Shown: positions 1 to 64,000 of the stretch, in pieces
Numbering within the stretch: the first letter of the stretch is position 1
Layout of the letters: every line of letters starts with the position of its first letter
NCBI GenBank assembly: GCA_003282965.1
Contig: QBYF01000002.1
Location: forward strand, 58,015-122,014
DNA from: Pelagibacteraceae bacterium AG-325-E13
Lineage (GTDB): Bacteria; Pseudomonadota; Alphaproteobacteria; Pelagibacterales; Pelagibacteraceae
Direction of reading: 5' to 3'
Length of the DNA stretch: 64,000 nt
Translations under genes and position numbers: made by a program
Notes under the pieces: generated by a model
What the model was told of the DNA's origin: nothing
What the model saw: the letters and a program-made list of their open reading frames with translations, nothing else
The model's database searches: none

Positions 1-1374
1 ATGGATGATGAAAAAGAAAATAGAATTGGTGGAGCAGTTGGATTTAATATGAGGACTGGAGACTACCACGTATTTAAAGCAAAAACAGTTATTGTAGCTG
101 CTGGTGGCGCATCACACATATTTAAACCTAGAGCTGTCGGAGAGGGAATGGGAAGAACATGGTACGCCCCATGGAGCAATGGTTCTGCTTATGCCTTGCC
201 CATTGCAGTTGGTGCAAAGATGACACAAATGGAAAATAGAATTGTTTTATGTAGATTTAAAGATGGTTATGGTCCAGTAGGTGCATATTTTTTACATTTA
301 AAAACTTACACTCAAAATGCTAACGGGGAAAATTATGAGAAGAAATGGTATGATCATACTAAAAATTTAGTTGGTGAATATATTGACCATCACCCTACAC
401 CTACATGTTTAAGAAATCATGCTTTTATTCAAGAAGTTATGGCAGGCGGGGGACCTATTCAAATGGTAACAAAAGAAGCTTTTCAAGATCCACACTTAGA
501 AACTGTTGGCTGGGAAAATTTTTTAGGAATGACTGTTGGTCAGGCTGTAGTATGGGCTTCACAAAATATTGATCCAAAATATACAAATCCAGAATTAACA
601 ACTTCTGAGCCTTATGTAATGGGATCCCATGCAACTTGTTCAGGGGCTTGGGTTAGTGGACCAGAAGATCTTTCGCCTCCAGAATATTTCTGGGGTTATA
701 ACAGAATGTTAACTGTTGAGGGTCTTTTTGGAGCAGGAGACACAGTTGGAGGAAGCGCTCATAAGTTTTCTTCAGGATCATTTACTGAAGGACGTCTAGC
801 GGCCAAAGCAGCTTGTAAGTACATAGAAGATAAAAAAGCCGAAGGAATTAAAGTTAGTGAAAAGCAATATACAGACCTTAAAGAGGTAATTTATAAACCT
901 CTTGAAAATTATACTGTTGGAAGAAATGAAATAACAGGTGGAACTGTCTCTCCAAGTTATATTTCTCCAATTCAAGGACTTCAAAGACTTCAAAGAATAA
1001 TGGATGAATATGTTGGCGGTATAGCAACTAATTATATGACTAATGAAAACATGCTTAACAGAGGGTTAGAGCTATTAAAATGGCTAGAAGAAGATTTAGA
1101 AAATGTTGGAGCTGAAGATTACCATCAATTAATGAGAGCATGGGAATTAAAACACAGAACTATTACTTCTCAGTGTGTAACAGAACATACAAAATTTAGA
1201 GAAGAAACGCGTTGGCCAGGATACTATTACAGAGGCGATCACTTAAAACTTGATGATGAAAATTGGCACTGTTTAACAGTTTCTAGAAGAGATCCTAAAA
1301 CTAAAGAGTTCACCATGGAAAAGGTTCCTGTTTATCATATTGTAGACGACAAAAAGGAAAAGAAAGCTTCATAA
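1..1374 (+). CDS. aprA: Adenylylsulfate reductase alpha subunit (5' truncated by window)
   Basis: FAD subunit of APS reductase. In an organism without sulfate respiration it most likely runs in the oxidative direction, sulfite plus AMP to APS, in the cytoplasm. The visible 457 residues match the middle and C-terminal parts of AprA, including AAGGASHIFKPR near residue 33 and the following VGEGMGRTWY stretch. AprA is usually 600-plus residues, so the N-terminal FAD Rossmann region and presumably aprB lie left of the window; the ATG at base 1 is internal. Its position beside sulfonate-cleaving enzymes that release sulfite supports sulfite disposal. The family call is firm; the direction of catalysis is inferred. 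Confidence 0.94.
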   Translation: MDDEKENRIGGAVGFNMRTGDYHVFKAKTVIVAAGGASHIFKPRAVGEGMGRTWYAPWSNGSAYALPIAVGAKMTQMENRIVLCRFKDGYGPVGAYFLHLKTYTQNANGENYEKKWYDHTKNLVGEYIDHHPTPTCLRNHAFIQEVMAGGGPIQMVTKEAFQDPHLETVGWENFLGMTVGQAVVWASQNIDPKYTNPELTTSEPYVMGSHATCSGAWVSGPEDLSPPEYFWGYNRMLTVEGLFGAGDTVGGSAHKFSSGSFTEGRLAAKAACKYIEDKKAEGIKVSEKQYTDLKEVIYKPLENYTVGRNEITGGTVSPSYISPIQGLQRLQRIMDEYVGGIATNYMTNENMLNRGLELLKWLEEDLENVGAEDYHQLMRAWELKHRTITSQCVTEHTKFREETRWPGYYYRGDHLKLDDENWHCLTVSRRDPKTKEFTMEKVPVYHIVDDKKEKKAS

Positions 1375-1380
1375 ATTTTA

Positions 1381-1731
1381 ATGGAGTTACTTGAAAAATC
1401 CGATAAAGAGATCCAAGAAATAGCCCAACCTATTTGGGATAATCTAGTAAAAACCTCAAACATCAAAGACTATGGTGGCTTTACAAGAGATTTCTCATCT
1501 CAAATGCTTTACGGGGCAAACGAAGTTGAGCTAGGAAAACAATGGGCTAATAACAAATTATTAACCAGTTTATCTGAGAAACAGGAGTTTTTAGGCTGCA
1601 TAAGAAGAGCTAAATTTATCACTGTTCTTTACAAACAAACTAGCAACACTATGCCCGGAGAGTTTCTTGGACGATTAGTTCTTGGTGTTGAAGATGAGTC
1701 AGTAAAAATATTTGGAGCAACTATTTACTAG
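1381..1731 (+). CDS. Conserved-looking hypothetical protein downstream of aprA
   Basis: A 116-residue soluble protein with no signal peptide or membrane segment. It starts six bases after the aprA stop, so it is almost certainly co-transcribed with it. I do not recognise the family. One Cys (LGCIRRAKF) and several aromatic residues are the only notable side chains, and no catalytic motif is visible. Its placement suggests an accessory role for APS reductase or sulfite handling, but that is only context. The uninterrupted frame and tight linkage make it a real gene. Confidence 0.75.
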   Translation: MELLEKSDKEIQEIAQPIWDNLVKTSNIKDYGGFTRDFSSQMLYGANEVELGKQWANNKLLTSLSEKQEFLGCIRRAKFITVLYKQTSNTMPGEFLGRLVLGVEDESVKIFGATIY

Positions 1732-1793
1732 GTGCGTCAAGTTGTCAAAATATAATTTTTTGAAATATATTAATCATATGTTACACCAAATTA

Positions 1794-1928
1794 ATGATCG
1801 CATTTAATATTAATCAAAAATTTAAATCAAAATTATTAAATTTCTTTAATATTAAATTATTTCTTCAAATAGGTTTATCAGCATTTTGGGCAGTGATTCT
1901 TACTGGCACCTTCATTAAGTTTTTTTAA
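1794..1928 (+). CDS. Possible 44-aa single-span membrane peptide
   Basis: A short ORF, absent from the supplied track, in the otherwise empty 276-base gap between the aprA operon and tauE. The peptide begins with a basic, Asn/Lys-rich stretch, then has a hydrophobic segment (GLSAFWAVILTGTFIKFF) able to span a membrane once. No convincing ribosome binding site is visible. The Lys/Asn-rich then hydrophobic layout is protein-like, but an ORF of this length could arise by chance in such AT-rich DNA. Confidence 0.35.
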   Translation: MIAFNINQKFKSKLLNFFNIKLFLQIGLSAFWAVILTGTFIKFF

Positions 1929-2007
1929 TTAGATATTTTCAAAAAAACTAAACTTTTAAGGCTTTTCTATTCATTGACATAGTTATATTAGAGGCATACT
2001 TAGGTGT

Positions 2008-3141
2008 ATGCTTGAAATTTATCTACCTATAGCACAAGTCAATGTAGATATTTTTTTACTTCTTTTTTTAAGCTTTTCAGTAGGAGTTTTATCGGGACTA
2101 TTTGGAGTAGGAGGAGGTTTTTTAATGACTCCATTTTTGATTTTCATGGGAATCCCGCCAGTTTATGCAGTACCTAATGAAGTAAATAATATTTTAGCTA
2201 CTTCAGTATCAGGATCTCTAACTCACTGGTTTAAGAATACATTAGATTACAAAATGGGATTATTAATAGTAAGTGGAGGTGTTGTAGGAACCCTCTTAGG
2301 AATTACTACATTCACATATTTTTCAGAAATTGGAAAAATTAGTTTAATTATTTCTCTATTATATATGTATCTGCTAGCAATCGTTGGCACTTTAATGATT
2401 ATCGAAGGAGTAAAAGAAGTAGATCAAGCTAGAAAAAAAATTATAATTAAAAAAAAATTACATGAACATAATTGGTTTCAAGGGCTTCCATTTAGAACTC
2501 GCTTCCCTAAATCAAAATTATACGAAAGTGCTTTAACGCCTATTTTACTTGGTTTAGTAGTCGGATTTGTTGCTGCTATGATGGGAATAGGTGGTGCGTT
2601 TCTTATGGTTCCAGCTATGATTTATATAGTAGGAATGCCTGTCAAATTAATACCAGGAACCTCTTTATTTGTTACAATTTTTATTAGCGCTATCGTAACT
2701 ATACTTCATGCGTTTAATTACGGATCAATTGATCTAACTTTAGTAGTACCACTAATACTTGGATCAATTTTAGGCGTTCAGTTAGGGCAAAAGTTAGGTC
2801 AATACTTAGATAGTTCACATTTAAAAACATTGTTTGCTCTATTACTATGTGCAGTAGCTATTGCCATTGCATATGACTCTTTCTTTAGAGATAAGACAAA
2901 TGAAGTTGCGAATAATCAAGTGGTAAGTAACGATTTAAATATTTTTGCAGAATTTACATTAAGATTTTCAAATGAGTCACCTTTATTATATGGAGCTTTT
3001 GCAATAATTTTAGCTATCACCTTGGGAGCTCTAGCTGCTTGGATGAGAAGATTTATGAGTCCAATTGTTAAAAAATTACTGAGTGATTTTAGAAGCAAAA
3101 ACCAGACTAAAAAAGAAGAAGTTAAATTTCCGGAGAAGTAA
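2008..3141 (+). CDS. TauE/SafE-family membrane transporter, probable sulfite/organosulfur exporter
   Basis: A 377-residue polytopic inner-membrane protein of the TauE/SafE (formerly DUF81) family. The two inverted family repeats are visible as GLFGVGGGFLMTPFL near residue 31 and MMGIGGAFLMVPAM near residue 190. It is longer than the usual 250-300 residues. The extra length is a polar linker in the middle and an additional hydrophobic segment near the C terminus, followed by a basic tail. Family members are proposed to export sulfite or sulfoacetate. Lying between aprA and suyAB/xsc, it plausibly removes sulfite released by sulfonate cleavage. Substrate is inferred. Confidence 0.88.
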   Translation: MLEIYLPIAQVNVDIFLLLFLSFSVGVLSGLFGVGGGFLMTPFLIFMGIPPVYAVPNEVNNILATSVSGSLTHWFKNTLDYKMGLLIVSGGVVGTLLGITTFTYFSEIGKISLIISLLYMYLLAIVGTLMIIEGVKEVDQARKKIIIKKKLHEHNWFQGLPFRTRFPKSKLYESALTPILLGLVVGFVAAMMGIGGAFLMVPAMIYIVGMPVKLIPGTSLFVTIFISAIVTILHAFNYGSIDLTLVVPLILGSILGVQLGQKLGQYLDSSHLKTLFALLLCAVAIAIAYDSFFRDKTNEVANNQVVSNDLNIFAEFTLRFSNESPLLYGAFAIILAITLGALAAWMRRFMSPIVKKLLSDFRSKNQTKKEEVKFPEK

Positions 3142-3145
3142 TAAA

Positions 3146-4312
3146 TTATGCGCTTCTGTAAAGTTTTGTCATAACAAACTCTTTATGACCTAAAGCCTCT
3201 GCACAAGTCAATCTTCCGTTAGCAACTCTTAACATTGTTTTGATTAATTCATCTCCTGCTTGGGACAAATTCATTTCTCTAGATAAAATTTTTGAAACAT
3301 CACAATCTACGTGCTCTTTCATTAATTTTGCTGTTAAAGGATTAGCAGTAAGTTTAACAACTGGCTCGATTGGGTTTCCTATAATGTTTCCTTGTCCAGT
3401 TGGGAATAAATGAATATTAAAACCACCTGCAGCTTGTAAAGTTACACATTCTGCTGCAGCTGATGAAGTATCCATAAAATATAAACCTTTACCTTTTTTT
3501 GGTTCTTCTGCTGGTTCAAGTACATCAATGAACTTTAAGTTGCCAATCTTTTGAAAGTTTCCAAAAGCTTTCTCTTCTATTGTAGTTAATCCACCAGCTA
3601 TATTACCAGCTGTTGGTTGACTTTCGGAAAGATCATCAGTTGCTTCTTTTAGAATAAAATCATTGTATGAAGTCCATGTTTTCATAAACTTGTCTTTTGC
3701 TTCTTGCGTTGCGCCTCTAGCCGAGCATACTGTCTCTGCACCAGTCAATTCAGAGGTTTCTCCAAAACATAGATGCACACCAAAAGGTTCTAATTTTTCC
3801 ATCAAATTTCCGACTGTTGGATTTGAAGCTAATCCCGATGTAGTATCTGACTCTCCGCATTTAACAGATATCCATAAATCACTTAGCGGACACTCTTCTC
3901 TCTGTTTTTCAGAAGCCCATTGAGAATATTCTTGAGCTTTTTTAGAAGCTTTCATAATTGTACCAATATCACCTGTTCTTTCTATGTGAAAGCCTTCTAC
4001 TGGTTTCCCAGTTTTAGCAATTTCATCTACGATTCTTTTTGTCCATTTAGGCTCTATCCCAATAACTATGACTGCAGCTACATTTGGATTTTTTCCAGTT
4101 CCAATCATTGTTCTAAAATGTAATTCAAGATCGGCGCCGAATTGTAATCTTCCGTAAGAGTGGGGTAAAGCAATAGTTCCTTTTATATTATTTGCTACAG
4201 CTTCTGCACATGCGTTTGAAATATCATCAACTGGAAGAATTATTACGTGGTTTCTTGTTCCAGCTCTGCCATTCTCTCTTTTGTAACCTAAAAAACTTTT
4301 TGGAATTTCCAT
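3146..4312 (-). CDS. suyB: (R)-sulfolactate sulfo-lyase large subunit
   Basis: The UxaA/altronate-dehydratase-type large subunit that, with SuyA, splits 3-sulfolactate into pyruvate and sulfite. It begins with the family hallmark [15 protein letters not shown] and contains conserved Cys and His positions ([18 protein letters not shown]). At 388 residues it has the length expected for a separate large subunit. It follows suyA by four bases, so the two form one operon. The generic family also contains altronate and galactarate dehydratases. The assignment to SuyB relies on the adjacent xsc, aprA, HpsN-like and TauE genes. Confidence 0.87.
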
Positions 4313-4316
4313 TAAA

Positions 4317-4604
4317 TTACCATTTCTTTGTTTTCACATTATGAACATGAACGTGTTCACCTTTTTTTATTGATTTAACGACTTTACCTATATCGTGTCC
4401 ATATTTTAAAATTGTATCACCTTCTTTTAGATCTTTGAGTGCAATTTTGTGACCTAATGGAACTTCATTTGTAGAACTGACTTTGACGGTTTTGTCATTT
4501 TCCATTATCCAAGCACTGCAATTTTGACCTTTTTTGGTTTTTTCTATTACGACAACTCCAACGTTATCTTTTTCGTCGTGAATAATAAGGTCTGGCTGTG
4601 ACAT
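4317..4604 (-). CDS. suyA: (R)-sulfolactate sulfo-lyase small subunit (SAF domain)
   Basis: A 95-residue SAF-domain protein, the small subunit partner of SuyB. The segment [22 protein letters not shown] is typical of the UxaA N-terminal domain, and the short His-rich end (HVHVHNV) follows. It is the first gene of the suyAB operon, transcribed away from xsc across a 74-base shared intergenic region. The two-subunit form is seen in both sulfolactate lyases and some hexarate dehydratases; the neighbourhood favours sulfolactate. Confidence 0.85.
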
Positions 4605-4678
4605 AAAATATTTAATGGATATAGACTAAATTTTGATATATTTAAAGGAAGTTTTTTTATAATTTTTAAAGGAATTCT
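4605..4678. promoter_or_regulatory. Divergent suyAB / xsc promoter region
   Basis: These 74 bases separate the divergent suyA and xsc starts and must carry both promoters. The sequence is nearly all A/T with several TATAAT-like hexamers, so individual -10 boxes cannot be assigned. An AAAGGA ribosome binding site lies just before the xsc ATG. I see no convincing operator palindrome. Confidence 0.4.
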
Positions 4679-6460
4679 ATGGCTAAAATGACAACAGAAG
4701 AAGCTTTTGTAAAAGTTTTACAAATGCATGGTATTGAACACGCATTTGGAATAATTGGATCTGCTTTTATGCCTATATCTGACATTTTTCCAGATGCAGG
4801 TATTACATTTTGGGATGTAGCTCACGAAACTAATGGTGGATTGATTGCTGACGGCTACACAAGAGCAACAGGAAAAATGTCAATGGTTATTGCTCAGAAC
4901 GGACCAGGTATCACCGGATTAGTTACACCGATTAAAACTGCTTATTGGAATCATACACCTTTACTTTTAGTAACTCCCCAAGCAGCAAACAAAACAATGG
5001 GACAAGGTGGATTTCAAGAAGTAGAACAAATGAATCTATTTAAAGACATGGTTTGTTATCAAGAAGAAGTGAGAGACCCATCAAGAATGGCAGAAGTTTT
5101 AAATAGAGTCATCGAAAAAGCAATTAGAGGATCAGCGCCAGCTCAAATTAATGTACCACGAGATTATTGGACTCAAGTTATTGATATAGATTTACCGCCA
5201 ATTGTTAGATTAGAGAGACAAGCAGGAGGAGCTGAGGCAATTGATAAAGCTGCAAAATTATTATCCGAGGCAAAATTCCCAGTTATTTTATCTGGAGCTG
5301 GAGTAGTTATTGGTGGAGCAATTAATGACTGTGTAAAATTAGCAGAAAAATTAGATTCTCCAGTTTGTTCGGGCTACCAACATAATGATAGTTTTCCAGG
5401 CAGTCACCCTTTAGCAGTAGGACCTTTAGGATATAATGGTTCAAAAGCAGGAATGGAATTAATTTCTAAAGCAGATGTAGTTTTAGCTTTAGGCACAAGA
5501 TTAAATCCTTTTTCTACACTGCCAGGATATGGAATAGATTATTGGCCAAAAAATGCGAAAATAATTCAAGTTGATATGAATTCTGACAGAATAGGATTAA
5601 CTAAAAAAGTAACTGTAGGAATTTGTGGTGATGCAAAACTAGTCGCACAACAATTATTAAGTAAACTATCTCCAAAAGCTGGTGACACAGATAGAAAGAA
5701 AAGAAAAGATTTAATTCATCAGACTAAATCAGCATGGCTACAAAAATTATCGAGTTTAGACCATGAAGATGATGATCCAGGCACTGTTTGGAATAAAGAA
5801 GCGAGAGAAAGAGATAAAGATAGAATGTCCCCAAGACAAGCATGGAGAGCTATACAGGCAGGAATGCCAGAGGATGTAATCATATCAAGTGATATTGGAA
5901 ATAATTGTGCAATAGGTAATGCTTACCCAACTTTTGAGAAAGGAAGAAAATACTTAGCGCCTGGTTTATTTGGACCCTGTGGTTATGGATTTCCTGCAAT
6001 TTTAGGAGCAAAAATTGGTTGCTCAGACACACCTGTAATTGGATTTGCTGGCGATGGAGCTTTTGGAATAAGCATGAACGAGATGAGTTCGTGTGCTCGA
6101 AAAGAATGGCCTGCTATTTCAATGGTTATTTTTAGAAATTATCAATGGGGAGCAGAAAAAAGAAATTCTATTTTATGGTTCGACGATAATTTTATTGGAA
6201 CTGAATTAGATCCAGAATTAAGCTATGCCAAAGTTGCTAATGCTTGTGGTTTAAAAGGTGTAACAGTAAAGACTATGGAAGAGACCACTAAAGCAATAAA
6301 ACAATCTTGTGAAGATCAAAAAAAAGGAATTACAACTTTTATCGAAGTTATTTTAAATCAAGAGTTAGGTGAGCCATTTAGAAGAGATGCAATGAAAAAA
6401 CCTGTTAAAGTTGCAGGTATAAAAAAAACTGATATGAAGTTTCAAAAAGGATTAAACTAG
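4679..6460 (+). CDS. xsc: Sulfoacetaldehyde acetyltransferase
   Basis: A thiamine-diphosphate enzyme that converts sulfoacetaldehyde plus phosphate to acetyl phosphate and sulfite; it is the central C2-sulfonate desulfonating step. The 593-residue length is standard for Xsc. The three acetolactate-synthase-type domains are visible: the N-terminal pyrimidine-binding domain with HETNGG near residue 57, the middle nucleotide-fold domain, and the C-terminal diphosphate-binding domain with GDGAF near residue 458. It is the convergence point for taurine (via Tpa) and possibly isethionate (via the nearby GMC protein). The acetyl phosphate would be used by the pta-type gene at 19.3-20.2 kb. Its stop overlaps the convergent M23 gene by four bases. 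Confidence 0.95.
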   Translation: MAKMTTEEAFVKVLQMHGIEHAFGIIGSAFMPISDIFPDAGITFWDVAHETNGGLIADGYTRATGKMSMVIAQNGPGITGLVTPIKTAYWNHTPLLLVTPQAANKTMGQGGFQEVEQMNLFKDMVCYQEEVRDPSRMAEVLNRVIEKAIRGSAPAQINVPRDYWTQVIDIDLPPIVRLERQAGGAEAIDKAAKLLSEAKFPVILSGAGVVIGGAINDCVKLAEKLDSPVCSGYQHNDSFPGSHPLAVGPLGYNGSKAGMELISKADVVLALGTRLNPFSTLPGYGIDYWPKNAKIIQVDMNSDRIGLTKKVTVGICGDAKLVAQQLLSKLSPKAGDTDRKKRKDLIHQTKSAWLQKLSSLDHEDDDPGTVWNKEARERDKDRMSPRQAWRAIQAGMPEDVIISSDIGNNCAIGNAYPTFEKGRKYLAPGLFGPCGYGFPAILGAKIGCSDTPVIGFAGDGAFGISMNEMSSCARKEWPAISMVIFRNYQWGAEKRNSILWFDDNFIGTELDPELSYAKVANACGLKGVTVKTMEETTKAIKQSCEDQKKGITTFIEVILNQELGEPFRRDAMKKPVKVAGIKKTDMKFQKGLN

Positions 6461-7269
6461 TTTAAATCTAAAACAGTTGCTGGATCTAGTCTCACTCCAA
6501 ACCAATTAAGTCTAACATCCAAATGAGGTCCAGTTGATCTTCCAGTAGACCCTACAGTACCTATTATTTCTCCTTGTTTAACTTTTTGTCCTTTTTTTAT
6601 GTAAATATCTTTAAGGTGCATGTACAAAGTAGAAATTCCATGTCCATGATCAAATATTAAAGTTCCACCGGTATAAAATAAATCAGGTTCTACCATTGTA
6701 GCTGTCCCATCTAACATAGCTCTAATTTTAGTCCCTTCTTTTGCAGCAAAGTCTATTCCGTAATGTGGCCATTTCGGTTTTCCATTTAATATTCTTTGAC
6801 TTCCATACACTCCAGTAACTATTGCATTATCAAGTGGATTAATAAATTTTTTGGTAAAAAAAGTTAAGTTACTTTCTATTTCTCTAGCATCTACAATTAT
6901 TTTATTCTCCCTTTTTATTCTTTCATATACTTCTTTAGGGGGAGTAACTTTTTTTTCTGGAAGGCCATCTATTCTTTGTATCTTATATTTTCTTTTAAAT
7001 ACCTTTTTTACAATTACATCTAATTTTTTATCTTTTATTATTTGAATAGTTATGTCGTTTTTTCTATCTCTTCCTATGCCAAAAGCAAAATATCCATCTT
7101 TAGTCACTAGAATATCTTTTTTGTCTATTTTAACTTTTGCCCCAGGATTTGTTATTCCCAGAATAAAAGATCCTTGATTAAATTTTCCTATAAATTCTAC
7201 TGCAGATAAATTTTGATTTGAAAGAATTATTATTAAAAATAAAAATATCTTTATTATCTTGCTGTCCAT
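6457..7269 (-). CDS. Secreted M23-family (LytM) metallopeptidase
   Basis: A probable cell-wall endopeptidase exported by an N-terminal signal sequence (KIFLFLIIILSNQNLSA). The C-terminal half is the M23 domain with HYGIDFAA (HxxxD zinc motif), then YMHL and PHLDVRLNW. The last motif is usually HxH, but here it is H-L-D, with Asp at the position of the second zinc ligand. I recall this variant from other alphaproteobacterial M23 proteins, so activity is not excluded. The N-terminal half carries a beta-rich domain. It overlaps the upstream SDR gene by 16 bases. Its role in sulfonate use is probably none. Confidence 0.85.
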   Translation of the reverse strand: MDSKIIKIFLFLIIILSNQNLSAVEFIGKFNQGSFILGITNPGAKVKIDKKDILVTKDGYFAFGIGRDRKNDITIQIIKDKKLDVIVKKVFKRKYKIQRIDGLPEKKVTPPKEVYERIKRENKIIVDAREIESNLTFFTKKFINPLDNAIVTGVYGSQRILNGKPKWPHYGIDFAAKEGTKIRAMLDGTATMVEPDLFYTGGTLIFDHGHGISTLYMHLKDIYIKKGQKVKQGEIIGTVGSTGRSTGPHLDVRLNWFGVRLDPATVLDLN

Positions 7270-8021
7270 CCGCCATCTACCAATAATGAAGTTCCAGTTA
7301 TCATAGAGGCTGCATCTGAGGCTAGAAAAACAGCAGCAGATGATATTTCAGGCAGTTCTGCATATCGCCCTAAAGGAATATTGCCTAAAACTTCTTTTCT
7401 AAAATTTTTATTTTTAAAGAATTTTTTTGTCATTGGAGTAACTACAAAGGTAGGAGCAATACTATTAACCCTTATATTGTATCTAGCTAAATCTATTGCC
7501 ATACCTTTAGTTAACCCTTCAATACCAAATTTCGTCATATTGTAAACACTTCTGATAGGACCTCCAACATGACCCATTTGTGAGGACATATTAACTATTG
7601 CAGCTCCAATCTTTTTTCTATTTTTTGCTTGAACCATTTTTAAAGCTACTAAATTAGCAACGTTGAAAGCAGCCATAGTATTTATCTTAACTACTTTTTC
7701 CATGTCTTGTTTACGAATTTTTAAAAAATGTTCTGGAATATTTGTTCCCGCGTTATTAATTAAAACATCGATTTTTTGTTGGCTATTAATAACATGTTTT
7801 AGTTGAAGGTAATTAGTTAAATCACATACGTAAGTTTTACATTTAACTTTATGTTTTTTTACTATTTTTGCTAAAGAGTCCAAATCTTTTTTTGTTCTAC
7901 TTATTAATATTAAATTTGATCCAGCTTCAGCTAAAGCTATTGCACATGCTCGACCTAAACCTTTACCTGCTCCAGTTACTAAAGAATATTTTCCTTTTAA
8001 ATTATATTTTTTTAAATACAT
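7254..8021 (-). CDS. SDR-family oxidoreductase
   Basis: A 255-residue classical short-chain dehydrogenase. The NAD(P)-binding TGAGKGLGRA motif lies near residue 17, NNAGTN near residue 90, the catalytic YNMTKFG (YxxxK) near residue 160, and a typical DGGWTAR end. It resembles gluconate 5-dehydrogenase/3-oxoacyl reductase-type SDRs, whose substrates cannot be read from sequence. Lying between xsc and the DHPS-type TRAP genes, it could be one of the dehydrogenases that interconvert DHPS enantiomers, or a sulfoacetaldehyde reductase-like enzyme. Either is contextual inference only. Confidence 0.85.
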   Translation of the reverse strand: MYLKKYNLKGKYSLVTGAGKGLGRACAIALAEAGSNLILISRTKKDLDSLAKIVKKHKVKCKTYVCDLTNYLQLKHVINSQQKIDVLINNAGTNIPEHFLKIRKQDMEKVVKINTMAAFNVANLVALKMVQAKNRKKIGAAIVNMSSQMGHVGGPIRSVYNMTKFGIEGLTKGMAIDLARYNIRVNSIAPTFVVTPMTKKFFKNKNFRKEVLGNIPLGRYAELPEISSAAVFLASDAASMITGTSLLVDGGWTAR

Positions 8022-8023
8022 AT

Positions 8024-8599
8024 TTATAAAATCAATTTGAGATCAGTGTATATTAAATCTATAGCCACTAATAGTATAGCTAATAAACCGACCCAAGCAA
8101 TCCACTTGTATTTCTTAATCCATTGTGAAATTAAATTAGCTGCTACTGCCATCAAAACTATTGATAAAACTAATCCAAAAATTAATAAATGATAATGGTG
8201 TCCAGCCGCTCCAGCCACCCCCAATACATTGTCTAGACTCATAGTAAAGTCAGCTAATAAAATAGTCCAGATTGCTTTTAGTAAGTTAGATTTATCTACT
8301 TTAATATCTTTATTATTAGTTTCTTGATCTTTAATAACATCAGTGTAAAGTTTATAGATTACGTAAAGAAGAAGAATTCCACCTATTAATCTTAGTCCTG
8401 TAATTTGTAAAAGATACGCAGTTAGCAAAGTTAAAATTATTCTTAAAATTACGGCACCACCAATGCCCCAAAAGATAACCTTTTTTCTTTGTTCAGGAGG
8501 AAATTTTGATGCAACCATTCCAATTATGATTGCGTTGTCTCCAGCTAATATTAGATCTATAAAAACTATTTGTGAAAATATAATTAATTGTTCTGACAT
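8024..8599 (-). CDS. TerC-family integral membrane protein
   Basis: A 191-residue protein with about six hydrophobic segments and both TerC signature blocks: DLILAGDNAIIIGM at the start and DFTMSLDNVLGVAGAAG in the middle, each with the intramembrane acidic residue pair. TerC proteins are linked to metal-ion homeostasis, including manganese export, and some to tellurite resistance; the substrate here is unknown. It is packed between the GMC and SDR genes with 2-base spacers, so it is co-transcribed with possible sulfonate enzymes. Whether it exports a pathway product or ion is open. Confidence 0.88.
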   Translation of the reverse strand: MSEQLIIFSQIVFIDLILAGDNAIIIGMVASKFPPEQRKKVIFWGIGGAVILRIILTLLTAYLLQITGLRLIGGILLLYVIYKLYTDVIKDQETNNKDIKVDKSNLLKAIWTILLADFTMSLDNVLGVAGAAGHHYHLLIFGLVLSIVLMAVAANLISQWIKKYKWIAWVGLLAILLVAIDLIYTDLKLIL

Positions 8600-8601
8600 A
8601 T

Positions 8602-10209
8602 TTATGAATTCAATATCATGTCCGCAGCCTTTTCGGCAATCATTATAGTAGGTGCATTTGTATTACCCGAAGTGATATTTGGCATGATTGATGCATCTAT
8701 AACTCTTAAATTTTCTATCCCTCTAACTTTTAGTTTTTCATCCACAACTGAGTCTTCTCCATTTCCCATTTTACAGGTTCCAACAGGATGAAAAATTGTT
8801 TGAGTATGTTCACTTCCAGCTTGAACTAATTCATTATCATCCGTAATATGAGCTCCTGGTCTATATTCTTCTGGTTCATATTTTTTGAATGCATTTGTTT
8901 CTAGCATTATCTTTCTTACAATCTTTAAACTTTTTGCAGCAACATCTCTGTCTTCTTGAGTAGATAAATAGTTCATTTTGATCTTTGGATTATCCCTGCT
9001 GTCATTACTTGTAATATTTATTTCACCTCTGCTAGTAGGTCGAATGTTTGCAATAGTTGGTGTAATTCCATCAAAGTTATGCATTTTAGTTGCACCTAAA
9101 ATATCTGTGCTAATTGGTTGAACATGAAATTGTAAATTTGGAGTAGCTCTAGAAGGGTCACTTTTTAGAAAACCACAAACTTGGCTAGCACCCATGGTCA
9201 TTGGGCCGCTTTGATTAAATATATATTCTAATCCAATAAGTAAATTTCCAAATAAACTATTAATCTTACCATTAAGAGATTTTAAGTTTTTAACTTTATA
9301 AACTGGTCTAAACATCAAATGATCCTGTAAATTTCTGCCAACTCCAACCAATTCATGGACTATTGATATTCCATGAGTTTTTAATTTTTTTGAATCTCCT
9401 ATACCAGACACTTGCAGAATGTGAGGTGAACCAATAGACCCAGCTGAAAGTAATATTTCTTTATTCGCTTTTATTGTTTTTAATTTTCCATTGTCGTAAA
9501 AATTTACGCTTATTGCTTTCCTCTTTAAGAAATTGATTTTTTGAACATGAGCATTAACTATTATTTTTAAGTTTGATCTTTTTTTTACAGGATTTAAATA
9601 TCCTTTAGCAGCACTACAACGTAGTTTTAATAGCTTTTGACGAGTTGTAGTAAATTGAAAGTAACCTACTCCAAAATTATCTCCTTTATTAAAATCATTT
9701 GTTCTAGGAATACCAAATTCTTCAGCAGCATTTTGAAATTCTTCAAGCATTTTTAAATCGATTTTTTTATTTGTAACACTTATAGGTCCTTCATCGTTAT
9801 GAAATTCATTTTTTCCTAATTCATTATTTTCTGACTTTAAAAAGTATGGAAGAACATCATTCCAACTCCAACCTGTATTTCCTTGCTGTCTCCAATTGTC
9901 ATAGTCATTACTTTGACCTCTTATCCATAACAATCCATTTATAGAAGAGCTTCCTCCTAGAGTTTTTCCTCTTGGATATCTAATAGATCTGTTATTCATC
10001 GTTTCATCTTTTTCTGTATGAAAACACCAGTCTACTTTTGGATTATGCATTGTCTTGTAATAACCCACTGGAATATGTATCCAAGGATATGTGTCTTTAC
10101 CTCCAGCCTCTAATAAAAGAACCTTGTTGTTTCTATCAGCCGTTAAACGATTAGCTAAAACGCAGCCAGCAGATCCAGCGCCAATAATTATGTAATCAAA
10201 CTCTTCCAT
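8602..10209 (-). CDS. GMC-family FAD oxidoreductase (choline-dehydrogenase-like; candidate isethionate dehydrogenase)
   Basis: A 535-residue flavoprotein with the N-terminal FAD motif [13 protein letters not shown], the GMC signatures [18 protein letters not shown] and [13 protein letters not shown], and the C-terminal HPVGTCKMG followed by [14 protein letters not shown]. Generic annotation would be choline dehydrogenase. No betaine aldehyde dehydrogenase lies nearby. As I recall, IseJ, the isethionate dehydrogenase that feeds sulfoacetaldehyde to Xsc, belongs to this superfamily. Placement between xsc and a sulfonate-type TRAP operon makes IseJ activity a reasonable hypothesis. It is divergent from dctP. 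Confidence 0.88.
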
Positions 10210-10333
10210 GCTAAAACATATCTTATAGGCGAGAAATTAAATAAATACTACCTGAATAATACAACCTGTGGTTTATGGACTTTTAATTTTATAACGGGTT
10301 TAATTCTTTTTTTATTAAACAAACGGGGGAATA
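10210..10333. promoter_or_regulatory. Divergent GMC / TRAP operon promoter region
   Basis: This is the 124-base region between the divergent GMC gene and the TRAP binding-protein gene. It ends in a strong purine-rich ribosome binding site (ACGGGGGAATA) before the dctP ATG, fitting high expression of a solute-binding protein. A TTTTATAACG block about 35 bases upstream of the start is -10-like. No clear operator was seen. Confidence 0.4.
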
Positions 10334-11428
10334 ATGAAAAAATTATTAACTGTTGTTTTTAGTTTAGTTGCATTTATTGGATTTTCAATATCTTCAGCAA
10401 ACGCAAAAACATTAAAATGCCAAACTGTTATCAGTGCAAAGGCTGACGAAGTTAAAATGTTAAAAGACTTCGGAAACGATGTAACTGCATTAACAAATGG
10501 TTCAATTAAGTTTGAAATTATGCCAGCAGGTACTGTTGTAGGAGTTAAAGAAACATTAGATGCAGTTGACAAAGGACTGATCGATTGTGGATTTGCTTGG
10601 ACGCATTACTGGTCTGGTGAACACCCAGCAGCTATGTTATTTGGTTCGCCAGTAGCAGGTGCAGGTGTTGGTATCGACAACATAGCGTTCCTATCTTGGT
10701 TCCAATATGGTGGTGGTAAACAATTATATGACCAACTATGGAAAGAAATGGGAAGAAATATTAAAGGTTTTATGCTTCAACCAGTAGGCCCAGAGGCTTT
10801 AGGTTGGTTTAAAGAGCCTATTAATAGCATGGCTGACTTTAGAAAGTATAGATTTAGAACTCCTCCAGGAATTCCAGGTCAAACTTATAAAGATATCGGT
10901 GTAGCTTCTGTAGCAATGGGTGGTGGAGATATTCTACCAGCTCTTGAAAAAGGAACTATCGATGCAGCTGAATGGTGTTGTCCAAAACCGGACAGTGTAT
11001 TTGGTTTCCAAAAAGTTCTTAAGCACTACTACCTACAAGGTTTACACCAAGTAGTGGTAAATGCTGATCTTTACGTAAATGGAGACGTTTACAAAAAAAT
11101 GACTAAGCTTGAGAAAAAAGCTATGGAAGTAGCAGCGAATGCATCATTAAGTAAAGCTATGAGTTATAGGATTTACGAAAACGGTAAAGCGCTAGCGGAT
11201 TTAACTCAAAATCATGGTGTAATATTACACGATACACCTGCTGATTATTTCCCAGCTTACATGGCAGCAGCTAAGAAAAGTTTAGAAACTAATGCAGCGA
11301 AAAATAAATTCTTTGCAAAAGTTTGGAACTCACAAAAGAAATTTGCTGATATTGCAGTGCCTTTCTGGAGTGGAGCTCAAATGTCTAATGCTAAGCTAGG
11401 AATGGCTCACGCAGCGACATTAAAATAG
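10334..11428 (+). CDS. TRAP transporter solute-binding protein, DctP type (probable DHPS uptake)
   Basis: A 364-residue periplasmic binding protein with a signal peptide (LLTVVFSLVAFIGFSISSANA) and the DctP fold. The segment FRKYRFRTPPGIPGQ near residue 175, with the conserved Arg that binds the substrate carboxylate or sulfonate, is visible, as is the ALEKGTIDAAEW segment typical of the family. It is followed by a strong intrinsic terminator and then the two membrane subunits and an HpsN-like gene. This order matches the HpsKLM transporter for DHPS; isethionate TRAP systems are the main alternative. Confidence 0.9.
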   Translation: MKKLLTVVFSLVAFIGFSISSANAKTLKCQTVISAKADEVKMLKDFGNDVTALTNGSIKFEIMPAGTVVGVKETLDAVDKGLIDCGFAWTHYWSGEHPAAMLFGSPVAGAGVGIDNIAFLSWFQYGGGKQLYDQLWKEMGRNIKGFMLQPVGPEALGWFKEPINSMADFRKYRFRTPPGIPGQTYKDIGVASVAMGGGDILPALEKGTIDAAEWCCPKPDSVFGFQKVLKHYYLQGLHQVVVNADLYVNGDVYKKMTKLEKKAMEVAANASLSKAMSYRIYENGKALADLTQNHGVILHDTPADYFPAYMAAAKKSLETNAAKNKFFAKVWNSQKKFADIAVPFWSGAQMSNAKLGMAHAATLK

Positions 11429-11445
11429 TCATAAGAATAGATTAC

Positions 11446-11484
11446 AATAAAGCGGATCATTTACTTGATCCGCTTTATTTTTTT
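11446..11484 (+). terminator. Intrinsic terminator inside the TRAP operon
   Basis: A perfect 14-bp inverted repeat (AATAAAGCGGATCA / TGATCCGCTTTATT) with a 6-base TTTACT loop runs straight into a T tract. It lies 18 bases after the binding-protein stop and 18 bases before the DctQ start. It should end most transcripts after the binding protein and let a minority read into the permease genes. Confidence 0.88.
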
Positions 11485-11501
11485 AAGTAAAAAAGGAGAT
11501 A

Positions 11502-12107
11502 ATGCCTTCAAGAACAAAATTAGATAAATCTGATGAAATGATTGCCGAAAGACGGCAGGGCACAGGTAAAATGCCAAAAGACATGCCTAAATGGATGTCA
11601 TCAACGATCACAAATATTGATAAATGGAGTAGACGGATTGGTAATGTAGTTTGTTGGATTACAATGCCTTTGATGATTGCTATGGTGTACGAAGTTTTAG
11701 CAAGAAAATTATTTTTAGCACCAACAATGTGGGCTTATGATATGAGCAGATTTCTTTATGGTGCTTTATTTATGTTAGGTGCTGGATATGCTCTTTCAAG
11801 AGGAGTTCATATTAGAGCAGATTTTTTATATAGAAATTTTAAGGTAAGAACACAAGGTCTTATAGATTTTTGGTTATATTTATTATTTTATTTTCCGGGA
11901 TTGCTTTTCTTTTTTTATATGACCACAGGCTTTGTATTAGAGTCTATTAAAAGAGGAGAAAGAGGAATGGACACAGCTTGGATGCCTTTTATGTGGCCCA
12001 TCAAAGCTTGTTTATGGTTTGGAATTTTGTTTTTGTTAATTCAAGGAATATCAGAAGTTTTAAAAAGTTATTATGCGGCTAAAAAAGGAAAATGGCCTGA
12101 CGCATGA
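11502..12107 (+). CDS. TRAP transporter small permease, DctQ type
   Basis: A 201-residue four-helix membrane protein, the small TRAP subunit that bridges the binding protein and DctM. Hydrophobic segments lie near residues 47-65, 82-100, 123-147 and 165-185, preceded by a charged cytoplasmic N-terminal stretch of about 40 residues. The LSRGVHIRADFLY motif is characteristic of DctQ. A perfect AAGGAG ribosome binding site lies a few bases before the ATG. It overlaps dctM by four bases (ATGA), indicating translational coupling. Confidence 0.92.
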   Translation: MPSRTKLDKSDEMIAERRQGTGKMPKDMPKWMSSTITNIDKWSRRIGNVVCWITMPLMIAMVYEVLARKLFLAPTMWAYDMSRFLYGALFMLGAGYALSRGVHIRADFLYRNFKVRTQGLIDFWLYLLFYFPGLLFFFYMTTGFVLESIKRGERGMDTAWMPFMWPIKACLWFGILFLLIQGISEVLKSYYAAKKGKWPDA

Positions 12108-13438
12108 TAGCAGAATTTATTAATCCAGCTACACTAGGCTTTATTTTAATTGCAGTAATGTTATTTGCAATTTTTATTGGTTTTCCAATTTCATTCACTT
12201 TAATTTTTTTAGGATTTGTATTTGGTTATTTAGGTTTTGGTAAGCTTGTTTTTTATTTAATGACCTTACAGTTTTCTATGGTCATGACTGAGCAAGCACT
12301 GGCGGCAGTCCCACTGTTCGTCTTTATGGGTATTATGATGGAAAATGCAGGTTTAATGGAAAGATTATTTTCATCTGTTCAATTAATGTTATCTAGAGTT
12401 CGAGGGGCTTTATTCTATGCAGTGCTCTTCGTTTCAGTAATATTTGCAGCTGCAACAGGTATAGTAGGTGCATCAGTTACTATTCTTGGAATTATGGCTG
12501 CAAAATCAATGAACAAATCTGGTTATGACGTAAGATTGGCAGCAGGAACAATTACAGCAGGTGGAACTTTAGGGATATTAATTCCACCAAGCATCATGTT
12601 AGTTGTCATGGGTCCAATTATGGAAATACCAGTAACAGATTTATTTGCTGCTGCAATAATACCTGGAATAATGTTGGCTCTTTTATATGCTGCGTACGTA
12701 ACTATAAGGTGCGCTTTAAATCCAAAATTAGGTCCTGTTCTTCCGGTAGAAGACAGAGCAACAAGCATGGTAGAAGTCTTTAAAGAGTTTCTAATTGGAC
12801 TATTGCCCCCAGCACTTTTGGTTTTTGCAGCTCTTGGAAGTATTTTATTTGGATACGCAACACCCACAGAAGCTGCAGGATGTGGCGCTGTAGGCTCTTT
12901 GCTTTTAGCATTAGCTTATAGAAAATTAACGCTACCAAAATTACAAGAAGCTTTAGTCAAAACTTTAGAGATATCAGCTTTAATCATGGTGCTTGTAGCA
13001 GCTTCAAACTTCTTTGGATCGGTGTTTTCAAGACTGGGAACTCCAATGGTTTTAACTGAATTTTTATTACAGCTTGAAATGAACAGATATATTATTTTAG
13101 GAATTGTTCTTGCAATGATTTTTCTTTTAGGTTGGCCCTTAGAATGGGTTCCTATAGTATTAATCATAATTCCTATCATCTTACCTTTAATAGAGGAGTT
13201 AGGTTTTAATTTAACTTGGTTTGCTATTTTGGTTGCTGTTAATTTACAAACCGCCTGGCTGTCTCCGCCTGTGGCACTTTCAGCCTATTTCTTAAAAGGA
13301 GTAGTTCCAGAATGGGATTTAAAAGATATTTATGTAGGTATGATGCAATTTATGGTATTGCAAGTTATAGGATTAATATTAATAGTTATTTTTCCACAAA
13401 TAGCATTGTGGTTACCAACGGTACTTTATGGCAATTAA
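12104..13438 (+). CDS. TRAP transporter large permease, DctM type
   Basis: A 444-residue protein with roughly a dozen membrane segments, the ion-coupled translocation subunit of the TRAP system. Family blocks visible include AVPLFVFMGIMMENAGL, GTLGILIPPSIMLVV and the C-terminal NLQTAWLSPPVALSAYFLKG. The two inverted halves expected for DctM are present, so it is full length. It overlaps the downstream HpsN-like gene by 11 bases, tying transport and the first oxidation step together. Confidence 0.93.
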   Translation: MIAEFINPATLGFILIAVMLFAIFIGFPISFTLIFLGFVFGYLGFGKLVFYLMTLQFSMVMTEQALAAVPLFVFMGIMMENAGLMERLFSSVQLMLSRVRGALFYAVLFVSVIFAAATGIVGASVTILGIMAAKSMNKSGYDVRLAAGTITAGGTLGILIPPSIMLVVMGPIMEIPVTDLFAAAIIPGIMLALLYAAYVTIRCALNPKLGPVLPVEDRATSMVEVFKEFLIGLLPPALLVFAALGSILFGYATPTEAAGCGAVGSLLLALAYRKLTLPKLQEALVKTLEISALIMVLVAASNFFGSVFSRLGTPMVLTEFLLQLEMNRYIILGIVLAMIFLLGWPLEWVPIVLIIIPIILPLIEELGFNLTWFAILVAVNLQTAWLSPPVALSAYFLKGVVPEWDLKDIYVGMMQFMVLQVIGLILIVIFPQIALWLPTVLYGN

Positions 13439-14714
13439 ATATATAAAAAAAGCAGCTAAAACTCCAGAGACGGACGATCATAAAACACAGGCAGCTGTTC
13501 AGGATATTCTTAATGACATTGCAAAAAGAAAAGAAATTGCGCTTAAAGAACTAAATAAAAAATTTGATAAGTATGATGGGGAAGTAATTGTTTCAAAAGA
13601 GAAGGTAGAAGAAGCGATCAAGAAAGTTGATCAAAAAACTAAAGATGATGTAAAATTCGCACACGAAAGAATTAAAAAATTTGCTGAACACCAATTAAAA
13701 AGTATGAACAACGGGTTTGAAGTTGAACTATCGAAAGGATTGTTTGCAGGACAAAGATTAATTCCAGTAGATACAGCAGGATGTTATATTCCGGGGGGAA
13801 GATATGCGCATATTTCTTCTGCAGTAATGGCCATAACTCCTGCCAAAGTAGCCGGTGTAAAAACTATTATCTGCGCCAGTCCTCCCAAAGATAAAGATGG
13901 TGCCAACCCTGGAATAATTTTTGCTGCCAATCATTGTGGAGCAGATGTAATAATGAACTTAGGTGGAGTAGCTGCCATAGGTTCAATGACACATGGATGT
14001 TTTAAAAACCCCCCAGTAGATTTTTTAGTTGGAGCAGGGAATCAATATGTAGCTGAAGCTAAAAGAATTGTTTATGGAAAGGTTGGAATAGATCAATTTG
14101 CAGGACCAACAGAAATTGCCATTATTGCTGATAAGTCTGCGGATAAAGAAATTGTTGCAGTAGATTTAGTAGGTCAGTTAGAACATGGATATAATTCTCC
14201 AGGATGGTTATTTACAACAGACAAATCATTGGCAGATTTTACAATGAAAAGAGTTCCAGAATTAATTAACGAACTACCTGAATTAGCAAAAGTAAATGCA
14301 ACAGCGGCATGGAAAGATTATGGTGAAGTAATTCTATGCGATACTAATGAGGAAATGGCAGAAGTTAGTGATAAGTATGCCTCTGAACACTTAGAAGTCC
14401 ATGCAGAAAATTTAGATTGGTGGCTAGAAAGATTAAGAAATTATGGATCTTTATTTTTAGGAGAAGAAACAACAGTTGCTTATGGTGATAAATGTTCAGG
14501 AACAAATCACATTCTTCCAACAAAAGGTGGTGGAAGATATACGGGCGGCTTGTTTGTAGGAAAATTTATCAAAACTTTAACTTTTCAAAGAATGACAAAA
14601 GAAGCCACTGAAGTTGTTGGGGCAACAGCTGCAAGATTGGGAAGAGCTGAGGGTATGGAAGCTCATGCTAGAACCGCAGATGTTAGATTAAGAAAATACG
14701 GCTTTTCGAATTAA
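13428..14714 (+). CDS. hpsN: Histidinol-dehydrogenase-family sulfopropanediol 3-dehydrogenase (HpsN-like)
   Basis: A 428-residue member of the HisD family. The shared core is clear: VDTAGCYIPGGRYAHISSAVM near residue 110, the FAGPTEIAI block, SEHLEV with the catalytic Glu-His pair, and SGTNHILPT. At the histidine-biosynthesis position it reads GQLEHGYNSPGW rather than the QAEHD of true HisD. No other his genes are nearby. In characterised bacteria HpsN oxidises DHPS to (R)-sulfolactate with NAD. Here it directly follows a TRAP transporter and lies within 10 kb of suyAB, which would use the product. True histidinol dehydrogenase is the unlikely alternative. Confidence 0.86.
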   Translation: MAIKYIKKAAKTPETDDHKTQAAVQDILNDIAKRKEIALKELNKKFDKYDGEVIVSKEKVEEAIKKVDQKTKDDVKFAHERIKKFAEHQLKSMNNGFEVELSKGLFAGQRLIPVDTAGCYIPGGRYAHISSAVMAITPAKVAGVKTIICASPPKDKDGANPGIIFAANHCGADVIMNLGGVAAIGSMTHGCFKNPPVDFLVGAGNQYVAEAKRIVYGKVGIDQFAGPTEIAIIADKSADKEIVAVDLVGQLEHGYNSPGWLFTTDKSLADFTMKRVPELINELPELAKVNATAAWKDYGEVILCDTNEEMAEVSDKYASEHLEVHAENLDWWLERLRNYGSLFLGEETTVAYGDKCSGTNHILPTKGGGRYTGGLFVGKFIKTLTFQRMTKEATEVVGATAARLGRAEGMEAHARTADVRLRKYGFSN

Positions 14715-15718
14715 TGCAAGCACTAGTTTATACTGGTACTAACAAAATAGATTTCAGAGAAGAAAAAGATCCAATTGCAAAATCAGGTGAGACTTTAGTA
14801 AAAGTAAAAGCTTCAGGTATCTGTGGCTCAGATATGCATGCCTTCCATGGCAATGATGAAAGAAGAGTACCACCGTTAATATTAGGTCATGAGGTAAGCG
14901 GAACTAGTTTAGACGGTAAATTTAAAAATAAAGATGTAGTTATAAATCCTTTAATTAGTTGCGAGAAATGTGATTATTGTAAAAATGAAAGAGAACATTT
15001 ATGTCCCAAAAGAACAATGATAGGGATGAGTACACCAATAAAAAGGGAAGGTGGATTGGCAGAACTAGTATCTGTACCAGAAAAAAATATTTTTGAAGTT
15101 CCAAAAAAACTAAGCATTAAAGAAGCAGCTTTAGCTGAACCGGCTGCTGTAGCATTACATGCGGTTTTATTAGCTGAGCAAAATTTAAAAAAACCTCTGT
15201 CAGAGTGTAAGATTTTAATCCAAGGAGCTGGGGCTATAGGTTTATTATGTGGTTTAGTTTTAAATAAAGAAAAAAAATCTACAGATATAATTATGTCAGA
15301 TCCAAATAAAAAGAGATTAGATGAGTGTGCTAAATATCTAAAAGCAAATTTTGTATCTCCAAATGATAAATCAATTAAAGAAAATAACTTTGACTTAATT
15401 TTAGAGTCTGTCGGTTTAGAGGTTACACGTCATCAAGCAATAAAATCAATCGCACCAGGTGGCACAATCTTACATATAGGTTTAACACAACCTTCAGGGA
15501 CTTTTGATTTTAAAAAACTAACAATTCAAGAAATTACTCTAGTGGGAACTTATTGTTATACGAATAAAGATTTTCAAAAGACACTAGAAATTCTAACAGA
15601 AAAGAAACTAGGTGATCTAGGATGGATTGAATATAGAGATCTTAAAAAGGGTTCTGAAGCATTTAATGAGATTCATAATGGTACTTGCGTAGCTCCAAAG
15701 ATAATTCTTATACCTTAA
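14714..15718 (+). CDS. Zinc-dependent alcohol dehydrogenase (MDR), possible HpsO/HpsP-type enzyme
   Basis: A 334-residue medium-chain dehydrogenase. Catalytic zinc ligands are visible in GICGSDMHAFHG and GHEVSG. Structural zinc Cys residues lie in CEKCDYCKNEREHLC, and the Rossmann motif in GAGAIGLLCG. It starts on the last base of the HpsN-like stop codon (TAATG), so it is the fifth gene of the TRAP operon. In DHPS degraders two extra dehydrogenases, HpsO and HpsP, interconvert DHPS enantiomers; this is a good candidate for one of them. Threonine or sorbitol dehydrogenase-like activity cannot be excluded from sequence. It shares a 4-base TTAA stop overlap with the convergent GT17 gene. Confidence 0.87.
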   Translation: MQALVYTGTNKIDFREEKDPIAKSGETLVKVKASGICGSDMHAFHGNDERRVPPLILGHEVSGTSLDGKFKNKDVVINPLISCEKCDYCKNEREHLCPKRTMIGMSTPIKREGGLAELVSVPEKNIFEVPKKLSIKEAALAEPAAVALHAVLLAEQNLKKPLSECKILIQGAGAIGLLCGLVLNKEKKSTDIIMSDPNKKRLDECAKYLKANFVSPNDKSIKENNFDLILESVGLEVTRHQAIKSIAPGGTILHIGLTQPSGTFDFKKLTIQEITLVGTYCYTNKDFQKTLEILTEKKLGDLGWIEYRDLKKGSEAFNEIHNGTCVAPKIILIP

Positions 15719-16593
15719 TTATCTATCCACTCTTTATAATTATTCTTATTATCAACTACGTATTTAGGTAAAAGATTTAAATCATATTTCTTTAATTTAT
15801 AGTCACTTTTCCATTTACTCGTTGAACTTTGATCTGCAAAGTGATCATAAAACATTTCTTTATTTTTAATTTTTTCTCTTATTTTTTCTACTGTTAAACC
15901 ACTTAGTCTAAATTCATCGTGATGACCAAAATTCATAAATTTTTCATACATTTCTTCAGCTGTTTTTAAATTTGTAAAATGCCAACCACCATCTTCAATT
16001 ATATCTAAGTTGATCTGTTTTGTTTCAGAAAAAAGAGTATCTAATCTCCAAAAAGGATACTTTTTTAACTTTATATTTCTAAGCCAAGATAATGATTTTA
16101 ATTTCTTTTTCTTACAAGCTTTGGTTCCAATCCAAAACATTCTGTCGTAAAGTAAATTAAATTTAAAATAAAAAAAAAGTTGTTTGAATAGAATAATGTC
16201 TTTTTGACATTTATTAAACTGGTCCGAACTCAAGTTTGGAATTTCATCATTGTCGCTTAACATAATTAAATCCTCATCTGAAAAATCTTTAAGAGCTTTT
16301 AAGCTTTCATCATAGGAAAGACCTATTCTTTTAAGGCTATTAGATCTTTGCAAGAATGGATCGTTGTTTTCATCAACTATTCCCTCTGGTTCTCGATCAA
16401 TAACAATATAGATAATTTTGTCTTTAAACTTTGAGTAATTACTTATATCAAAATTTAATTTTTTCTTTTTACCGCTGTGAGAGTAAGTGGATTCTGTAAC
16501 AATAAATTTGTCAACTTTATCTTTTAAGACGTTTAATCTTACCTCGTACATCATATGTTCTGAGTAAAAAGATGTGCAATCAACAATTTTCAC
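15715..16593 (-). CDS. Glycosyltransferase family 17 protein
   Basis: A 292-residue GT17-like enzyme (the beta-1,4-N-acetylglucosaminyltransferase III family). The hallmark start KIVDCTSFYSEHMMYEVRLNVL, the VTESTYSHSGKKKKL segment and the acidic LSDNDEIPNL motif are present, and GGWHFTNL lies in the second half. No membrane segment or signal is seen, so it is cytoplasmic. A paralog lies at 22.0-22.9 kb with the same motifs in the same order. Acceptor and donor are unknown; bacterial GT17 proteins usually sit in surface-glycan loci, so its place between sulfonate genes is unusual. Confidence 0.87.
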   Translation of the reverse strand: MKIVDCTSFYSEHMMYEVRLNVLKDKVDKFIVTESTYSHSGKKKKLNFDISNYSKFKDKIIYIVIDREPEGIVDENNDPFLQRSNSLKRIGLSYDESLKALKDFSDEDLIMLSDNDEIPNLSSDQFNKCQKDIILFKQLFFYFKFNLLYDRMFWIGTKACKKKKLKSLSWLRNIKLKKYPFWRLDTLFSETKQINLDIIEDGGWHFTNLKTAEEMYEKFMNFGHHDEFRLSGLTVEKIREKIKNKEMFYDHFADQSSTSKWKSDYKLKKYDLNLLPKYVVDNKNNYKEWIDN

Positions 16594-16705
16594 TAATCAT
16601 TAACCTCTGAGTTGTAGACATTATGCATACCTGAAATAAAATTTTAACATAGCTAATATAAAATTATTTTTAATAAACTACTAGAAAATTCGGAAAGGAA
16701 AACAC

Positions 16706-17086
16706 GTGAAAAAACTTTTTATTATATTAATTTTAACTGCTTTTTCTTCCGCTTATGCTGGCGGACATATAACTAAAAAACAAAAAGTAGAAACTATACA
16801 ATGTCTTGGACATTATAGTGCAACGGCTGTTTTGCCTGCTGATACTATCGAAGTTACAGATATGGAAATGGCTTTAGCTTCAGTTAAAGTAATAAGATCT
16901 TTTCTACAAAAAGAACAAGTTAGTGACGATGAGATGAACAAAGGTATGAATGAGCATGTAGATAAAGTTTATGGAAAACCATTTGATAAAGGTATGAATG
17001 ATAAATGTAATAAATTTATCTATAAACTAATCCCTGGTTCAAAAGAAGAAATAGAAAAATTATCTAGAACTATTTATGGAGGATAA
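16706..17086 (+). CDS. Small secreted two-cysteine protein, copy 1
   Basis: A 126-residue protein with a Sec signal peptide (LFIILILTAFSSAYAGG). The mature part is helical-looking and has two conserved Cys, in IQCLGHYSA and DKCNKFIYKLIPG, able to form a disulfide. The start is GTG, supported by a GGAAAGGAA ribosome binding site at normal distance and by alignment with its neighbour, which starts ATG-AAA-AAA. It is the first of five co-directional small genes. I do not recognise the family. It and the next gene are clear tandem duplicates. Confidence 0.78.
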   Translation: MKKLFIILILTAFSSAYAGGHITKKQKVETIQCLGHYSATAVLPADTIEVTDMEMALASVKVIRSFLQKEQVSDDEMNKGMNEHVDKVYGKPFDKGMNDKCNKFIYKLIPGSKEEIEKLSRTIYGG

Positions 17087-17089
17087 TTT

Positions 17090-17467
17090 ATGAAAAAATT
17101 TTTTATAATACTATTTTTAACAGCGTTTTCCTCAGCTTACGCTGGAGGGCATTTAAGTGAAAAAGACAAAAAAGCTACTCTAAAATGTACAGGACTATAT
17201 TATGCTAACAGCATGATACCTCAGGGTACTTTAGAACTTGATAAGATCGTTTATTCTATTTCGGCAAAGAAATTTTTAACATCATATTTAATAAAAGAGG
17301 GAGTAAAAGAAGATTTTATTAATACAGAACTTAATAAATCTATCGATGAACTTTATGGAAAAGCATATGATGAAAAAAAAACTGGTGAATGTGATAAATA
17401 TATTTACAAATTAATACCAGAAGCTAAAGCGGAAATTGATAAACTGGTGAAATCTGGAATTTATTAA
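17090..17467 (+). CDS. Small secreted two-cysteine protein, copy 2
   Basis: A 125-residue paralog of the preceding gene. The signal peptide is nearly identical (FFIILFLTAFSSAYAGGH), both Cys are in the same places (LKCTGLYYA; GECDKYIYKLIPEAK), and a shared DELYGKAYD / DKVYGKPFD block lies near residue 95. It begins three bases after the stop of copy 1. Outside these blocks the copies have diverged, so this is not a recent duplication. Function is unknown; the periplasm is the likely location. Confidence 0.78.
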   Translation: MKKFFIILFLTAFSSAYAGGHLSEKDKKATLKCTGLYYANSMIPQGTLELDKIVYSISAKKFLTSYLIKEGVKEDFINTELNKSIDELYGKAYDEKKTGECDKYIYKLIPEAKAEIDKLVKSGIY

Positions 17468-17484
17468 ACTAACAGGAGCAAAAC

Positions 17485-17775
17485 ATGATAGTAAAAATAG
17501 AAAGTCCAATTGCAACTTTTGCAAAGTGGAAAGCGATGGTTCACAGCAATTCAGAAAAGATTAAAAAATACGGTATGACATTTCTTTATGCTGGAACTGA
17601 AAAGGATAATGACTCAAAAATTACTACCATTATAAGATTTGATACAATGGATGGTCTTAAAGCTTTTAAGGCTGATGAGGAACTTCATAAAGAAAGAGCA
17701 GCAGCTGGAGTAGTCTTAGAGAAATCCGTTACAACTCTAATGGGTGAAGATCTGTTAGAACAATATAAAGGATAA
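17485..17775 (+). CDS. Small cytoplasmic protein, dimeric alpha/beta-barrel-like
   Basis: A 96-residue protein with no signal or membrane segment. The order of a beta strand (MIVKIES), a helix with a Trp (FAKWKAMVH), a strand, TTIIRFDTMDGLKAF and a second helix is reminiscent of ferredoxin-like monooxygenase/ABM-type dimeric barrels. I cannot confirm the family. It has a good ACAGGAG ribosome binding site and is third in the five-gene operon. No catalytic residues can be assigned. Confidence 0.72.
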   Translation: MIVKIESPIATFAKWKAMVHSNSEKIKKYGMTFLYAGTEKDNDSKITTIIRFDTMDGLKAFKADEELHKERAAAGVVLEKSVTTLMGEDLLEQYKG

Positions 17776-17789
17776 TTAAAAGGATAAAT

Positions 17790-18206
17790 ATGATAGATAA
17801 ATTTGGAAACGCATTTTATTTAATAATCTACTTTGCTCATTTTATAATAGTTGGCAGCTATGCTTATCAGTTAGTCTTTGATACTAAAAAATTTCTTAAA
17901 GGTAGAGGAGTAGATAAGACAGCTACTTTAATCACTAGATTCGCTGGTTCATTTATGGTTGCAATAGTTTTAATGGCGATCTATGTAGCCTTCGTAAGAC
18001 CGGGTGGTTTAGATGCTACTTGGGCATTCTTTAATTTAGTTTTTATAATTAATGCTTCAATATTAGCTGCAAATTTTTATACGTTAAAAATTGATAAGAC
18101 AGGTTTAACTAAAAAAACAAAAAACGATGGAATATATGCACCACTAATTTTAGTAATTATGAGTGCTTTACTTTGTTATGGTCTTGCAGATAAAATCTAC
18201 GTTTAA
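17790..18206 (+). CDS. Four-helix integral membrane protein of unknown function
   Basis: A 138-residue protein with four hydrophobic segments near residues 8-28, 50-68, 78-96 and 115-133. A basic loop (DTKKFLKGRGVDK) separates helices 1 and 2. A His (YFAHFIIVG) and a few acidic residues are the only polar groups in the helices. It resembles small DoxX-like membrane proteins in size but lacks a motif I can name. It is fourth in the small-gene operon, after an AAAAGGAT ribosome binding site. Confidence 0.72.
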   Translation: MIDKFGNAFYLIIYFAHFIIVGSYAYQLVFDTKKFLKGRGVDKTATLITRFAGSFMVAIVLMAIYVAFVRPGGLDATWAFFNLVFIINASILAANFYTLKIDKTGLTKKTKNDGIYAPLILVIMSALLCYGLADKIYV

Positions 18207-18227
18207 AAATCAGAAAGGAGGGAGAAA

Positions 18228-18551
18228 ATGGCAAAATTTATAACTCTAGGAAAGTATACAGCCAAAGGTCTTGGAGGATTTGTTAGCAATCCATCTACAG
18301 ATAGGAAAGCAGCAACTTCTGCACTAGCTGCATCTGTTGGCGCTAAGGTTACTAGATACGCTGGCTTAAGAGGCAAGTATGACTTTATGGCTGAGATTGA
18401 AGGCACGTTTGAACAAGCCGCAGCTGCTTCTATGGTAGCTACATCAAGCGGAGCAATATCTGATTTTACTATTTTAGAAGACATAGACCTTAATGAAGTA
18501 GCAAAGACTGCTCAAAAAATGGCTAGTAATTACAAGGAACCAGGAAAATAA
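18228..18551 (+). CDS. GYD-domain protein
   Basis: A 107-residue soluble protein that fits the GYD domain (a ferredoxin-like fold of unknown function). The start KFITLGKYTAKGL, the GLRGKYDFMAEIEG block holding the family Gly-x-Tyr-Asp core (here GKYD), and the closing FTILED strand are visible. An unusually strong AAAGGAGGGAG ribosome binding site suggests high translation. It is the last gene of the small operon. A 7-bp inverted repeat (CAGGAAA / TTTCCTG) overlaps its stop, without a T tract. Confidence 0.76.
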   Translation: MAKFITLGKYTAKGLGGFVSNPSTDRKAATSALAASVGAKVTRYAGLRGKYDFMAEIEGTFEQAAAASMVATSSGAISDFTILEDIDLNEVAKTAQKMASNYKEPGK

Positions 18552-18633
18552 TTATTTCCTGAAACTTATACATTTCAAGGTATCGGTAAATTTTATTTGA
18601 TTAGGAAAGTTTAATTTAATTTCATCGATACCT

Positions 18634-19263
18634 TCATCTATTTCTTTTTTTGAAAGACTTAATAAGCATGAAATATATCTTACTTTTATCATTGATATAT
18701 ACTTTTTTCTTAGAAATATTTACTTTAAAACTAAAACTAGTTTCTCTTGTCTTTTTTAAATTTTTTTTAATAACATTAAATAAAATTTCATCAACTTTTA
18801 AGCTTTTATGTAAATTTTTTTTCATCTTATTAAAACAGGGTATTTTATTATTTTTTGTTTTAAGAGAAAAAATTAATATTTTTCCTTTAGATTTTAAATT
18901 TTTCTTTGAAAGATTTAACAAAATATTCAATTTTTTCTTTGAGAAAAAATGGATTGTTTGTTTTATTAAGATTAAATCATATTTTTGTTTATTTTTTTTT
19001 AAATAGTTTATTGCATCAAATTTTTTAAATATAATATTTTTCTTAATATCCTTACTTTTGATAATATCTACTCCAGCAGGTTTTGTTTTAAATTTAAATT
19101 CATTTTGAAGTGCACTTATAATATTTGCTCGTCCACAGCCAATATCAAGAATTTTAGAATTTTTATTAAAATTTACCTTTAATTTTAAAAATTTATTGAA
19201 ATTTGTAAGATATTTTTTTGAAGAAAGCCAAGTCTTGTTATCCCAATTTTTAAGTTTTTGCAT
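18634..19263 (-). CDS. Class I SAM-dependent methyltransferase
   Basis: A 209-residue methyltransferase with the SAM-binding motif I ILDIGCGRANI near residue 40, an acidic strand (GVDIIKSKD) and a motif IV-like YDLILIKQTIHF. It is extremely Lys/Asn-rich and more AT-rich than the neighbouring metabolic genes. The acceptor substrate cannot be inferred. Its start overlaps the stop of the upstream pta-type gene by one base, so it is co-transcribed with it. Confidence 0.8.
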   Translation of the reverse strand: MQKLKNWDNKTWLSSKKYLTNFNKFLKLKVNFNKNSKILDIGCGRANIISALQNEFKFKTKPAGVDIIKSKDIKKNIIFKKFDAINYLKKNKQKYDLILIKQTIHFFSKKKLNILLNLSKKNLKSKGKILIFSLKTKNNKIPCFNKMKKNLHKSLKVDEILFNVIKKNLKKTRETSFSFKVNISKKKVYINDKSKIYFMLIKSFKKRNR

Positions 19264-20171
19264 TAAAGGGCAACAACTGCTGCAGCCATTGATGCTAATC
19301 TTGCTTCGGTATTATCGGCCCTACTAGTTATAACAACAGGCACTTTTCCTCCCACAACTACTCCAGCTGCACAAGCACCCATAAAAAAAATCATCATTTT
19401 AACTAGACCATTTCCTGCCTCTACATTTGGCACTAGTAGAATATCAGTTTGTCCAGCTACAGCATTTTTAATACCTTTTATTTTTGCTGCTTTTTCAGAA
19501 ACTGAATTATCAAATGCCATTGGACCAAAAACATCTGCTTCAATTCCCTCATCTTTTACTCTTTTAGTCAATTCTTTTGCCTCAATAGAGCTTGGTACAC
19601 TCTTTAAAACTTCTTCAGTAGCAGACAAGATAGATACTTTTGGTTTTGAAATTCCAATACGTTTTGCAAAATCAACTGAATTTTTGAGTATATGCATTTT
19701 AGTTTCTAATTTAGGCAAAACATTCAAAGCGCCATCAGTTATTATAAATGGTTTATCATTTCTTTCTAAAGTCATGTGCCAGATATGACTTAATCTTTTT
19801 TTGCCAATCAAGTTTAAGTTTCTTTTAAGCACTGCTTTCATTAATACATCTGTATGAATGTGACCTTTGACAATTATCTTAACCTTATCTTCACTTGCTA
19901 ATTTTGCTGCTATTGGGGCCGTATTGTTTTCAACTGGCTCATGTATAATTTCATAATTTGAAATATCCCAATTTATTTCTTTTGCTATTTTCACTATGGT
20001 TGTTTTATCTCCAACAAAAACTGGTATTATTAAATTAGCTTCAACTGCTTGTTTAGCAGATACTATCGCAACCTCTTTAACAGCATTTACAATTACTGCT
20101 TTTACAGGTCCTTTTTGTTTTGCAATTTTCAATAGGTTTTCTGGACAAATAATTTTTTTTTTAGATAGCAT
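19263..20171 (-). CDS. pta: Phosphate acetyl/butyryltransferase
   Basis: A 302-residue single-domain member of the PTA/PTB family, which interconverts acetyl phosphate and acetyl-CoA. Visible features are AVIVNAVKEVAIVSAKQA near the start, IVKGHIHTDVLMKAVL in the centre, and the C-terminal GKVPVVITSRADNTEARLAS signature. Xsc produces acetyl phosphate, and this is the obvious route from it to acetyl-CoA. It overlaps the Ldh-family gene by 11 bases. Butyryl specificity, or activity with other acyl phosphates, is possible; the sulfonate context favours acetyl. Confidence 0.86.
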   Translation of the reverse strand: MLSKKKIICPENLLKIAKQKGPVKAVIVNAVKEVAIVSAKQAVEANLIIPVFVGDKTTIVKIAKEINWDISNYEIIHEPVENNTAPIAAKLASEDKVKIIVKGHIHTDVLMKAVLKRNLNLIGKKRLSHIWHMTLERNDKPFIITDGALNVLPKLETKMHILKNSVDFAKRIGISKPKVSILSATEEVLKSVPSSIEAKELTKRVKDEGIEADVFGPMAFDNSVSEKAAKIKGIKNAVAGQTDILLVPNVEAGNGLVKMMIFFMGACAAGVVVGGKVPVVITSRADNTEARLASMAAAVVAL

Positions 20172-21168
20172 CTAATTCACTCATTTCTTTTAAAATTTTC
20201 TCAGGTATAGATATATCTTTATTTAAATTCATTTTATATGTTTTATTTTTTCTTTCTCCTGGATATAAAATTGAATTAAAACCTTTTGCTTTTGGAAGTT
20301 TTTTTACTCGTTTAATATTTTTTTTTATTTCTTTAATAAAGTTATTTCCTACAAAAATTTTAGGATTAATAGTTATAAATAAATGACCAACATTTTGAGG
20401 GCCAGTAAAATCATCAAAAGGATCTTTTGTCTTTCCACCATGACTGCTACCAGTTAATACACCACTTAAAATATCTACCATCCAGGCCAAACCTGATCCT
20501 TTAAATTCTGCTATAGGAAGTTGGGTTCCTAATAAAGCTTCCTTAGCATTAGTTGTAATTTTACCAGCTTTGTTTAATGCTACGCCATAAGGAATCCTTT
20601 TTCCAAGTTTATTAGCTCTTCTTATTTTTCCTCTATTAATTACTGAAGTTGAAGCATCTAATATAAACGGCACTTTACCTGTAGGTGTTCCGAAACAAAT
20701 TGGATTAGTCCCAAATAAAGATTTCTTTGCACCATGAGGGGCTAGAGCAGGAGGAGCGTTTGTAAAACAAAAAACAATTAAATTTTTTTTTACGGCTTGT
20801 TCAGCATAAAAACTGGATAATCCGAAGTGACCACTTTTCTTAATAGCAACTAAACCAATTCCTGTTTTTTGTGCATTTTTAATTGCTTGGTCAATTCCAA
20901 TATCAGCTGACACAAAACCAATACTATTATCTGCGTTTATATGGGAAATTGAAGAACTTATTTTTTTTATTTTTATTTTTGGTTTTGGATTAATCAATCT
21001 TTTTTTAATTCGATCACAGTACATTTTTAGTCTAATTAGACCATGAGACTTCGCATCAACAAGTTCTGCTTTAATTAAGTAATTCGTACATATTTCTGAA
21101 TGTTTGTGTGATAATCCATGCTTTCTAAAAATTTTTTTTACTTTAGTTTTTAATAAATTTTTTTTCAC
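20161..21168 (-). CDS. Ldh/malate dehydrogenase-type oxidoreductase, candidate sulfolactate dehydrogenase (ComC-like)
   Basis: A 335-residue NAD(P)-dependent 2-hydroxyacid dehydrogenase of the Ldh_2 family. Motifs include DAKSHGLIRLKMYCDRI near residue 37, KKSGHFGLSSFYAEQA with the catalytic His, and GSGLAWMVDILSGVLTG near residue 225. ComC, the (R)-sulfolactate dehydrogenase, belongs to this family. Next to pta and in the same island as suyAB and hpsN, sulfolactate is a plausible substrate, for isomer interconversion or reversible oxidation to sulfopyruvate. Ureidoglycolate or malate/lactate activity remains possible. Confidence 0.82.
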   Translation of the reverse strand: MKKNLLKTKVKKIFRKHGLSHKHSEICTNYLIKAELVDAKSHGLIRLKMYCDRIKKRLINPKPKIKIKKISSSISHINADNSIGFVSADIGIDQAIKNAQKTGIGLVAIKKSGHFGLSSFYAEQAVKKNLIVFCFTNAPPALAPHGAKKSLFGTNPICFGTPTGKVPFILDASTSVINRGKIRRANKLGKRIPYGVALNKAGKITTNAKEALLGTQLPIAEFKGSGLAWMVDILSGVLTGSSHGGKTKDPFDDFTGPQNVGHLFITINPKIFVGNNFIKEIKKNIKRVKKLPKAKGFNSILYPGERKNKTYKMNLNKDISIPEKILKEMSELDAI

Positions 21169-21599
21169 TTTATCTTTTTGTTTCCTTCTTTTTCCCAGTA
21201 ATCAATTCTTTGTTTTTGATTTTCAACCAGGTTTCTACACAAAAGACCGTATTCTTTAGCTAAAAGGGCAAAGTTTCTTTTCGCTTTTTTTGTAAATTTA
21301 TCTACTTTTTCTTTATTTATTTTTGCCATAGACTCAGGTTTGAAACCTAAGACTTCTCCTAAATCATAATTAAACTTTAAAGTAACGTCAGCACTTTTTT
21401 CTAACCCTTCTATAATATTTTTTTCTTTCCCAATCTTTTTAAAACTTTCTGCACTCACCTTATAAAAACTATAGCAGCTAACGTAATCCTTCTGAATATT
21501 TTCAATTACATATTTTGCTACTTTTTCTTCTTTTGTTTTTTCAAGGGAGTTTAAGGAAAAGGGATATAACAATATAATTATGTAGATAATTTTTTTCAT
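21165..21599 (-). CDS. Small secreted protein of unknown function
   Basis: A 144-residue protein with a short signal sequence (IIYIIILLYPFSLNSLE) and a Lys-rich, largely helical mature part. Two Cys (VSCYSFYKV; GLLCRNLVE) could pair. The general plan of signal peptide, about 120 helical residues and one Cys near each end resembles the tandem pair at 16.7-17.5 kb, but I see no convincing sequence identity. It overlaps the Ldh-family gene by four bases. Confidence 0.7.
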   Translation of the reverse strand: MKKIIYIIILLYPFSLNSLEKTKEEKVAKYVIENIQKDYVSCYSFYKVSAESFKKIGKEKNIIEGLEKSADVTLKFNYDLGEVLGFKPESMAKINKEKVDKFTKKAKRNFALLAKEYGLLCRNLVENQKQRIDYWEKEGNKKIK

Positions 21600-22033
21600 T
21601 AGCTTTCTTTTTTATAATTAATAACACTTTCACATTGTGACAACAAACTTTCACCCTCTGTATTGTTCAAAACGGTTCTTATTTTGACATTAGCCTTTTC
21701 TTTATCGAAAATTAATTGAGTATAAAAGGCAGGATAACCTGAGATTTCAGAAACGAACAAATTATTTTCTACAGTTATCCCTTTGTTTGTTAAGTTTTTT
21801 TTTTTAATTGTTATGTCATTAAGTCTTAACTTCTCATAGCTTTCGTCACTATATATAAATTCCCTAGTCATAAGTCCTTTTTCTAAATCAAGAATATACT
21901 CATTTTTTTCATAAACATAATCAGTACTTTTGCAATTTTGAAAAATAAATATTTCTGCTATTGAATGTGTTGATAGCAATTGAAAGACTAGAAAAAAAAA
22001 AATTATCTTCATTCTTATGATTTTGTTAATCAA
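21599..22033 (-). CDS. Small secreted protein of unknown function
   Basis: A 144-residue protein whose N terminus MINKIIRMKIIFFFLVFQLLSTHSIAE is a signal peptide. A start at the second Met (MKIIFFF) would give a more typical signal. The mature part looks beta-rich with two Cys (QNCKSTDYV; SQCESVINY), like a small periplasmic or lipocalin-type domain; no family is recognised. It is packed between the GT17 gene and another secreted protein with 1-8 base overlaps. Confidence 0.68.
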   Translation of the reverse strand: MINKIIRMKIIFFFLVFQLLSTHSIAEIFIFQNCKSTDYVYEKNEYILDLEKGLMTREFIYSDESYEKLRLNDITIKKKNLTNKGITVENNLFVSEISGYPAFYTQLIFDKEKANVKIRTVLNNTEGESLLSQCESVINYKKES

Positions 22034-22919
22034 TCCATTCGGAAAACTGATCTTTATTTTTTGATATATAATCAGGTAAATATTTTAAGTCTAATTTTTC
22101 TAGCGTCTCAAATTTTTTTTCTTTATATCCTTTATAAACATCCTTGGTATCAGAGAAGTAATCATAAAGAATCTTTTTTTCAGCAATTTTTTTTTTGATA
22201 TCGTCTACTTTAATACCACTATATTCGTATTCTAAATAATGTTCAAAATTTCTCATTTTATGATCAATTTGTTCCGCACTTTTAATATTTGTAAAATGCC
22301 ATCCACCGTTTTCAATGAATTGAACATCAAAGTATTTTGTTTTAGAGAATAAAGCATCAATTCTCCAAAAAGGATATTTTTTAGATTTAATATTTCGTAG
22401 CCATTGAGGGCTAGGCAGGTATTTTTTTTTACAAATTTTACTTCCCACCCAAACAACGCTAGGTGAAAGTAGATTAAATTTATAACAAAACATCTTTTGT
22501 TTAAAAATAGCAATCTTATTTTTATATTTAAATTTATCTAAATTTGGTATTTCATCTAAATCATTTATTAAAATTAAATCTTCATCTGAAAATTTTTCTA
22601 AATAATTGAGATGATAGTTTCTTTGAGAATTTTCTCTATAATGTGCATTATCCAAGATTTTAGAATGTTTGACATCTATATTATCATTTTCATTTATATT
22701 TTTTAAATTTTCAGGTTCTTTTTCTAAGACTATATAGGTAATTTTATCTTTAAATTTTTTAAAGTTTTTGATGTCGAAATTCAATTTTTTTTTTTCACCT
22801 CTATGTGTGAATGTAGCCTCGCATACGATAAATTGTGATACATGTTCGTTTAGTGTATTTAAACGAACATCTAATAACATATCTTCATCAAAATATTGTA
22901 AACAATCGATGATTTTCAT
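22026..22919 (-). CDS. Glycosyltransferase family 17 protein, second copy
   Basis: A 297-residue GT17-like enzyme and clear paralog of the gene at 15.7-16.6 kb. It shares the KIIDCLQYFDEDMLLDVRLNTL start, the ATFTHRGEKKKLNFDI block, the LINDLDEIPNL acidic motif, the WLRNIKSKKYPFWRIDALF segment and GGWHFTNI. It is cytoplasmic with no membrane segment. Its start overlaps the upstream racemase stop by four bases. Substrates are unknown; the pair probably modifies a surface glycan. Confidence 0.87.
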   Translation of the reverse strand: MKIIDCLQYFDEDMLLDVRLNTLNEHVSQFIVCEATFTHRGEKKKLNFDIKNFKKFKDKITYIVLEKEPENLKNINENDNIDVKHSKILDNAHYRENSQRNYHLNYLEKFSDEDLILINDLDEIPNLDKFKYKNKIAIFKQKMFCYKFNLLSPSVVWVGSKICKKKYLPSPQWLRNIKSKKYPFWRIDALFSKTKYFDVQFIENGGWHFTNIKSAEQIDHKMRNFEHYLEYEYSGIKVDDIKKKIAEKKILYDYFSDTKDVYKGYKEKKFETLEKLDLKYLPDYISKNKDQFSEWID

Positions 22920-23611
22920 TTTCTATATTTTTTCATTGTAGAAATAGCTAAAATTAAATTTGGATCTAAAAACATTTTAGATTTTTTTATTTTTTGAAAT
23001 GATTTATAAGCAAAGATTGCAATTGGAAGCTCAGTACATCCTAATATAATCTTTTTACAACTTTTTTTAATTAAAAAATTTACAGCTGGTCTTATTGCTT
23101 TTTCTGCCTCTTTAACTCTTCCCATTTTGACTAATCTTATAGATTTATTGACATTATTAGTTTGAATTGACTTTATTGGATTGATTAATGAAAATTTTTT
23201 ATCAAAAAATTTGTTATAAACTCCGGTAATCAAAGTACCTTCGGTTGCCAATAAACCTATTTTAGAGTTTTTCTTACATGTTTTTTCCGCATGTAAATAA
23301 ACTTCTTTTGGCATACTAATAATTGGAATATTTGTCTTTTTATCAAGATCATTATACCAATAATGAGCTGTGTTGCATGGTATTACAATAAATTTACATT
23401 TGTTTTTTTCTAGGAATTTACAACCATTTAAAAGACTTTTTAAGACTTTGTTATATTTGTTAAGATTTTCTGGCCGACCTGGAATATTAGATTTGTTGTA
23501 TAAAACAAATAGTGGATATTTTTGGTCAATTTTTCCTTTATATAATTTTGCAAGTTTATTGCAGAAATCAAGTCCAGCTTGTGTCCCCATGCCTCCTAAA
23601 ATTCCAATCAT
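22916..23611 (-). CDS. Aspartate/glutamate racemase-family protein
   Basis: A 231-residue two-Cys racemase. The N-terminal GILGGMGTQAGLDF motif and both catalytic cysteines, in VIPCNTAHYW and ILGCTELPIA, are present, so it should be active. The family interconverts L- and D-Asp or related amino acids. No peptidoglycan genes lie close by, so a role in cell-wall D-amino acids or amino-acid catabolism cannot be chosen. It is the first gene of the run that continues into the GT17 gene. Confidence 0.84.
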   Translation of the reverse strand: MIGILGGMGTQAGLDFCNKLAKLYKGKIDQKYPLFVLYNKSNIPGRPENLNKYNKVLKSLLNGCKFLEKNKCKFIVIPCNTAHYWYNDLDKKTNIPIISMPKEVYLHAEKTCKKNSKIGLLATEGTLITGVYNKFFDKKFSLINPIKSIQTNNVNKSIRLVKMGRVKEAEKAIRPAVNFLIKKSCKKIILGCTELPIAIFAYKSFQKIKKSKMFLDPNLILAISTMKKYRK

Positions 23612-23632
23612 AAGATGATATTAATATTCTAT

Positions 23633-25801
23633 TTAGAAAACTTTAAAAGCGTTAAATTTCAAAAAGTTTTGATGGCCAATACCATTTTTATCAATTCTAT
23701 TTATAGTACTTGATAAATTCCAACCATTATTGAAATTCCAATCAAAACCCGTTTCAGCAAGTATTGATGATGAAAAATCTTTCTTAATATTTGTAGTGTA
23801 TTGATTTGATGAACTAGTGACGTAATTAGCTTTTAAAGTAGAGTCATCAGTTAAGTCTTCATTGAAATCTAACTTAAGATAAGGCAAGAATTTTGAAGTT
23901 TTTAATCCAAAGTCTGCATGTATAATGGTTCCTAATGATAATGAAGTACTTTTTAAATCCCTATCATCATAACTTAACCTTAAATTACTATCTCCCTTTT
24001 CAGAGTAATCATCAAACATAGTATAGCTAAAGTTAAAACTTGAGTAATTACTAAAAGTGATTTTGTTGAGAGTTTTAGCAAAATTGTACTTTATTGCTCC
24101 AAACGCTTGTTGACTTTTTAACTCACCAGTAACCTTAGTATCATTTGCAACATCAACAACTCTTGTAGTTGATTGAGTTGTTTCACCAAAGCTTAAAAAA
24201 GTATCAAAAGCTCCTTTAAAGTTCTCATTATCAGAGAACCAAGTATTATAAAAAGAAACACTTAAGTTATCTGAATTGAATTTAGATCCATCAGTACTAA
24301 TCGTTACATCGTCAGTTTCATCTCTAATAGCAAATCCAAATAACGAATTATCTGTTAGATCAATGTCAGCACCCATAGTAAATCCATTTGACTCATTTCT
24401 TCTTCCTAATTGATTTACGTTAAAGTCAATACCGCCTGATGATATTAGGCCATTGCTCCAAACAGCCCATTTTTTTGGCTCAAGACCAAATCCATCTTTT
24501 AAATATCTAGTTAATGGAAGTTCACTTATAAAACTATCAATACTATCTTTTGAAATACCTTTGTTGTCTAATCCAATTTGAGAATATCTTTTTATATAAT
24601 GTTCTGTTAGTTTAGACTCTATACTTTGATCAGCGCCACTTTTAGCTAGCGCTAATTTTACATTATTTAAACTTAAGCTGCTATTTTCTCCAGTTCTTCT
24701 GAATTGTTCCATTCTTCCCATTATAGAATTAGTAGAATTAAACATCCACCTCTTTACACTTTCTGTTTGTGCCTCAACCATACCAGCCAACTGTTTATCA
24801 TCAAATGCTTGGTGTGTACTTCCACTTGCTTCAATTGAACTGATTGTGAGTGTCGTTAGTCCTGTAGTCGTTGCTGTCTCACCTTCAATACCGCCATATT
24901 CAATTACATAATATTGTACGTTCTGATTATTTCTATAATCATTCCAAGTTCCGTCTGTTTTTATATGCAACCTATCTTCACCTCCAGCATCGTTCGGTTC
25001 ATTAGTATTCCAACCAAATTCTCCAGCTCCAAATGGTTTTTCGTATACTGTGTAGCCAGTATCCACTGTGCAACCACCACTCGTTGTGTTATCAGCGTCG
25101 TTACCAACTGTAAAAATTTTTCCATCATCAGGACCACCCGACCATTTCCAACATCCTTCTGTATCAGCGTCAGTTCCGCCTAACCATGCATTCACTCCAG
25201 CTTTGTCATCTATAAAAGTATTTTCTTGATAACTTGTTATAGAAGCAAGATATCCTGATAGCCCGTTTAAAGTAGAAGCTTCCGCAGCAGTTTTTGCATC
25301 AGACCAAGTTATATTACTTCCATGATTTACGACTTTGTAATAATGCCCATTAGCTGAATTATAAAGACTTCCAGCTGGTGTTATGGATAATGTTACTGTA
25401 GGTGATCCTGTAGTTCCATCACCCTTAAATGATAAAGTAGCTATCGCTGCATTTATTTCAGCCTGCGTTCCTATAAATCCTATTTCTTCATGATCGCTAG
25501 CTTCTAATTTACAATTAGTTGGTTCACTAGAACTATCAGAGGTATAATCACAATACCCAGAAGCTTGTTCCAAACCTGTAGTAGTTGTAACAACGAGGGT
25601 TCCTGCCGAAGCAGTAATAGTTGCTAATAAATCAGTTGCAGTAAAACCACTTATGCTTGGAGTAGTTCCAGAGTCTGATAACAGCACAAAGCTAGACGTA
25701 TTCGCAGTCAAGGTGCTAGGCATTGTAATTGTTTCAGACCAAACTTTATTACTAAGTAATAAAGTCACACCGATAGCAGCTATCTTTATCCAAGCTCTCA
25801 T
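23633..25801 (-). CDS. C-type-lectin autotransporter (secreted adhesin-like protein)
   Basis: A 722-residue outer-membrane or surface protein. Order of parts: signal peptide (residues 1-22); a Ser/Thr-rich beta domain; a C-type lectin domain from about residue 150 to 305 with WSDAKTAAE, the Ca/sugar motif EPNDAGGED and the WND tripeptide; a helical linker (about 340-410); and a C-terminal autotransporter-like beta-barrel of about 280 residues ending in aromatic FKVF. EPN is the mannose-type specificity motif in animal lectins. The lectin part has several Cys for disulfides. It lies beside a GT17 gene and just downstream of tauC. Surface carbohydrate binding is inferred. Confidence 0.85.
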   Translation of the reverse strand: MRAWIKIAAIGVTLLLSNKVWSETITMPSTLTANTSSFVLLSDSGTTPSISGFTATDLLATITASAGTLVVTTTTGLEQASGYCDYTSDSSSEPTNCKLEASDHEEIGFIGTQAEINAAIATLSFKGDGTTGSPTVTLSITPAGSLYNSANGHYYKVVNHGSNITWSDAKTAAEASTLNGLSGYLASITSYQENTFIDDKAGVNAWLGGTDADTEGCWKWSGGPDDGKIFTVGNDADNTTSGGCTVDTGYTVYEKPFGAGEFGWNTNEPNDAGGEDRLHIKTDGTWNDYRNNQNVQYYVIEYGGIEGETATTTGLTTLTISSIEASGSTHQAFDDKQLAGMVEAQTESVKRWMFNSTNSIMGRMEQFRRTGENSSLSLNNVKLALAKSGADQSIESKLTEHYIKRYSQIGLDNKGISKDSIDSFISELPLTRYLKDGFGLEPKKWAVWSNGLISSGGIDFNVNQLGRRNESNGFTMGADIDLTDNSLFGFAIRDETDDVTISTDGSKFNSDNLSVSFYNTWFSDNENFKGAFDTFLSFGETTQSTTRVVDVANDTKVTGELKSQQAFGAIKYNFAKTLNKITFSNYSSFNFSYTMFDDYSEKGDSNLRLSYDDRDLKSTSLSLGTIIHADFGLKTSKFLPYLKLDFNEDLTDDSTLKANYVTSSSNQYTTNIKKDFSSSILAETGFDWNFNNGWNLSSTINRIDKNGIGHQNFLKFNAFKVF

Positions 25802-25901
25802 AAAAAACCCAAAATGATTATTTCTTAATTATTTATATTAATTTAAGCCTGATTATTCAACAGCAAGAATAGCTACAATTCTTAATTGAAAAAGAGGGTT
25901 T

Positions 25902-27812
25902 TTATCCTTTTCCTCGCCAAGGAATAGTTTTATCAATGATTTTTCTAATGGTGATATCAAAAACAAGACCCAACATACCCATTATAAAAATAGTAATCCA
26001 AATCACCTCATATTGGAAATATTTTTTAGCAACGTTTTCGACAAAACCTACTCCAGTGGTTCCTGCTAAAAACTCAGCAGCTACTAAAGTTCCCCAACAC
26101 ATCCCTGTTGCCACTCTGATACCGGTAAGAATCTCTGGAAGTGAATTAGGAAATATTACATGTCTTAAAATTTGCCATTTTGATGCACCTAATGAGTGCG
26201 CGGCATGAATTTTTGATAATTGTGTTCCTGATGCGCCGGCTCTAGCTGAAATTATCATGATTGATAATGACACCATAAATAATAGAAAGACTTTACCAAG
26301 ATTATCTATACCTAATACAGAAATGACTAGAGGCGCCCAAGCTAAAGGAGGTACCGGTCTGTATAATTCAATTAGTGGATCAAAAAAACCTTTAGCAAAT
26401 CTATTTAGACCCATATATAATCCTAGTGGCACACCAACTATTATTCCTGCTACCAAGCCAAGAAAAACTCTTAAAAAAGAATCCCAAATATGTCCTGTTG
26501 GGATTGGTATTTTAAATAATTCAAAGTCTCCTGTTACAAAACTTAAAACTTTACTTTTAAAGTTTGGTTCAATTTCACCTTTTTCATTATGAACAGGATA
26601 TTCACCAGGTAAAGTATCTGCAATCCAATCTGGAAGAAGAAATCCAATTATTTTACTTACGTCCATCATCTCATACCAAATTAATGGGATTTGTTTAAAC
26701 CCAACATTTGGGTTAAGCATTAAAGCAAATTTGTTAACTGTGTCAGAAGGTTTTGGAAGCCATCTACCAGACCCTTGTTCTGAACAGCTAGGCCCACTAG
26801 AAATAATTGTACCTGATGGAAATAGAAGTATATCAACCCATCTCAAACCACCTTGTTCTTTTTTTTGAACTTCATCGAAGTTTACTATAGATAATTGCAT
26901 ATCTTTTAATGTATTAGGCGGAAATATACTCGCGTATTCTATTCTTCTTGCAATTTTAAGAATATCTTTTGCAAAAGATGAAGATATTTCATCAGAAGGA
27001 CTTAATCCAGATCTGTAATCTTTTATCTCTTTTTTAAGATTTTTAAGTACAGCTGTATATTGCGGATTATGATTTCTCAGCTCAAAGAATTGATCGCTAA
27101 TTAAATTTAATTCTACCGCAGCAGCTTGAAATTTCAATCCTCTTTTAGTTTTTGGTATAGATGGAATCTCGATAGTGTTTTCCACTGATGTACTGGATGC
27201 ACTCCATGTTCCTTCTTCCTTAGAAGCTTTAATTCTTTTTAACTTATCTTCTGGACTTTCATTTGGATAGTCTATACTTGCAAAATCTCTTGCTAAATTA
27301 TTAATTTTTTCAGTAACTATTCTAATTTGTTCTTTAGTTTCGCTATTTAAAAGCTCTTCATTTGTAAGCAAAGGAATTGTGCTCTTTGTTTTTCTGACAA
27401 AATTAATTAATTTTTCTTTATCTTGGATTTTTACTTTATTCGATTTATTTATTTCTAAAATTGTATTATTTAAATTTTCAGTTTCAGTTTCTATAACAGA
27501 CGTACTTTTAAGTTGACGTTCATGAATTGGAAAAAGATATTTAAGCGAAAGCAAAGATTCATTTACTTTTCCAACTTGACAAAGTTCGTTAGCAGATTTT
27601 GGAAAGAAAGATTTAGCTATATCCCATGAATAATAAAGCCAAACTAAAAGCAAAAAACTGCTACCTACAATTACCCAATGAATTCCACCTTTTGATCTTT
27701 CAGGATTTCCAAAAACAGCATCTACTTTTTCTGTTTTTATTAACTTCCTTCCATACAAAATTGACCCTACAATGGCGAAGAAAAATAAAAATGTTAGAAA
27801 TCCTGTAATCAT
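25902..27812 (-). CDS. tauC: Taurine-type ABC transporter permease with long N-terminal extension
   Basis: The C-terminal 200 residues are a standard TauC/SsuC permease with RVFLGLVAGIIVGVPLG and the ATPase-contacting EAA loop (HSLGASKWQILRHVIFPNSLPEI) near residue 550. The protein is 636 residues, more than twice the usual 250-280. The extension begins with a membrane segment (1-22) and a second one (about 45-63), then some 350 mostly polar, charged residues with helical and coiled-coil-like stretches that probably lie in the periplasm. It abuts tauB, so it clearly belongs to the taurine transporter. The extension may dock the binding protein; that is inference. Confidence 0.88.
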   Translation of the reverse strand: MITGFLTFLFFFAIVGSILYGRKLIKTEKVDAVFGNPERSKGGIHWVIVGSSFLLLVWLYYSWDIAKSFFPKSANELCQVGKVNESLLSLKYLFPIHERQLKSTSVIETETENLNNTILEINKSNKVKIQDKEKLINFVRKTKSTIPLLTNEELLNSETKEQIRIVTEKINNLARDFASIDYPNESPEDKLKRIKASKEEGTWSASSTSVENTIEIPSIPKTKRGLKFQAAAVELNLISDQFFELRNHNPQYTAVLKNLKKEIKDYRSGLSPSDEISSSFAKDILKIARRIEYASIFPPNTLKDMQLSIVNFDEVQKKEQGGLRWVDILLFPSGTIISSGPSCSEQGSGRWLPKPSDTVNKFALMLNPNVGFKQIPLIWYEMMDVSKIIGFLLPDWIADTLPGEYPVHNEKGEIEPNFKSKVLSFVTGDFELFKIPIPTGHIWDSFLRVFLGLVAGIIVGVPLGLYMGLNRFAKGFFDPLIELYRPVPPLAWAPLVISVLGIDNLGKVFLLFMVSLSIMIISARAGASGTQLSKIHAAHSLGASKWQILRHVIFPNSLPEILTGIRVATGMCWGTLVAAEFLAGTTGVGFVENVAKKYFQYEVIWITIFIMGMLGLVFDITIRKIIDKTIPWRGKG

Positions 27813-28610
27813 TTAAATTTCTTTACCCATAATTTCTTCTTCCATATTCCAAATCATTGAAAGTATTTCTTCTCTTTTAGATACAAATTCACTGTTATTT
27901 TTGATTTTTCTTAAATCCTCTTTAAGTCCCATGGCTGCGAAAGGTAATTGATATTCTTTATGGATTCTTCCAGGTCTAGGAGCCATTACATAAACTTTTT
28001 CTCCAAGTAACAATGCCTCTTCAACTGAGTGAGTTATAAGTATTATTGTTTTTCCAGTTTCTTTCCAAATTTTAAGAACTAAAGATTGCATTTTTTCTCT
28101 GGTTAACGCGTCAAGTGCACCCAACGGTTCATCCATTAATATTAAGTCAGGATCATTTATTAAACATCTCGCTAGCGCAACTCTTTGCTGCATACCTCCA
28201 GATAACTGATATGTTGGTGTGTTTCCAAAACCTTGTAATCCAACTATATCCAACCACTCATCTACTTTTTTTTGAGTTTGAATTGGATCTTTATCTTTCA
28301 TCCTTAATCCAAAATTTACGTTTTCGGCAACAGTTAACCATTCAAACAAAGCCCCTTGTTGAAATACCATTCCTCTATCAACTCCAGGACCATTTATTTC
28401 TTTATCTCCAAGAGTAATTGTTCCAGAAGTCGGTCGAATAAATCCAGCTGCAATGTTTAATAAAGTCGTTTTTCCACATCCTGAAGGACCTAGAACGGTA
28501 AGCAGTTGTCCTTTTGTTATTGTAAAATTTAAATCTTTTAGAGCGTGAACCGTTTCTCCTTTTGGAGTTCTAAAAATCATGTTTAGATTTTTTGAAATTA
28601 GGTTGCTCAT
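27813..28610 (-). CDS. tauB: Taurine-type ABC transporter ATP-binding protein
   Basis: A 265-residue ABC ATPase with Walker A GPSGCGKTT near residue 41, Q-loop MVFQQGALF, signature LSGGMQQRV, Walker B LILMDEPLGALD and the switch His in ITHSVEEA. These are typical of the nitrate/sulfonate/taurine import subfamily. It sits between tauA (81 bases upstream, across a terminator-like hairpin) and tauC (next base downstream). Sulfonate specificity comes from context with tpa. Confidence 0.92.
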   Translation of the reverse strand: MSNLISKNLNMIFRTPKGETVHALKDLNFTITKGQLLTVLGPSGCGKTTLLNIAAGFIRPTSGTITLGDKEINGPGVDRGMVFQQGALFEWLTVAENVNFGLRMKDKDPIQTQKKVDEWLDIVGLQGFGNTPTYQLSGGMQQRVALARCLINDPDLILMDEPLGALDALTREKMQSLVLKIWKETGKTIILITHSVEEALLLGEKVYVMAPRPGRIHKEYQLPFAAMGLKEDLRKIKNNSEFVSKREEILSMIWNMEEEIMGKEI

Positions 28611-28636
28611 AAAGTAACTATATTAGATATTTTTTC

Positions 28637-28673
28637 AAAAAAATAGGCACCAATTAACTTAATTGGCGCCTAT
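28637..28673 (-). terminator. Intrinsic terminator between tauA and tauB
   Basis: Read on the minus strand, ATAGGC-x-CCAATTA pairs with TAATTGG-x-GCCTAT around a 3-base loop, a 13-bp stem with one mismatch, immediately followed by seven Ts. It lies 19 bases beyond the tauA stop and 26 bases before the tauB start. It should reduce transcription of tauBC relative to tauA. Confidence 0.82.
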
Positions 28674-28691
28674 AATTTTGTTATTCAAGAA

Positions 28692-29630
28692 CTACGGTAA
28701 AAACTTAGTAGTTACTGTACCTCTTGGAGTGTCAAAACCTTTTAAGAATTTAGAAAGATTTCCACTCTTCATAGATTTTTTAGTTTCTTTAGGTGTTAAG
28801 AATTTAAAGCCACTTAATGTGTCTTTCATGTCAGCAACTTTCATTTCTGACTCTTTTGACATAGCTTTTAAATCACTTCCACCACTTCTGTATCTATCAT
28901 TAGCTTCGTGTGTTAATTCAACAAAAGATTTTACCATTCCTGGGTTCTCTTTCATGAATTTATTTGTAACTGAAACAATATCTATTCCCATGATACCGCC
29001 AGCACGAGCTTCATCTACTGTTAGAAGTCTTGATCCTACAGATGTAGCAGATTTAATAGAGTTACCTCCAAATAAACAAGCCATTACAACATCACCGCTA
29101 ACTAGCGCAGCAGCTCCTTCTTCAGGATCCATTGCTATAATGTTCATTTTTTTTCTGTCGGCGCCAACTATCTTCATACTTTCAGTAAAAACATATTCAG
29201 CCATAGTTCCTAGAGGAACTGCAACTTTTTTTCCTTCAAGTTCAGAAGCATTCGCTTTAGTGATACCAGACTTTTTAGAAGTTACACAAGTCGTTCCACC
29301 CATGCCGTATTCCATAGCAACATCTACTAAACTTATAGGCGCTTTGGCTTTAACAGCATTAATGTAAGGCATTAAACCTTGTGAATAAGAGATATCTATA
29401 TCTCCTGCTAACATAGCATCAGTCATTGCAACACCGTTAGTGAAGTTAGTCCACTTAACAGGTACACCTAGTGCTTTCGAATATGCTTTTTTATTCATGT
29501 CCTCAAGATTTGGAGACGGCCACTCCAAAAAGTACGCTACTCTAACTTCTTTCGCAGCTGCATTAGCAACTGAAACATTTAGAGTGAACGCAAATAAAAT
29601 CCCAAGAACTGTGCTTATTATTTTTTTCAT
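28692..29630 (-). CDS. tauA: Taurine ABC transporter periplasmic binding protein
   Basis: A 312-residue periplasmic protein with a signal peptide (IISTVLGILFAFTLNVSVANA). The mature start KEVRVAYFLEWPSP and the AGDIDISYSQGLMPYINAVK block fit the TauA/SsuA family. It is first in the tauABC operon and divergent from the taurine aminotransferase gene, making taurine the best substrate guess. The terminator behind it suggests higher expression than the membrane subunits. Confidence 0.9.
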   Translation of the reverse strand: MKKIISTVLGILFAFTLNVSVANAAAKEVRVAYFLEWPSPNLEDMNKKAYSKALGVPVKWTNFTNGVAMTDAMLAGDIDISYSQGLMPYINAVKAKAPISLVDVAMEYGMGGTTCVTSKKSGITKANASELEGKKVAVPLGTMAEYVFTESMKIVGADRKKMNIIAMDPEEGAAALVSGDVVMACLFGGNSIKSATSVGSRLLTVDEARAGGIMGIDIVSVTNKFMKENPGMVKSFVELTHEANDRYRSGGSDLKAMSKESEMKVADMKDTLSGFKFLTPKETKKSMKSGNLSKFLKGFDTPRGTVTTKFLP

Positions 29631-29835
29631 AGTTCTCCCATATGGTTTGTTAATTAAATTACTAGGATTTAAAATTAAAATTTAAGTTAAGTAAATAGTA
29701 AGGTTGCCTTTTTTATGCATACCTACTATTCAACCCCTTTCAATTATCAGATCAACAGTGTTCTTTTTAGGTTCAATCTATAGTTGCATACAATAATTCT
29801 TGATTTAATTTAACAAATGTCTACTAATTTAATTT
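29631..29835. promoter_or_regulatory. Divergent tauABC / tpa-ald control region
   Basis: This 205-base region is one of the longest intergenic gaps in the window. It separates taurine uptake from taurine deamination genes, so it must hold both promoters. It contains two copies of TGCATAC on the plus strand, at 29716 and 29785, spaced 69 bases. These could be regulator sites, but the evidence is weak. No TauR-like regulator gene is present in the window. Confidence 0.45.
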
Positions 29836-31179
29836 ATGAGTTCCTCAAACAGAACAAATATACCAAATTCTTTAAATGAGCATTGGATGCCATTTACAGA
29901 CAACAAAAGTTTTAAAAAAAACCCTAGACTTATTACTGATGCTAAAGGAGTTTACCTTACTAATCATGAAGGTAAAAAAATGATTGATGCTAGTTCAGGA
30001 TTATTTTGCAACCCTCTTGGACATGGAAGAAAAGAAATTACTGAAGCAGTATCAAAACAATTAGATAAGTTAGATTATTGTCAGCCTTTTAACCAGGGGT
30101 ATGGAGGATCATTTGAATTAGCTACAAGAATAGCAAAAAAAACTCCTGAGGGCATTAATAGAATATTTTATACCATTTGTGGTTCTACAGCCGTTGAAAC
30201 TGCAATTAAAATTGCAATCGCATATCATAGAGCAAAAGGGGATGCTAAACGATTTAGATTTGTAGGGCGTGAGAGAGGTTACCATGGAATGAATATTGGA
30301 GCTACTACAGTAGGGGGAATGATAAATAATGTAAAAACTTTTGCTAGTGTATTAATGCCAGGTGTTCAACATATGCGTCATACTCATTTACCTGAGCATA
30401 AATTCGTAAAAGGCCAACCTGAAACTGGGGTAGAGATGGCTGAAGACTTAGAGAGAATAGCAATGAATTTCGGAGGAGAAAATATAGCTGCTTGTATAAT
30501 TGAACCTATCGCAGGATCAACTGGAACATTAGTACCTCCTAAGGGCTACTTAAAAAGAATAAGAGAAATTTGCAGTAAACACGGAATACTTTTAATTTTT
30601 GATGAAGTTATAACTGGCTGGGGAAGAACAGGTTCTGCATTTGCAGCACAAGAATGGAATGTTACACCTGATATAATGACTATGGCTAAAGCCACAACTA
30701 ATGGAGTAGTTCCAATGGGAGTGGTTGCTGTAAAAGAGGAAATCTATGACTCAGTATTGGATGCATCATCAGCGCCAGAGGGAACTCCAGAATTATTTCA
30801 CGGTTACACTTATTCTGGAATACCTGTAGCTGTTGCTGCAGCTTTAGCAGTTCAGGATATCTTTGATAAAGAAGATATTTTTAAAAGAGCAAAAGAAATG
30901 TCACCTTATTTACAAGACGGTTTGCAATCTCTTAAAGATTTGAAAGATGTTGTCAGTATTAGAGGATATGGAATGATGGGTGGGATAGAAATGAAAATGA
31001 AAGACAAGCCAGGAAAAGCAGGCTTTCAAGCATTTAAACATTGCTATGATGCTGGAGTAAACTTTAAAAATACTGGTGACAACATAGTTATCGCTCCTCA
31101 ATTTATATGTGAAAAAAAACATATAGATGAAATTATAGATAAGTTAAGAAAAGGCATATCGAATTATTCAAAATCTTAA
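29836..31179 (+). CDS. tpa: Taurine-pyruvate aminotransferase
   Basis: A 447-residue class III PLP aminotransferase. The DEVITGWGRTGSAFAAQ block with the PLP-stacking Asp lies near residue 255, and the Schiff-base Lys is in MTMAKATTNG. Tpa transfers the taurine amino group to pyruvate, giving sulfoacetaldehyde and alanine. The gene is divergent from tauABC and directly followed (next base) by alanine dehydrogenase, which recycles the alanine; this arrangement strongly supports taurine. Other omega-amino acid substrates are the alternative. Confidence 0.91.
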   Translation: MSSSNRTNIPNSLNEHWMPFTDNKSFKKNPRLITDAKGVYLTNHEGKKMIDASSGLFCNPLGHGRKEITEAVSKQLDKLDYCQPFNQGYGGSFELATRIAKKTPEGINRIFYTICGSTAVETAIKIAIAYHRAKGDAKRFRFVGRERGYHGMNIGATTVGGMINNVKTFASVLMPGVQHMRHTHLPEHKFVKGQPETGVEMAEDLERIAMNFGGENIAACIIEPIAGSTGTLVPPKGYLKRIREICSKHGILLIFDEVITGWGRTGSAFAAQEWNVTPDIMTMAKATTNGVVPMGVVAVKEEIYDSVLDASSAPEGTPELFHGYTYSGIPVAVAAALAVQDIFDKEDIFKRAKEMSPYLQDGLQSLKDLKDVVSIRGYGMMGGIEMKMKDKPGKAGFQAFKHCYDAGVNFKNTGDNIVIAPQFICEKKHIDEIIDKLRKGISNYSKS

Positions 31180-32298
31180 ATGATAATTGGAGTTCCAAAA
31201 GAAATTAAACTTCAAGAACACAGAATCGGTCTAACACCTGATAGTGTAAAAGTTCTTACAGATAAAGGGCATGAAGTTTTGGTTCAAACAAATGGTGGAT
31301 TTGAGGCAGGCTTTACTGACGAAAATTATAAGAATGCAGGTGGAAAAATTATTAGTAGTGCTGAGGAAATTTTCAGAAAAGCTGAATTGATTGTTAAAGT
31401 AAAAGAGCCTCAAGAAAGTGAAGTAAAGTTAATAAGGGAAAATCAAATTATATATACTTATTTACATTTAGCAGCAGCAAAAAAATTAACAGAAGGTTTA
31501 ATTAAATCAAAATCAATTTGTATAGCGTATGAAACTGTAACAGATGACAATGGACGTCTTCCCTTGCTAGCGCCAATGAGTGCAGTAGCTGGCAGGATGT
31601 CTATCCAAGCAGGTGCACACTCTCTTGAAAAAAATCAAAAGGGAAGAGGTTTGTTATTAGGAGGAGCTCCAGGAGTTGAACCGGCGAATATAGTAATTTT
31701 AGGTGGAGGAGTGGTTGGAGAGAACGCTGCTATTATAGCAACTGGCATGAGAGGAAAGGTTTACGTTGTTGATAAGTCAAAAGAAAGATTAAAGCAATTA
31801 CATGAAATGTTTGGTGATAAAATTATACCATCTGAGAGCGATAAAACTGATCTTAAAAAACTAATTACCGATTGCGATCTTTTAGTTGGAGGAGTTTTAA
31901 TACCAGGCGCTGAGGCTCCAAAATTAGTAACAAAAGAAATGATTAAAAGCATGAAAAGAGGATCAGTAGTTGTCGATGTTGCAATTGATCAAGGTGGCTG
32001 TGTAGAAACAAGTAAACCAACTACCCATGCTAATCCAACTTATTTAGTTGATGAAGTTGTTCATTATTGCGTGGCAAACATGCCAGGCGGAGTCCCAAGA
32101 ACTTCCACTATGGCTTTAAACAAAGCTACTTTGCCACTTTTGATCAAACTAGCAGAACAGGGTTATAAAAAAACCTTACAAGAAAATAAAAATTATTTGG
32201 CTGGTTTAAATGTTTACAAGGGCAAAGTTACATTTAAAGGAGTGGCTGAAGCATTTAACCTCGATTACACCCCTGCCGAGAAAGCCTTATTACTTTAA
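31180..32298 (+). CDS. ald: Alanine dehydrogenase
   Basis: A 372-residue NAD-dependent enzyme that oxidatively deaminates L-alanine to pyruvate and ammonium. The N-terminal MIIGVPKEIKLQEHRIGLTP, the pyruvate-binding region, the AGAHSLEK block and the nucleotide motif ILGGGVVGENAA near residue 175 are canonical. It begins immediately after the tpa stop, so the two enzymes form a taurine-deamination operon that regenerates the amino acceptor. Confidence 0.95.
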   Translation: MIIGVPKEIKLQEHRIGLTPDSVKVLTDKGHEVLVQTNGGFEAGFTDENYKNAGGKIISSAEEIFRKAELIVKVKEPQESEVKLIRENQIIYTYLHLAAAKKLTEGLIKSKSICIAYETVTDDNGRLPLLAPMSAVAGRMSIQAGAHSLEKNQKGRGLLLGGAPGVEPANIVILGGGVVGENAAIIATGMRGKVYVVDKSKERLKQLHEMFGDKIIPSESDKTDLKKLITDCDLLVGGVLIPGAEAPKLVTKEMIKSMKRGSVVVDVAIDQGGCVETSKPTTHANPTYLVDEVVHYCVANMPGGVPRTSTMALNKATLPLLIKLAEQGYKKTLQENKNYLAGLNVYKGKVTFKGVAEAFNLDYTPAEKALLL

Positions 32299-32388
32299 GT
32301 CCATTTTAAGCTTTTTAAGAATTTATTGACCCATTTTGTACTATTCTTGTATATCAAGCCCGTTGTTATTGTGTTCAAATGTAAAAAT

Positions 32389-32577
32389 ATGAGTGCATTG
32401 AAGTTTAAAGAACATTCTGAACAAAAAGCTGATATTGGCTTCGATAAAAAAGTTGATGTTACGAACTTAGTCAGCAGATTAAATCAAGAAAGAAAAAAAG
32501 AGAGAAATAGCAATATAGCTCTTTCAGTTGCGGCAGTTTCTGCGGTAACTGTTTTTGGAATCATACTTAGTTTATAA
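32389..32577 (+). CDS. Small single-span membrane protein
   Basis: A 62-residue protein starting MSALKFKEHSEQ. I prefer this internal ATG over the track start, because the upstream residues look like untranslated leader and the Ser-Ala start leads into a charged, helical N-terminal part. A C-terminal hydrophobic helix (IALSVAAVSAVTVFGIILSL) would anchor it in the membrane with the charged part in the cytoplasm. No function or family is recognised. Confidence 0.6.
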   Translation: MSALKFKEHSEQKADIGFDKKVDVTNLVSRLNQERKKERNSNIALSVAAVSAVTVFGIILSL

Positions 32578-32672
32578 AGTTTTATTCTTTATTTCAAATT
32601 TTTATCTAGCATTACTCAACGTCTATTGATGGTTGTATATACTAATTAATTTCAGTATTTTGACTATTTATA

Positions 32673-33758
32673 ATGAACATTGCCTTTTATATTGATGAAA
32701 TGAATTTCAGAGGTGTTGCTAACTCAACCTATCAATTTGCTTTTCAAAACCAAAAAATATTAAAGAATAAATCTATAGTTTTTTATAATAAAGGAAACTA
32801 TCGAAATCAAAAAGAAGTAATTAACAAGTTTAAAAAAAAATTTAAAGTTATCGGAGTTTCATATTTTAAAGAAATCGAAAGTTTTAAAGACAAACTTTCT
32901 ATAAATTATATATATGTGCAAAAAAGCGGTAATAAAAATAACTGGAAATCCACCAAAATTAAAACTCTTGTTCATAGCGTATATCCTCAAAAATTAAATC
33001 AAATCCACGGGCATAAATATGTTTATATTTCTGAATGGTTAAGTAAAGATTTTTCAAATAATAAAATAACTTTTATTCCATTAATTACGGAAATAACAAA
33101 AAACAAAAGTAATTTAAAAAAAAAATTAAGAATTTCTAAAGATAAGTTAGTATTTGGTTGTTACGGTGGTGAAAGTAGTTTTGATTTAAAATTTGCTCAA
33201 ACTGCAATTTTAGATATTGTTAAAAAAAAGAAAAATATAGTGTTTATATTTTTAAATATAAAAAAATTTTACAATCACAAACAAATTAAATTTTTAAAAG
33301 GTACTTTAAATGAAAATTTTAAGAGAAAATTTATAAATTCTTGTGATGCAATGATCTATGGCAGAAGTTTAGGCGAGTCCTTTGGATTATCTTGCGGTGA
33401 ATTCACATTAGCAAATAAGAGGATAATTTCATATAAATTCAACAGACATAGATCTCACTGTTATAATATTTCTTCTAATCATTTTATTGAATATTATTCT
33501 TACAATTCATTAGTGAAAATACTTTTAAATTTTAAAAAAAAATCTTTTAATATTCAAAACAATTATAAAAATTACTCAAAAAGTAAAGTAATGTTAATTT
33601 TTAATAATATTTTTTTAAAAAAAGAACAAAATATATCAATTTCGTTTTGGGACTATTTAAAAAATTGTCAAGGTTTCATAAAAATGAATTATTATTACCT
33701 AAGACATAAATTGTATGACCATTATTTTAATTATTTTGAAAATAGATTTTTGAAATAA
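32673..33758 (+). CDS. Glycosyltransferase-like protein (GT-B fold)
   Basis: A 361-residue Lys/Asn-rich protein. The start NIAFYIDEMNFRGVANSTYQF and the C-terminal DAMIYGRSLGESFGLSCGEF, which resembles the donor-binding E-x7-E region of GT4-type enzymes, suggest a retaining GT-B glycosyltransferase. Its composition is far more AT-rich than the tau genes just upstream, which marks the left edge of the glycan region. Donor and acceptor are unknown. Confidence 0.68.
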   Translation: MNIAFYIDEMNFRGVANSTYQFAFQNQKILKNKSIVFYNKGNYRNQKEVINKFKKKFKVIGVSYFKEIESFKDKLSINYIYVQKSGNKNNWKSTKIKTLVHSVYPQKLNQIHGHKYVYISEWLSKDFSNNKITFIPLITEITKNKSNLKKKLRISKDKLVFGCYGGESSFDLKFAQTAILDIVKKKKNIVFIFLNIKKFYNHKQIKFLKGTLNENFKRKFINSCDAMIYGRSLGESFGLSCGEFTLANKRIISYKFNRHRSHCYNISSNHFIEYYSYNSLVKILLNFKKKSFNIQNNYKNYSKSKVMLIFNNIFLKKEQNISISFWDYLKNCQGFIKMNYYYLRHKLYDHYFNYFENRFLK

Positions 33759-33868
33759 AGCATTTAATGAAATCTATTTTAAAAGCCATCTATAAACCAT
33801 TAGGTTTTATAAACAATAAATCGAAAGTTGCTCTTTACTATATTAAATAAAATATTATACATTAAATA

Positions 33869-35191
33869 ATGTTTCTTAAAATTTTGAATTTTTTTTTAGT
33901 CCTTTTATTAATTTTGGTATCAGTAACTTTATATAAAACAGACTCCAAGTATTCAGTATTAAAAAAAGAACTGAAAAAAAAAGAGATTCTAATTAATGAT
34001 CAATTAAATTATATTAATAAAAATAATACTCTTCATGAATTTAATATAAAGAAAAATTTAAAAAAACTTGAATTTCCTAAAACTATATCTCTAGATATAG
34101 AATTATATAAAAATAAACAAACAATAGATTTTTACAAAAGCAATAATCAGTTGGTACGAGGTATAAATAATTATTTTCCTGGTAGTGGTTATTTAGAGGT
34201 GTATGAAAATAAACTATTTTTAATTTCCGCGGCTGGTTTATTTGCGTATACAAGTAATTTAAATGTCGACGCAATTACTTTCAATCAAATTAATAACAAT
34301 ATAAACGAGTTTTTATCTTTGGATGAAATTAATAAGGAAAACTGGTTTTCTGTAAAAGATTTATTAGTAGCAAATGATCATGTTTATGTTTCATTTACAA
34401 ACGAACAAAAAAAAAATTGCTGGAATACTTCTATTATTGTAGCCAAACTTAATTTTGATTATTTAAATTTTACAAATTTTTTTGAGCCAAAAAATTGCAT
34501 AAAAACTATTGGTAATGATGACCAAGAATTTAACGCTCATCAGTCAGGCGGAAAATTATTCAAATATGATGATAGTAATATAATTTTTACAACTGGTGAT
34601 TATCGTTTACGAAAATTAGCACAAGATGAGAACTCAACTTTTGGAAAAATATTAAAATTAAACACTAATTCAAAAAAATACGAAATACTCTCTTTAGGCC
34701 ACAGGAATCCACAAGGTTTATTTTATAACTCTAGTAAAGATTTTATCTTATCAACAGAACATGGCCCACATGGAGGAGACGAGATTAATCTCAATCTCAA
34801 TACAAAAATAATTAAAAATTTTGGATGGGCAATATCATCCTACGGAGAACATTATGGAGGAAAAGATAATCCAACTAATATAAGTAAATATAAAAAGTAT
34901 CCCCTTCACAAATCTCACAAGGACTACAATTTTGTAGAGCCACTTAAATATTTTGTTCCTTCTATTGGGATCTCACAATTGGTTGAAATAAAAGAAGATA
35001 AATTTTTATTATCTTCTCTTAAAGACAAATCAATATACACTTTTACGTTAAACAAAAACTATGAATTGGTCGAATTTAAAAGAATTGAAATCGGAGAAAG
35101 GATTAGAGACATGACCTATAATAATGAGAAGAGAGAAGTAATCCTTTTTTTTGAGGATACCGCAAGTATTGGTATACTTAGTATTGAGTAA
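33869..35191 (+). CDS. Membrane-anchored PQQ-sugar-dehydrogenase-like protein
   Basis: A 440-residue protein. Residues 5-22 form a membrane anchor, followed by a Lys-rich coiled-coil-like stretch to about residue 70. The rest resembles the beta-propeller of soluble glucose/sorbosone dehydrogenases (GSDH): LSLGHRNPQGLFYN, STEHGPHGGDEINL with the His-Gly-Gly-Asp-Glu motif, FGWAISSYGEHY, and a closing IGERIRDMTY. The usual N-terminal propeller part is divergent. It would face the periplasm. Sugar oxidation is a family-based guess. Confidence 0.72.
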   Translation: MFLKILNFFLVLLLILVSVTLYKTDSKYSVLKKELKKKEILINDQLNYINKNNTLHEFNIKKNLKKLEFPKTISLDIELYKNKQTIDFYKSNNQLVRGINNYFPGSGYLEVYENKLFLISAAGLFAYTSNLNVDAITFNQINNNINEFLSLDEINKENWFSVKDLLVANDHVYVSFTNEQKKNCWNTSIIVAKLNFDYLNFTNFFEPKNCIKTIGNDDQEFNAHQSGGKLFKYDDSNIIFTTGDYRLRKLAQDENSTFGKILKLNTNSKKYEILSLGHRNPQGLFYNSSKDFILSTEHGPHGGDEINLNLNTKIIKNFGWAISSYGEHYGGKDNPTNISKYKKYPLHKSHKDYNFVEPLKYFVPSIGISQLVEIKEDKFLLSSLKDKSIYTFTLNKNYELVEFKRIEIGERIRDMTYNNEKREVILFFEDTASIGILSIE

Positions 35192-35245
35192 AAAAGATAA
35201 TTGATTGCAAATAAAAACTGTTATAAACGAAATAGCTTAAGTCGA

Positions 35246-35322
35246 GGCGAGGTAGCTCAGTTGGTTAGAGCACAGGACTCATAAGCCTGGGGTCGGCGGT
35301 TCGAATCCGCCCCTCGCTACCA
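35246..35322 (+). tRNA. tRNA-Met (anticodon CAT, probably elongator)
   Basis: A 77-base cloverleaf with encoded CCA. The acceptor stem GGCGAGG/CCTCGCT ends in a G1-U72 wobble, as in alphaproteobacterial elongator tRNA-Met. The D arm is GCTC...GAGC, the anticodon loop CTCATAA (CAT at 35280-35282), and the T arm GGCGG-TTCGAAT-CCGCC. The anticodon stem CAGGA/GCCTG has an A31-G39 mismatch next to the loop. It lacks the initiator 1-72 mismatch and three G-C pairs. tRNA-Ile2, also CAT, is a less likely alternative. Confidence 0.93.
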
Positions 35323-35343
35323 ATATAAAATGAAAATTAAATC

Positions 35344-36023
35344 ATGCGATTAAAATATAAATTTTTATTTAAAAGAATTTTGTATTATTTTTATGGAGAA
35401 AAGTTTTTCAAAAGACTTCCTTATGACTGGAGCAAGCATCCAACAAGAATCAGAATTATTCAAGAAGTTATCAACTTAAAAAATATGATAATTATCTAGA
35501 AATCGGCTGTGATCAGGATGAAAATTTTTCTCAGATAAACATTAAAAACAAAATAGGTGTTGATCCTAAAAGTGGGGGAACTCACAGAATGACAAGTGAT
35601 GAATTTTTTAAGAAAAACAAAAATAAATTTGATATTATTTTTCTTGATGGATTACATACTTATGAGCAAACTATTAAAGATATAAATAACGCAGCTAAAT
35701 GCGTTCAAGATGATGGAGTAATTTTAGTTCACGATTGTCTACCAAAAAAAATATGGAATCAGATAGTCCCTAGGCTTTATGGACATTGGAATGGAGATGT
35801 TTGGAAAGCTATTGTTGAGGCAAGAACCTATAATAACATACAAACATTTACATGTATTGCAGATCATGGTTTGGGAATGATATTAAAAAGAAAGAATAAT
35901 AATATCTTAAATATAAAAAATAAAGACTTCAAAAATTTAAAATTTTCAGATTATTATAAAAATCATAAGGATTTTATGAACCCCATTACCTACGAACAAT
36001 TAAAAACAATCATACTGAATTAA
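35344..36023 (+). CDS. Methyltransferase-like gene interrupted by a -1 frameshift in an A6 tract
   Basis: The track shows only the 3' part (from 35589). Reading upstream, an ATG at 35344 opens a frame giving MRLKYKFLFKR...IRIIQEVINLK that stops at 35499. The following frame continues KYDNYLEIGCDQDENFSQI, a SAM-binding-like motif, and then IIFLDGLHTYEQ and LVHDCLPKK, as in Methyltransf_24-type enzymes of glycan loci. The break falls in CTTAAAAAAT (A6 at 35478-35483); a seventh A would restore one 226-residue frame. It may be a decayed gene, a sequence error, or a gene rescued by slippage on A AAA AAT. Confidence 0.75.
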
Positions 36024-36024
36024 T

Positions 36025-36840
36025 ATGCAAGATTTAAATATGTATTGTTTAACAATCGATAATGATCATTTAGACATGATTAAAAAGATTGGATATATAC
36101 CCGTTGGTTTAGGAAATAATATCAAATCTAAAGATTTTTTAAGAGACAACACTAAAATCAATATTAGTAAGAAAAACCCTTTCTATGGAGAGTATTCGTT
36201 TCATTACTGGCTCTGGAAAAATGATATTAAAAATTTAGAAAATAAATGGATTGGTTTCTGTCAGTATAGAAAATTTTGGGTAATTAATAATCAAGAAAAA
36301 AAATTTTCAGATTTTAATGAATTTTCTGAATCTCTTTTAAAAAAAATTCCAGATAACTATGCAAAATATGACACTATTTTGGGTGACCCTTTCTTTGTAA
36401 ATCAATTTAAACTTTCTAAATTTCTAAAGCGAAATTTTAAAACAATGATTAAAAATCCTATGTTATTTCTTGACAAAAAAAAAAGAAATTTAAAATTTCA
36501 TTTTGACATGATGCACGGAGATGGAAATTTATCTAAAGCAATAAATTTACTTGATAATTCTGAGAAAAAAGATTTTTTAAATTATATGGAGGACTCTGTT
36601 TCTTTTAGTCCTCATAATATGTTTATTTGTAAAAACAAAAAACATCTTAAACTTTACTACGACTCTATTTTTCCTTGGTTAGAGAGATGTGAAAAAGAGT
36701 TTGGTTTTAATTTAGAGGGTTATGGTTTAAAAAGAATTTACGGTTTTTTAGCAGAAAGATACATGTCTTACTGGTTTAAGAAATATACAAATGTAAAATT
36801 AATGCCTATAATCTTTAAGGATATATCTGACTTTCCATAA
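36025..36840 (+). CDS. DUF4422-like protein, putative glycosyltransferase
   Basis: A 271-residue cytoplasmic protein. The blocks NPFYGEYSFHYWLWKN near residue 52, WIGFCQYRKFW near residue 74, SFSPHNMFICKN and the final FLAERYMSYWF match DUF4422, a family found in capsule and LPS loci and thought to hold glycosyltransferases. It begins one base after the frameshifted methyltransferase gene, so the two are co-transcribed. Substrate is unknown. Confidence 0.75.
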   Translation: MQDLNMYCLTIDNDHLDMIKKIGYIPVGLGNNIKSKDFLRDNTKINISKKNPFYGEYSFHYWLWKNDIKNLENKWIGFCQYRKFWVINNQEKKFSDFNEFSESLLKKIPDNYAKYDTILGDPFFVNQFKLSKFLKRNFKTMIKNPMLFLDKKKRNLKFHFDMMHGDGNLSKAINLLDNSEKKDFLNYMEDSVSFSPHNMFICKNKKHLKLYYDSIFPWLERCEKEFGFNLEGYGLKRIYGFLAERYMSYWFKKYTNVKLMPIIFKDISDFP

Positions 36841-36843
36841 AAG

Positions 36844-37377
36844 TTAAAGACCTTTAAAATTATTACAAAAATTATCAAAAGAATTTAAATTTTTATCTTT
36901 TTTTGAAAGAATAATTTTCTTTTTTGGCCACTTAATTTTAATTTTTCTATCGTTATAAATAATTCCATTTTCAAACCTAGGTTTATAAAAATTATCTAAC
37001 TTATAATAGATAATATTATCGTTATCATAACTATAATAAGCGTGAGCAAAACCTCTTGGAATGAAAAGACTAATAGCATTTTTTTTAGATAGTATAATTT
37101 TAAACGATTTACCAAAAGTTTTTGATTTCCTTCTTAGATCTATCACAACATCTAGTATTTTACCTTTTATAACATTCACATATTTAGCTTGTTGAAATTT
37201 AGTTTGAAAATGAAAACCTCTTAGAACATTTTTTCTAGACGAAGTGCAATACTCAAAGATAAATTTTTTATTTAATATTTTTTGATTGTGAGTCTCCCTT
37301 AAAGAACCTCTATTATCAACATTATTTTTTTGTTTTATTATTAATAAACCCTTTATTTTAGTCTTATAAATTTTCAT
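36844..37377 (-). CDS. rmlC: dTDP-4-dehydrorhamnose 3,5-epimerase-like protein
   Basis: A 177-residue cupin-fold epimerase. The motifs KNVLRGFHFQ with the catalytic His, VIDLRRKSKTFGK, and FIPRGFAHAYYSYDN are characteristic of RmlC. It would convert dTDP-4-keto-6-deoxyglucose to the L-lyxo epimer for dTDP-rhamnose or a related deoxysugar. It follows the RmlD-like gene in a three-gene minus-strand operon. Confidence 0.85.
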   Translation of the reverse strand: MKIYKTKIKGLLIIKQKNNVDNRGSLRETHNQKILNKKFIFEYCTSSRKNVLRGFHFQTKFQQAKYVNVIKGKILDVVIDLRRKSKTFGKSFKIILSKKNAISLFIPRGFAHAYYSYDNDNIIYYKLDNFYKPRFENGIIYNDRKIKIKWPKKKIILSKKDKNLNSFDNFCNNFKGL

Positions 37378-37385
37378 TTTTAATA

Positions 37386-38069
37386 TTAAGAAATTTTTTT
37401 TAAATCCATATCCATTTTAAAAGGTAATTCATTTTTAGCATATTTTTTTTTGATATTTATATTCTCGGCTCTTGCGAATTGATATACTGTTTGAGCTTTC
37501 CCCCCAATGTTGAATATTCCTTTTTTATTGAGAATTTTTAAAAAAATTTTAATAAAATCATCATGAAAAATAAAATTAGTTTTAACGTTTGCAAAAGCAG
37601 ATTTATGTATAAAAGGTTTCTCAGTCATACAAGCCCGCAAAATGAGCGAGTTATTATACATTTGAACTGCACATTCGCCTCCAAGTTTTGACCATCCATA
37701 ATTATTCCAGGGTAAAAGAGGATCTGTTTCTTTATACTTTCCTTTTTTCCCCGGATAAACATAGTTGGTAGATAAATAAATAATCTTTAATTTTTTTTCT
37801 ATACATGCGTTAACAATATTTGCTGTTCCAATTATATTTAAATCAATACTTTTTTTGATATTTTTCTCATGAATTTTCATTGGTCTGGATAAACCCGCCA
37901 AATGAATAAGATAATCAGGTTTGAATTTTTTAATATTATTTTTTATTGAAGTCTCACTTAAAATATTAAGCTGTTTTTTATTTCTAAAAATGAATTTAAA
38001 TTTACTTTTTTTTCTTTTTAAAACTTTTGCAAATCTACTTTCACCACCAGTTACTAAAATTTTTTTCAT
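37386..38069 (-). CDS. RmlD-like sugar-nucleotide reductase (short)
   Basis: A 227-residue SDR-fold protein related to dTDP-4-dehydrorhamnose reductase. The nucleotide motif is degenerate (VTGGESRFAKVL), while LIHLAGLSRP, LSTNYVYPGKKGKY and the catalytic YGWSKLGGE are clear. It is about 60 residues shorter than typical RmlD, mainly at the C-terminal substrate domain. It may be a specialised 4-ketoreductase that makes a different deoxysugar. It overlaps the upstream rmlB-like gene by 29 bases. Confidence 0.75.
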   Translation of the reverse strand: MKKILVTGGESRFAKVLKRKKSKFKFIFRNKKQLNILSETSIKNNIKKFKPDYLIHLAGLSRPMKIHEKNIKKSIDLNIIGTANIVNACIEKKLKIIYLSTNYVYPGKKGKYKETDPLLPWNNYGWSKLGGECAVQMYNNSLILRACMTEKPFIHKSAFANVKTNFIFHDDFIKIFLKILNKKGIFNIGGKAQTVYQFARAENINIKKKYAKNELPFKMDMDLKKIS

Positions 38070-39045
38070 TTATCTTTTTAAAATATTTTTGATTTTTAAT
38101 ATACCAATCTACTGTTTTTGTTATACCCTGATTTAGGTTTATTTTAGGCTTCCATTTTAATTTTTTTTTAATTTTACTGCAATTAAGAGCATACCTGAAA
38201 TCATGGCCAGGTCTATCCTTTACAAATATGATTCTTACTTTTTCCCCTATCTTAATTTTTCTAATAACAAATGATTTTAAAATTTTTTTAACTAGAAAAA
38301 CATTAGTACAATTAATACCAGATCCTACATTGTATTTTTCTCCAGATTTACCCTTAAAAAATAATTTTATCAGTGCCTCACAATGATCATCTACGTAAAT
38401 CCATTCTCTTGAATTTTTACCTTTCGCATAAATCGTGAGAGGTTTATTATTTAATATATTGTATATCATTTTAGGAATAAGTTTTTCTGGGAATTGTCTA
38501 GGGCCATAATTATTTGAGCAATTTGAAATAACAGCATCAATTTTATGTGTTCTAATGTATGCATTCACTAGATGATCAGAGGATGCTTTAGAGGCAGAGT
38601 AAGGAGAGCTAGGTACATAAGGAAAGTTTTCATTAGATCTTTTAGAACCCTCTATATCACCATAAACTTCGTCTGTAGAAATATGAATTAATCTGATTTT
38701 TTTCTTATAATTTTTGATAGCTTCTAATAAATTATAAACTCCTAAAATATTATTTTTTATAAAGTTAAAAGAGTTATTTATTGACCTATCAACATGTGTA
38801 TCAGCAGCAAGATTAAAAATTCCGTCTGGTTTATATTTATTGAGAATTTTAAGAATCTCTTTTTTATTATTTATATCAATTTTTTTGAATGAGTAGTTTT
38901 TGCTTTTAATATTCTTCAAATTATATCTTTGAGCAGAGTAGGATAGTTTATCTATATTAAGGACTTTAAATTTTTTTTTTAGCAACATATTTATTAAGTT
39001 ACTACCAATAAACCCATACCCACCTGTTACGATAAACCTTTTCAT
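38041..39045 (-). CDS. rmlB: dTDP-glucose 4,6-dehydratase
   Basis: A 334-residue extended SDR enzyme. It has GGYGFIGSNLINML at the N terminus, NLAADTHVDRSI, ISTDEVYGDIEG, YSASKASSDH (catalytic YxxxK) and NNYGPRQFPEKLIP, all diagnostic of RmlB. It converts dTDP-glucose to dTDP-4-keto-6-deoxyglucose, the first committed step of the deoxysugar pathway. The nucleotidyltransferase RmlA is not in the window. Confidence 0.9.
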   Translation of the reverse strand: MKRFIVTGGYGFIGSNLINMLLKKKFKVLNIDKLSYSAQRYNLKNIKSKNYSFKKIDINNKKEILKILNKYKPDGIFNLAADTHVDRSINNSFNFIKNNILGVYNLLEAIKNYKKKIRLIHISTDEVYGDIEGSKRSNENFPYVPSSPYSASKASSDHLVNAYIRTHKIDAVISNCSNNYGPRQFPEKLIPKMIYNILNNKPLTIYAKGKNSREWIYVDDHCEALIKLFFKGKSGEKYNVGSGINCTNVFLVKKILKSFVIRKIKIGEKVRIIFVKDRPGHDFRYALNCSKIKKKLKWKPKINLNQGITKTVDWYIKNQKYFKKINEKNFSNWW

Positions 39046-39110
39046 TTGCTATTATTTATATTATTTATGTTTGTAAGTATACTTTCTATCATAATGAAGG
39101 CATTTTTTAG

Positions 39111-39971
39111 ATGCAAATAACAAAAGAAAATTTGACAATAATTATCGTTACGATCAAAAGTCAAAAAATTATTGATAATTGTTTAAAGTCTATCGATCCA
39201 GAAATCAAAAAGATAATTGTAGAAAATTCCTCCAATAAAGAGTTTGTGAATTATTTGAAAGCAAAATATCCGAATATTGAATGTTACCTAACTGGTAAAA
39301 ATTTAGGCATGGGGTCAGGCAATAATTTTGGAATTAAAAAATCAAAAACTAGATATGTGATGATTTTAAATCCAGATACAATTTTAAAAAAAAATACACT
39401 AAATCAAATTTTCAAAATATCAAAAAATCTTGATTTTGCCATTTTGAGTCCATTAAGTGATGATAAAGATTACCCAAATTATAAAATCAAAGATAAATCT
39501 AAAAAACAACATAATGAACTGTTTGAAGTCGATCGAGTGGATGGTTATGCAATGATTTTAGATAAGGAAAAATTTAAAAATAGTTTTTTTGATGAGGAGA
39601 TATTTATGTACTTAGAAAATGATGATCTATGTTTGAGAGTTAAAAAGTCAAAAGGAAAAATTTTTGTTCATAGTAATTCATTAATTTCTCATTTAGGAGG
39701 AAAAACAGTTGATAGAAAATATTTAAATGAAATAGAATTTTCAAGAAATTGGCATTGGAATTGGTCAAAATTTTATTTTAGAAAAAAACACTATGGATTT
39801 ATTAAAGCTTTTATACCTGGGTTTTTAACTTTTATAAAAGCAATTTTTAAAACTTCTTATTTTTTTATGACTAATGATAAAATAAAAAGAAAACTGTATT
39901 ATTGTAGAGCATCAGGATTTATGAATGCAGTTCTAAGTAAAAAATCTTGGTTTCGACCAAGATTAGATTGA
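39111..39971 (+). CDS. Glycosyltransferase family 2 protein
   Basis: A 286-residue GT-A enzyme with TIIIVTIKSQKIIDNCLKSI at the start, NLGMGSGNNFGIKKSKTRYVMILNPDT (the DXD-like end is NPDT) near residue 65, and the acceptor-side FMYLENDDLCLRVKK. This is the rhamnosyltransferase-like WbbL subgroup. Beside rmlBDC-type genes, deoxysugar transfer is a reasonable guess. It is divergent from rmlB across 65 bases. Confidence 0.82.
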   Translation: MQITKENLTIIIVTIKSQKIIDNCLKSIDPEIKKIIVENSSNKEFVNYLKAKYPNIECYLTGKNLGMGSGNNFGIKKSKTRYVMILNPDTILKKNTLNQIFKISKNLDFAILSPLSDDKDYPNYKIKDKSKKQHNELFEVDRVDGYAMILDKEKFKNSFFDEEIFMYLENDDLCLRVKKSKGKIFVHSNSLISHLGGKTVDRKYLNEIEFSRNWHWNWSKFYFRKKHYGFIKAFIPGFLTFIKAIFKTSYFFMTNDKIKRKLYYCRASGFMNAVLSKKSWFRPRLD

Positions 39972-39996
39972 TTTAATCATTTCAAGCATATATTTT

Positions 39997-40893
39997 TTGC
40001 AAATGTCAAAAATTAAAAAAAATATTTTGGTTACAGGTGGAGCAGGATTTGTTGGGACAAACTTAATAAACTTTCTTCTTAAAAAAACAAAATTTAATAT
40101 AGTAAGTTTAGACAATTATTCATCAGGTGCTAAAAAAAATCATATCAAAAATAGAAGAGTAAAATATGTAAAAGGTCATACCAAAAATATTGTAAATTTA
40201 ATAAAACATCCTAAAACAATTCATTCTGTTTTTCATTTTGGTGAATTTGCTAGAATTTATCAAAGCTTTTTAAAAATGAAAGAATGTGTTGACTCAAATT
40301 TTGTTGGTTCCACCGCTGTATTTAATTTTTGTTTAAATAATAATATCAAACTTATTTATTCTGCGACATCAGCTTCATTAGGCAACAAAGGTAGAGACGA
40401 AAATTTGTCTCCCTATGCTTTTAGCAAAGCAAAAAATCTTGAAATTCTAGAAAATTTTAAAAGATATTTTAATTTTAAATATGAAATTATATATTTTTAT
40501 AATGTTTATGGACCTTTTCACATATCTAAGGGCAGTATGGCTACTGTAATTGGAATTTTTGAAGATCAATATTTGAGCAAAAAACCTTTAACAGTAGTTA
40601 ATCCAGGTACACAAACTAGAAGATTCACACATATTGAAGATACAGTGGAAATTTGTTATTTGGCCTGGAAAAAAGGATTGAATAGACATTACATAATTAC
40701 AAATAAAAAAACATACTCCATTAAAGAAATTGCTAAAATGTTTAAATCCAAAATTATTTACTTACCTAAAAGAAGTGGGGAAAGGTACTCTTCCGCATTA
40801 GTAAATAAAAATTTATCTAATAAAATTTACACTTTTTTTGGAAAAAAAAATATAAAAAATTATATTAATGATTTTATTAAGCAGCATTCTTAA
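39997..40893 (+). CDS. NAD-dependent sugar-nucleotide epimerase/dehydratase
   Basis: A 298-residue extended SDR protein of the UDP-glucose 4-epimerase type. It shows VTGGAGFVGTNLINFL, VFHFGEFARIYQS, SATSASLGN, the catalytic YAFSKAKN, YNVYGPFH and RRFTHIEDTVE. Its sugar cannot be told from sequence. It is co-directional with the GT2 gene (25 bases apart) and shares a 4-base TTAA stop overlap with the convergent apt gene, which marks the right edge of the glycan region. Confidence 0.82.
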   Translation: MQMSKIKKNILVTGGAGFVGTNLINFLLKKTKFNIVSLDNYSSGAKKNHIKNRRVKYVKGHTKNIVNLIKHPKTIHSVFHFGEFARIYQSFLKMKECVDSNFVGSTAVFNFCLNNNIKLIYSATSASLGNKGRDENLSPYAFSKAKNLEILENFKRYFNFKYEIIYFYNVYGPFHISKGSMATVIGIFEDQYLSKKPLTVVNPGTQTRRFTHIEDTVEICYLAWKKGLNRHYIITNKKTYSIKEIAKMFKSKIIYLPKRSGERYSSALVNKNLSNKIYTFFGKKNIKNYINDFIKQHS

Positions 40894-41429
40894 TGACCGG
40901 GAAATTCTATTAAACAATTGGTATTATAACCTTTTTTTTTAAGAAGATTATTTCCTGGCAAATCAAATAGGTTTATAACAAATATAAATCCCGCAACTGT
41001 ACCACCAGAGATTTCTATCAATTTAGCTGCAGCTTCAGCAGTTCCACCTGTAGCAATTAAATCATCTATAACAAGAACTTTTTCTCCCCTTTCAATGGAA
41101 TCTTTATGAACCTCTATAGTGGCTTCTCCATATTCGAGTTTAAAATCTACGGAATGAGTTTCTGCTGGTAGCTTGTTTTTTTTTCTTAGTAAAATAAATG
41201 GTTTATTCAAAGCATATGATACAGTTGATGCGAATACAAAACCTCTTGACTCAATTGCTGAAACTTTATCGAATTCAATTTTTTTCGATAATTCAATAAT
41301 TTTATCATTTGTGAATTTAAAAGCTTGAGGATTTTTAATTAAAGTAGTGATATCTCGAAATAAAATACCTTTTTTAGGATAGTCTGGAATTGATCTGATA
41401 TGCTTTTTTAAATCCATATTTAACTTCAA
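40890..41429 (-). CDS. apt: Adenine phosphoribosyltransferase
   Basis: A 179-residue type I phosphoribosyltransferase with FRDITTLIKNP near residue 24 and the PRPP-binding VIDDLIATGGTAEAA near residue 120. It converts adenine to AMP. It is divergent from, and 28 bases away from, the methylthioadenosine phosphorylase gene, which releases adenine, so it completes adenine salvage from polyamine synthesis. Confidence 0.94.
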   Translation of the reverse strand: MKLNMDLKKHIRSIPDYPKKGILFRDITTLIKNPQAFKFTNDKIIELSKKIEFDKVSAIESRGFVFASTVSYALNKPFILLRKKNKLPAETHSVDFKLEYGEATIEVHKDSIERGEKVLVIDDLIATGGTAEAAAKLIEISGGTVAGFIFVINLFDLPGNNLLKKKGYNTNCLIEFPGH

Positions 41430-41457
41430 GTTTTAGCAAAAAAGCATTAATAATTAA

Positions 41458-42336
41458 ATGATGAAAAAAAGAAAACTTGGGATAATTGGTGGTAGCGGTC
41501 TTTACAAAATGGAGGGTTTTGAAACAACCAAATGGAAAAAAATTAAAACCTCTTGGGGAAATCCATCAGATGAAATTTTAATTGCAAAATTAGGAAAAGA
41601 AGAAATTTGTTTTATACCAAGACATTCTAGAGGCCATACGATTAATCCAACAAATATTAATTTTAGAGCAAATATTGATGCAATGAAACAATTGGGAGTA
41701 ACCGACATTATTTCTGTATCTGCAGTAGGCTCTTTAAAGGAAAATTTAAATCCTGGAAAATTTGTAATTGTTGATCAATTTATTGATAGAACTTTTTCAA
41801 GAATAAAAACTTTTTTTGATGAGGAGGTTGTGGCTCATGTGTCAATGGCGAAACCAACTAGCCCAAGTCTATCTGATTGTTGTGAGTTAGTTTTAAAAAA
41901 ATTAAATATAGAATTTCAAAAGGGTGGAACTTATGTAGTAATGGAAGGACCTCAGTTTTCTACTTTAGCAGAGTCAAACCTTTATAGGGTTTGGGGGGCA
42001 GATGTTATAGGAATGACTAATATGCCTGAAGCTAAATTAGCTAGGGAAGCAGAAATAAGATATTGCACTGTAGCTATGGTAACTGATTATGATTGTTGGC
42101 ATCCGGACCATGAAGAAGTTGATGTTTCTATGGTAATTCAAACTTTACAAAAAAATGCTTCTAACGCTCAAAACATGATTAAAGAAATTATCAAAACATT
42201 TAAAAATTTTTCTCCTGATAAAGATCCTGCTAATGATTGTTTAGATGTAGCAATTATTACCGATCCAAAAAAAAGAACAAAAAAAACAATAAAAAAATTA
42301 AAATACATTGCAGGAAGAGTTTTAAATAAAAAATAA
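41458..42336 (+). CDS. mtnP: S-methyl-5'-thioadenosine phosphorylase
   Basis: A 292-residue purine nucleoside phosphorylase-family enzyme. GIIGGSGLYKMEG, the phosphate-binding PRHSRGHTINPTNINFRAN region, ISVSAVGSLKE and VMEGPQFSTLAES are visible. It splits methylthioadenosine (MTA) into adenine and 5-methylthioribose-1-phosphate. It overlaps mtnA by one base. MTA would come from the spermidine synthase fusion encoded two genes downstream. Confidence 0.93.
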   Translation: MMKKRKLGIIGGSGLYKMEGFETTKWKKIKTSWGNPSDEILIAKLGKEEICFIPRHSRGHTINPTNINFRANIDAMKQLGVTDIISVSAVGSLKENLNPGKFVIVDQFIDRTFSRIKTFFDEEVVAHVSMAKPTSPSLSDCCELVLKKLNIEFQKGGTYVVMEGPQFSTLAESNLYRVWGADVIGMTNMPEAKLAREAEIRYCTVAMVTDYDCWHPDHEEVDVSMVIQTLQKNASNAQNMIKEIIKTFKNFSPDKDPANDCLDVAIITDPKKRTKKTIKKLKYIAGRVLNKK

Positions 42337-43406
42337 TGAAAATTAATGGTAAAACTTACAGAACGATTTGGTTTGAGAATAATATAGTAAAAATAATAGA
42401 TCAAACAAAGCTTCCTCATCAATTTGTCATTAAGAATTTAAAAACTGTAAAGGACTCAATAAATGCAATAAAAACGATGGAGGTCAGAGGAGCTCCATTG
42501 ATAGGAGCGACCGCTGCTTATGGATTGGTTTTATCTATTCTCGAAAAAAATGATCTATCTTTTTTAAAAAGATCTAGTGAAGAATTAATACAAGCTAGAC
42601 CTACAGCCATTAATTTAAAGTGGGCAGTAGACAGAATGATGAAAAAATTATCAGGTATTAATAGTAATGAAAATCTAAAAATAGCTCTAGATGAAGCAAA
42701 AACGATTGTAGAGGAAGACGTTACCTTTTGTAAAAATATAGGTTTAAATGGTCTCGAAATAATTGAAGAAATATCAAATAAAAAAAAAGATACTGTAAAC
42801 ATATTAACTCATTGCAACGCTGGATGGCTTGCTACGATCGATTGGGGTACAGCCACTTCTCCGATTTACCATGCATATCAAAAAGGAATTAAAGTACATG
42901 TTTGGGTTGATGAGACAAGACCACGAAACCAAGGCGCTAACTTAACTTCATATGAATTAAATGAAGAGGGGATTCCAAACACTGTAATAACTGATAATGC
43001 GGGCGGTATTTTAATGCAAAGAGGGCAAGTAGATATGTGTATTGTTGGAACCGACAGAACTTTGTCTAATGGAGATGTTTGTAATAAAATCGGAACTTAC
43101 CTGAAGGCTTTATCTGCAAAAGATAATAATGTTCCTTTTTATGTAGCCTTACCGAGTTCAACAATTGATTGGAAAATCAAAGACCACAATCAAATTCCAA
43201 TCGAAGAAAGGAATTCAGAAGAACTGTCGCATGTTGAGGGCATTGATGAAAATAATGAAATGAAAAAGGTGAGAATTTACCCACAGAAAAGCAAGTCATT
43301 AAATCTAGCCTTTGATGTAACACCTGCTAAACTGGTGTCAGGTTTAATTACAGAAAAAGGAATTTGTGAAGCTTCGGAAAAAGGACTGAAGGATTTATTT
43401 AAGTGA
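42336..43406 (+). CDS. mtnA: S-methyl-5-thioribose-1-phosphate isomerase
   Basis: A 356-residue aldose-ketose isomerase of the eIF2B-like MtnA family. It contains MEVRGAPLIGATAAYGL near residue 48, the catalytic Cys in LTHCNAGWLAT near residue 160, DETRPRNQG, and the catalytic Asp in IVGTDRTLSNGD. It produces 5-methylthioribulose-1-phosphate from the MtnP product. It overlaps the next gene by four bases (GTGA). Confidence 0.94.
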   Translation: MKINGKTYRTIWFENNIVKIIDQTKLPHQFVIKNLKTVKDSINAIKTMEVRGAPLIGATAAYGLVLSILEKNDLSFLKRSSEELIQARPTAINLKWAVDRMMKKLSGINSNENLKIALDEAKTIVEEDVTFCKNIGLNGLEIIEEISNKKKDTVNILTHCNAGWLATIDWGTATSPIYHAYQKGIKVHVWVDETRPRNQGANLTSYELNEEGIPNTVITDNAGGILMQRGQVDMCIVGTDRTLSNGDVCNKIGTYLKALSAKDNNVPFYVALPSSTIDWKIKDHNQIPIEERNSEELSHVEGIDENNEMKKVRIYPQKSKSLNLAFDVTPAKLVSGLITEKGICEASEKGLKDLFK

Positions 43407-44047
43407 GTAAATTAAAAGTCGAAGTAATAAAATATTCAAAAAAATTAAATATTACAAATTTATCAGCTTTAAGATCTGGTAATATTTCTGCGAGGGCAAA
43501 ACAAAAGGGAGTCGAAGGTTTTTATATCACTCCATCTGGAAGAAAGTACTCATCTTTAAAACCCAAAGATATTGTATTTGTATCCCTCAAAGGTAAATAT
43601 GATAAGAAAAAGGATAAGCCATCATCGGAATGGAGATTCCATCAAGATATTTATGTGAATAAAAAAGAAGCTAAAGCAATAGTTCATACACATTCTACTT
43701 GCGCGACTGCAGTTTCTACTCATCAAAAAAATATCCCAGCATTTCACTATATGGTTGCAGTAGCAGGAGGTGAGGATATTAAGTGCACTAAATACGCAAC
43801 TTTTGGAACAAAAAATCTCTCAAGAAATATTATTAAAGCTCTTAAAAATAGATCAGCATGTTTGATAGCTAATCATGGTCAAGTAGCTTTTGGGGACAAC
43901 TTAGAAAAAGCTTATGAGCTGGCTCAAGAGATCGAAAATATTTGCCATCAATATATAAATGCCCTAAGAATTGGAATACCTAAGATTCTTTCAACAAAAG
44001 AAATGAAAATAGTTTTAGGTAAATTTAAAAATTATAAAAAAGGATAG
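43403..44047 (+). CDS. Class II aldolase-family protein (methylthioribulose-1-P aldolase or dehydratase)
   Basis: A 214-residue FucA/AraD/MtnB-fold zinc enzyme starting at GTG inside the mtnA stop. Visible parts are the GNISARAK phosphate loop, the catalytic Glu in PSSEWRFH, zinc His residues in IVHTHSTCATAV, and IANHGQVAF. Its place after mtnP and mtnA shows it acts on methylthioribulose-1-phosphate. The family includes the MtnB dehydratase and an Ald2-type aldolase that yields DHAP and a thioaldehyde. No mtnC, mtnD or mtnE genes are nearby, which favours the aldolase shunt. Confidence 0.85.
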   Translation: MSKLKVEVIKYSKKLNITNLSALRSGNISARAKQKGVEGFYITPSGRKYSSLKPKDIVFVSLKGKYDKKKDKPSSEWRFHQDIYVNKKEAKAIVHTHSTCATAVSTHQKNIPAFHYMVAVAGGEDIKCTKYATFGTKNLSRNIIKALKNRSACLIANHGQVAFGDNLEKAYELAQEIENICHQYINALRIGIPKILSTKEMKIVLGKFKNYKKG

Positions 44048-44053
44048 TTTTTA

Positions 44054-45094
44054 ATGATTAAAGTAGGTGAGCACATAACTATAGATTTCTTAGGTGTTAA
44101 AAAAGATTATTCACCAGAGTTTTACGAAAAAGTAATTTATAAAATTGCTAAAGCTGCGAAAGTCGAAATTTTAAATGTTTCTTCTCACAAATTTGAACCC
44201 CAAGGCTTTACATTAGTAGCTTTATTAGCAGAAAGTCACTTTAGCTTTCACACATTTCCAGAAAGAAGTGTAATTAGTTTTGATTTCTTTACATGTGGTA
44301 AAGTTAATCCAAAAGTCGCCCTTAAAATACTTAGAAAAGAAATCGATCACACTAGAGTAGTTACTCATGCATTTGATAGAAGTAGCGTAGGTTTATATGA
44401 TGATATTTATAGTACTCCTGGTCAAAAGAAATTTTATGTTGTTAAAGATGTTTTAGAAAAATTTACTTCCAAAGTAGGTCAGTTTGTAGAAATAATGGAT
44501 CTAGAGGAATTTGGACATGCTTTATTTATTGATCATGAAATACAAGTCGCTGAAAAAGACGAAAAAATCTATAGCTCAAATTTTTTTAAATCAAGTCACG
44601 ATCTGAGCAAAAAAAATGATAATGTCGCTATTATAGGAGGGGGAGACGGTGGTGTAGCCCGCGCTTGTTTAGAAAATAATTCTAATTATATAGATTGGTT
44701 TGAACTAGATCCTGAAATTGTGGATGTATGTTACCGTCACCTACCTAAAGTTTGCTCTAAAGTAAAAAAAAGTAACAAAGTTAAAACTTTTTGGGGAGAT
44801 GCATTTAAAAGCATTAAAGAAATAGAAGACTCAAAATATGATAAAATTTTTGTAGACTTAAATGATGATCAATATTGCATAGACTTAGCAAGAAAGAATA
44901 TGAAAGGACTTAAAAGAATTCTTAAAAAAGGTGGTATCATTACAGCACAAGTAGGCAGCAAGGATAAAAAACCTAAACAGGTGGAAAATTGGTGCAAAGT
45001 ACTTGATAAAAGTTTTGGAAACGTGAAAGTTTCAGGCGCGTACATACCAAGTTTTGACTGTAATTGGAATTTTGCTTCATCTATAATGAAGTAA
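44054..45094 (+). CDS. Fused S-adenosylmethionine decarboxylase-spermidine synthase
   Basis: A 346-residue two-domain polyamine enzyme. Residues 1-125 are a SpeH/SpeD-type AdoMet decarboxylase. ESHFSFHTFPE gives the pyruvoyl-forming Ser61 with His66, and FFTCG gives Cys81, equivalent to the Thermotoga Ser63/His68/Cys83 set. Residues from about 130 form a spermidine synthase with IIGGGDGGVARACL near residue 195 and WFELDPEIVDVC. The fusion channels decarboxylated AdoMet to aminopropyl transfer and releases MTA, which the upstream mtnP-mtnA-aldolase genes process. It is seven bases downstream of them. Such fusions are known but uncommon. Confidence 0.9.
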   Translation: MIKVGEHITIDFLGVKKDYSPEFYEKVIYKIAKAAKVEILNVSSHKFEPQGFTLVALLAESHFSFHTFPERSVISFDFFTCGKVNPKVALKILRKEIDHTRVVTHAFDRSSVGLYDDIYSTPGQKKFYVVKDVLEKFTSKVGQFVEIMDLEEFGHALFIDHEIQVAEKDEKIYSSNFFKSSHDLSKKNDNVAIIGGGDGGVARACLENNSNYIDWFELDPEIVDVCYRHLPKVCSKVKKSNKVKTFWGDAFKSIKEIEDSKYDKIFVDLNDDQYCIDLARKNMKGLKRILKKGGIITAQVGSKDKKPKQVENWCKVLDKSFGNVKVSGAYIPSFDCNWNFASSIMK

Positions 45095-45891
45095 TGTTTC
45101 GAGTTTCCTGTATTCAGCTTTGTTCAAGTGATAATACTAAACATAACTTAAAAAGAACAAAACAGCTTATAATTAAAGCTGTTAAACAAAAATCTGATTT
45201 TATTTTAACTCCAGAAGTTTCATCTAAAATATCTTTAGATAAAAAAAAACTTTTACAATCCACAACTACCATGGAGAAAGACTCCTACTTAAATGGAATT
45301 AGATATTTAGCTAAAAAATACAAAAAATGGATATTAATTGGTTCACTAATTATTAAAAAAAGTAGAAATAAATTAGTCAACAGATCAATTTTGATTTCTC
45401 CAAAAGGAAAAATAAATTGTTACTATGATAAAATCCATATGTATGATGCAATATTAAGCAAAAAAGAAAAATATTTTGAGTCAAAGCTATTTCAATCGGG
45501 CAATAAAATTAAAATTACCAAATTACCTTGGGGCAAATTAGGTCTTTCAATTTGTTATGATTTAAGATTTCCTGGAATGTATAAAAAGATGTCAAAGAGG
45601 GGAGCAATATTTATAAGTGTTCCTTCTGCGTTCACTGAAACAACAGGCAGGAAACACTGGCATACTCTTTTAAAAGCAAGAGCTATTGAAAATTTTTCAT
45701 ATGTTTTTGCACCAGGTCAAGGCGGCAAACATTGCAATGGTAGAAAAACTTACGGCCATTCATTAATAGTTTCACCAGATGGAAAAATTTTAAAAGAACT
45801 TGGAAAAAAAGAAGGTGTTATAACTACAACAATTAATCCTAAATTAGTAAAAAATCTCAGGAGAACAATTCCAAGTGTAAATTTTGATTAG
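45094..45891 (+). CDS. Carbon-nitrogen hydrolase (nitrilase superfamily, Nit-like amidase)
   Basis: I place the start at 45094, overlapping the previous stop as TAATG, because MFRVSCIQLCSSDN is the normal first strand of the family; the track start is ten residues upstream. The Glu-Lys-Cys triad is in LTPEVS, YDKIHMYD and LSICYDLRFP. The 265-residue length suits Nit1/Nit2-type omega-amidases, such as deaminated glutathione amidase. A role in polyamine or methionine side-product repair is possible but only inferred. Its stop overlaps the convergent DUF6165 gene by four bases. Confidence 0.86.
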   Translation: MFRVSCIQLCSSDNTKHNLKRTKQLIIKAVKQKSDFILTPEVSSKISLDKKKLLQSTTTMEKDSYLNGIRYLAKKYKKWILIGSLIIKKSRNKLVNRSILISPKGKINCYYDKIHMYDAILSKKEKYFESKLFQSGNKIKITKLPWGKLGLSICYDLRFPGMYKKMSKRGAIFISVPSAFTETTGRKHWHTLLKARAIENFSYVFAPGQGGKHCNGRKTYGHSLIVSPDGKILKELGKKEGVITTTINPKLVKNLRRTIPSVNFD

Positions 45892-46283
45892 AAATGAGAT
45901 TTTACTTCTTTAATATTAGAACCTAATATCTCATTTATTTTCAATTTAATCTTAGCTCTTTCATCATTAAATCTATAAACATTTCTTGCTAGTTCAATAA
46001 AAATTTTTCCAAAATCATTATTTTTTTCTGCTGTTCTTTTACCGTCCTCTATATCCCACAGCTTTAAATTGATCTCTTTAAGTTGATCTTTAAAAGTCAG
46101 TATCTTAGATTTTTCTAAAATAAATTTGTCCATAGTATTATTCAATGAATTTAACTCTTTATCTATTTCTTTTAATTTATTTTCATCGGAAATTTTATTT
46201 TTTTTGATTTCTAAAATGGTTATTTTATCAACTAATTCTCCAGCTGAAATTTCTGCCAATATTTTGTCTAATTTTGTATTCAT
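45888..46283 (-). CDS. DUF6165-like protein
   Basis: A 131-residue, strongly charged helical protein with ISAGELVDKITILEIKKNKI at the start and NVYRFNDERAKIKLKINEILGS at the end, which I associate with DUF6165. It has no signal or membrane segment. Members occur beside glycosyltransferase genes, as here with GT9 directly divergent. Function is unknown. Confidence 0.75.
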   Translation of the reverse strand: MNTKLDKILAEISAGELVDKITILEIKKNKISDENKLKEIDKELNSLNNTMDKFILEKSKILTFKDQLKEINLKLWDIEDGKRTAEKNNDFGKIFIELARNVYRFNDERAKIKLKINEILGSNIKEVKSHF

Positions 46284-46331
46284 AATATAATTTTAGTTTA
46301 TACTAATTAATAAATATACTCGGATTTAATA

Positions 46332-47264
46332 ATGTCAAACATATTAATAATAAAACATGGTTCTCTTGGAGATTTAATTCAAGCCAATGGAGCTATTAAA
46401 GATATTAAAGAATTTTATAGTAATAGAAAAGTTTTCTTATTGACCTCTAGACCATATTCACTATTCATGTCTGAGTGCCCATATATAGATGGAGTTATTA
46501 TTGATAAGAAATTACCTCGATGGAATCTATTTTATCTATATAACTTGAAAAAATCATTATCTAAGTATCAATTTTCTAAGGTGTTTGATTTACAAAATTC
46601 TAGGAGAACAAGATTCTACAAAAACTTTATTCTAAAAAATTTAGACTGGTCTTCTTCCTTAACTACTTTAGAGTCGGGGCAAAGTAAAAAAGATTTTGAT
46701 GATTATCCTGTTTTAGATCGCATGGAGTTACAACTTAAAAAAAGTAGTATACCTACTAACAATGTAAAAAATGTAGATTTAAGTTGGGCTTACGAAGATC
46801 TATCAAAAATTATCAAGCAGTATACTAATAGAGACTACATTCTAATCTTTCCATTTTGTTCAAAAAAACATCAAAATAAAAAATGGCCCTTCTTTAAAGA
46901 TTTGATTTCTCAAATGAGAAGAGAATATAAAAATAATTATTCAGTTTTAGTTGCTCCTGGCCCTAATGAACTGACAGAAGCGAAAGAACTGAATGCAAAT
47001 GTAGTTTTGAATGAAGGAAATCCTATAAATATTAAAATGTTAATTTCTTTGATAAAAGGAGCAAAATTTATTGTGTCAAACGACACTGGCCCAGCTCATA
47101 TTGCATCTCATTTAAAAAAAAATGGATTAGTTCTATTTGGAAGCCATACAACAGCTAAAAAAGTAAGTTTAGGAAATGAAAATTTTAAAGCAATAAGTGT
47201 GGAGAAATTATCTAATTTGAAAGTGAACACAGTTATAGGAGAGATTCGAGATAAATTAAATTAG
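46332..47264 (+). CDS. Glycosyltransferase family 9 (heptosyltransferase-like)
   Basis: A 310-residue GT-B enzyme with ILIIKHGSLGDLIQANGAIKD at the N terminus, VFDLQNSRRT, a central LIFPFCSKKHQNKKWP and the donor-site VSNDTGPAHIASHL. These are typical of ADP-heptose:LPS heptosyltransferases. The acceptor is presumably LPS core. It meets the convergent GT4 gene with a 9-base overlap. Confidence 0.87.
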   Translation: MSNILIIKHGSLGDLIQANGAIKDIKEFYSNRKVFLLTSRPYSLFMSECPYIDGVIIDKKLPRWNLFYLYNLKKSLSKYQFSKVFDLQNSRRTRFYKNFILKNLDWSSSLTTLESGQSKKDFDDYPVLDRMELQLKKSSIPTNNVKNVDLSWAYEDLSKIIKQYTNRDYILIFPFCSKKHQNKKWPFFKDLISQMRREYKNNYSVLVAPGPNELTEAKELNANVVLNEGNPINIKMLISLIKGAKFIVSNDTGPAHIASHLKKNGLVLFGSHTTAKKVSLGNENFKAISVEKLSNLKVNTVIGEIRDKLN

Positions 47265-48347
47265 CTCAATGTATTTTTTAATAATTTTGTTCCAACTAAA
47301 GTTTTTTGAGAATTCTAAAGCGTTAGCACCTAGTTTTTTATAATTATCATTGTCTAAAATTTTTAATAATGTTTCATAAAGATTATTTAGATCGTTACCA
47401 TCGCAAAGATAACCTGTTTTACCTTCCAGGACTGCGTCTGCTTCACCACCAAACTTTCCAGCAATCGAGGGTTTTCCATAGGATGCAGCTTCAATAAAAG
47501 TAATTCCAAAACCCTCTACAGATTTTTTATAAATAACAGATGGCATTATGAATATATCTGATTTTTCTAGCAAACCTATCTTTTCTTGTTCAGTACTTTT
47601 ATAAATAAATCTTACTTGATCTATTAAGCCAAGTTCCTTACTAAGTTTTTCCAAGTTGCTTTTTTCATCTCCATCTCCAATTGAAACATATTTTAGTTTA
47701 GGAAATTTAGGTAAAAGATTTTTAATAGTCATTAAAACATTTTTATGACTTTTCCTCCCATCTAGTCTTGAAACTGTAATTAGTTTTGGAAAAGCATCTG
47801 TAAAAATATTTTCAGCAAATTTTTTACCTTCTTCATTGACTTGAATAGGATAATTACAGCCAGGATTAATGACTTTGATATTTTTATTTTTATAACCTAA
47901 TTTTGTTGCAAGATTTTTTGTAAAATCTGAATTTGCAATTATAAAATTTGCTTTATTTAAAGCACTAATCATTCTTTTATTTAATGATGACTCAATCGGG
48001 TGATTAATTTCTTTTGAATGTATGAGACAAAAAGATTTTGTTCTATCTAATGTAGAGAGCTCTATATTTTCTAAACTTTTCCAATGATCAAAAAAAACAG
48101 CTCTTATATCATTATCTTTTATAAATTCTTTTACTAGATTAGCTTTTCTATATTTTTTAAAAATTTTAAAACCCGAAATTCTTTGTATATCCAATTTAGA
48201 ATTTAAGTCGTAATTTTCAGAGTTTTCAAAACTGTCAGCAAAAACTTTTACTGGGCCATGATTAAGAAGAGCGTTAGATAAACCTTCCATTAAGTTTTGA
48301 ATTCCACCAACATCAGGAGGAAAATTTCTAGTAGAAATTAAAAACAT
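47256..48347 (-). CDS. Glycosyltransferase family 4 protein
   Basis: A 363-residue retaining GT-B enzyme. It shows STRNFPPDVGGIQNLMEGL at the start, VSRLDGRKSHKNVL at the hinge, IFIMPSVI, and the E-x7-E donor region EGFGITFIEAASYGKPSIAG near residue 280. Envelope polysaccharide synthesis is likely. It starts directly at the stop of the thioredoxin-like gene. Confidence 0.86.
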   Translation of the reverse strand: MFLISTRNFPPDVGGIQNLMEGLSNALLNHGPVKVFADSFENSENYDLNSKLDIQRISGFKIFKKYRKANLVKEFIKDNDIRAVFFDHWKSLENIELSTLDRTKSFCLIHSKEINHPIESSLNKRMISALNKANFIIANSDFTKNLATKLGYKNKNIKVINPGCNYPIQVNEEGKKFAENIFTDAFPKLITVSRLDGRKSHKNVLMTIKNLLPKFPKLKYVSIGDGDEKSNLEKLSKELGLIDQVRFIYKSTEQEKIGLLEKSDIFIMPSVIYKKSVEGFGITFIEAASYGKPSIAGKFGGEADAVLEGKTGYLCDGNDLNNLYETLLKILDNDNYKKLGANALEFSKNFSWNKIIKKYIELI

Positions 48348-48904
48348 TATTTAAACCATTTAATATTACAACCCATACTTGGAATTTGTTCTACCGGACC
48401 TTTTTGTGTTTTGGAAATCATTTCCATAGCTCCTTTTAGATCACTATCTCCATCTCTTACGGGCTTTAAATTTTTAAGCTCTCTAATTCTTCCTCTATAT
48501 TGAAGTTCTAGATTTTTATTGTAACCAAAAAAATCAGGTGTACATACAGCTCCATATTTTTTTGCGACTTCTTGTGTTTCATCAATTAAATAATCTAAAT
48601 CTTCAAAATTATTATCTTTTGCAAATTGAATCATATTATCAAAGGAGTCTTCTGGATAATTTTTTGTATCATTTGACATGATAGCAACTGAATTAATTCC
48701 ATCATTTCTTAAATTTTTACAATCCTCAACTAAGTCTTTAATAATAGCTTTAACATACGGACAGTGATTACATATGAACATTATTAAAGTTCCATTTGTT
48801 CCCTTTATATTTTCAAGAGAAACTAATTCATTATTTATAGATTTGAGTTTAAAATCCTCTGCTTTTTTACCGAAGTCGCAGATTGGTGTTTTAGTTAAAG
48901 ACAT
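48347..48904 (-). CDS. Thioredoxin-fold protein (AhpC/TSA-like)
   Basis: A 185-residue protein with FICNHCPYVKAI near residue 43 holding a CxxC pair in the thioredoxin-fold active-site position, then a cis-Pro-type AVCTPDFFGYN near residue 120. There is no signal peptide, so it is cytoplasmic. The family is a common thioredoxin/peroxiredoxin-like group with no defined substrate. It is divergent from the gamma-carbonic-anhydrase gene. Confidence 0.84.
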   Translation of the reverse strand: MSLTKTPICDFGKKAEDFKLKSINNELVSLENIKGTNGTLIMFICNHCPYVKAIIKDLVEDCKNLRNDGINSVAIMSNDTKNYPEDSFDNMIQFAKDNNFEDLDYLIDETQEVAKKYGAVCTPDFFGYNKNLELQYRGRIRELKNLKPVRDGDSDLKGAMEMISKTQKGPVEQIPSMGCNIKWFK

Positions 48905-48945
48905 AATATATTATAAGAGTTATAAATTAATTATACAGCAATTTT

Positions 48946-49449
48946 ATGATTTACGATTTTGAAGGCAAAACACCTAAACTAGACCCAAACAGTTGGGTTG
49001 CACCAAATGCTGTAGTAATCGGAAACGTAGATTTAAAAAAGGATTCGAATATTTGGTTTAACGTAACGCTTAGAGGCGATGTAGAAACTATTACAATAGG
49101 AGAGGGATCAAATATTCAAGATGGTAGCGTGGTACACACTGATCCTGGTTGTCCAGCTATCATAGGAAAGAATGTTACTGTGGGCCACTTAGTAATGCTT
49201 CATGGATGCGTTATAGAAGATGATTGTTTAATAGGAATTGGTAGCACAATTTTAAATAAAGCTAAGATTGGAAAAAATTCTATTATAGGAGCTAATGCTC
49301 TTGTCACAGAAAATAAAGTAATACCTGAGAGATCTTTAGTTCTTGGAAGCCCAGGAAAAATTGTAAGACAAGTTACAGACGAAGAAATAAAAGGTATTAA
49401 AGAAAATGCTGAACATTATGTTGCAAATTATAAAAAATATAAGAAATAG
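48946..49449 (+). CDS. Gamma-carbonic anhydrase-family protein
   Basis: A 167-residue left-handed beta-helix protein with hexapeptide repeats. The zinc-ligand region is present in VVHTDPG and VGHLVMLHGC, and the RGDVETITIG segment is typical. The C terminus forms a short helix. Many members lack demonstrated carbonic anhydrase activity and may act as transferase-fold enzymes or assembly factors. The ORF overlaps the start of the polysaccharide-lyase-like gene. Confidence 0.87.
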   Translation: MIYDFEGKTPKLDPNSWVAPNAVVIGNVDLKKDSNIWFNVTLRGDVETITIGEGSNIQDGSVVHTDPGCPAIIGKNVTVGHLVMLHGCVIEDDCLIGIGSTILNKAKIGKNSIIGANALVTENKVIPERSLVLGSPGKIVRQVTDEEIKGIKENAEHYVANYKKYKK

Positions 49450-50230
49450 TTTTTTTATTTTAATTCTAATTTGTCCAAATGTTTTCGCCAAAGAAATTAC
49501 AAATTTATCTTGGAATAAAAGTGTATATGTTGGAAAAAAACTTTCTAATTTCAGGGAAACAGTCAAATCTCCAGCTTTAGGAAAAGAAGCGTGGAAAATC
49601 ACATTACTACCTAAAGATTGTGGTCGAGATAGAGAAGGAGATTATTCAGATTGTAAAAACAATGGTAGAGATCCTGTAGTTGGTCACGGAGGAGGAGATA
49701 GAGCAAGAAGTGAGTACTCTTCATCAGAGAAATTTAGAGGTGAGAAGTGGCATTCAGTTAGTATATTTATTCCAAATGATTTTAAAAGTGTAGAACCTGT
49801 AAGCACTTCCTTTTTTCAAATATATGAGAAAGGAGAGGGTCCAAGATTAATGTTAAGACCAAAGTATGGTGTTTTATCACCTAGATATTACCCAGTAAAT
49901 GGCATGGACTCTGCAGGAGTTGTGTATAAAAGACTTAGGATTAAAAACATGAAAGGAAAATGGACAACAATTTTATTTCATACAAAAATGTCTAAAGATC
50001 CCAAAAAAGGATTTATGAAAATGTATGTAGACGATATTCTTTACAATGTTTTTGAAGGAAGAACTAGTTTTGGTGGAGAGCACTACAATAAATTTGGAAT
50101 ATATCACAGTTGGATTAGCAGATGGAATGAAACGTTTAATGGTCAGTATCCTAAACAAGTTGTTTATTATGACAACCTTTTCAGAACAAATAAAAAAGAA
50201 AAACTTTTAAAACTAATTCAAAAAAACTAG
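49418..50230 (+). CDS. Secreted polysaccharide-lyase-like protein (heparin lyase I-like)
   Basis: The start at MLQIIKNIRNSFFILILICPNVFAKE gives a clean signal peptide; the track start is four codons earlier. The mature part resembles the Polysacc_lyase_I (heparin lyase I-like) beta-jelly roll, with GDRARSEYSSS, WHSVSIFIP near residue 110, SFFQIYEK, a central MKGKWTTILFHTKMS, and the end FGIYHSWISRWNE. This resembles bacterial glucuronan or alginate lyase-like proteins. It overlaps the preceding gene by 32 bases. Substrate unknown; phytoplankton polysaccharide or the cell's own glycan are possibilities. Confidence 0.75.
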   Translation: MLQIIKNIRNSFFILILICPNVFAKEITNLSWNKSVYVGKKLSNFRETVKSPALGKEAWKITLLPKDCGRDREGDYSDCKNNGRDPVVGHGGGDRARSEYSSSEKFRGEKWHSVSIFIPNDFKSVEPVSTSFFQIYEKGEGPRLMLRPKYGVLSPRYYPVNGMDSAGVVYKRLRIKNMKGKWTTILFHTKMSKDPKKGFMKMYVDDILYNVFEGRTSFGGEHYNKFGIYHSWISRWNETFNGQYPKQVVYYDNLFRTNKKEKLLKLIQKN

Positions 50231-50826
50231 GGGACTAACCAGTTTTGTTTCTTATTTTCTATATCAAAAATAGCTCTACGGTGACCTTTAGCAGCCAAGT
50301 ATAGCCATTCAATAGATTTAATATTACATTTAATAACTGTAAAATTATCATAACCTTTTTCACTTTGCTCCATCGTATAATCAAAATCCTCTAATTTTGA
50401 AATCATACCCGACGTCGGCTTGCCTGAAACAGAACCAGGCGCATCATCTGTAAGGTAACATCGTCTACTGATGTGTTGAGTTTTTTTCCAAGAATCTTCA
50501 GACACTGAATTTTTATTATTAATTTCACAAATGACTTTTACTCTTAATTGAATTTTTTCCTCCTTATCGTAAAAAACTAAAGAGGCATTTTTATTTTTCT
50601 TAAGAATATCTACTTTTGGAGATCTAAGATCAGTATGAAATTGTAATACATTATTTTCTTTATCTGACTTTCTTAAAACTACTATTCTCCCATCGATATT
50701 ATTTTGATCAGCACAAATAAAAACTGGTATTCTAAAAGGTGAACTTCTATTTGTTACAGCATCATCCAACATGGACCACAACTTTTTTTGAATTTCCTCA
50801 AAATTTTCGTAGTACGCTGGTTGCAT
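50227..50826 (-). CDS. Pyridoxamine 5'-phosphate oxidase-family flavoprotein
   Basis: A 199-residue split-barrel FMN-binding protein of the Alr4036-like branch. RIVVLRKSDKENNVLQFHTDLRSPKVDIL near residue 50 matches the FMN site, and the C terminus IEWLYLAAKGHRRAIFD corresponds to the family end. It is probably an FMN oxidoreductase with unknown substrate rather than PdxH. It follows the hydroxyacid dehydrogenase gene by three bases. Confidence 0.82.
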   Translation of the reverse strand: MQPAYYENFEEIQKKLWSMLDDAVTNRSSPFRIPVFICADQNNIDGRIVVLRKSDKENNVLQFHTDLRSPKVDILKKNKNASLVFYDKEEKIQLRVKVICEINNKNSVSEDSWKKTQHISRRCYLTDDAPGSVSGKPTSGMISKLEDFDYTMEQSEKGYDNFTVIKCNIKSIEWLYLAAKGHRRAIFDIENKKQNWLVP

Positions 50827-50829
50827 ACT

Positions 50830-51699
50830 CTATTTTCTAAATCTTTTGATTAAGCTTGAAGTATCCCATCTTTGACCACCCATCTTTTGTACTTCAGCGT
50901 AATATTCATCTATTAATTTTGTAATTGGAAGAGGAGAATTATTTTTTTTTGCTTCGTCCATAGCTATCTTTAAATCTTTTCTCATCCAATCAACTGCAAA
51001 ACCATAATCAAACTTATCTTCAATCATTGTCTTGTGTCTATTATCCATTTGCCATGATTGAGCAGCACCTTTTGAAATTACTTCAATCACATCATGCATA
51101 TTTAAACCTGCATTCATTCCAAAATTAATTGCTTCTGATAAACCTTGGACTAAACCAGCTATACAAATTTGGTTAACCATCTTTGTAAGTTGCCCACTTC
51201 CAGAAGGCCCTAGTAACTTAATTTTTTTACTATAACAATCGATTACAGGCTCAGCTTTTTTAAATGGAGCTTCGTCTCCACCAACCATTACAGTTAAAGC
51301 TCCACCTTCAGCTCCAGCTTGCCCTCCAGAGATTGGTGCGTCCAAAAAATCAAATCCTTTTGTCTTTGCCTCTTTATAAAGTTCTCGAGCAATATTTGCT
51401 GAGGCAGTGGTATTGTCGATATAAATTGAACCTTTCTTTGCAGTTTTAAAAAGCCCTTTGTCACCTAGCGTAACCTCTCTTAAGTCATTGTCATTTCCAA
51501 CACATGTAAAAATATAATCACTTTCTTTTGCTGCATCCATTGGAGTTTCAGCTAAGTTACCTTTGTAATCTTTAATCCATTTTTCTGCTTTTGATTTTGT
51601 CCTATTATAAACAGTTACATTGTGCCCGGCTTTTGATATATAACCTGCCATAGGATAACCCATGACCCCTAGACCTATGAAAGAAACTTTACAACTCAT
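50830..51699 (-). CDS. Beta-hydroxyacid dehydrogenase (GarR/3-hydroxyisobutyrate dehydrogenase family)
   Basis: A 289-residue NAD(P)-dependent enzyme. GLGVMGYPMAGYISKAGHNV is at the N terminus, DAPISGGQAGAEGGALTVMVGG near residue 120, and the catalytic Lys is in GSGQLTKMVNQI near residue 170. Likely substrates are tartronate semialdehyde, 3-hydroxyisobutyrate or succinic semialdehyde. Sulfolactaldehyde reductases also belong to this family, but 20 kb from the sulfonate genes that is only a possibility. Confidence 0.88.
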   Translation of the reverse strand: MSCKVSFIGLGVMGYPMAGYISKAGHNVTVYNRTKSKAEKWIKDYKGNLAETPMDAAKESDYIFTCVGNDNDLREVTLGDKGLFKTAKKGSIYIDNTTASANIARELYKEAKTKGFDFLDAPISGGQAGAEGGALTVMVGGDEAPFKKAEPVIDCYSKKIKLLGPSGSGQLTKMVNQICIAGLVQGLSEAINFGMNAGLNMHDVIEVISKGAAQSWQMDNRHKTMIEDKFDYGFAVDWMRKDLKIAMDEAKKNNSPLPITKLIDEYYAEVQKMGGQRWDTSSLIKRFRK

Positions 51700-51701
51700 A
51701 A

Positions 51702-52919
51702 ATGATTAAACTCTCCTTAAGTAAAAAAGTAATTATATTTGGTTTTATATTTACATTTTTTTCTAGTTTTGGACAGAGTTTTTTTCTGGGATTGTTTAAC
51801 GCACCAATAAGAAATGAGTTAGGTATAACCCATGGACAATTTGGCAATATTTATGCAACAGCAACAATTTGTTCTAGTGTAATACTTATTTGGATCGGAA
51901 AAAAAATAGATGATTATAGAATTTTTTATTATTCTTTTTTTGTAATTATTTTATTATTTTTATCGTCATTATTTTTTTCGTTTATAAATAGTATTTATTT
52001 TTTAGCTGTGGCTATTTTTTTAATGCGATTATCTGGCCAAGGATTAATGAGCCATGCATCTACAACAACAATTTCTAGATTTTTTGAGAGATCTAGAGGT
52101 AAAGCTTTGAGCACTATTTGGCTAGGTCTTTCTACAGCAGAATTTATATTACCTGTGCTTATAACTTATTTTTTTCTTATTTATTCCTGGAGAACTGTTT
52201 GGCAAGGTATCGCTATATTAATAATCTTATTATTACCTTTTGTTATTATAAATACTATAAAATCAGTAAAACTTGACTCTAGAGAAGTTGAAATCAACTC
52301 TAAAAATAAAAAAATTAAGATAAAAAGCTGGAGAAGAAGAGATGTAATTAAAGATTATAGATTTTATATTGTTTCGTTAAATATGTTAGCAATGCCATGG
52401 CTAGCAACAGGAATATTTGTTTATCAATCATTTATATCTGACTCTAAAATGTGGGCAGTTTACACTATCCCAAAAGCATTTATGATTTATTCAATTACCT
52501 CAATTGTAACTCTATTTTTATCAGGATTTTTAGTAGATAAATTTACTGGTCGAAAATTAATTTTATTTATGAATATTCCATTATTATTAGCAATGTTTGT
52601 TTTGTTTAAATTTAATCATGAATTTTTTGCATATATTTTTTTAGGTTTAGTAGGCGTATCAAATGGACTTGCAAACATATTAGGGTCTTCTACATGGGCA
52701 GAAATATATGGAGTTAAATATATTGGGAGCATTAAAGCTTTAACAACAGCTTTTATGGTTTTTTCTACAGCTTTTGGAACAGCCGTATTTGGTTTTTTTA
52801 TAGACTTAGGATTTACAATTGAAAATATAGCCTTTGTAGGAGGCGCTTATATTGTTATATCTTTAGCCCTATTATTAGTTTTTAGGAAAAAAATTGAGCC
52901 AGTAAGATTGACAAATTAA
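51702..52919 (+). CDS. MFS transporter
   Basis: A 405-residue protein with twelve hydrophobic segments, a basic central loop (SKNKKIKIKSWRRRD) and GRKLILFMNIP in the second half. The start FGFIFTFFSSFGQSFFLG and GLSTAEFILPVL are typical of the monocarboxylate/oxalate-formate-like major facilitator branch. It is divergent from the hydroxyacid dehydrogenase gene with two bases between starts, so a shared substrate is plausible. Substrate is unknown. Confidence 0.86.
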   Translation: MIKLSLSKKVIIFGFIFTFFSSFGQSFFLGLFNAPIRNELGITHGQFGNIYATATICSSVILIWIGKKIDDYRIFYYSFFVIILLFLSSLFFSFINSIYFLAVAIFLMRLSGQGLMSHASTTTISRFFERSRGKALSTIWLGLSTAEFILPVLITYFFLIYSWRTVWQGIAILIILLLPFVIINTIKSVKLDSREVEINSKNKKIKIKSWRRRDVIKDYRFYIVSLNMLAMPWLATGIFVYQSFISDSKMWAVYTIPKAFMIYSITSIVTLFLSGFLVDKFTGRKLILFMNIPLLLAMFVLFKFNHEFFAYIFLGLVGVSNGLANILGSSTWAEIYGVKYIGSIKALTTAFMVFSTAFGTAVFGFFIDLGFTIENIAFVGGAYIVISLALLLVFRKKIEPVRLTN

Positions 52920-52959
52920 GCTTGATTTATTGACTTTAATTGAATATTAAAACACCACA

Positions 52960-53460
52960 ATGGCCAGAATTACCGTAGAAGACTGCTTAGAAAAAATCGA
53001 TAATCAATACGATCTAGTTTTACTTGCTAAAGAGAGAACGGTTCAATTAAATGCTGGTTCTCCTATGTTAGTTGAAGAAGATAATGATAAAAGAACTATT
53101 ATTTCTTTAAGAGAAATAGGCGATGGAAAAATTTCAGTTAAAGACTTGGAAGAAAATGCAATTAAAAGACTAAGAAAAGAACCCGATGAAACTGAGCAAC
53201 AAGAGGAAATTGAAGAAGAAACTAACGACGATTTTGAAGATTTATATAAAGGCCAAATTTCAAAAAGTGGAGTTGCAATTTTACCTTCAAAAAGAACTAG
53301 AAGAATTCCCGAAGTTAAAAAACCTAGTTTAGCCGATGAAGCTTTGTCAGAATTAAAGTCTGAACAACCAGAGATTAAAGAAGAGAATTTAGAAAAAGAA
53401 GAAGAACCTCTAGAATTAAGTGAAGAGGCTCCAGCAGCAGAAGACAATAAATCAGAATAA
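52960..53460 (+). CDS. rpoZ: RNA polymerase omega subunit with long acidic tail
   Basis: A 166-residue protein. The first 70 residues are the omega core: MARITVEDCLEKIDNQYDLVLLAKERTVQL, then RTIISLREIGDGKIS. Omega is usually 70-130 residues. Here an additional Glu-rich, low-complexity tail of about 90 residues continues to EAPAAEDNKSE. The core is certain; the tail is probably disordered and negatively charged. It is followed by a dus gene three bases later. Confidence 0.93.
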   Translation: MARITVEDCLEKIDNQYDLVLLAKERTVQLNAGSPMLVEEDNDKRTIISLREIGDGKISVKDLEENAIKRLRKEPDETEQQEEIEEETNDDFEDLYKGQISKSGVAILPSKRTRRIPEVKKPSLADEALSELKSEQPEIKEENLEKEEEPLELSEEAPAAEDNKSE

Positions 53461-53463
53461 ATT

Positions 53464-54447
53464 ATGATCAAGACTGTTTCAGTGGCTCCAATGATGGATT
53501 GTACTGATAAGCACGAAATATATTTTTTAAGCTTAATTAGTAAAAATGTACATCTTTACACTGAAATGATTGTAGCAAATGCAATTACTAGAGGAGATCG
53601 TAAAAAACTTTTATCATTTAAAAAAATAACTAATCCAGTTGTCCTTCAAATCGGAGGATCTAATCCAACTGAATTGGCTGAAGCTTGTAAAATTTCAGAA
53701 GATTTTGGCTATAAAGAAATAAATTTAAATTTAGGATGTCCAAGTAAAAAAGTTCAAAAAAATAAATTTGGTGCTTGCCTGATGCAGGAGCCTGATCTTG
53801 TTGCGCGTTGCATTGAAGCTATGGCAAAATCTACTAAGTTACCTGTTACGATTAAGACTAGGATAGGATTTAATGATGTTGAAAATTTTGATTTCTTAAA
53901 ATCTTTTATACAAACTACAAAAGATGCTGGATCTAAAAAATTTATCATCCATGCAAGAAAAGCTTTACTTAAAAAATTAACCCCAAAAGAAAATTTAAAT
54001 ATTCCACCATTGAAATATGAATTTGTTTATAAACTAAAGGAATATTTTAAAAAGGACGAAATTATTATCAATGGAGGTATTAAGACAACAGAAGACATTA
54101 AAAACCATTTATTTAAAGTTGATGGTGCTATGATAGGAAGAGCTGTTTATCACTCTCCATATTTTTTAGCCGATATCGAAAGAGATGTTTTTAATAACAA
54201 GGAAGTTCCGACAAGGTCAGAAATTATGGAAAAATTAATTCCATACATTCAAGAAGAAACTACTAAAGGAACTCAATTGAATCATATTATGAGACATACA
54301 GTTGGATTATTTCATGGACAAAACGGTTCGCGTACTTGGAAGCAATATCTTTCAAAGAACATGTGTATTAGAGATGCTGATCTTCAAAAAGTTAATCATA
54401 TAATGGATCAGGTAAAAAAAACAAATCCTGTCTCACTAGAAAGATAA
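53464..54447 (+). CDS. dusA: tRNA-dihydrouridine synthase
   Basis: A 327-residue FMN TIM-barrel enzyme that reduces uridine in tRNA D-loops. Motifs include VAPMMDCTDKH at the start, LNLGCPSKKVQKNKFGACLM with the catalytic Cys near residue 99, KTRIGF, FIIHARKA and ING-GIKT. The C-terminal RHTVGLFHGQNGSRTWKQYLS is diagnostic of the DusA subgroup. It is downstream of rpoZ in a probable operon. Confidence 0.92.
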   Translation: MIKTVSVAPMMDCTDKHEIYFLSLISKNVHLYTEMIVANAITRGDRKKLLSFKKITNPVVLQIGGSNPTELAEACKISEDFGYKEINLNLGCPSKKVQKNKFGACLMQEPDLVARCIEAMAKSTKLPVTIKTRIGFNDVENFDFLKSFIQTTKDAGSKKFIIHARKALLKKLTPKENLNIPPLKYEFVYKLKEYFKKDEIIINGGIKTTEDIKNHLFKVDGAMIGRAVYHSPYFLADIERDVFNNKEVPTRSEIMEKLIPYIQEETTKGTQLNHIMRHTVGLFHGQNGSRTWKQYLSKNMCIRDADLQKVNHIMDQVKKTNPVSLER

Positions 54448-54449
54448 TT

Positions 54450-55280
54450 TTGGAAATTATCTCTCAACAAGAAACAATCTATTTAATCTTAATAATGGTA
54501 GCTACCGCAATACCAGCTGGATTTGCAGCAGGTTTATTTGGAATTGGAGGTGGATTGATTACAGTTCCTATCTTGTTTTATATTTTTGGCTCAGCAGGTA
54601 TTGAGCCTACATATTTGATGCACCTTGCAGTTGGAACTTCTTTTGCAATCATTATACCTACTTCTATAGTTTCGGTTTTAACTCACCATCAGCATAAGGC
54701 TGTAGATTTTAATATTGTTAAAGGTTATGGGATATTTGTTATTATAGGGGTAATTCTTGGAACAATCTTAGCTGCAGGTTTAAAGACTAAGCCTTTAATA
54801 TTATTCTTTACAATAGTTGTTTACATTCTTGCGTTTTATTTATTATTTTTAAAAGAAAAAGAATCTGACATTTCAATCAAGATGGGATTACCCGCTAAGA
54901 TTATATCTGGCATAATTACTGGTTTTATTTCTGCGCCAATGGGTATTGGTGGAGCAGTAATGAATGTGCCTATATTAAAGTTTTTTGGTTATCCGATTAA
55001 CAAAGCAATTGGAAGTGCTGCTGCTATAGGGTTTATAATAGCTTTGTTTGGTGCAATTGGATTTCTAATTTCTGGCAACTATTTAACAGCTAATTTGCCT
55101 CTAAGTATGGGTTTTTTAAATATACCAGCTTTTCTAATCTTTTTCCCTATAACAACTTTTATGGCGAGACTAGGAGCAAAAGCGAGCCATAGAATTAATA
55201 AAAAGAAAATGACGAAGTATTTTGGTCTATTCTTAATTATTATTGGAACAAAGTTTTTATACGAATATTTTAATCTTTAA
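54450..55280 (+). CDS. TauE/SafE-family membrane transporter, second copy
   Basis: A 276-residue polytopic protein with the two family repeats GLFGIGGGLITVPIL near residue 28 and APMGIGGAVMNVPIL near residue 160. The start codon is TTG, two bases after the dus stop. It is of normal family length, unlike the longer copy at 2.0-3.1 kb, and lies away from the sulfonate genes. Substrate may be sulfite, another organosulfur anion or something unrelated. Confidence 0.86.
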   Translation: MEIISQQETIYLILIMVATAIPAGFAAGLFGIGGGLITVPILFYIFGSAGIEPTYLMHLAVGTSFAIIIPTSIVSVLTHHQHKAVDFNIVKGYGIFVIIGVILGTILAAGLKTKPLILFFTIVVYILAFYLLFLKEKESDISIKMGLPAKIISGIITGFISAPMGIGGAVMNVPILKFFGYPINKAIGSAAAIGFIIALFGAIGFLISGNYLTANLPLSMGFLNIPAFLIFFPITTFMARLGAKASHRINKKKMTKYFGLFLIIIGTKFLYEYFNL

Positions 55281-56719
55281 ATTTTTTGGTCATATTCACC
55301 AATTTTTTTAGTCTTTTGAAGTAAGTCATTAATAAAATAAAAAATATTTTTCTTTCTAATTTCAGACGTAGGACTTTCAGTAACCACTACTAATGAAGGT
55401 TTATTTGAAGAAGCTCTAATCAAACCCCAAGAACCATCTTCCAATGAAAATCTAACACCATTTACAGTTAATACTTCTGTAATAGAAAGATTATCTATTT
55501 TAATATTTTCTTTTTTAAGTTGTTGAATTTTATTAACCATATCGTCAACAACTTGATATTTTTCTTCATCTTTACAAAAAGGAGACATTGTTGGTGTTTG
55601 ATATGTTTTTGGCAACTCATTTAAGATTTCACTCATCATTTTATTTTTTTTATCAAGAAGATGACAAACTTGTATAGCTGAATTAATTCCATCATCATAA
55701 CCATAACCGAGTGGTTCATTAAAAAAGAAATGTCCACTTTTTTCAAATCCGGCTAAAGCTTTCTCTGAATTTACTTTTCTTTTAATATGCGAGTGACCTG
55801 TTTTCCAATAAATTGTTTCACATTGATTATCTGAGAGAATTTTATCTTTTGAATAAAGACCTGTTGATTTTACATCTACAATAAATTTTGAGTTTTTATA
55901 CTCATTTGCTAAATTTCTTGCGATTAACAAGCCTATTTTATCAGAAAAAATTTCATTACCTTTATCATCAATTACTCCGCATCGATCTCCATCACCGTCA
56001 AATCCAAAACCTATATCTGCACTATTATCTTTTACAGCTTTCGATATTGCGTGAAGCATTTTAAGATCTTCTGGGTTTGGGTTATATTTTGGAAAGGACC
56101 AATCTAATTTACAATCTAATTCAACAACATCACAACCTATGCCTTTCAAAATTTCAGGAGCAAAAATACCAGCAGTTCCGTTTCCACAAGCGACAACTGC
56201 TTTAATCTTTTTCTTAATTTTATTATTTTTAATTAAATTTTCTACATATATTTTTTTAAAATTTTCAATATTTTTACTAGCACCTTTTCCTTCAATAAAT
56301 CTTTTATTTAGCGTTATATCTTTCAATTCATTCATCTCCTCAGGAGCGTGTGTTAATCCTTTCTTGATACCCATTTTTACTCCAGTCCATCCATTTTCAT
56401 TATGACTAGCTGTAACCATAGCTATTGCATCTGAATTCATATTAAATTGTGCAAAATAAACAGTAGGTGATAGAGAAAGTCCAATATCTTCAACATTACA
56501 TCCTGTTGAGATCAAACCGTTGATTAATGATTTTTTTATTTTTTCACTATAAGAACGATAATCATGACCCACTATTATTCTTGGGTTTGTTTTTTTAGTA
56601 TGTTTAATTACCTGGGTTCCTAAACCCTTTCCTAAATCAGTGATTCCCTCTAAATCTATGTCTTTTTCAAAGACCCATCTAGCGTCGTACTCTCTAAACC
56701 CGTTTGGATTGATTTTCAT
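55277..56719 (-). CDS. Phosphomannomutase/phosphoglucomutase
   Basis: A 480-residue alpha-D-phosphohexomutase. NPNGFREYDARW is at the start, the phosphoserine loop is TASHNENGWTG near residue 105, the metal loop is FGFDGDGDRCG near residue 247, the sugar loop is GFEKSGHFFF near residue 325, and the phosphate-binding loop RASSNKPSLVV is near the end. It supplies hexose-1-phosphates for nucleotide sugars and envelope glycans. Its stop overlaps the convergent transporter gene by four bases. Confidence 0.92.
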   Translation of the reverse strand: MKINPNGFREYDARWVFEKDIDLEGITDLGKGLGTQVIKHTKKTNPRIIVGHDYRSYSEKIKKSLINGLISTGCNVEDIGLSLSPTVYFAQFNMNSDAIAMVTASHNENGWTGVKMGIKKGLTHAPEEMNELKDITLNKRFIEGKGASKNIENFKKIYVENLIKNNKIKKKIKAVVACGNGTAGIFAPEILKGIGCDVVELDCKLDWSFPKYNPNPEDLKMLHAISKAVKDNSADIGFGFDGDGDRCGVIDDKGNEIFSDKIGLLIARNLANEYKNSKFIVDVKSTGLYSKDKILSDNQCETIYWKTGHSHIKRKVNSEKALAGFEKSGHFFFNEPLGYGYDDGINSAIQVCHLLDKKNKMMSEILNELPKTYQTPTMSPFCKDEEKYQVVDDMVNKIQQLKKENIKIDNLSITEVLTVNGVRFSLEDGSWGLIRASSNKPSLVVVTESPTSEIRKKNIFYFINDLLQKTKKIGEYDQKI

Positions 56720-56824
56720 TAACTATAAATACTAAAAAATAAGGAATTTTGTTATTAAATGTTTATTAACAAAACTTTCCACTTGCAAAATTAATTCTAT
56801 GTTCATATAATGTTCTATTGATTT

Positions 56825-56871
56825 AGATGTTATTTAGTATACAACCTGCAATATAACACTATATATAGTAT
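56825..56871 (+). promoter_or_regulatory. Paired NrdR-box-like element upstream of nrdAB
   Basis: The 16-base ACACTATATATAGTAT at 56856-56871 fits the NrdR box consensus and is almost a perfect palindrome. A degenerate partner, AGATGTTATTTAGTAT at 56825-56840, matches its right half (TAT-TAGTAT) and starts exactly 31 bases upstream, the three-turn spacing typical of NrdR box pairs. The pair lies in the 185-base leader before nrdA. No nrdR gene is in the window. Confidence 0.7.
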
Positions 56872-56904
56872 TTTTGTTAATAAATCGTTCAAAATAAGGA
56901 AAAT

Positions 56905-58857
56905 ATGAATAAAAATGTATCATTGGCAATAGAGAAAGCTGTCGGCAGTATAAGCGAAAAAAACCAAAATGAACTAAAAAATAATAATGGTCCTAAAAAA
57001 CCAGATTTGTTTTCTTTATCTGGTGAAACAGAACTTTTTCAAAATGAAAAAGGAATAACAATTAAGATTGATCGATCTAGAGATGCTAACTTAACTGATT
57101 TTGGTAAAGCAACACTTAGGGACAGGTATTTAGGACAAAATGAAAGTTTTCAAGATTTATTCGCTAGAGTAGCAAGCGTATACGCAGATGACAATTTACA
57201 TGCACAAAGGATTTATAATTATATAAGCAATCTTTGGTTTATGCCCGCAACACCTGTTTTATCGAACGGTGGAACAGAAAGAGGTTTACCAATTTCTTGT
57301 TTTTTAAATGAAGCTAACGATAGTCTAGAGGGGATTACAAATTTATGGGAAGAAAATGTTTGGTTAGCTGCAAGAGGGGGAGGTATCGGAAGTTATTGGG
57401 GTAACTTGAGATCAATTGGAGAAAAAATAGGTAAAGTTGGCAAAACATCTGGAATTATTCCTTTTATAAAAGTTATGGATTCTTTGACTTTGGCAATTAG
57501 CCAAGGCTCTTTAAGAAGAGGGTCAGCCGCTTGCTATTTGCAAATAGATCATCCTGAAATTGAAGAATTTATTGAAATGAGAAGACCAACTGGTGGAGAT
57601 GTTAACAGAAGATCTTTGAATTTACATCACGGAGTTCTCGTAACTGATGATTTTATGAGAGCAGTAGAAACAGATAGTCAGTGGGCGCTTAGAAGTCCTT
57701 ACGATGGCTCAGTACAATCTACTATTCCAGCTAGAAATTTATGGATTAGACTTTTAACTGCAAGAATTGAAACAGGCGAACCTTACATAATTTATATTGA
57801 TACAGTTAATAGACAAATACCTCAGCATCATAAATTAGCAGGTTTAAAAGTTAAAACATCAAACTTATGTAGCGAAATTACTTTACCTACAGGGTTGGAC
57901 AATGATGGTAAACAAAGAACAGCAGTTTGCTGTCTTTCATCTTTAAATATAGATACGTATGATCAATGGAAGGACAATGCTCAATTTGTCGAAGACGTTA
58001 TGAGATTTTTAGACAACGTAATGACAGACTTTATTGAGAGAGCGCCTGACGAATTTGCTCACGCCAAATATTCAGCAATGAGAGAAAGAAGTGTTGGTCT
58101 AGGAGTAATGGGTCTACATTCTTATTTCCAACAAAAGAATATTCCTTTTGGTTCTGTAATGAGCAAAGTATGGAACAAAAAGATCTTTAAAAATATTCAG
58201 GAGAAAGTTGACCTGGCCTCAAAAAGCCTTGCAGAAGAAAGAGGAGCATGCCCAGATGCAGAAGAATATGGAATAAAAGAAAGATTTTCAAATAAAACAG
58301 CGATAGCTCCAACCGCATCAATTTCAATTATTTGTGGTGGTTCGTCACCAGGTATTGAGCCGATCGCAGCCAATAGCTATACCCACAAAACTTTGTCAGG
58401 ATCTTTTAATGTAAGAAATAAGTATTTAAAAAAGATACTTCAAAAATATGATAAAGATACAGATGCAGTATGGTCATCTATTACAACTAATCAAGGATCA
58501 GTCTCTCATTTAGATTTTTTAACAGCGGAGGAAAAGGATACTTTTAAGACCGCTTTTGAAATTGATCAAAGATGGATTGTTGAATTAGGAGCAGATAGAA
58601 CTCCTCACATTTCTCAAGCACAATCAATAAATGTGTTTGTGCCAGCAGATATTCATAAAAAGGAACTTCACGATATTCATTTTCAGGCTTGGAAAAAAGG
58701 ACTCAAAAGCCTTTATTATTGTAGATCTAAATCTATTCAAAGGGCTGAAAATGTAGAGGCAGGATCATCAACAGATGTGACGAAAAATGTTTATTCGAAA
58801 TCGAATGAATCAAATAATAAAGATAACAACTATGAGGAGTGTTTATCATGTCAGTAG
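56905..58857 (+). CDS. nrdA: Ribonucleoside-diphosphate reductase alpha subunit (class Ia)
   Basis: The large subunit of aerobic RNR, 650 residues. The active-site Cys are in GLPISCFLNEA near residue 132, NLCSEITLPTG near residue 330 and the following AVCCLSSLN. GSLRRGSAACYLQ and TASISIICGGSSPGIEP are also canonical. The C terminus ends in ECLSCQ, the Cys pair that receives electrons from thioredoxin. The N-terminal ATP cone usual in NrdA is missing, so allosteric activity control is likely absent or altered. It overlaps nrdB by ten bases and sits behind an NrdR-type control element. Confidence 0.94.
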   Translation: MNKNVSLAIEKAVGSISEKNQNELKNNNGPKKPDLFSLSGETELFQNEKGITIKIDRSRDANLTDFGKATLRDRYLGQNESFQDLFARVASVYADDNLHAQRIYNYISNLWFMPATPVLSNGGTERGLPISCFLNEANDSLEGITNLWEENVWLAARGGGIGSYWGNLRSIGEKIGKVGKTSGIIPFIKVMDSLTLAISQGSLRRGSAACYLQIDHPEIEEFIEMRRPTGGDVNRRSLNLHHGVLVTDDFMRAVETDSQWALRSPYDGSVQSTIPARNLWIRLLTARIETGEPYIIYIDTVNRQIPQHHKLAGLKVKTSNLCSEITLPTGLDNDGKQRTAVCCLSSLNIDTYDQWKDNAQFVEDVMRFLDNVMTDFIERAPDEFAHAKYSAMRERSVGLGVMGLHSYFQQKNIPFGSVMSKVWNKKIFKNIQEKVDLASKSLAEERGACPDAEEYGIKERFSNKTAIAPTASISIICGGSSPGIEPIAANSYTHKTLSGSFNVRNKYLKKILQKYDKDTDAVWSSITTNQGSVSHLDFLTAEEKDTFKTAFEIDQRWIVELGADRTPHISQAQSINVFVPADIHKKELHDIHFQAWKKGLKSLYYCRSKSIQRAENVEAGSSTDVTKNVYSKSNESNNKDNNYEECLSCQ

Positions 58858-59855
58858 CAGAAAAAGTTAAGCCAGGAATAATTCAACCAAAAAAAATGGG
58901 TTTATTAGTAGAAAACCCTGTTTATAAACCGTTTAGATACCCATGGTGTTATGACGCTTGGTTAACACAACAAAGAATTCATTGGTTACCAGAAGAAGTG
59001 CCTCTTGGAGATGATGTTCGAGACTGGCAAAAAAATTTAACAAAAGAAGAAAAAAATCTTTTAACACACATCTTTAGATTTTTTACTCAAGCAGATGTTG
59101 AGGTTAATAATTGTTATTTAAGACATTACACAACTGTTTTTAAACCAACAGAAGTTTTAATGATGATGACAGCCTTTGCTGCTATGGAGACAGTTCATAT
59201 TGCTGCTTACTCTCATCTTCTAGATACAATCGGAATGCCTGAAACAGAATACTCAGCTTTTTTACAGTATAAAGAAATGAAAGATAAGTATGATTACATG
59301 CAAGGTTTTGATGTCAAATCAAAACATAATATCGCAATGACGATGGCAGTGTTTTCAGCTTTCACAGAAGGTTTACAATTGTTTGCAAGTTTTGCAATCT
59401 TATTAAACTTCCCGAGATTTAATAAAATGAAAGGGATGGGCCAGATAGTAACTTGGTCTGTAAGAGACGAAACTTTACATTGTAATTCTATGATTAGATT
59501 GTTTAGGGATTTTATAAAAGAAGAACCACAAATTTGGAATGACAAACTAAAAAAGGAAATAGTTGATGCGTGTAAAACTATTGTAACGCATGAAGACGCA
59601 TTTATTGATTTAGCTTTTCAAATGGGACCGTTAGAGGGTTTAACAGCAAATGAAATTAAACAGTACATTAGATTTATTGGGAATAGAAGACTTGAACAAT
59701 TAGGCCTCGACCCAATTTATGATGTTAAGAAAAATCCTTTAAAATGGTTAGATACTATGCTGAATGGCGTAGAGCACATGAACTTCTTTGAAGGTAGAGC
59801 TACAGAGTATTCTAAAGCTTCTACAAGAGGTACGTGGGGCGAAGTATTTGCTTAA
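58848..59855 (+). CDS. nrdB: Ribonucleoside-diphosphate reductase beta subunit
   Basis: The small subunit of class I RNR, holding the dimetal site. I prefer ATG at 58848 over the track GTG at 58839: a GAGGAG ribosome binding site at 58834-58839 lies eight bases before the ATG and would overlap the GTG. Metal ligands are visible in TQADVEVNN, METVHIAAYSHLL (Glu-x-x-His and the likely radical Tyr) and VRDETLHCNS. The 336-residue length is typical. It is the second gene of the nrdAB operon and ends at the base next to the convergent znuA stop. Confidence 0.94.
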   Translation: MSVAEKVKPGIIQPKKMGLLVENPVYKPFRYPWCYDAWLTQQRIHWLPEEVPLGDDVRDWQKNLTKEEKNLLTHIFRFFTQADVEVNNCYLRHYTTVFKPTEVLMMMTAFAAMETVHIAAYSHLLDTIGMPETEYSAFLQYKEMKDKYDYMQGFDVKSKHNIAMTMAVFSAFTEGLQLFASFAILLNFPRFNKMKGMGQIVTWSVRDETLHCNSMIRLFRDFIKEEPQIWNDKLKKEIVDACKTIVTHEDAFIDLAFQMGPLEGLTANEIKQYIRFIGNRRLEQLGLDPIYDVKKNPLKWLDTMLNGVEHMNFFEGRATEYSKASTRGTWGEVFA

Positions 59856-60899
59856 TTAACAACTTTTAAAAGACTTAGACATATTTCTAATTAAGTCAAA
59901 ATATAAAGTTTTTCCTGGAGATAAAGTGGCTCCTAAAGGATCTAAAACACCAGTTTTAATATTCATATCTTTTGCAACTGCATTGATTATGTCAGGGTTA
60001 AATTGAGGTTCAGAAAACACACAACTTACTTTGTCATGTTCAATTATTTCTCTGATTTCAGATAATTGCTCTGCACCAGGTAATACATCTGTATTTACTG
60101 TAAAAGCTCCTAGAACGTTTACATCAAATCTTTTTTCGAAATATTGATAGGCATCATGGAAAACAATCGATTTAAAATCTTTATTTAAATCAGATTTTAC
60201 TTTTTTTGTAAGTTTATCTAAATCTTTGAGTGCTTTTTTTAAATTAGCTTTATATGTAGATGCATTTTTTTGATCATTTTCTATTAAATGCTCTGCCATT
60301 TCTTTTAAAATCACTTTTGCGTTCATTGGATCTAGCCAAATGTGTGGATCATGTTCACCGTGGGCATGCTCATGGTGATCATCGTGTTTATCTTCTTTAT
60401 GACCATGCTCTTTATGTTCGCCTTCTTTATGTTCATCATGACCATGATCATCGTGTTTATCTTCTTTGTGACCATGTTCTTTATGTTCATCTTCTTTATG
60501 TTCGTCATGTCCATGATCATCATGTCCTTCAAATATGTTTCTTTCTCTAAATTCTAATTTATTTAATCCTTTAATTTCCATTAACTCTATTTTTTCAGCT
60601 TTTTTTGCTATTGAATTTAATGGTTTTTCTAAAAAACTTTCTAAGTCTTCGCCAATCCAAAAGATTAAATCAGCATTTTGTAACATTTTAGCGTGAGACG
60701 GTTTCATTGCAAATCCGTGTGGTGAAGCATATCCATCTACTATTAAATCTGGTTTACCTACCCCATCCATCAAATAACTTGCTAATGAGTGTATAGGTTT
60801 TATTGATGCAACTACTTTGATATCAGCTTTTGCTGGTGAGAAAATAATAAATAGAGATAATATTGATAATATAAATGGTAATTTTCTAATGTTTTTCAT
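59856..60899 (-). CDS. znuA: Zinc ABC transporter periplasmic binding protein with His-rich loop
   Basis: A 347-residue cluster A-I metal-binding protein. It has a signal peptide (LPFILSILSLFIIFSPAKA), VVASIKPIHSLASYLM with the first zinc His, an acidic His-rich loop between about residues 125 and 185, then EHDPHIWLDP, VFHDAYQYFEKRF and CVFSEPQFN. The His/Asp/Glu loop distinguishes ZnuA from Mn-specific relatives. It holds a 23-residue unit repeated twice. The gene is divergent from znuCB-zur across a 72-base region with Zur-box-like palindromes. Confidence 0.94.
   Translation of the reverse strand: MKNIRKLPFILSILSLFIIFSPAKADIKVVASIKPIHSLASYLMDGVGKPDLIVDGYASPHGFAMKPSHAKMLQNADLIFWIGEDLESFLEKPLNSIAKKAEKIELMEIKGLNKLEFRERNIFEGHDDHGHDEHKEDEHKEHGHKEDKHDDHGHDEHKEGEHKEHGHKEDKHDDHHEHAHGEHDPHIWLDPMNAKVILKEMAEHLIENDQKNASTYKANLKKALKDLDKLTKKVKSDLNKDFKSIVFHDAYQYFEKRFDVNVLGAFTVNTDVLPGAEQLSEIREIIEHDKVSCVFSEPQFNPDIINAVAKDMNIKTGVLDPLGATLSPGKTLYFDLIRNMSKSFKSC
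60387..60524 (-). repeat. Two tandem 69-bp units encoding the ZnuA His-rich loop
   Basis: Two adjacent 69-base copies encode HDDHGHDEHKE(D/G)EHKEHGHKEDK, 23 residues each, followed by a partial HDDH. The copies differ at several third positions and one Asp/Gly codon, so the duplication is in frame and not brand new. Copy number could vary between strains. Confidence 0.9.
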
Positions 60900-60919
60900 A
60901 ATAATAGTATGTTAGGGTT

Positions 60920-60950
60920 GTTATAATATAACAGTATGTAATAATATAAC
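60920..60950. promoter_or_regulatory. Two Zur-box-like operators between znuA and znuCB
   Basis: GTTATAATATAAC at 60920-60932 is a perfect 6-1-6 palindrome. GTAATAATATAAC at 60938-60950 is the same with one half-site mismatch, centred 18 bases away. Both fit the AT-rich GTTATNNNATAAC type of alphaproteobacterial Zur site. They lie between divergent zinc-uptake genes, with zur itself in the rightward operon. Confidence 0.75.
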
Positions 60951-60971
60951 GTTTTAAAGTCAAGAGATAAA

Positions 60972-61718
60972 ATGAGCTTAAATCAAAATATTTTAGTAAA
61001 ATTAAAACAAGCAGGTTTTCGTATAAACGACAAATGGCTAGTTAAAGGAGTGTCGCTGCAAATTGAAAAAGGTAAAATAGTTACTCTTATTGGCCCGAAT
61101 GGCTCTGGAAAAAGTACAACCGCTAAAATTGCTTTAGGAATTTATAAAAAGATTGATGGAGAAGTTGAAAAATTTACAAATAAAATTGGATATGTTCCTC
61201 AAAAAATTTCAATTGATTGGACGCTGCCACTTAGAGTGAATGATTTCATGGTGCTGACTGAAAATCTTAAAGAAGAAGCTATTAACGAAGCTTTATCATT
61301 AACAGGCGTTATACATCTGAAAGATAAAAATTTGGGTGACTTATCAGGCGGGGAATTCCAAAGAGTATTGCTTGCAAGAGCTATTTCAAAAAAACCAGAT
61401 CTATTAGTGCTTGATGAACCAGTTCAGGGGGTAGATTTTACTGGTGAGATTGCTTTATACGAACTTATAAAGAAAATTTCTGAAGAACTGAATTGTGGAA
61501 TCCTATTAATTTCTCACGACTTACATACTGTAATGAGCGCTACAGACCATGTTGTCTGTTTAAACGGCCATGTTTGTTGCTCAGGATCTCCAATTGATGT
61601 TGCAAAAAACAATGAATATAAAGCTTTATTTGGGGAACAAGCCTCTCAAATATTAACAAGATACAAACATAGTCATGATCATATTCATACAAATGAAGGT
61701 GAAATAAAAAAAAATTAA
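60972..61718 (+). CDS. znuC: Zinc ABC transporter ATP-binding protein
   Basis: A 248-residue ABC ATPase with Walker A GPNGSGKST near residue 40, Q-loop YVPQKIS, signature LSGGEFQRVLLARA, Walker B LLVLDEPVQGVD and switch ISHDLHTVM. The C terminus has a short His-containing tail (HSHDHIHTNEG), common in ZnuC. It is first in the znuC-znuB-zur operon and directly abuts znuB. Confidence 0.94.
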   Translation: MSLNQNILVKLKQAGFRINDKWLVKGVSLQIEKGKIVTLIGPNGSGKSTTAKIALGIYKKIDGEVEKFTNKIGYVPQKISIDWTLPLRVNDFMVLTENLKEEAINEALSLTGVIHLKDKNLGDLSGGEFQRVLLARAISKKPDLLVLDEPVQGVDFTGEIALYELIKKISEELNCGILLISHDLHTVMSATDHVVCLNGHVCCSGSPIDVAKNNEYKALFGEQASQILTRYKHSHDHIHTNEGEIKKN

Positions 61719-62522
61719 ATGTTAGATGATTTTTTTATAAGAGCTTTAGTAGCTGGACTTGGTATCGCAATTGTAACAGGGCCCCTTGGATGCTTTGTAA
61801 TATGGAGGCGATTGTCGTATTTTGGTGATACTCTAGCCCACTCAGCTTTACTTGGAGTTACACTTGCTTATACTTTGGAATTTAACATTGCTTTTTCAGT
61901 ATTCATAGTTTCATCTTTAATTGCATTAATTCTAATAGATCTTCAAAAAAGAACCAATCTACCAGGTGATGCTTTATTAGGACTCTTGGCTCATTCTTCT
62001 TTAGCAGTTGGACTGGTTGTTATTGGGTTTTTAACATCCATAAGGTTTGATATTATGGGATTATTATTTGGTGATATATTAGCAGTAACAGTTGATGATT
62101 TATTGATTATATGGATAGGAGGGCCATTAATATTATTTATTCTTAAATTGATTTGGAAATCTTTATTTGCATCAACAGTAAACTACGAATTAGCCGAGGC
62201 AGAAGGTTTAAATCCTGATAGAGCTAAAGCTATATTCACAATTTTAATGGCTGGAATCATAGCCATTTCAATAAAAATGGTTGGATTATTATTAATTACA
62301 GGAATGTTAATTATACCGGCTGCAATGGCTAGAAATATTTCTACAAGCCCTCAGAGAATGGTAATTTATTCAATACTTGGAGGTTTGTTATCTGTCCTTT
62401 TAGGTTTATTTACCTCGTTAGAGTTTAATACATCCTCTGGTCCGTCGATTATAGCGGCTGCGTTATTTTTATTTATACTTTCATTACTAAACATTAAACA
62501 ATCGATTAAATTGAAAAATTAA
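61719..62522 (+). CDS. znuB: Zinc ABC transporter permease
   Basis: A 267-residue ABC-3 family permease with about eight hydrophobic segments. GPLGCFVIWRRLSYFGDTLAHSALLGV near residue 22 is the family signature, and AEAEGLNPDRAKAIF lies in the ATPase-contacting loop. It begins one base after the znuC stop. With ZnuA and ZnuC it forms a complete high-affinity zinc importer. Confidence 0.94.
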   Translation: MLDDFFIRALVAGLGIAIVTGPLGCFVIWRRLSYFGDTLAHSALLGVTLAYTLEFNIAFSVFIVSSLIALILIDLQKRTNLPGDALLGLLAHSSLAVGLVVIGFLTSIRFDIMGLLFGDILAVTVDDLLIIWIGGPLILFILKLIWKSLFASTVNYELAEAEGLNPDRAKAIFTILMAGIIAISIKMVGLLLITGMLIIPAAMARNISTSPQRMVIYSILGGLLSVLLGLFTSLEFNTSSGPSIIAAALFLFILSLLNIKQSIKLKN

Positions 62523-62537
62523 TTAAGAATCAGTACA

Positions 62538-62945
62538 ATGATTAAAATGAACAAAGAAAGAAGTCTTTCAAAAAATCAGCAAATTATTTTAGATTTAATT
62601 GATAAATCTTCAGAGCCTTTAAAAGCATATACAATACTTTTTAATGTTCAGAAGAAAGGCATTAAAGCTCCACCACAAGTTTATCGAGCATTAGATAAAT
62701 TAGTTGAGATAGGAAAAATTCATAAGATTGAAAGCAAAAATGCATTTGTTGCTTGTAAAAATTCTAATTGTGAAATTTCTAAAGCTACTGCTTTTTCAAT
62801 ATGTGAAAGCTGTGAAGAAGTAGATGAAGTAAGCGATACAAAACTTTCAAAATTTTTATCAAAATTTAATGATAAAAAAGGCATGACTTTTAAAAGATTT
62901 AATTTAGAATTTTTTGGTTTATGCAAAAGGTGTAAAATCAAGTAA
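62538..62945 (+). CDS. zur: Zinc uptake regulator, Fur family
   Basis: A 135-residue Fur-family repressor. The winged-helix part runs from NQQIILDLIDKS through PPQVYRALDKLVEIGKI. Metal-site Cys follow in ACKNSNCE, CESCEE and the C-terminal CKRC. It is third in the zinc operon and so is likely autoregulated through the two palindromes upstream of znuC. It is the only dedicated transcription repressor I recognise in the window. Confidence 0.93.
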   Translation: MIKMNKERSLSKNQQIILDLIDKSSEPLKAYTILFNVQKKGIKAPPQVYRALDKLVEIGKIHKIESKNAFVACKNSNCEISKATAFSICESCEEVDEVSDTKLSKFLSKFNDKKGMTFKRFNLEFFGLCKRCKIK

Positions 62946-62980
62946 AATAACAATTTAATTAGTCTTATCTTGAAGGAATA

Positions 62981-63748
62981 TTGAAGTATATTAAGATAAT
63001 GACTTTGTCTATTAAACACCTCGATAGTAAATTTAAAAATAAGAATAAACCTAAAGTTGGCCTCATTGCTCTTTCAACTGATCAAACTATTGAGAGTGAT
63101 TTTAATAAAATTTGTAATAATTTACCTTTAAATATATTTATTAATCGTATTCACAATCAAAATCCACTTACAAAAGAAAACTTACTTAAGATGCAGGATG
63201 ACCTTGAGTCTGTAACCCATAAAATATTACCTAATGAAAAGATTAACACAATTGCTTATGGATGCACTTCAGGAACAATTGCAATAGGTGAGGATAAGGT
63301 TAAAGAACTGATATTACTGGGAAAAAAAGATTGTTATGTCACCACACCGGTAACTTCTGCAATTAAAGCATTTAAACAAATGAATGTTAAAAAAATAGCT
63401 TTATTTACTCCTTATCCAGACAAAGTAAACAAAACAATCTTAGAATATTTTATAAAAAAGAATATCGATGTCACGTCATTTACAAGTTTAAATTTAAATT
63501 TAGACTCCGAATTTGCTAATGTAGATCCAAATTATATTTTAGAAATTTCATCTCAATTAGAAATGGAAAACGCGGATGCTTTGTTTATTTCTTGCACAGC
63601 CTTACCAGTATTAAATATTCTTGATGAGTTGGAAAATAAATTAAAAAAACCTGTATTATCAAGCAATCAAACTTTAATTTGGGATACGATTAGATCAATA
63701 GGATATAAATCTCCAATAAAAGGTTACGGAAAACTTCTAGAGAAATAA
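62981..63748 (+). CDS. EutA-like / maleate isomerase-family protein (Asp/Glu racemase superfamily)
   Basis: A protein of about 250 residues with two Cys at the superfamily active-site positions, IAYGCTSGTIAIG near residue 90 and LFISCTALPVLN near residue 205. This fits maleate cis-trans isomerase, arylmalonate decarboxylase or the ectoine-utilisation protein EutA. The track uses TTG at 62981; ATG at 62999 (MTLSIKHLD) is an equally good start. A DoeA/EutD-like gene follows immediately, which favours an ectoine role. Confidence 0.82.
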   Translation: MKYIKIMTLSIKHLDSKFKNKNKPKVGLIALSTDQTIESDFNKICNNLPLNIFINRIHNQNPLTKENLLKMQDDLESVTHKILPNEKINTIAYGCTSGTIAIGEDKVKELILLGKKDCYVTTPVTSAIKAFKQMNVKKIALFTPYPDKVNKTILEYFIKKNIDVTSFTSLNLNLDSEFANVDPNYILEISSQLEMENADALFISCTALPVLNILDELENKLKKPVLSSNQTLIWDTIRSIGYKSPIKGYGKLLEK

Positions 63749-64000
63749 ATGCTTTTTGAAAAACAAGAATACAAAGAACGTTTAAAAAAAGTAAAGATTG
63801 ATATGCAAAAAAAAGGCATTGATCTGCTTGTATCTCATGATCCTGCAAACATGAACTATCTTACTGGTTATGATGCCTGGTCTTTTTATTATGCTCAATG
63901 CGTTCTAGTTCATGTAAATGAGGATGAACCTATTTGTTTTGTAAGAGCGCAAGATGGAGGAGGCGCATACATTAAAACTTATCTTAAAAATGAAAATATT
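63749..64000 (+). CDS. M24 (creatinase/prolidase-like) hydrolase, 3' truncated; possible ectoine hydrolase
   Basis: The ATG overlaps nothing and directly follows the EutA-like stop. The first 84 residues (MLFEKQEYKERLKKVKIDMQ, then NMNYLTGYDAWSFYYAQC and FVRAQDGGGAYI) are the creatinase-type N-terminal domain found in DoeA/EutD ectoine hydrolases and Xaa-Pro dipeptidases. The metal-binding domain lies beyond the window, so specificity is open. The partner gene makes ectoine hydrolase the preferred reading. Confidence 0.8.
   Translation, partial: MLFEKQEYKERLKKVKIDMQKKGIDLLVSHDPANMNYLTGYDAWSFYYAQCVLVHVNEDEPICFVRAQDGGGAYIKTYLKNENI

Follow-up and report, generated by a model that had tools for sequence, protein, structure and literature searches.

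A modular cassette of small genes in Pelagibacteraceae, with its own promoter-like element and exchangeable barrel-type members

The locus

The window, by which we mean the whole stretch of 64,000 nucleotides that was analysed, comes from a member of the SAR11 family with a genome of 0.96 Mb, and its close relatives are named single-cell genomes of Pelagibacteraceae. The features of interest are a conserved element and five small genes downstream of it.

16611-16652, + strand: promoter/operator-like element GTTGTAGACAnnnTGCATACCTGnAATnnnnTTTTAACATAG, conserved, upstream of gene 1
16706-17086, + strand: gene 1 (family c0), GTG start, 126 aa, secreted two-cysteine protein
17090-17467, + strand: gene 2 (family c0), 125 aa, secreted two-cysteine paralogue
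17485-17775, + strand: gene 3 (family c20), 96 aa, small DUF3764/DUF1330-like protein of the dimeric alpha+beta barrel type
17790-18206, + strand: gene 4 (family c1), 138 aa, four-helix membrane protein
18228-18551, + strand: gene 5 (family c6), 107 aa, GYD-domain protein

An earlier note on this DNA, made from the sequence alone, described five small and tightly packed genes in one direction with ribosome binding sites, and that description stands: there are five + strand ORFs from 16706 to 18551, with intergenic spacings of 3, 17, 14 and 21 bases, and a purine-rich ribosome-binding site precedes each. The dN/dS values against relatives are 0.00-0.20 for all five genes, which indicates that every one of them is under purifying selection. 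The common direction, the short gaps and the one conserved upstream element lead us to predict a single operon. A terminator-like hairpin at 18540-18562 is on the - strand and was set aside. Rfam gave no match over positions 13000-22000 of the window, and there is thus no known riboswitch driving these genes.

The upstream element is kept in all 71 comparable loci of the same chromosomal site as well as in the window, with an identity of 90-100% in most of its columns against about 40-75% in most columns on either side. It occurs once in the host genome with up to three mismatches allowed. Among 61 genomes of the genus, many of them incomplete, there was exactly one match in 36 and none in 25, and a control with the pattern reversed gave no matches in the same 61 genomes. 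It includes a possible -35 at 16622-16627 and a possible -10 (TAACAT) at 16645-16650. A generic sigma-70 scan found sites to be no more numerous than in shuffled sequence, and the argument for a promoter is from conservation and not from that scan. The segments TTGTAGACA(A) and TTGCATACCTGCAA are almost palindromic and may mark a site for a regulator. In Pelagibacter there is a related element, TGCATA[ACT]CTG then CGCGCG, upstream of cassettes of the kind described below. It had six matches in 101 Pelagibacter genomes, one per genome, and all six are before a cassette. The cassettes that carry it start with another secreted protein or with a two-cysteine protein, and the regulation thus appears to be tied to the cassette and not to its first gene.

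The encoded proteins

Genes 1 and 2 are indeed the secreted two-cysteine paralogues that they were taken for, as each product has a signal-peptide-like N-terminus and exactly two cysteines (C33 and C101), and the two are 45-47% identical. The GTG start of gene 1 is ATG in the aligned relatives. The model for gene 2 (mean pLDDT 87.6, pTM 0.78) is a five-helix bundle, in which C33 and C101 may form a disulfide. This model had no significant fold match among PDB structures (best E 1.5) or among the viral structures of BFVD (best E 0.43), and by sequence the family had only chance-level matches to PDB. The family was not found outside Pelagibacteraceae in a sample of 289 genomes of the class and 399 of the phylum. 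One Pelagibacter locus (L132, in genome G116) has a broken two-cysteine gene in its cassette, with the frame disrupted and an internal TAG, which indicates that single cassette members can be lost.

Gene 3 gives 23.7 bits (E 5.2e-5) with Pfam family DUF3764 (PF12594), just under the cut-off of 24, and for that reason we speak of resemblance and not of membership. A paralogue gives 20.3 bits with the same family, and gene 3 gives 18.3 bits with DUF1330 (PF07045), below the gathering cut-off of 23. The barrel-like protein of the earlier note resembles both families, but falls below the cut-off of each. Cassette member c8 passes the DUF1330 cut-off with 106 bits, and the DUF1330 cassette member has solved but uncharacterised relatives in 2fiu and 3lo3. 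Gene 3 and the exchangeable members c8 and c28 are all like the dimeric alpha+beta barrels of DUF3764, DUF1330 and ABM. No catalytic residue set could be named for the cassette proteins.

Gene 4 has four hydrophobic segments, in agreement with its description as a four-helix membrane protein, and has conserved Y24, R50, G53, G73 and W78 and a C-terminal DKIY. An AlphaFold model made from near-identical sequences only had a pLDDT of 58.5, and by sequence there were only chance-level matches to PDB. Assignment to DUF1361, SLAC1 or DUF485 was rejected, the Pfam matches being weak and inconsistent between members. Four loci (L144, L150, L151 and L160) have a c1 gene alone at another fixed place, beside glycosyltransferase-like and thioredoxin-fold genes, and in these genomes the cassette itself is without a c1 gene.

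Gene 5 is a member of the GYD family (PF08734), with 40.9 bits against a cut-off of 31.4, so that its identification as a GYD-domain protein was correct; but here the GYD gene is fixed within a cassette of several families. Among the open-access papers covered, the only one to name a GYD domain lists such a protein as raised in stationary-phase Burkholderia (PMC12322963). Four Pelagibacter loci (L137, L138, L163 and L190) have a second GYD gene, which is about 5-7 kb away from the cassette and stands alone beside an aldehyde dehydrogenase.

There are no hydrophobic segments in the products of genes 3 and 5, which with the signal-peptide-like N-termini of genes 1 and 2 and the four segments of gene 4 bears out the mixture of secreted or periplasmic, membrane and cytoplasmic proteins that had been proposed. 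The individual families of the cassette are already known, as domains of unknown function.

Order and content in related genomes

For comparison there are 80 named related loci, defined with gene 4 as the query, so that its presence in 80 of 80 is built in. Gene 4 was used for the scan of genome contigs because the full two-cysteine family profile was too variable. The other families present are two-cysteine (76 loci), GYD (74), ABM (69), DUF1330 (68), SCO4226-like (51), c7 (33) and the DUF3764-like gene of the window (13). The typical order is one or two two-cysteine genes, then barrels, then the membrane gene, and then ABM/GYD or SnoaL. The two-cysteine gene leads wherever it is present, except in one locus where a c24 barrel gene precedes it, and gaps estimated from the aligned ends have a median of 11 bases. 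The small barrel-type families that are exchanged are DUF1330, DUF3764-like, SCO4226-like, ABM and GYD, and the exact five-gene content of the host genome is in none of the 80 relatives. Conservation of gene order beyond this genome had been put forward as the check on a joint role, and it is the order of the frame that is kept across the 80 loci, though the contents vary.

A search of 117 genomes of the order gave matches to gene 5 in 83 of them, to gene 4 in 70, to gene 3 in 49 and to gene 2 in 35, and the matches were often adjacent. One searched genome, which we take to be HTCC1062, had no match to genes 2, 3 or 4. A genome of the host's genus (G034), 98% complete, had no match to genes 2, 3, 4 and 5, and the whole cassette seems to be absent from it, which indicates that the cassette is dispensable. 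Genome G013, which we take to be HTCC7211, does have a cassette.

In a comparison of 40 regions, with their proteins clustered into families, a larger modular cassette became apparent, of which the five genes are a reduced form. The usual site of the Pelagibacter cassette is behind cysE-cysK. The annotated parts other than barrels are DUF4440/SnoaL-type, cupin, DsbA-like, SMR exporters, DUF2798, cupredoxin, TPR and other secreted proteins. The 22 cysK-anchored loci all have an SMR exporter, and have DUF4440/SnoaL-type (21), two-cysteine (19), the membrane gene (16), DsbA-like (11) and cupin (7). Genes related to redox or electrophiles are neighbours in several loci (cysE, cysK, 1-Cys peroxiredoxin, MsrB, AhpD-like and azoreductase-like), and various loci have also a GloB/persulfide-dioxygenase-like hydrolase, a glyoxalase family gene or DsbD_TM. 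Neither the redox neighbours nor the SMR genes adjoin the cassette in the host genome.

We conclude with high confidence that the five genes are the local version of a modular Pelagibacteraceae cassette with its own promoter-like element. The suggestion that the five work together is accordingly kept for the unit, as shown by order, packing and the single promoter-like element, but not for a fixed set of five, as the barrel genes are exchangeable and the cassette is modular.

The main alternative to a common function is that these are a loose set of unrelated small genes, united only by streamlining and a shared promoter. Streamlining is strong in these genomes, some of them have only one or two cassette members (L274 is an example), and gene 4 stands alone in a second SAR11 family and in five other Alphaproteobacteria. 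However the frame order persists through turnover of members, the cassette has its own conserved element, and several unrelated families come repeatedly from one structural class. We therefore regard a loose set as rather unlikely, while giving it more weight than any of the other alternatives.

Association with sulfonate genes

In the host the cassette sits inside a sulfonate block, in which Xsc and related families were confirmed. The upstream neighbours in the 80 loci are sulfonate TRAP/hisD-like/dehydrogenase genes in 44, TerC/enoyl-CoA hydratase in 27 and cysE-cysK in 9, so that in 36 of the 80 sulfonate genes are not beside the cassette. The TRAP-type and TerC-type loci share one chromosomal site and differ in whether the sulfonate block is there, and the 27 of TerC type have the c19 methyltransferase on the other side of the cassette. 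The gene 4 tree requires 14 changes in the type of neighbour; well-supported branches force 3-4 of these, and the cysEK type is one clade. These switches indicate that the sulfonate block comes and goes beside a stable cassette. The earlier placing of the genes within a sulfonate island is thus right for position, but the 36 loci speak against a functional unit.

The genes could nonetheless be accessory to sulfonate (DHPS) catabolism, with a role in uptake or in sulfite or aldehyde handling for the TRAP/HpsN-like/Xsc/Pta/sulfolactate dehydrogenase neighbours. The cassette directly follows the TRAP, hisD-like and Zn-dehydrogenase genes in the host as in the 44 relatives, and there is a hisD-like gene within about 5 kb in several Pelagibacter genomes. 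This proposal is weakened by the 27 TerC-type relatives and the 9 behind cysK, by the neighbour switches, at least 3-4 of them on well-supported branches, and by a promoter element that is the same with and without sulfonate neighbours, and we think it improbable.

Proposed function

The content of the cassette and its neighbours lead us to favour, tentatively and at somewhat less than even probability, a module for protection against small molecules (electrophiles or oxidants). Members of the dimeric-barrel superfamily bind small hydrophobic molecules and often oxidise or rearrange them. In such a module the targets of the cytoplasmic barrels would be toxic electrophiles, oxidised organics or quinone-like compounds, which they would sequester or convert, and the membrane protein and the secreted disulfide helical protein, with SMR exporters in Pelagibacter, would handle the envelope side. 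The barrel set of each strain would then match its local chemical exposure. In streamlined genomes the neighbours on which part of this argument is based may reflect ancient synteny alone.

We prefer protection to the signalling module of the earlier note. In a module of that kind the secreted protein would sense, the membrane protein relay and the cytoplasmic barrels respond. The mixed cell locations, the conserved order and the dedicated promoter-like element are all compatible with envelope sensing, but no receptor, kinase, cyclase or DNA-binding domain is present in any cassette family, and the free exchange of barrels fits substrate diversity better than a fixed relay, so that we give signalling little probability. 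Least probable is an anti-phage or competition cassette with its variable content due to an arms race. The content is indeed hypervariable among closely related cells while the position is fixed, but there is no match in PADLOC or PHROGs, nuclease, toxin and NTPase domains are absent, a search of 50,697 phage records and of IMG/VR did not find the cassette, and the frame order is too stable.

A more specific proposal is that this is a novel system in which a fixed secreted and membrane frame takes plug-in barrels under one dedicated regulator, and single-gene swaps tune small-molecule defence or use. We put this forward as speculative, with perhaps one chance in a few of being right. No description of the cassette was found in the literature, for which open-access papers were covered. 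Hypervariable regions of SAR11 are on record (PMC2217521, PMC5069961, PMC7318151). One of them, HVR3 of HTCC1062, is a variable island that contains small unknown genes and responds in part to sulfur limitation (PMC5069961, PMC2217521). However that region, SAR11_1162 onward with bhmT/osmC/ordL, differs from the cassette in its gene set. Replacement flexible genomic islands of marine bacteria also have changing content at the same position (PMC4033161), but the cassette differs in that its frame genes, order and promoter are fixed and it is one structural class of small genes that is swapped.

Among bacteria of the sea surface SAR11 are the most numerous, and although they have very few dispensable genes they keep the cassette, with its promoter-like element, and swap its barrels among close relatives. 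Once the ligands of the barrels are known, it should be possible to tell what chemical pressure sets SAR11 strains apart, and the widespread families GYD, DUF1330 and DUF3764 would gain a first function. The promoter element makes the question of the cassette testable with existing cultures and metatranscriptomes.

Other genes near the cassette

The gene at 13428-14714 scores as histidinol dehydrogenase (hisD) in NCBIfam and adjoins the TRAP transporter and Zn-dehydrogenase genes. Because of this company it is probably a sulfopropanediol-type dehydrogenase, which automatic annotation would misname. On either side of the cassette region, within the sulfonate block, there are two related genes at 15715-16593 (- strand) and 22026-22919 (- strand). 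The one at 15715-16593 has a match to glycosyltransferase family 17 (5.6e-17), and only some of the relatives have it next to their cassette. At 23633-25801 (- strand) there is a gene for a secreted protein of 722 aa, whose N-terminal half is lectin-like and whose C-terminal half resembles a beta-barrel. This protein may be an autotransporter, and pieces homologous to it adjoin two Pelagibacter loci (L159 and L274).
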